Source of the DNA: Solobacterium sp.
GTDB taxonomy: Bacteria; Bacillota_I; Bacilli_A; Erysipelotrichales; Erysipelotrichaceae
NCBI GenBank assembly: GCA_016291725.1
Contig: JAEEYJ010000081.1
Coordinates: forward strand, 1-11,310
Length of the DNA stretch: 11,310 nt
Reading direction: 5' to 3'
Shown here: positions 1-11,310 of the stretch, piece by piece
How positions within the stretch are numbered: the first letter of the stretch is position 1
Layout: each line of letters starts with the position of its first letter
Program-made: the position numbers and the translations under genes
The notes under the pieces: model-generated
The model's database searches: none
Seen by the model: only the letters and a program-made list of their open reading frames with translations
Told to the model about the DNA's origin: nothing

Positions 1-747
1 CAGACAATCATCGCCGGTGTCGGTGAGCTGCAGCTGGACATCATCATGGACCGCATGAGAAGAGAGTTCAAGGTGGAAGCCACTGCCGGTGCACCGCAGG
101 TTGCCTACCGTGAAACAATCACACGCGAAGCAGAGTGCGAAGGCAAGTTCGTCCGCCAGAGCGGAGGCCACGGTCAGTACGGTCATGTCTGGATCCGCTT
201 TGAACCGAATGAAGGCAAAGGCTTTGAGTTCGTGGACGCTACTGTCGGCGGAAGCGTACCGAAAGAGTACATCAAGCCGACGCAGCAGGGTCTCGAAGAT
301 GCACTGGCCAACGGTCTGACAGCCGGCTATCCGGTTGTGGACATCAAAGCAACACTGTTTGATGGTTCGTACCATGAAGTCGACTCCAGTGAGCAGGCGT
401 ACAAGATCGCAGCGTCCCTCGCCCTGCGCGAGGCAGCGAAGAAGTGCGCTCCGATCATTCTGGAACCGATCATGAGAGTCGACGTTACGGCACCGGCCGA
501 GTACCTCGGCTCGGTGATGGGCGACATCGTCAAGAGGCGCGGACAGATCCGCAACCAGGAAGAAACAGGCAATGCGATCAAGATCGAGAGCTTCGTACCG
601 CTGTCCGAGATGTTCGGATATGTAACGGATCTCCGCAGCATTACCCAGGGCCGCGGAACGTATGTGATGCAGACAGACCACTACGAAGAAGTGCCGAAAA
701 ACATCGCCAAGGAGATCATCGACAAAAACGGTGTCTCTGCTAAGTAA
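1..747 (+). CDS. fusA: Elongation factor G, C-terminal part (5' end outside window)
   Basis: This is the last 248 codons of EF-G, the GTPase that drives translocation of tRNA and mRNA on the ribosome. The reading frame is open from base 1, so the true start lies upstream; the ATG at 46 is internal. The visible part starts at the end of domain III ([10 protein letters not shown], then DRMRREF). It continues through domain IV ([22 protein letters not shown]) and domain V ([29 protein letters not shown]) and ends normally at [13 protein letters not shown]. The GTPase domain is not in the window. The usual His of the GELHLDI motif is Gln here. tuf follows after 73 bases, the classic str-operon order (rpsL-rpsG-fusA-tuf). 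No terminator separates the two genes, so co-transcription is likely. Identification is essentially certain. Confidence 0.98.
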
Positions 748-750
748 TTA

Positions 751-779
751 TTGAAATAAGCCATTGGTTATCATAAAAT
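751..779 (+). promoter_or_regulatory. Predicted sigma-A promoter for tuf
   Basis: A TTGAAA -35 box (751-756) and a TAAAAT -10 box (774-779) are separated by exactly 17 bases. Each box matches the housekeeping consensus at 5 of 6 positions. The promoter begins 3 bases after the fusA stop codon. The predicted +1 is near 786, giving a leader of about 35 bases that contains the tuf ribosome binding site. It would let tuf be made in excess of fusA, as EF-Tu stoichiometry requires. It is predicted from sequence only. Confidence 0.7.
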
Positions 780-820
780 GATGACGGTATATCACTTAAC
801 TATACAGGAGGAAAATTTTT

Positions 821-2014
821 ATGGCTAAGGAACATTTTGACCGGTCGCTGGAACACGTAAATATCGGTACGATCGGTCACGTCGACCATGGTAAGACGAC
901 GCTCACAGCCGCTATCACAAAGTATCTGGCTGAGCATCCCGAGCACGGTAAGGCCGTATTCGAAGCTTACGACAAGATCGACAAGGCTCCGGAGGAGAGG
1001 GAGCGCGGTATTACAATCAACACAGCACACGTTGAGTACAACACACTGACACGTCACTATGCACACGTAGACTGCCCGGGTCACGCTGACTACATCAAGA
1101 ACATGATCACAGGCGCTGCGCAGATGGATGGTGCGATCCTGGTTGTTGCGGCTACAGACGGACCGATGCCTCAGACACGTGAGCACATTCTGCTGTCCCG
1201 TCAGGTAGGCGTACCCAAGATGGTTGTATTCCTGAACAAGTGCGATATGGTTGACGATCCTGAGCTGATCGACCTGGTCGAAATGGAAGTCCGTGACCTT
1301 CTGACAGAATATGGTTTCGAAGGCGACGACACACCGATCATCAGAGGCTCCGCTCTGAAGGCGCTGGAAGGCGATCCTGAGTGGCTGGCTCCGATCCAGG
1401 AACTGCTCGACGCAGTCGATACATGGATTCCTGCTCCGGTACACGAGTTTGACAAGCCGTTCCTGATGGCTGTTGAAGATGTCTTCACAATCACAGGCCG
1501 CGGTACTGTCGCTACAGGCCGTGTTGAGCGTGGCAGACTGAACATGAACGACCAGGTTGAAATCGTTGGTCTGAGAGAGACAAGGACAACTGTCGTTACG
1601 GGTATCGAAATGTTCCGTAAGACTCTGGACTTCGCTCAGGCCGGTGACAACATCGGTGCTCTGCTCCGTGGTGTCAACCGTGACCAGGTCGAGCGTGGAC
1701 AGGTTCTGGCAAAGCCGGGATCCGTTACACCGCACACAAAGTTCAAGGCGCAGGTCTACGTACTGACAAAGGAAGAGGGCGGCCGTCACACACCGTTCGT
1801 CTCCAACTACCGTCCGCAGTTCTACTTCCGTACAACTGATGTCACAGGCATCATCAGACTGCCTGAAGGCACACAGCTGTGCATGCCTGGCGACAACGTC
1901 GTCATGGATGTCGAGCTGCTGGCTCCGATCGCTGTTGAGCAGGGAACAAAGTTCTCCATCCGTGAGGGTGGCCGTACTGTCGGTTCCGGCAACATCATCG
2001 AGATCGAAGAGTAA
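821..2014 (+). CDS. tuf: Elongation factor Tu
   Basis: Full-length EF-Tu, 397 residues, the cytoplasmic GTPase that delivers aminoacyl-tRNA to the ribosomal A site. The G1 loop GHVDHGKT is at residues 19-26, DCPGH at 84-88 (His88 is the catalytic His equivalent), NKCD at 139-142 and SAL at 177-179. Domains 2 and 3 follow and the protein ends in the normal [10 protein letters not shown]. The start is fixed by a perfect AGGAGG (806-811) nine bases before the ATG. Threonine is encoded mostly by ACA, a strong bias in a gene expected to be very highly expressed. It lies directly downstream of fusA, has its own predicted promoter (751-779) and ends in a strong terminator. No unusual substitutions were noticed in the GTP-binding motifs. 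Identification is certain; whether this is the only tuf copy cannot be seen. Confidence 0.99.
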
Positions 2015-2030
2015 TCCGGTTGACTAAAAG

Positions 2031-2059
2031 GACCGTCGGGTAATCCCGGCGGTCTTTTT
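2031..2059 (+). terminator. Rho-independent terminator of the fusA-tuf unit
   Basis: The stem GACCGTCGGG (2031-2040) pairs with CCCGGCGGTC (2045-2054), ten pairs including one G-U. The loop is TAAT and five T's follow (2055-2059). It starts 17 bases after the tuf stop codon. The T-run is followed after one base by the extended -10 of the next gene, so the two transcription units abut. Confidence 0.93.
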
Positions 2060-2060
2060 G

Positions 2061-2069
2061 TGTTATCAT
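2061..2069 (+). promoter_or_regulatory. Extended -10 promoter of the barnase-barstar unit
   Basis: TG at 2061-2062, one spacer base, then TATCAT (2064-2069), a 5/6 match to TATAAT. No convincing -35 box exists at the right distance, since 2041-2046 lies in the upstream terminator hairpin; the TG extension may compensate. With the last -10 base as -7, the predicted +1 is 2076, the A of the barnase ATG. This implies a leaderless mRNA. Confidence 0.55.
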
Positions 2070-2075
2070 TTGCTC

Positions 2076-2513
2076 ATGAGAAAGAAACTATGGCCCGCTG
2101 TACTCCTGCTCCTGCTGGCAGGCATTCTGTGCTTCCGCTTCCTGTTCCCGGCACCGGAGCCGGCTGTCACGGTACAGGAAGACGGTGTATACGACACCAA
2201 GGATGAAGTTGCGGAGTACATCCATGTCTACGGCCATCTTCCTGCCAACTACATGACGAAGAAGGAAGCCAGGAAACAGGGATGGGACGGCGGAGCGCTG
2301 CATCTTACGGTCGAGGGCATGTGCATCGGCGGTGATGAATTCGACAATCTGGAAGGCCTTCTGCCGGAGGACCATACGTACTATGAGTGCGATATCGATA
2401 CCCTTCAGTCCCGCAGCCGCGGGGAGAAGCGCATTGTCTACTCCGATGACGGGCTGATCTTCTATACCGCCGACCACTACGATTCATTTGAACAACTGTA
2501 CGGAGATGAATGA
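2076..2513 (+). CDS. Barnase-type guanyl-specific ribonuclease, secreted or membrane-anchored
   Basis: A 145-residue protein of the barnase (microbial RNase N1/T1) family, which cleaves RNA after guanine. Residues 1-24 form a basic N-tip (MRKK) plus a hydrophobic segment (WPAVLLLLLAGILC), a signal peptide or membrane anchor. The RNase domain spans about 40-145. By hand alignment to Bacillus barnase the catalytic set is complete: Lys62 (K27), Glu104 (E73), Arg115 (R83), Arg119 (R87) and His134 (H102, in TADHY). The guanine-loop Asn91 and Glu93 (N58, E60) are kept, but Arg59 is Leu92. The in-frame TTG at 2058 was rejected as a start because it lies in the tuf terminator and before the -10 box. 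No Shine-Dalgarno precedes the ATG at 2076, so it is probably leaderless. The next gene encodes the matching barstar-like inhibitor. Its targets are unknown: nutrient RNase and toxin are both possible. Confidence 0.93.
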   Translation: MRKKLWPAVLLLLLAGILCFRFLFPAPEPAVTVQEDGVYDTKDEVAEYIHVYGHLPANYMTKKEARKQGWDGGALHLTVEGMCIGGDEFDNLEGLLPEDHTYYECDIDTLQSRSRGEKRIVYSDDGLIFYTADHYDSFEQLYGDE

Positions 2514-2515
2514 CC

Positions 2516-2788
2516 ATGAAATACATAACGCTCGATGAAGAAAGACTGGGTACCCGGGCAGAAGCCCATGCCTATTTCCGGGAAAACGTGAATACACCTT
2601 CCTACTACGGAAACAACCTGGACGCTCTGAATGACTGGCTCTCGGAAACCGACCAGGATATCCGGTTCATCCTGACCGGGGACTGCATACGCTTCATGTG
2701 CACCAATGACTATGCCTACCGGATCCTCATGGTACTGGGAAGAGCCGCCGATACCAATCCGCACATCCATATCACATTCAGAAAGTAA
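2516..2788 (+). CDS. Barstar-family ribonuclease inhibitor
   Basis: A 90-residue cytoplasmic protein of the barstar family, which blocks the barnase active site. The signature PSYYGNNLDALNDWL (28-42) matches barstar PEYYGENLDALWDCL. Tyr30 corresponds to barstar Y29, Asp36 to D35 and Asp40 to D39, the residue that occupies the RNase phosphate site. Barstar W38 is Asn39 here and barstar E76 aligns with Arg. There is no signal peptide, as expected for an inhibitor that protects the producing cell. Two starts are possible. The ATG at 2510 overlaps the barnase stop (ATGA), and the ATG at 2516 sits ten bases after GGAG (2502-2505). I prefer 2516 because its N-terminus (MKYITL) resembles that of barstar and the spacing is better. 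Either way translation is probably coupled to the barnase gene. The stop codon enters a terminator. Confidence 0.92.
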   Translation: MKYITLDEERLGTRAEAHAYFRENVNTPSYYGNNLDALNDWLSETDQDIRFILTGDCIRFMCTNDYAYRILMVLGRAADTNPHIHITFRK

Positions 2789-2809
2789 ACGGCACTGCCG
2801 TTTTCTTTT
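2787..2809 (+). terminator. Rho-independent terminator after the barstar gene
   Basis: AAACGGC (2787-2793), a three-base loop ACT, then GCCGTTT (2797-2803) and a T-rich tail (TCTTTT). The 5' arm begins inside the barstar stop codon. With the tuf terminator it isolates the two-gene RNase/inhibitor unit. Confidence 0.85.
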
Positions 2810-2818
2810 GCAGCAGAG

Positions 2819-2824
2819 TATAAT
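2819..2824 (+). promoter_or_regulatory. Likely -10 box of the peptidase gene
   Basis: A perfect TATAAT lies 25 bases before the ATG at 2849. The predicted +1 is about 2831, which leaves room for the AAGGAG site (2837-2842). No good -35 match lies 16-18 bases upstream, where the sequence is the terminator hairpin, and there is no TG extension. This is therefore a partial promoter call. Confidence 0.45.
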
Positions 2825-2848
2825 CTGATCATAGACAAGGAGACTACT

Positions 2849-4096
2849 ATGGCATACGAAGTATCGGAAAAGGTCCGGAAAACACTGGACGCACTGACAG
2901 CGGATGAGAAAGTGCAGAAAGCCCTCCGTTTCATGGAGGAGGACAATGAGTACATCATCCAGAGACAGATGGAACTGACATTGATCCCTGCGCCTACCTT
3001 CCATGAAGAAAAGAAGGCCGCACGGATCCTGGAACTGTTCCAGGAGTACGGCCTGGACGACTGTCATATCGATGAATACGGCAACGCTGTCGGGATTCTG
3101 CATGGTACAGGCGGCGGAAAGGCGACATTGGTGGAAGCGCATATGGATACCGTGTTCGACTTTGATACAAAGCTGGATCTGCGCCGGGAGAACGGGTGGA
3201 TCTACTGCCCGGGCATTACGGATGATACACGCGGCGATGCGGCTGTGCTGTCCACAATCCGGGCACTGAAGGAAGCCGGCATCCAGCCGAAGGGCGACAT
3301 CCACTTCGTAGGCACTGTCCAGGAAGAAGGCATGGGTGCCCTCAGAGGCATGCAGTACTATGTCAACCATCATCCGGAACTGCAGGCATCCATCTCGGTG
3401 GACGGCGCAGGATATCAGGAAATCACCTATGAAGCAACCGGCATCCAGACCTATGAAATCAACTTCTACGGCATCGGCGGGCATGCGTACGGTACCTTCG
3501 GTGAGATTGCCAATCCCGCCCATGCGGCAGGCAGGGCTATCGCGAAGATCGCCGAAATCCAGGTGCCGGAGTTCCCGCGTACGACCTTTGCTGTGACCGG
3601 TCTGTACGCAGGAAGCTATTCCGCGATCCATGCGATCGTGGACAAAGCGACCATTACACTGAACTTCCGCTCCAATGACCAGACGGAACTGATGAAGGTA
3701 AAGGAGAAGATCTTTGCGGCCATCCAGGAAGCCTGCGACGAAGAAACAGCGCGCTGGGGCAAGGATACCATTACCTGGGACTTCAAGCATTTCATGGACG
3801 TCAATGCCGGTACACAGGATCCCCACGCGCCGATTGTCGAAGCGACTTACGCAGTTTCCCAGTATCTCGGCTGTGAGGAGCCGGTCCTGGGACATGGTGG
3901 ATCCACCAACTGCAACCGGGCACTGGAAGCCGGTCTTCCGGCGGTATGCCTGGGCGGCGGAAGCGACTGGGACTCCAAGTGCCATTCCACTGCAGAGCAG
4001 TTCTGTGAGTTTGAGGCTTATAAAGGCGCCCAGATCGCGATGCTGCTGGCACTGATGTGTGCCGGAACGGAGACGACGGAATCCGTAATTGAGTAA
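2849..4096 (+). CDS. M20-family zinc metallopeptidase (PepT/carboxypeptidase-like)
   Basis: A 415-residue cytoplasmic peptidase of the M20 family, two-zinc aminopeptidases, dipeptidases and carboxypeptidases. Likely metal ligands are His98 in EAHMDTV (with Asp100 behind it), Asp125 or Asp126 in GITDDTRGD, the Glu159-Glu160 pair in TVQEEG, Asp185 in SVDG, and His379 in KCHSTAEQF. Glu159 would be the general base. A dimerisation or lid domain covers roughly 200-310, with GIGGHAYGTFGE at its start. There is no signal peptide. The start is supported by AAGGAG (2837-2842), six bases before the ATG. It appears to be a single-gene unit: a terminator lies upstream and a bidirectional hairpin begins four bases after the stop. 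The substrate is not clear from sequence; a role in peptide turnover is a family-level inference. Length and motifs are complete. Confidence 0.93.
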   Translation: MAYEVSEKVRKTLDALTADEKVQKALRFMEEDNEYIIQRQMELTLIPAPTFHEEKKAARILELFQEYGLDDCHIDEYGNAVGILHGTGGGKATLVEAHMDTVFDFDTKLDLRRENGWIYCPGITDDTRGDAAVLSTIRALKEAGIQPKGDIHFVGTVQEEGMGALRGMQYYVNHHPELQASISVDGAGYQEITYEATGIQTYEINFYGIGGHAYGTFGEIANPAHAAGRAIAKIAEIQVPEFPRTTFAVTGLYAGSYSAIHAIVDKATITLNFRSNDQTELMKVKEKIFAAIQEACDEETARWGKDTITWDFKHFMDVNAGTQDPHAPIVEATYAVSQYLGCEEPVLGHGGSTNCNRALEAGLPAVCLGGGSDWDSKCHSTAEQFCEFEAYKGAQIAMLLALMCAGTETTESVIE

Positions 4097-4099
4097 ATG

Positions 4100-4125
4100 A
4101 AAAGCTGCAGTGTACTGCAGCTTTT
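4100..4125. terminator. Bidirectional terminator between convergent genes
   Basis: AAAAGCTGCAG (4100-4110), loop TGTA, then CTGCAGCTTTT (4115-4125): eleven perfect pairs, with A's on one flank and T's on the other so that it reads as a terminator on both strands. It lies between the stop of the peptidase gene (4096, plus) and the stop of the lyase gene (4136, minus). Confidence 0.88.
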
Positions 4126-4135
4126 CAATGCTTGC

Positions 4136-5329
4136 TTATTTACCGAAACGCTTTTCCAGGGCGTCTGCGATACGCTCCATAGCTACAATCAAACGGGAAC
4201 GTGGACAAGCGAAGTTCAAGCGCTGGAATCCGTCCGCATCACCGCAGAATCCGAATTTCGGTCCATCATCTGTCGCGACATGCGCTTCATGGATCATGAA
4301 GTCCCAGAGCTCCTCATTGGTCATCCCATAAGCACGGAAGTCGAGCCAGCCCAGGTACGTGGCTTCAGGAACGGCATACTTGATCTTCAGATTCCTGTCC
4401 TTGATGATCTTTGCGACATATTCTGCGTTTCCCTTCAGATAGACTTTCAGCTCTTCCAGCCATTCCTCGCTGTCATTGTATGCAGCGATCTGGGAGACTG
4501 CACCGAAGGCGCCGGGCCAGAGATAAAGCGGATCCATCCATTGACGGAATGCCGCACGGATTTCATCGTTCGGAATAATGATGTCCGAATTGAGAAGACC
4601 GGCAAGGTTGAAGGATTTAGACGGGGATGTGCAGATCATTGCATTCTGTGCAAATTCATCGGAGATGGTAGCGAACGGCACAAAGACATTGGGTTCGAAT
4701 ACAAGGTCAGAGTGGATTTCATCAACAGCGAGCTTTACACCATTATCAATGCAGATCCGACCGATTCTTGTTAGTTCTTCCTTTGTCCAGTTCCTGCCTA
4801 CCGGGTTATGCGGACTGCACAGGATCATAGCCTTTGTTTTAGGATCCTTGGCCTTGGCTTCCAGATCCTCGAAGTTGATCTCATAGTATCCATCGCGGTT
4901 GACCAGTACATTGACTGCGACATTGCGGCCTTTTTCCTGTACATAGTGATAGTAAGGATAGTAGACCGGCGACTGGATGATCACGTTGTCCCCTGGTTCT
5001 GTAAAGATTTCCACGGCTGCGGTCAACGGTACATTCAGCCCCGGTGTGTAGGTGATCCAATCGCGCTTTATTTCCCAGTGATTGCGTCGTTTCTGCCAGT
5101 TGACGCAGGCATCAAGGTATTCATCGGACGGATAGGCATAGCCGTAGTTTTCGTGTGCAGCACGGTTCTGGACCGCTTCTGCTATCGCAGGCGAAACCCG
5201 GAAGTCCATGTCCGCAATACCCAGTGCAATCAGATCCGGTTCTCCGTAGAGATCCTGCAGCTGTGACTTTGCCCACTTGATGGAAATAGTATCGGAACGA
5301 TCGATTACATCATCAAAACGACTTGTCAT
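4136..5329 (-). CDS. PatB/MalY-type PLP-dependent C-S lyase or aminotransferase
   Basis: A 397-residue fold-type I PLP enzyme of the PatB/MalY subfamily, which typically cleaves cystathionine or cysteine C-S bonds (beta-lyase). Lys238 in TSPSKSFNLAGL should form the internal aldimine. Asp203 in the subfamily signature DEIHSDLVF should contact the PLP ring nitrogen. Asn175 lies in SPHNPVGR, and Arg370 in QRLNFACPRSRL is the likely carboxylate-binding Arg. The N-terminus (FDDVIDRSDTISIKW, then IADMDF) is also typical. An ATG at 5365 is in frame, but I chose 5329 because AGGGAGAA lies just before it and MTSRFDD is the family's usual start. It is transcribed divergently from an XRE-cupin regulator gene, and a TTGACA/TATCAT promoter sits inside repeated sequence between them. 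This suggests control by that regulator. The exact substrate (cystathionine, cysteine or another amino acid) is not decided. Confidence 0.92.
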   Translation of the reverse strand: MTSRFDDVIDRSDTISIKWAKSQLQDLYGEPDLIALGIADMDFRVSPAIAEAVQNRAAHENYGYAYPSDEYLDACVNWQKRRNHWEIKRDWITYTPGLNVPLTAAVEIFTEPGDNVIIQSPVYYPYYHYVQEKGRNVAVNVLVNRDGYYEINFEDLEAKAKDPKTKAMILCSPHNPVGRNWTKEELTRIGRICIDNGVKLAVDEIHSDLVFEPNVFVPFATISDEFAQNAMICTSPSKSFNLAGLLNSDIIIPNDEIRAAFRQWMDPLYLWPGAFGAVSQIAAYNDSEEWLEELKVYLKGNAEYVAKIIKDRNLKIKYAVPEATYLGWLDFRAYGMTNEELWDFMIHEAHVATDDGPKFGFCGDADGFQRLNFACPRSRLIVAMERIADALEKRFGK

Positions 5330-5363
5330 GTTTGTTCTCCCTTCATCGTTTCCAACGATCATC

Positions 5364-5391
5364 ATACAGGCCTGTATTATGATATAATCAT
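5364..5391. repeat. Two adjacent palindromes in the lyase 5' leader
   Basis: ATACAGGCCTGTAT (5364-5377) is a perfect 14-bp palindrome. It is followed at once by ATGAT-ATA-ATCAT (5379-5391), a second inverted repeat. ATGATATAA at 5379-5387 recurs as an exact direct repeat at 5429-5437, over the lyase -10 box, 50 bp away (about five helical turns). Both palindromes lie downstream of the predicted lyase start site, in its leader of about 93 bases. They look like protein-binding sites; the binder is unknown, with the divergent XRE-cupin protein the obvious candidate. Confidence 0.6.
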
Positions 5392-5421
5392 TTCATCAGC
5401 AGCGTTTTCTTATGCTGTGTT

Positions 5422-5453
5422 CAATATAATGATATAAAATGTGCATTATATTG
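5422..5453. promoter_or_regulatory. Candidate operator: 9-bp inverted repeat across the lyase promoter
   Basis: CAATATAAT (5422-5430) and ATTATATTG (5445-5453) are perfect inverted copies separated by 14 bases. The half-site centres are 23 bp apart, about two helical turns, so a dimeric or paired HTH could bind one DNA face. The element spans the -10 to -35 interval of the lyase promoter, which suits repression by occlusion. It also lies just upstream of the XRE-cupin gene, which suits autoregulation. Confidence 0.6.
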
Positions 5454-5457
5454 TCAA
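5429..5457 (-). promoter_or_regulatory. Sigma-A promoter of the PatB/MalY-type gene
   Basis: On the minus strand, a perfect TTGACA (5452-5457) is followed by 17 bases and TATCAT (5429-5434, a 5/6 match). The predicted +1 is 5422, giving a leader of about 93 bases. It overlaps the inverted repeat 5422-5453, so this is one of the strongest predicted promoters in the window and probably a regulated one. Confidence 0.78.
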
Positions 5458-5475
5458 TTGTTTTTGGAAACAGCC

Positions 5476-6027
5476 ATGGATACAGTAAATCAAATCGTTT
5501 CAGTAAATATAAAAAGGATCAGGAATGAAAAAAAGCTCAGCCTGGATGAGCTGTCCAGACTGAGCGGTGTCAGTAAATCCATGCTGGCACAGATCGAAAG
5601 AGGCGACGGGAATCCTTCTTTATCTACACTGTGGAAGATAGCCAATGGGATGAAGGTTCCTTTCAATGTGCTGATTGACCGGCAGAAGGAGCCTTTTGAG
5701 GTTGTAAGGATCAGTGAAGTGGATCCTGTGCTGGAAAACAAGGGGGCAGTGCGCAACTATTCAGTGTTTCCGGATGATATCAACCGTCATTTCAGTATCT
5801 ACTATCTTCAGGTGGATCCCGGCAATGCGTGGCAGGCAGAGCCGCACATGAAAGGCACGGTTGAATATGTAACAGTGTTCCGAGGGTCTCTGGAGATTAC
5901 AGTGGAGGGCCAAGAGTTTATTCTGAATCAGGGAGACAGTCTTTGCTTCAAAGCTGATGTGCCTCATGCTTACCGGAACATCAGCGATACAACGGTGGAA
6001 TTCCATAACCTCCTGTACAATACATAA
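5476..6027 (+). CDS. XRE-family HTH regulator with C-terminal cupin domain
   Basis: A 183-residue cytoplasmic transcription regulator. The XRE helix-turn-helix spans about residues 10-68 (IRNEKKLSLDELSRLSGVSK, then LAQIERGDGNPSLSTLWKIA). A cupin_2 beta-barrel spans about 107-180, with His124 in the first motif region (EPHMKGTVEYVTVFRG) and GDSLCFKADVPHAY with Gly153, Asp154 and His164 in the second. Proteins of this kind usually sense a small ligand with the cupin and bind near their own divergent target. An in-frame TTG at 5458 would add six residues. I chose the ATG at 5476, which has only a weak GGAAA (5466-5470) before it. The divergent neighbour is a PLP C-S lyase, so a sulfur amino acid or related metabolite is a reasonable guess for the ligand. 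It ends at a bidirectional terminator. No clear plus-strand -35 box was found. Confidence 0.92.
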   Translation: MDTVNQIVSVNIKRIRNEKKLSLDELSRLSGVSKSMLAQIERGDGNPSLSTLWKIANGMKVPFNVLIDRQKEPFEVVRISEVDPVLENKGAVRNYSVFPDDINRHFSIYYLQVDPGNAWQAEPHMKGTVEYVTVFRGSLEITVEGQEFILNQGDSLCFKADVPHAYRNISDTTVEFHNLLYNT

Positions 6028-6057
6028 AATGAGGAACTCCGGTTCCTCATTCTTTTT
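6028..6057. terminator. Terminator shared by the XRE-cupin and CHAP genes
   Basis: AATGAGGAAC (6028-6037), loop TCCG, then GTTCCTCATT (6042-6051), a perfect 10-bp stem followed by CTTTTTC on the plus strand. On the minus strand the hairpin is followed by ATTTTAT, so it may work in both directions. The CHAP gene's stop codon (6047-6049) lies inside the stem. Confidence 0.85.
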
Positions 6058-6796
6058 CTATGCCGTTTCCGTTCTGATACGGAGCTGTCAGCTTCTTCGC
6101 AGCTATGCCCGCAGCCCGTTCGAACTGCCTCTCTTCCGCCTGGACATCCAGGATCGCTTCACGCTCTTCATCCTTCAGGGTCTCGGTATCGAGATCGATG
6201 TACATCCGGATCAGCTCTTCTTCATAGCTTTCAATGAGCTGTTCATCCGCAAACGCTGCATCTACAGCCATATCAACGCGCGGCGGTACATAATCGTAGG
6301 TTTCAACGACTTCATCGTAGGTCGGCGCTACGATCTGTGACGCATCTGCCGGGATGTAGATATACCCGATGATGGGACGCCCGAAGCGCGGACCGTAGCC
6401 ATCACACCAGCCTTCGTTGTAGTTGCCCATATACCCGCCTTCCGCAATGTAGATGTTCTGTCCGTCGAAATCAACGACATAGGCAACGTGTCCCGGCCAT
6501 ACAATGACAGAGTTCGCCCGTGGTTCCGTAGATACTTCATATCCCCAGGCAGCCGCATTGGCATACCACTCACCGGCATTTCCCAGCCGGGGCAGCGCTA
6601 CACCGGTAGCGTTGTACACAAGCTGCCAGGCACCCCAGGTACAGTTGGACCAACCACCGTAGTAAGGATTGGGCGCTGTCCAGTTCTCTTCGCCTTCGGC
6701 ATGTGCTTCCATGGCTGCAGCAGGCAGACAGAATACCGTCATCGCCAGGGCTGCCAGAGCCGCAAAGCACTTTCTGATTGTTGCTGTACAATTCAT
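6047..6796 (-). CDS. Secreted CHAP-domain peptidoglycan hydrolase
   Basis: A 249-residue exported protein. Residues 1-33 are a signal peptide (basic N-tip, a hydrophobic FAALAALAMTVFCLPAAA core, likely cleavage after AHA-33). A CHAP domain spans about 45-150, with catalytic Cys52 in SNCTWGAWQLV, His103 in PGHVAYVVD and a likely third residue Glu119 in IAEGGY. CHAP enzymes are cysteine amidases or endopeptidases that cut the peptide part of peptidoglycan. The remaining part (about 155-249) is acidic and probably helical or coiled-coil at 180-235. I recognise no SH3b, LysM or other wall-binding domain. No Shine-Dalgarno precedes the ATG; a promoter (6805-6833) predicts a leader of only about two bases. 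It is divergent from the HTH-TM-RCC1-Fn3 gene, 136 bases away, which suggests a shared envelope role. CHAP assignment is firm; the bond cleaved is unknown. Confidence 0.92.
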   Translation of the reverse strand: MNCTATIRKCFAALAALAMTVFCLPAAAMEAHAEGEENWTAPNPYYGGWSNCTWGAWQLVYNATGVALPRLGNAGEWYANAAAWGYEVSTEPRANSVIVWPGHVAYVVDFDGQNIYIAEGGYMGNYNEGWCDGYGPRFGRPIIGYIYIPADASQIVAPTYDEVVETYDYVPPRVDMAVDAAFADEQLIESYEEELIRMYIDLDTETLKDEEREAILDVQAEERQFERAAGIAAKKLTAPYQNGNGIEKE

Positions 6797-6804
6797 ACCC
6801 GTAT

Positions 6805-6833
6805 ATTATGAACCGTTTTCCCGGATAATGCAA
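6805..6833 (-). promoter_or_regulatory. Predicted promoter of the CHAP gene
   Basis: On the minus strand, TTGCAT (6828-6833, only 3/6 to the -35 consensus), a 17-base spacer and CATAAT (6805-6810, 5/6). The predicted +1 is 6798, two bases before the ATG at 6796. This leaves no room for a ribosome binding site. The rest of the 136-base intergenic region shows only the divergent promoter at 6898-6926. Confidence 0.5.
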
Positions 6834-6897
6834 ATCAGGGGGCAATGGCAGTGGAACGCTTCGGCAGACTTTGCTGAATGCGGGAAAACAACGGGAT

Positions 6898-6926
6898 TTG
6901 AAAAGAAGAGAGTATCACACTAAAAT
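6898..6926 (+). promoter_or_regulatory. Sigma-A promoter of the HTH-RCC1-Fn3 gene
   Basis: TTGAAA (6898-6903), a 17-base spacer and TAAAAT (6921-6926). The hexamers and spacing are identical to those of the predicted tuf promoter. With the last -10 base as -7, the predicted +1 is 6933, the A of the ATG, so the mRNA should be leaderless. AGGAG at 6927-6931 is one base from the ATG, too close to act as a normal Shine-Dalgarno. Confidence 0.68.
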
Positions 6927-6932
6927 AGGAGT

Positions 6933-9308
6933 ATGACTAATCTGCTGCCTGAAAAACTGACAACCCTGCGCAAACGCTACCACTACGCTCAGGGGGATAT
7001 TGCGGCCAGAATCAATGTGCCGGTCAGTGAGTACATGAAATGGGAGAACGGAAGTACACTCTGCCGGATCGAGCAGCTGATCCTTCTGGCAGACCTTTAC
7101 CGTGTTCCTCTGCAGGCACTGGTGGACAATACCGTTGTACTGGATCTGCCCGATCCGGAACATGATTATGACAGTATAGAGATTCCTTCCTTCAGCGGCA
7201 GCGCAAAGGGGACAGGCATTGAGCTGGACCAGGCACAGGCACAGGAGATCCTGTACGGGATGCCGCCTTCCGAGGACAGTGTAGAGATACCGCTTGCGGA
7301 TGATGTCAGCTACCGGCAGATGGTACCTCCTTCTTCCGGAGATACTGTTAAAGTACCGGCAGTCAGGGAGGAGCCTCTGAGCAATACCCGGGAATTCGCT
7401 TCTACACGGGTAATACAGATCAGTGATATACGTGCGCTGGAACCGGTAAAGCAGGCCGCTGCAGAACCGGAAGAGCCGAAAGAAAACCGTAAAGCGCTCT
7501 ATGTGATTGTTGCCGTAGTACTGGCTCTGGCAGCCGGTCTGCTGCGGATGCTGGGAAACCGGGATCCGGAAGCTCTGGTTCTGCTGGATGTGAACCAGGA
7601 AGACCGTCTGGTGCTGGGAGATCGCTTCTCGGGATATGTCAGTGAACAGTACCGGCTGACGACCATGGGTACAACCGCGGAGCTGACAGGGTTTACGGAT
7701 CTAGTGAAGATCAGTGCAGGTCCGGATGTTCTGCTGGGCCTGAAGCGTGATGGCACTGCAGTGACAACCGGCCGGTATGATACAGCGGACTGGAATCATC
7801 TGGTGGATATCGCAGCCGGAGAGCGGCATATCAGTGCTGCAAAGGACGATGGTACGGTTGTCTGTACCGGAAATGATACAGCCTGCAATGTCTCTCAGTG
7901 GACCGGTATTTCCGCCGTTTACGCCGGCAGGGATCTCACAGCAGGCCTGGACGCGGACGGTCGTCTGCATGTATCCGGCAGCGGAGCACTGGCGGAAGCG
8001 CTGAACGGAAAGAGTCCGGTGAAGGATCTGGCACTGACTGCTGATGGTGCTGTCATCCTGTACCGTGACGGTACAATGGAAACCTTCGGGAATCTGTCTG
8101 CCCTGAAGCCGCAGATGAGCGGTGCGGTATCCGTTGCGGCCGGGAACAGCTTTGCGGCTGTACTGGACAATACAGGAAACGTACGCGTCTTCTGCGCAGA
8201 CAGGGAATTCGGCAGATCCGCGGAAAAATGGACAGGCATACGGTATATCGTCGGCAGGGGAAAGACCCTGATCGCACTGACCTCTGATGGAAAGATCATC
8301 GGCCTCGGTGATAATTTCTACAATGTATACAACAAGGATGCATCATCGGAACCGGTGGAGAAGACCAAACTCGCCTCAGTGGCCAACATCAGCTTCTCGG
8401 TAACAGTCAGCGGACTGGTCATCAACTGGGACAGCGTAGAAAACGCAAAGTATTACGAAGTGATTGTCTCCACACAGCCGCAGACAAAGATGAATTCCGC
8501 AGCGAATTCAGCCAGAATCTCCGACGATAAGCTCGTGGACGGCCAGACCTATACCGTACGCATCACACCGCACGCCTCGGACAAGGAACTCTACGAAGAC
8601 GGCGATCCGGTGGAAGTAACATATACCTATTCCGCTGCCCAGATCCAGCTGGATGCCCCGCAGAATGTACGGGTGAAGCAGGAAGGCAGCACGATCACGG
8701 TCAGCTGGGACAAGGTAAACAAGGCGGACTACTACAACGTTGCGGTAGAGACCATGGTGCAGAAGAGCACCGGCACCTCTATAACTCTGGACGCGACGCA
8801 TCTTACCGATGACAAAAAGTACACGGTCTATGTCACAGCACTGTCCAACAATGCCCGCTATACCGAAAGCAACGGCGGCCAGATGGACTTCACGTATCAT
8901 GCGCCGGTTGTAACTGTCAAGCTGTCTACCCCGGAGATTGCAACGCTGAAGGTCGAGGACAACAATGACTGGACCATTACCTGGAAGGCTGTGGACAGTG
9001 CTGCAGCCTACAAAGTCAGCGTCGGCGATATCGAGATGGATCCGACCACCCAGACATCTGTACGGATTCCTGCCGACCGCCTGACGGACGGCATGTCCTA
9101 CAAGATCCTGATCACCGCTATGCCGGCAGATACAGCGAAGTACGACAACAGCGATACCGCCAGGGAAACCCATACGTACACCGCGCATCAGCCGGAGCCG
9201 ACGGACAGTCCGGAACCGACGGAGAGCCCCGAGCCTACGGACAGTCCGGAGCCGATGGAGAGCCCTGAACCGACGGAAAGCCCGGACGAGGAGGCAGACA
9301 ATGGATAG
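6933..9308 (+). CDS. Single-pass membrane protein: HTH - TM - RCC1-like repeats - three Fn3-like domains
   Basis: A 791-residue multidomain protein I cannot match to a named gene. In order: an XRE-type HTH (about 7-65, with GDIAARINVPVSEYMKWENG); an acidic cytoplasmic linker (66-187) carrying three copies of a short motif D-[ST]-[IV]-[EK]-[IV]-P (80-85, 115-120, 137-142); one membrane helix (about 188-206); six RCC1-like repeats of the AG...L..DG....G type (about 259-460), ending in GLGDNFYNVYN; three Fn3-like domains (about 484-567, 573-656, 664-750); and a Pro/Glu/Ser tail (755-784). Basic residues before the helix (ENRK) predict HTH inside and RCC1/Fn3 outside, like RodZ in topology. There is no LPXTG signal. 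It may be a membrane-tethered regulator or an envelope scaffold. It starts leaderless from the promoter at 6898-6926, is divergent from the CHAP gene, and overlaps the GYF_2 gene by 8 bases. Confidence 0.88.
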   Translation: MTNLLPEKLTTLRKRYHYAQGDIAARINVPVSEYMKWENGSTLCRIEQLILLADLYRVPLQALVDNTVVLDLPDPEHDYDSIEIPSFSGSAKGTGIELDQAQAQEILYGMPPSEDSVEIPLADDVSYRQMVPPSSGDTVKVPAVREEPLSNTREFASTRVIQISDIRALEPVKQAAAEPEEPKENRKALYVIVAVVLALAAGLLRMLGNRDPEALVLLDVNQEDRLVLGDRFSGYVSEQYRLTTMGTTAELTGFTDLVKISAGPDVLLGLKRDGTAVTTGRYDTADWNHLVDIAAGERHISAAKDDGTVVCTGNDTACNVSQWTGISAVYAGRDLTAGLDADGRLHVSGSGALAEALNGKSPVKDLALTADGAVILYRDGTMETFGNLSALKPQMSGAVSVAAGNSFAAVLDNTGNVRVFCADREFGRSAEKWTGIRYIVGRGKTLIALTSDGKIIGLGDNFYNVYNKDASSEPVEKTKLASVANISFSVTVSGLVINWDSVENAKYYEVIVSTQPQTKMNSAANSARISDDKLVDGQTYTVRITPHASDKELYEDGDPVEVTYTYSAAQIQLDAPQNVRVKQEGSTITVSWDKVNKADYYNVAVETMVQKSTGTSITLDATHLTDDKKYTVYVTALSNNARYTESNGGQMDFTYHAPVVTVKLSTPEIATLKVEDNNDWTITWKAVDSAAAYKVSVGDIEMDPTTQTSVRIPADRLTDGMSYKILITAMPADTAKYDNSDTARETHTYTAHQPEPTDSPEPTESPEPTDSPEPMESPEPTESPDEEADNG
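9195..9284 (+). repeat. Five tandem 18-bp units encoding E-P-[TM]-[DE]-S-P
   Basis: Residues 755-784 of the large membrane protein are five hexapeptides: EPTDSP, EPTESP, EPTDSP, EPMESP, EPTESP. The DNA copies differ mainly at third codon positions, so the array is not freshly duplicated. Such tails commonly serve as extended spacers in the wall of Gram-positive surface proteins. Here no anchor follows. Confidence 0.9.
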
Positions 9309-9492
9309 GATCTGGTATTACAGCAAGGGCGGGGAGGAGAACTTCGGTCCGTATACGGAAGAGGATCTCATCCGTCTGCTGCAGAAGCATATTCTCAGTG
9401 AAAACGACTATATCTGGATGAGCCGCCTGGATGACTGGGTCCGGGTCGGTGATTCCATCTATTCTTTCTATTTGGATGAGACGGAAGCGTAG
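9301..9492 (+). CDS. Stand-alone GYF_2 (DUF4339-like) domain protein
   Basis: A 63-residue protein that consists almost entirely of one GYF_2-like domain: WYYSKGGEENFGPYTEEDLIRLL, then SENDYIWMSRLDDWVRV. The key residues are the W-Y-Y start, GPYTEEDL and the W...DW end. GYF folds are known for binding proline-rich peptides; GYF_2 domains in bacteria are usually part of larger membrane proteins and are poorly characterised. There is no signal peptide or membrane segment, so it is probably cytoplasmic. A perfect AGGAGG (9289-9294) lies six bases before the ATG. The gene overlaps the end of the HTH-RCC1-Fn3 gene by 8 bases, which implies translational coupling and a related role. Its partner may be the proline-containing linker of that protein, but this is inference. 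Confidence 0.82.
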   Translation: MDRIWYYSKGGEENFGPYTEEDLIRLLQKHILSENDYIWMSRLDDWVRVGDSIYSFYLDETEA

Positions 9493-9497
9493 GAATC

Positions 9498-9506
9498 TGT
9501 TATGAT
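9498..9506 (+). promoter_or_regulatory. Extended -10 promoter before the small membrane protein
   Basis: TG (9498-9499), one base, then TATGAT (9501-9506, 5/6 to TATAAT), the same TG-T-TAT.AT layout as the barnase promoter at 2061-2069. No -35 match was found. The predicted +1 is about 9513, upstream of AGGAGG (9523-9528). It starts six bases after the GYF_2 stop. Confidence 0.5.
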
Positions 9507-9536
9507 TATAAAAGTCAGAAAAAGGAGGCAGTCTGC

Positions 9537-9818
9537 ATGAAAAAGAAAATGGTGCTGTTCACTGCCATGGTTATGCTGTGCATCTGTACGCTGCCCGGCT
9601 GTGGAGACGTGGATGCCTTGGTCGACTCCGGTTTCTTCAATACCAGGGGCTGGTGGTTTGTTCTCCTGTCCGTAAACTTCTTCATCATCATTGTAATGCT
9701 CAGCTTTCTGAGAAAGCTGAAGAAGGGTCTGACAGACAAACCGATTGCGACTGACAGTTTTACAGAACTCTGCAAAAAGGTCATCGCAATGAAGATCGAA
9801 AGAGAGAACGAGGCCTGA
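9537..9818 (+). CDS. Small membrane protein with lipoprotein-like signal
   Basis: A 93-residue protein I cannot assign to a family. Residues 1-21 are a basic tip (MKKK) and hydrophobic core ending in a lipobox-like LPGC, with Cys22 the potential lipidated residue; Pro at -2 is atypical. A second hydrophobic segment spans about 39-58 (WWFVLLSVNFFIIIVMLSFL), followed by basic RKLKK, which predicts a cytoplasmic C-terminal tail (59-93) with CKKVIAMKIERE. It could be a lipoprotein with one membrane helix or an uncleaved two-helix hairpin. The start is firm: AGGAGG (9523-9528) lies eight bases before the ATG. It has its own extended -10 box, and no terminator separates it from the T-box leader, so transcription may run on towards cysS. 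It is a plausible envelope partner of the upstream genes, but only by proximity. Confidence 0.75.
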   Translation: MKKKMVLFTAMVMLCICTLPGCGDVDALVDSGFFNTRGWWFVLLSVNFFIIIVMLSFLRKLKKGLTDKPIATDSFTELCKKVIAMKIERENEA

Positions 9819-9853
9819 AATCTGCACACGGGCTGAAACAACGGAATGGAAAA

Positions 9854-10056
9854 CCGATGAACGGAACAAGTAGTTTCCTGTACAGTGCCAAGAGAAGGGT
9901 ATGGATCGGTGGGAGTACCTGCACCAGAAGGAAATGAATGCATCCGGGAGGGCTGGTCCGATAATGTAGGGCCGGACGCATCATACACGTTACGTATTCG
10001 AGAAGCAAGAAAAGTGGAACCACGCAGAAGCGTCTTTTTGACAGGGCGCTTTTTTT
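9854..10056 (+). promoter_or_regulatory. Cysteine-specific T-box riboswitch (leader of cysS)
   Basis: A T-box leader that reads uncharged tRNA-Cys and controls transcription into cysS. Stem I runs from about 9854 to 9947. TTTCCT (9874-9879) pairs with AGGAAA (9929-9934), and GTGC (9885-9888) with GCAC (9921-9924). AGAGA (9891-9895) is the AG-bulge region, and GGTGGGAG (about 9908-9915) matches the conserved apical loop. The specifier is TGC at 9939-9941 after GAA, a Cys codon. The antiterminator is clear: AAAAG (10010-10014) pairs with CTTTT (10034-10038), the bulge TGGAACC is 10015-10021, and ACGC (10022-10025) pairs with GCGT (10030-10033). The bulge base A10018 would pair with the U73 discriminator of tRNA-Cys. 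A middle region (about 9950-9995) has further hairpins, such as GTCCG/CGGAC. No clear promoter was found upstream. Confidence 0.93.
10028..10056 (+). terminator. T-box attenuator terminator
   Basis: AAGCGTCT (10028-10035) pairs with GGGCGCTT (10044-10051), eight pairs including two G-U, with an 8-base loop. The T-run is 10050-10056. Its 5' arm uses the same bases (10030-10035) as the 3' side of the antiterminator, so the two structures exclude each other, as T-box control requires. Confidence 0.88.
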
Positions 10057-10078
10057 AGGAAAAGAGGATAAAGGGAAT

Positions 10079-11310
10079 ATGATTAAAGTCTATAATTCAA
10101 AGACATTGAAAACAGAAGAGTTCAAACCGAAGACAGAAGGTCAGGTCAGCATGTACATCTGCGGTCCGACCGTCTACAACTATGCGCATATCGGCAATGC
10201 CCGGCCGATGATCGTATTCGATGTATTCAAGCGCCTGCTGGAAGCGGAAGGATACAAAGTGAAGTACGCTTCCAACTTTACGGATGTCGACGATAAGATC
10301 ATCAACAAGGCTGCCGAGGAAGGCGTCAGCGAGAACGAAATCTCCGAACGTTATATCAAGGCGTACAACGATCTGCGCCATCAGCTGAATGTAGAAATGC
10401 CGGACATCACACCGAGGGTTACAGAGACCATGGACGGAATCATTGAGTTCGTCGATGAACTGGTCAAGAGCGGCCATGCGTACATCGTGGACAATGATGT
10501 CTACTTCTCCGTGGATTCCGTGCCTACCTACGGCCAGATCAGCCACCAGAAGCTGGATTACCTGGAAGCCGGCGCCCGTATTGAAGAGAATGAACTGAAG
10601 CGCAACCCGTATGATTTCGTTCTCTGGAAGAAGACGGACAAGGGCATCAAGTGGGACAGCCCGTGGGGACCGGGACGCCCGGGATGGCATACAGAGTGCG
10701 TCGTCATGATCAACGAGAACTTCGGCGGTCCGATCGATATCCACGGCGGCGGAATGGACCTGCGCTTCCCGCATCATGAGAACGAGTCTGCCCAGCATGA
10801 AGCACTGCACAATGAAGATCTGGCAAACTACTGGATGCACAACGCAATGATCAACATCAACGGTGAAAAGATGTCCAAGTCCCTGGGCAATGTACTGTGG
10901 GCGATGGATGTTGCCGCAAAGCTGGGAACGAACCTGACCAGATGGCTGATGAGCTCTGTCCATTACCGCAAGGAACTGAACTTCAGCGATGAGACGATCG
11001 AGACCGCCCGCAAGGAACTGGACCGGGTACTCACTCCGGTACGCCAGGCTGACCTGAAGGCTGCGTTTGCCGGCGTCACCTACGGTGATGCGTTTGACCA
11101 GGAGTCCTGGGACGCGTTCATTGAGCAGATGAATGACGATATGAATACACCGAACGCCTACCAGGTCATCTTCGAAACCGTCAAGAAGTTGAATACAGCA
11201 CTTCGTCAGCGGGAGATCGATTACACAGCTGTGGAAAAGTACCGCAACGCTGTGGAAAAAATGTTGAATATCCTGGGGATTGTTGTGGAAAAGCCGGAAG
11301 TCACGGAAGA
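10079..11310 (+). CDS. cysS: Cysteinyl-tRNA synthetase (3' end outside window)
   Basis: The first 410 codons of class I CysRS, which joins cysteine to tRNA-Cys; about 50-60 C-terminal residues are missing because the frame is still open at the window end. The zinc site is complete: Cys28 (in YICGPTVYNYAHIG), Cys207 (in HTECVVM), and His232 and Glu236 (in RFPHHENE). The HIGH signature is HIGN (37-40) and KMSKS is 264-268. GMDLRFPHHENE and the AHIGNAR region are typical of CysRS. The start ATG at 10079 follows GAGG (10064-10067) and GGG (10073-10075); ribosome binding is moderate. The gene begins 22 bases after the T-run of its Cys T-box, so expression should rise when tRNA-Cys is uncharged. 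Identification is certain. Confidence 0.98.
   Translation, partial: MIKVYNSKTLKTEEFKPKTEGQVSMYICGPTVYNYAHIGNARPMIVFDVFKRLLEAEGYKVKYASNFTDVDDKIINKAAEEGVSENEISERYIKAYNDLRHQLNVEMPDITPRVTETMDGIIEFVDELVKSGHAYIVDNDVYFSVDSVPTYGQISHQKLDYLEAGARIEENELKRNPYDFVLWKKTDKGIKWDSPWGPGRPGWHTECVVMINENFGGPIDIHGGGMDLRFPHHENESAQHEALHNEDLANYWMHNAMININGEKMSKSLGNVLWAMDVAAKLGTNLTRWLMSSVHYRKELNFSDETIETARKELDRVLTPVRQADLKAAFAGVTYGDAFDQESWDAFIEQMNDDMNTPNAYQVIFETVKKLNTALRQREIDYTAVEKYRNAVEKMLNILGIVVEKPEVTE

Follow-up and report, generated by a model that had tools for sequence, protein, structure and literature searches.

An HTH-transmembrane receptor with an RCC1-like propeller, an Fn3 arm, and a constant GYF_2 neighbor gene in Solobacterium

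The gene at positions 6933 to 9308 of a Solobacterium contig (JAEEYJ010000081.1; "the window" is the whole stretch of 11,310 nucleotides that was analyzed) encodes a large protein, here called the receptor. An XRE-type helix-turn-helix (HTH) domain, one transmembrane (TM) helix, an RCC1-like propeller, Fn3 domains, and a Pro/Glu/Ser tail follow one another along its chain, and a gene for a small GYF_2 protein, which resembles peptide readers, adjoins it constantly. The receptor looks like a device passing signals from the cell surface to genes. With somewhat better than even confidence, we read it as a membrane-tethered one-component regulator with the propeller/Fn3 ectodomain as its sensor and the GYF protein as its cytoplasmic partner. 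The features concerned are as follows.

6047..6796, minus strand: gene for a CHAP-domain protein (PF05257), divergent from the receptor gene
6898..6926, plus strand: promoter-like TTGAAA-17-TAAAAT, its second hexamer ending 6 nt before the receptor ATG
6933..9308, plus strand: HTH-TM-RCC1-Fn3 receptor gene, 791 aa (open reading frame list, Pfam, structure model)
6945..7124, plus strand: XRE/HTH_3 domain, residues 5-64 (HTH_3 above cut-off, helices in the model)
7131..7490, plus strand: linker, residues 67-186, predicted disordered for the most part
7491..7553, plus strand: single TM helix, residues 187-207
7596..8342, plus strand: seven-bladed RCC1-like propeller, residues 222-470 (predicted structure, structural matches)
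8382..9182, plus strand: Fn3 arm, about residues 484-566, 574-660, and 664-750
9183..9305, plus strand: Pro/Glu/Ser-rich tail, residues 751-791 (sequence and model)
9301..9492, plus strand: gene for the GYF_2 protein, 63 aa (PF14237, 42.9 bits against a cut-off of 25.8), overlapping the receptor 3' end by 8 bp
10079..11308, plus strand: cysS (PF01406), truncated by the window end, a frequent downstream landmark

Architecture of the receptor

Pfam and the structure model bear out the first-pass annotation of this DNA in placing an HTH, a single TM helix, a propeller, Fn3 domains, and a Pro/Glu/Ser tail in one protein. No family with such a domain order exceeds the Pfam or NCBIfam cut-offs, in keeping with the remark made there that none was known by name. 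The propeller, to which six blades had been ascribed, has a seven-bladed RCC1 fold in the predicted structure, and the fold comparison agrees; VIA-align structural comparison assessed only residues 220 to 470 well, and the best structural match of the propeller is the ectodomain of a plant receptor kinase. Two cysteines of one propeller hairpin, C311 and C318 (7863-7865, 7884-7886), are invariant in 18 aligned homologues and might form a disulfide, bind a metal, or act in redox chemistry. The fn3 family lies above its Pfam cut-off with two stretches in the receptor, the third Fn3 domain comes from the model only, and the Foldseek matches are to fibronectin fragments. These domains had been described as a stalk; because the propeller stands nearest the membrane, with the Fn3 domains further out, they form an outer arm instead.

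In the model of the window protein, pLDDT falls below 50 at linker residues 74 to 98 and at 105 to 188. The linker measures 23 to 136 aa among 29 relatives. Such a long disordered linker in the window protein would suit regulated proteolysis, in which the ectodomain is shed, the HTH is freed into the cytoplasm, and the GYF protein acts on the freed linker, and release of this kind is known in other membrane regulators. However, 13 of the 14 other-genus sequences have a linker of just 23 to 43 aa, and we consider this course of events quite improbable. The TM helix is single, and in 17 of 18 sequences, the remaining one being a tie, Lys/Arg residues are more numerous on its N-terminal side; the positive-inside bias is absent from L086, L087, L091, and L097, loci of other genera. 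We infer a topology with the N terminus in the cytoplasm.

Conservation of the receptor and its GYF_2 neighbor

With the full protein as the query, a receptor match at E≤1e-5 is found in 77 of 120 related genomes. Of the 70 genomes of the genus, 66 match, among them that of the window; several of these matches are fragments at contig ends, that of G054 covers residues 599 to 770 only, and no match was obtained in G016, G035, G047, and G052. Solobacterium sp. MAGs, Lactimicrobium massiliense, and further Erysipelotrichaceae make up the named relatives, apart from an Oscillospiraceae MAG that matches the HTH only. At the order and class level, only short HTH, RCC1, Fn3, or tail pieces match. A query with a receptor from another genus matched 136 of the 272 genomes of the family at E≤1e-12, many over the propeller part only; these belong to 15 of 59 genera. 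A phylum search with the distant relative P0039, scoring at most two candidates per genome, matched 8 of 392 genomes, all from the same family.

The 20 loci that we examined, top-ranked and not random, come from 19 genomes; 18 of these fall outside the genus and represent 7 other genera. BLAST finds a receptor-like frame in all 20, and the HTH plus TM were seen in 19 (the printed frame of L098 is a different one). HTH-TM-RCC1 frames are present in the seven other genera, and Pfam recognizes HTH and RCC1_2 in six receptor proteins from six of these genera, HTH_3 being slightly below cut-off in L086. The window's genome is fragmented (218 contigs, 80.9% complete), as would befit a local gene fusion or assembly artifact, one of the cases named in the first-pass annotation as fatal to its claim. 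Yet homologues within the genus keep the HTH, TM, propeller, and Fn3 parts in the same order, and relatives do so down to 26-30% identity, including the named isolate Lactimicrobium massiliense; together with the HTH-TM-RCC1 proteins of other genera, this refutes a local fusion or artifact. We regard the receptor as vertically kept.

The survey of neighbors proposed in that annotation turned up a co-occurring linked gene that its author had overlooked, the GYF_2 gene. It is found in 63 of the 70 genus genomes, all 63 of which also hold a receptor match, and in 63 of 63 it closely follows the receptor gene on the same strand, with no more than 485 bp between it and the matched receptor part. 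Of the seven genus genomes that lack the GYF gene, four have no receptor match and three (G010, G065, G067) have receptor fragments. In the same set of examined loci, a GYF frame adjoins the receptor frame in 20 of 20. The GYF_2 protein model (pLDDT 85.6) has the fold of known GYF structures, with TMq values of 0.65 to 0.69; among them are GIGYF2, Myxococcus GltJ, and Smy2 bound to a Pro-rich peptide. GYF structures appear within the top 16 Foldseek rows, where none reaches E≤0.001. Because the best Foldseek match reaches only 3.3e-3, to a chloroplast TOC-TIC chain, the assignment is a fold match backed by Pfam and not a strong Foldseek match.

Invariant columns in 12 GYF sequences include W5, Y7, G16, P17, and W39; the hallmark GP is missing from the G071 protein. 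In the receptor linker, Pro is absent from 6 of 29 sequences and occurs one to three times in most others from other genera, and a Pro-rich GYF docking site there was rejected because Pro content is not conserved across genera. Since linker Pro is not conserved and GP is lost in G071, a simple contact of GYF with the linker is not a family rule.

Downstream of the GYF gene, on the same contig and strand, cysS follows at 69 to 8,899 bp in 42 of the 62 genomes with both, and gapA lies upstream in part of the loci. In G070, from another genus of the family, gapA is followed by cysS without a receptor match, and 13 regions upstream of cysS at the order or class level (only 3.5 kb in L084) gave no match to the receptor or GYF protein. 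A 93-aa open reading frame at 9537-9818 of the window has a second hydrophobic stretch besides a possible lipoprotein signal with the motif LPGC; it has no match above the Pfam or NCBIfam cut-offs, and among the loci compared a relative occurs at one place only, represented by both L007 and L036. At 2058-2788, the window also carries a barnase-type ribonuclease gene and then an overlapping barstar gene (PF00545, PF01337).

Functional readings of the HTH and the ectodomain

The receptor HTH_3 match scores 26.2 bits against a Pfam cut-off of 23, which places a recognized DNA-binding-type domain in the same chain as the TM helix. Over the HTH, profile searches of solved structures matched one unnamed protein and otherwise chains that bear the names of transcriptional regulators, namely DdrOC, an XRE-family regulator, and a repressor named LexA. 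In 29 receptor sequences, K8, L9, L12, R13, A24, Y34, E38, N39, G40, and N66 are invariant and Q20 stands at 0.97; we take these residues to be positions conserved in DNA-binding XRE domains, and the ENG motif typical of XRE regulators is retained, as is Q20. In a separate scan, a defense system was considered and rejected: the sole match of the receptor was HTH_VI (E 0.0054), and the other three proteins scanned had no match.

The HTH is also the best-conserved receptor domain. Mean identity over 15 nearer sequences is 0.60 for the HTH, 0.45 for the first Fn3 domain, 0.42 for the propeller, 0.33 and 0.30 for the second and third Fn3 domains, 0.29 for the TM helix, and 0.28 for the linker, and against 14 sequences of other genera it is 0.43 for the HTH, 0.28 for the propeller, and 0.26 for the first Fn3 domain. 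An output part that is conserved while the input part drifts is the pattern expected for a receptor. The distal Fn3 parts are the most variable regions besides the linker and TM helix, and C-terminal parts of surface type differ among relatives, with Flg_new above cut-off in P0006 and MucBP slightly below it in P0033. Fn3, Flg_new, and MucBP-like parts are common in surface proteins, and both their presence and the variability of the distal arm would fit a surface adhesin or wall-binding protein whose HTH serves for anchoring or clustering and regulates nothing. Such a protein is at odds with an HTH that is the most conserved domain and with a constant neighbor, the GYF protein, that has no signal peptide or TM segment in the sequences read, and we judge it unlikely.

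Toward other genera, the BLAST alignments of the receptors extend to about residue 566, i.e., through the first Fn3 domain, and fn3 has no Pfam match in the six receptor proteins from six other genera, G071 included. In 13 other-genus loci (L086, L088-L091, L094-L097, L099, L100, L102, L103), the later Fn3 domains are not found, and the proteins end in a common domain that is about 76 aa long, contains two Cys, and is only weakly PASTA-like. A PASTA identity was not established for this domain: the one Pfam match (E 0.16) is below cut-off, a PDB profile search gave no PASTA match, hhalign against eight local PASTA units gave a probability of 69.5% for a local alignment of 35 columns and of 7.3% for a global one, and hmmsearch with the local PASTA model gave at most 10.6 bits. 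A 593-aa frame elsewhere in the window's genome (G000:C104:1125-1604) has PASTA matches and a stretch like the receptor Pro/Glu/Ser tail.

XRE-type HTHs may also serve as protein-binding modules, as in RodZ, which has an N-terminal HTH, a linker, one TM helix, and an extracytoplasmic beta-rich part. The receptor shares this gross layout, and the first-pass annotation had proposed a RodZ-like scaffold. In such a scaffold, the HTH would bind a cytoskeletal or wall-synthesis protein instead of DNA, and the ectodomain would be in contact with the wall. The receptor differs from RodZ in having HTH_3 and not HTH_25, and neither HTH_25 nor the RodZ C-terminal family matches it in Pfam at E≤1. MreC is found in none of the 70 genus genomes by a search that is positive in 8 of 14 controls. 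Only one of the 70, G016, has a strong MreB match (367.9 bits, 341-aa frame), and its contents need care because neither the receptor nor cysS was found there. MreB_Mbl gives some match in 63 of the 70 genomes, yet all but that of G016 are at most 78.5 bits and most lie in frames above 500 aa; from size and score, these appear to be DnaK-like. HTH_25 exceeds its cut-off in 20 of the 70 genomes, those listed being mostly partial and in short frames, so some genus genomes may hold a separate RodZ gene. On HTH_3, the missing C-terminal family, and the sparse MreB and MreC, membership of the receptor in RodZ was rejected. The lack of MreC and the single strong MreB match were observed although Solobacterium moorei is termed a bacillus (PMC8229177).

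The scaffold proposal itself is weakened by these results and by the retained Q20 and ENG motif. It draws some support from the shared layout, from the CHAP gene that adjoins the receptor in one clade, and from S. pneumoniae, where RodZ seems to act as a scaffold without MreB (PMC10936418); on balance, we hold it to be improbable.

The promoter-like element before the receptor is one of 4 found in a scan of the region against 2.4 expected, which taken alone is no evidence. Its form is nevertheless conserved: TTG-N18..24-TANAAT is present in 26 of 28 homologous upstream regions against at most 4 in shuffles. The window's own region was left out of this set as a near-duplicate of L006, and of 34 regions 6 were dropped, four for an uncertain start position (L010, L014, L045, L030) and two because they are distant (L050, L069). 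The distance from hexamer start to ATG is 12 nt in the window and in two of the 28 homologous regions, whereas it is 25 to 47 nt in the other 26; since the second hexamer ends so near the ATG in the window, the receptor transcript may be leaderless. No palindrome suggestive of an autoregulatory operator is clearly enriched in the 28 regions; AAATA-N12-TATTT is present in 3, against at most 2 in shuffles, which is too weak a signal to rely on. In 9 genomes, among them that of the window, a CHAP gene and the receptor gene diverge with 110 to 228 bp between them. A CHAP match exists in 57 of the 70 genus genomes, and those outside these 9 have it on other contigs or far away (by eye). This divergence is a clade trait, and it suggests the CHAP gene as a candidate target in the window's clade without proving it.

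The membrane-tethered transcription factor also put forward in the first-pass annotation still gives the best reading of the receptor. The N-terminal XRE HTH would be cytoplasmic and DNA bound, and joined by a flexible linker and one TM helix to the extracytoplasmic propeller near the membrane, from which the Fn3 arm would project outward, propeller and arm forming the input. A bound ligand, whether wall material, a glycan, or a protein, would alter receptor dimerization or clustering and in turn operator occupancy, and the GYF_2 protein would be the cytoplasmic partner that sets HTH activity or bridges the HTH to another protein. It is possible, if rather doubtful, that the pair represents a new two-protein, enzyme-free type of transmembrane signaling in which a dedicated GYF adaptor, the product of the overlapping gene, switches the cytoplasmic XRE HTH of a propeller/Fn3 receptor; the pair would then sense the wall or surface, as a trait of this family, in bacteria that lack an MreB/MreC elongasome.

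Relation to known systems and significance

Transmembrane transcription regulators (TTRs) are a known kind (PMC10269533). Like those of the ToxR/CadC type, the receptor joins a DNA-binding domain and a TM helix in one protein; it differs from known TTRs in its XRE HTH instead of a winged helix, its RCC1 propeller and Fn3 ectodomain, and its pairing with a constant GYF gene. Trans_reg_C, the winged helix of CadC/ToxR, is absent from the receptor Pfam matches at E≤1, and HTH_3, Xre, RCC1, and propeller go unmentioned in the main text of the TTR survey PMC10269533. The propellers of BLIP-II and eukaryotic RCC1/UVR8 show 16-21% identity in three rows, and that of the receptor differs from them in sitting in a membrane protein. 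CRINKLY4 plant receptor kinases have 12% identity to the receptor, and CRINKLY4 is a plant protein with a kinase output and a topology opposite to that of the receptor. GIGYF2, Smy2, and Myxococcus GltJ have the GYF fold in common with the partner, which is a free-standing 63-aa protein.

Nearer parallels lie among bacterial proteins. We obtained 105 profile hits at E≤1e-10, with a profile that contained the receptors themselves and was scored only against the 7,995 candidates with the most words in common; in precomputed Pfam data, RCC1 is accompanied by an HTH in 23 of the 105, by a protein kinase in 10, and by TIR in 3. All four kinase proteins fetched (P0030, P0034, P0051, P0082) show by eye a Ser/Thr kinase, a hydrophobic segment, and RCC1 repeats on its far side. 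As in the receptor, RCC1_2 repeats are thus set across a hydrophobic segment from a signaling domain, but with a kinase where the receptor has its HTH. The joining of RCC1 to HTH, kinase, or TIR domains indicates that this propeller type is reused on signaling proteins.

Among the open-license PMC papers listed, we found no prior description of an HTH-TM-RCC1-Fn3 receptor and none naming RodZ, RCC1, and helix-turn-helix together; a large receptor with a constant neighbor gene has no function described in the sources searched. The named isolate Lactimicrobium massiliense carries the receptor/GYF pair, which makes the question testable. The receptor and its constant neighbor offer a handle on surface sensing in a gut and oral genus in which MreC was not found and strong MreB occurs in one genome. 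If the receptor is a regulator, TTRs would extend to XRE HTHs with propeller ectodomains, and free-standing bacterial GYF proteins would gain a candidate role in gene control.
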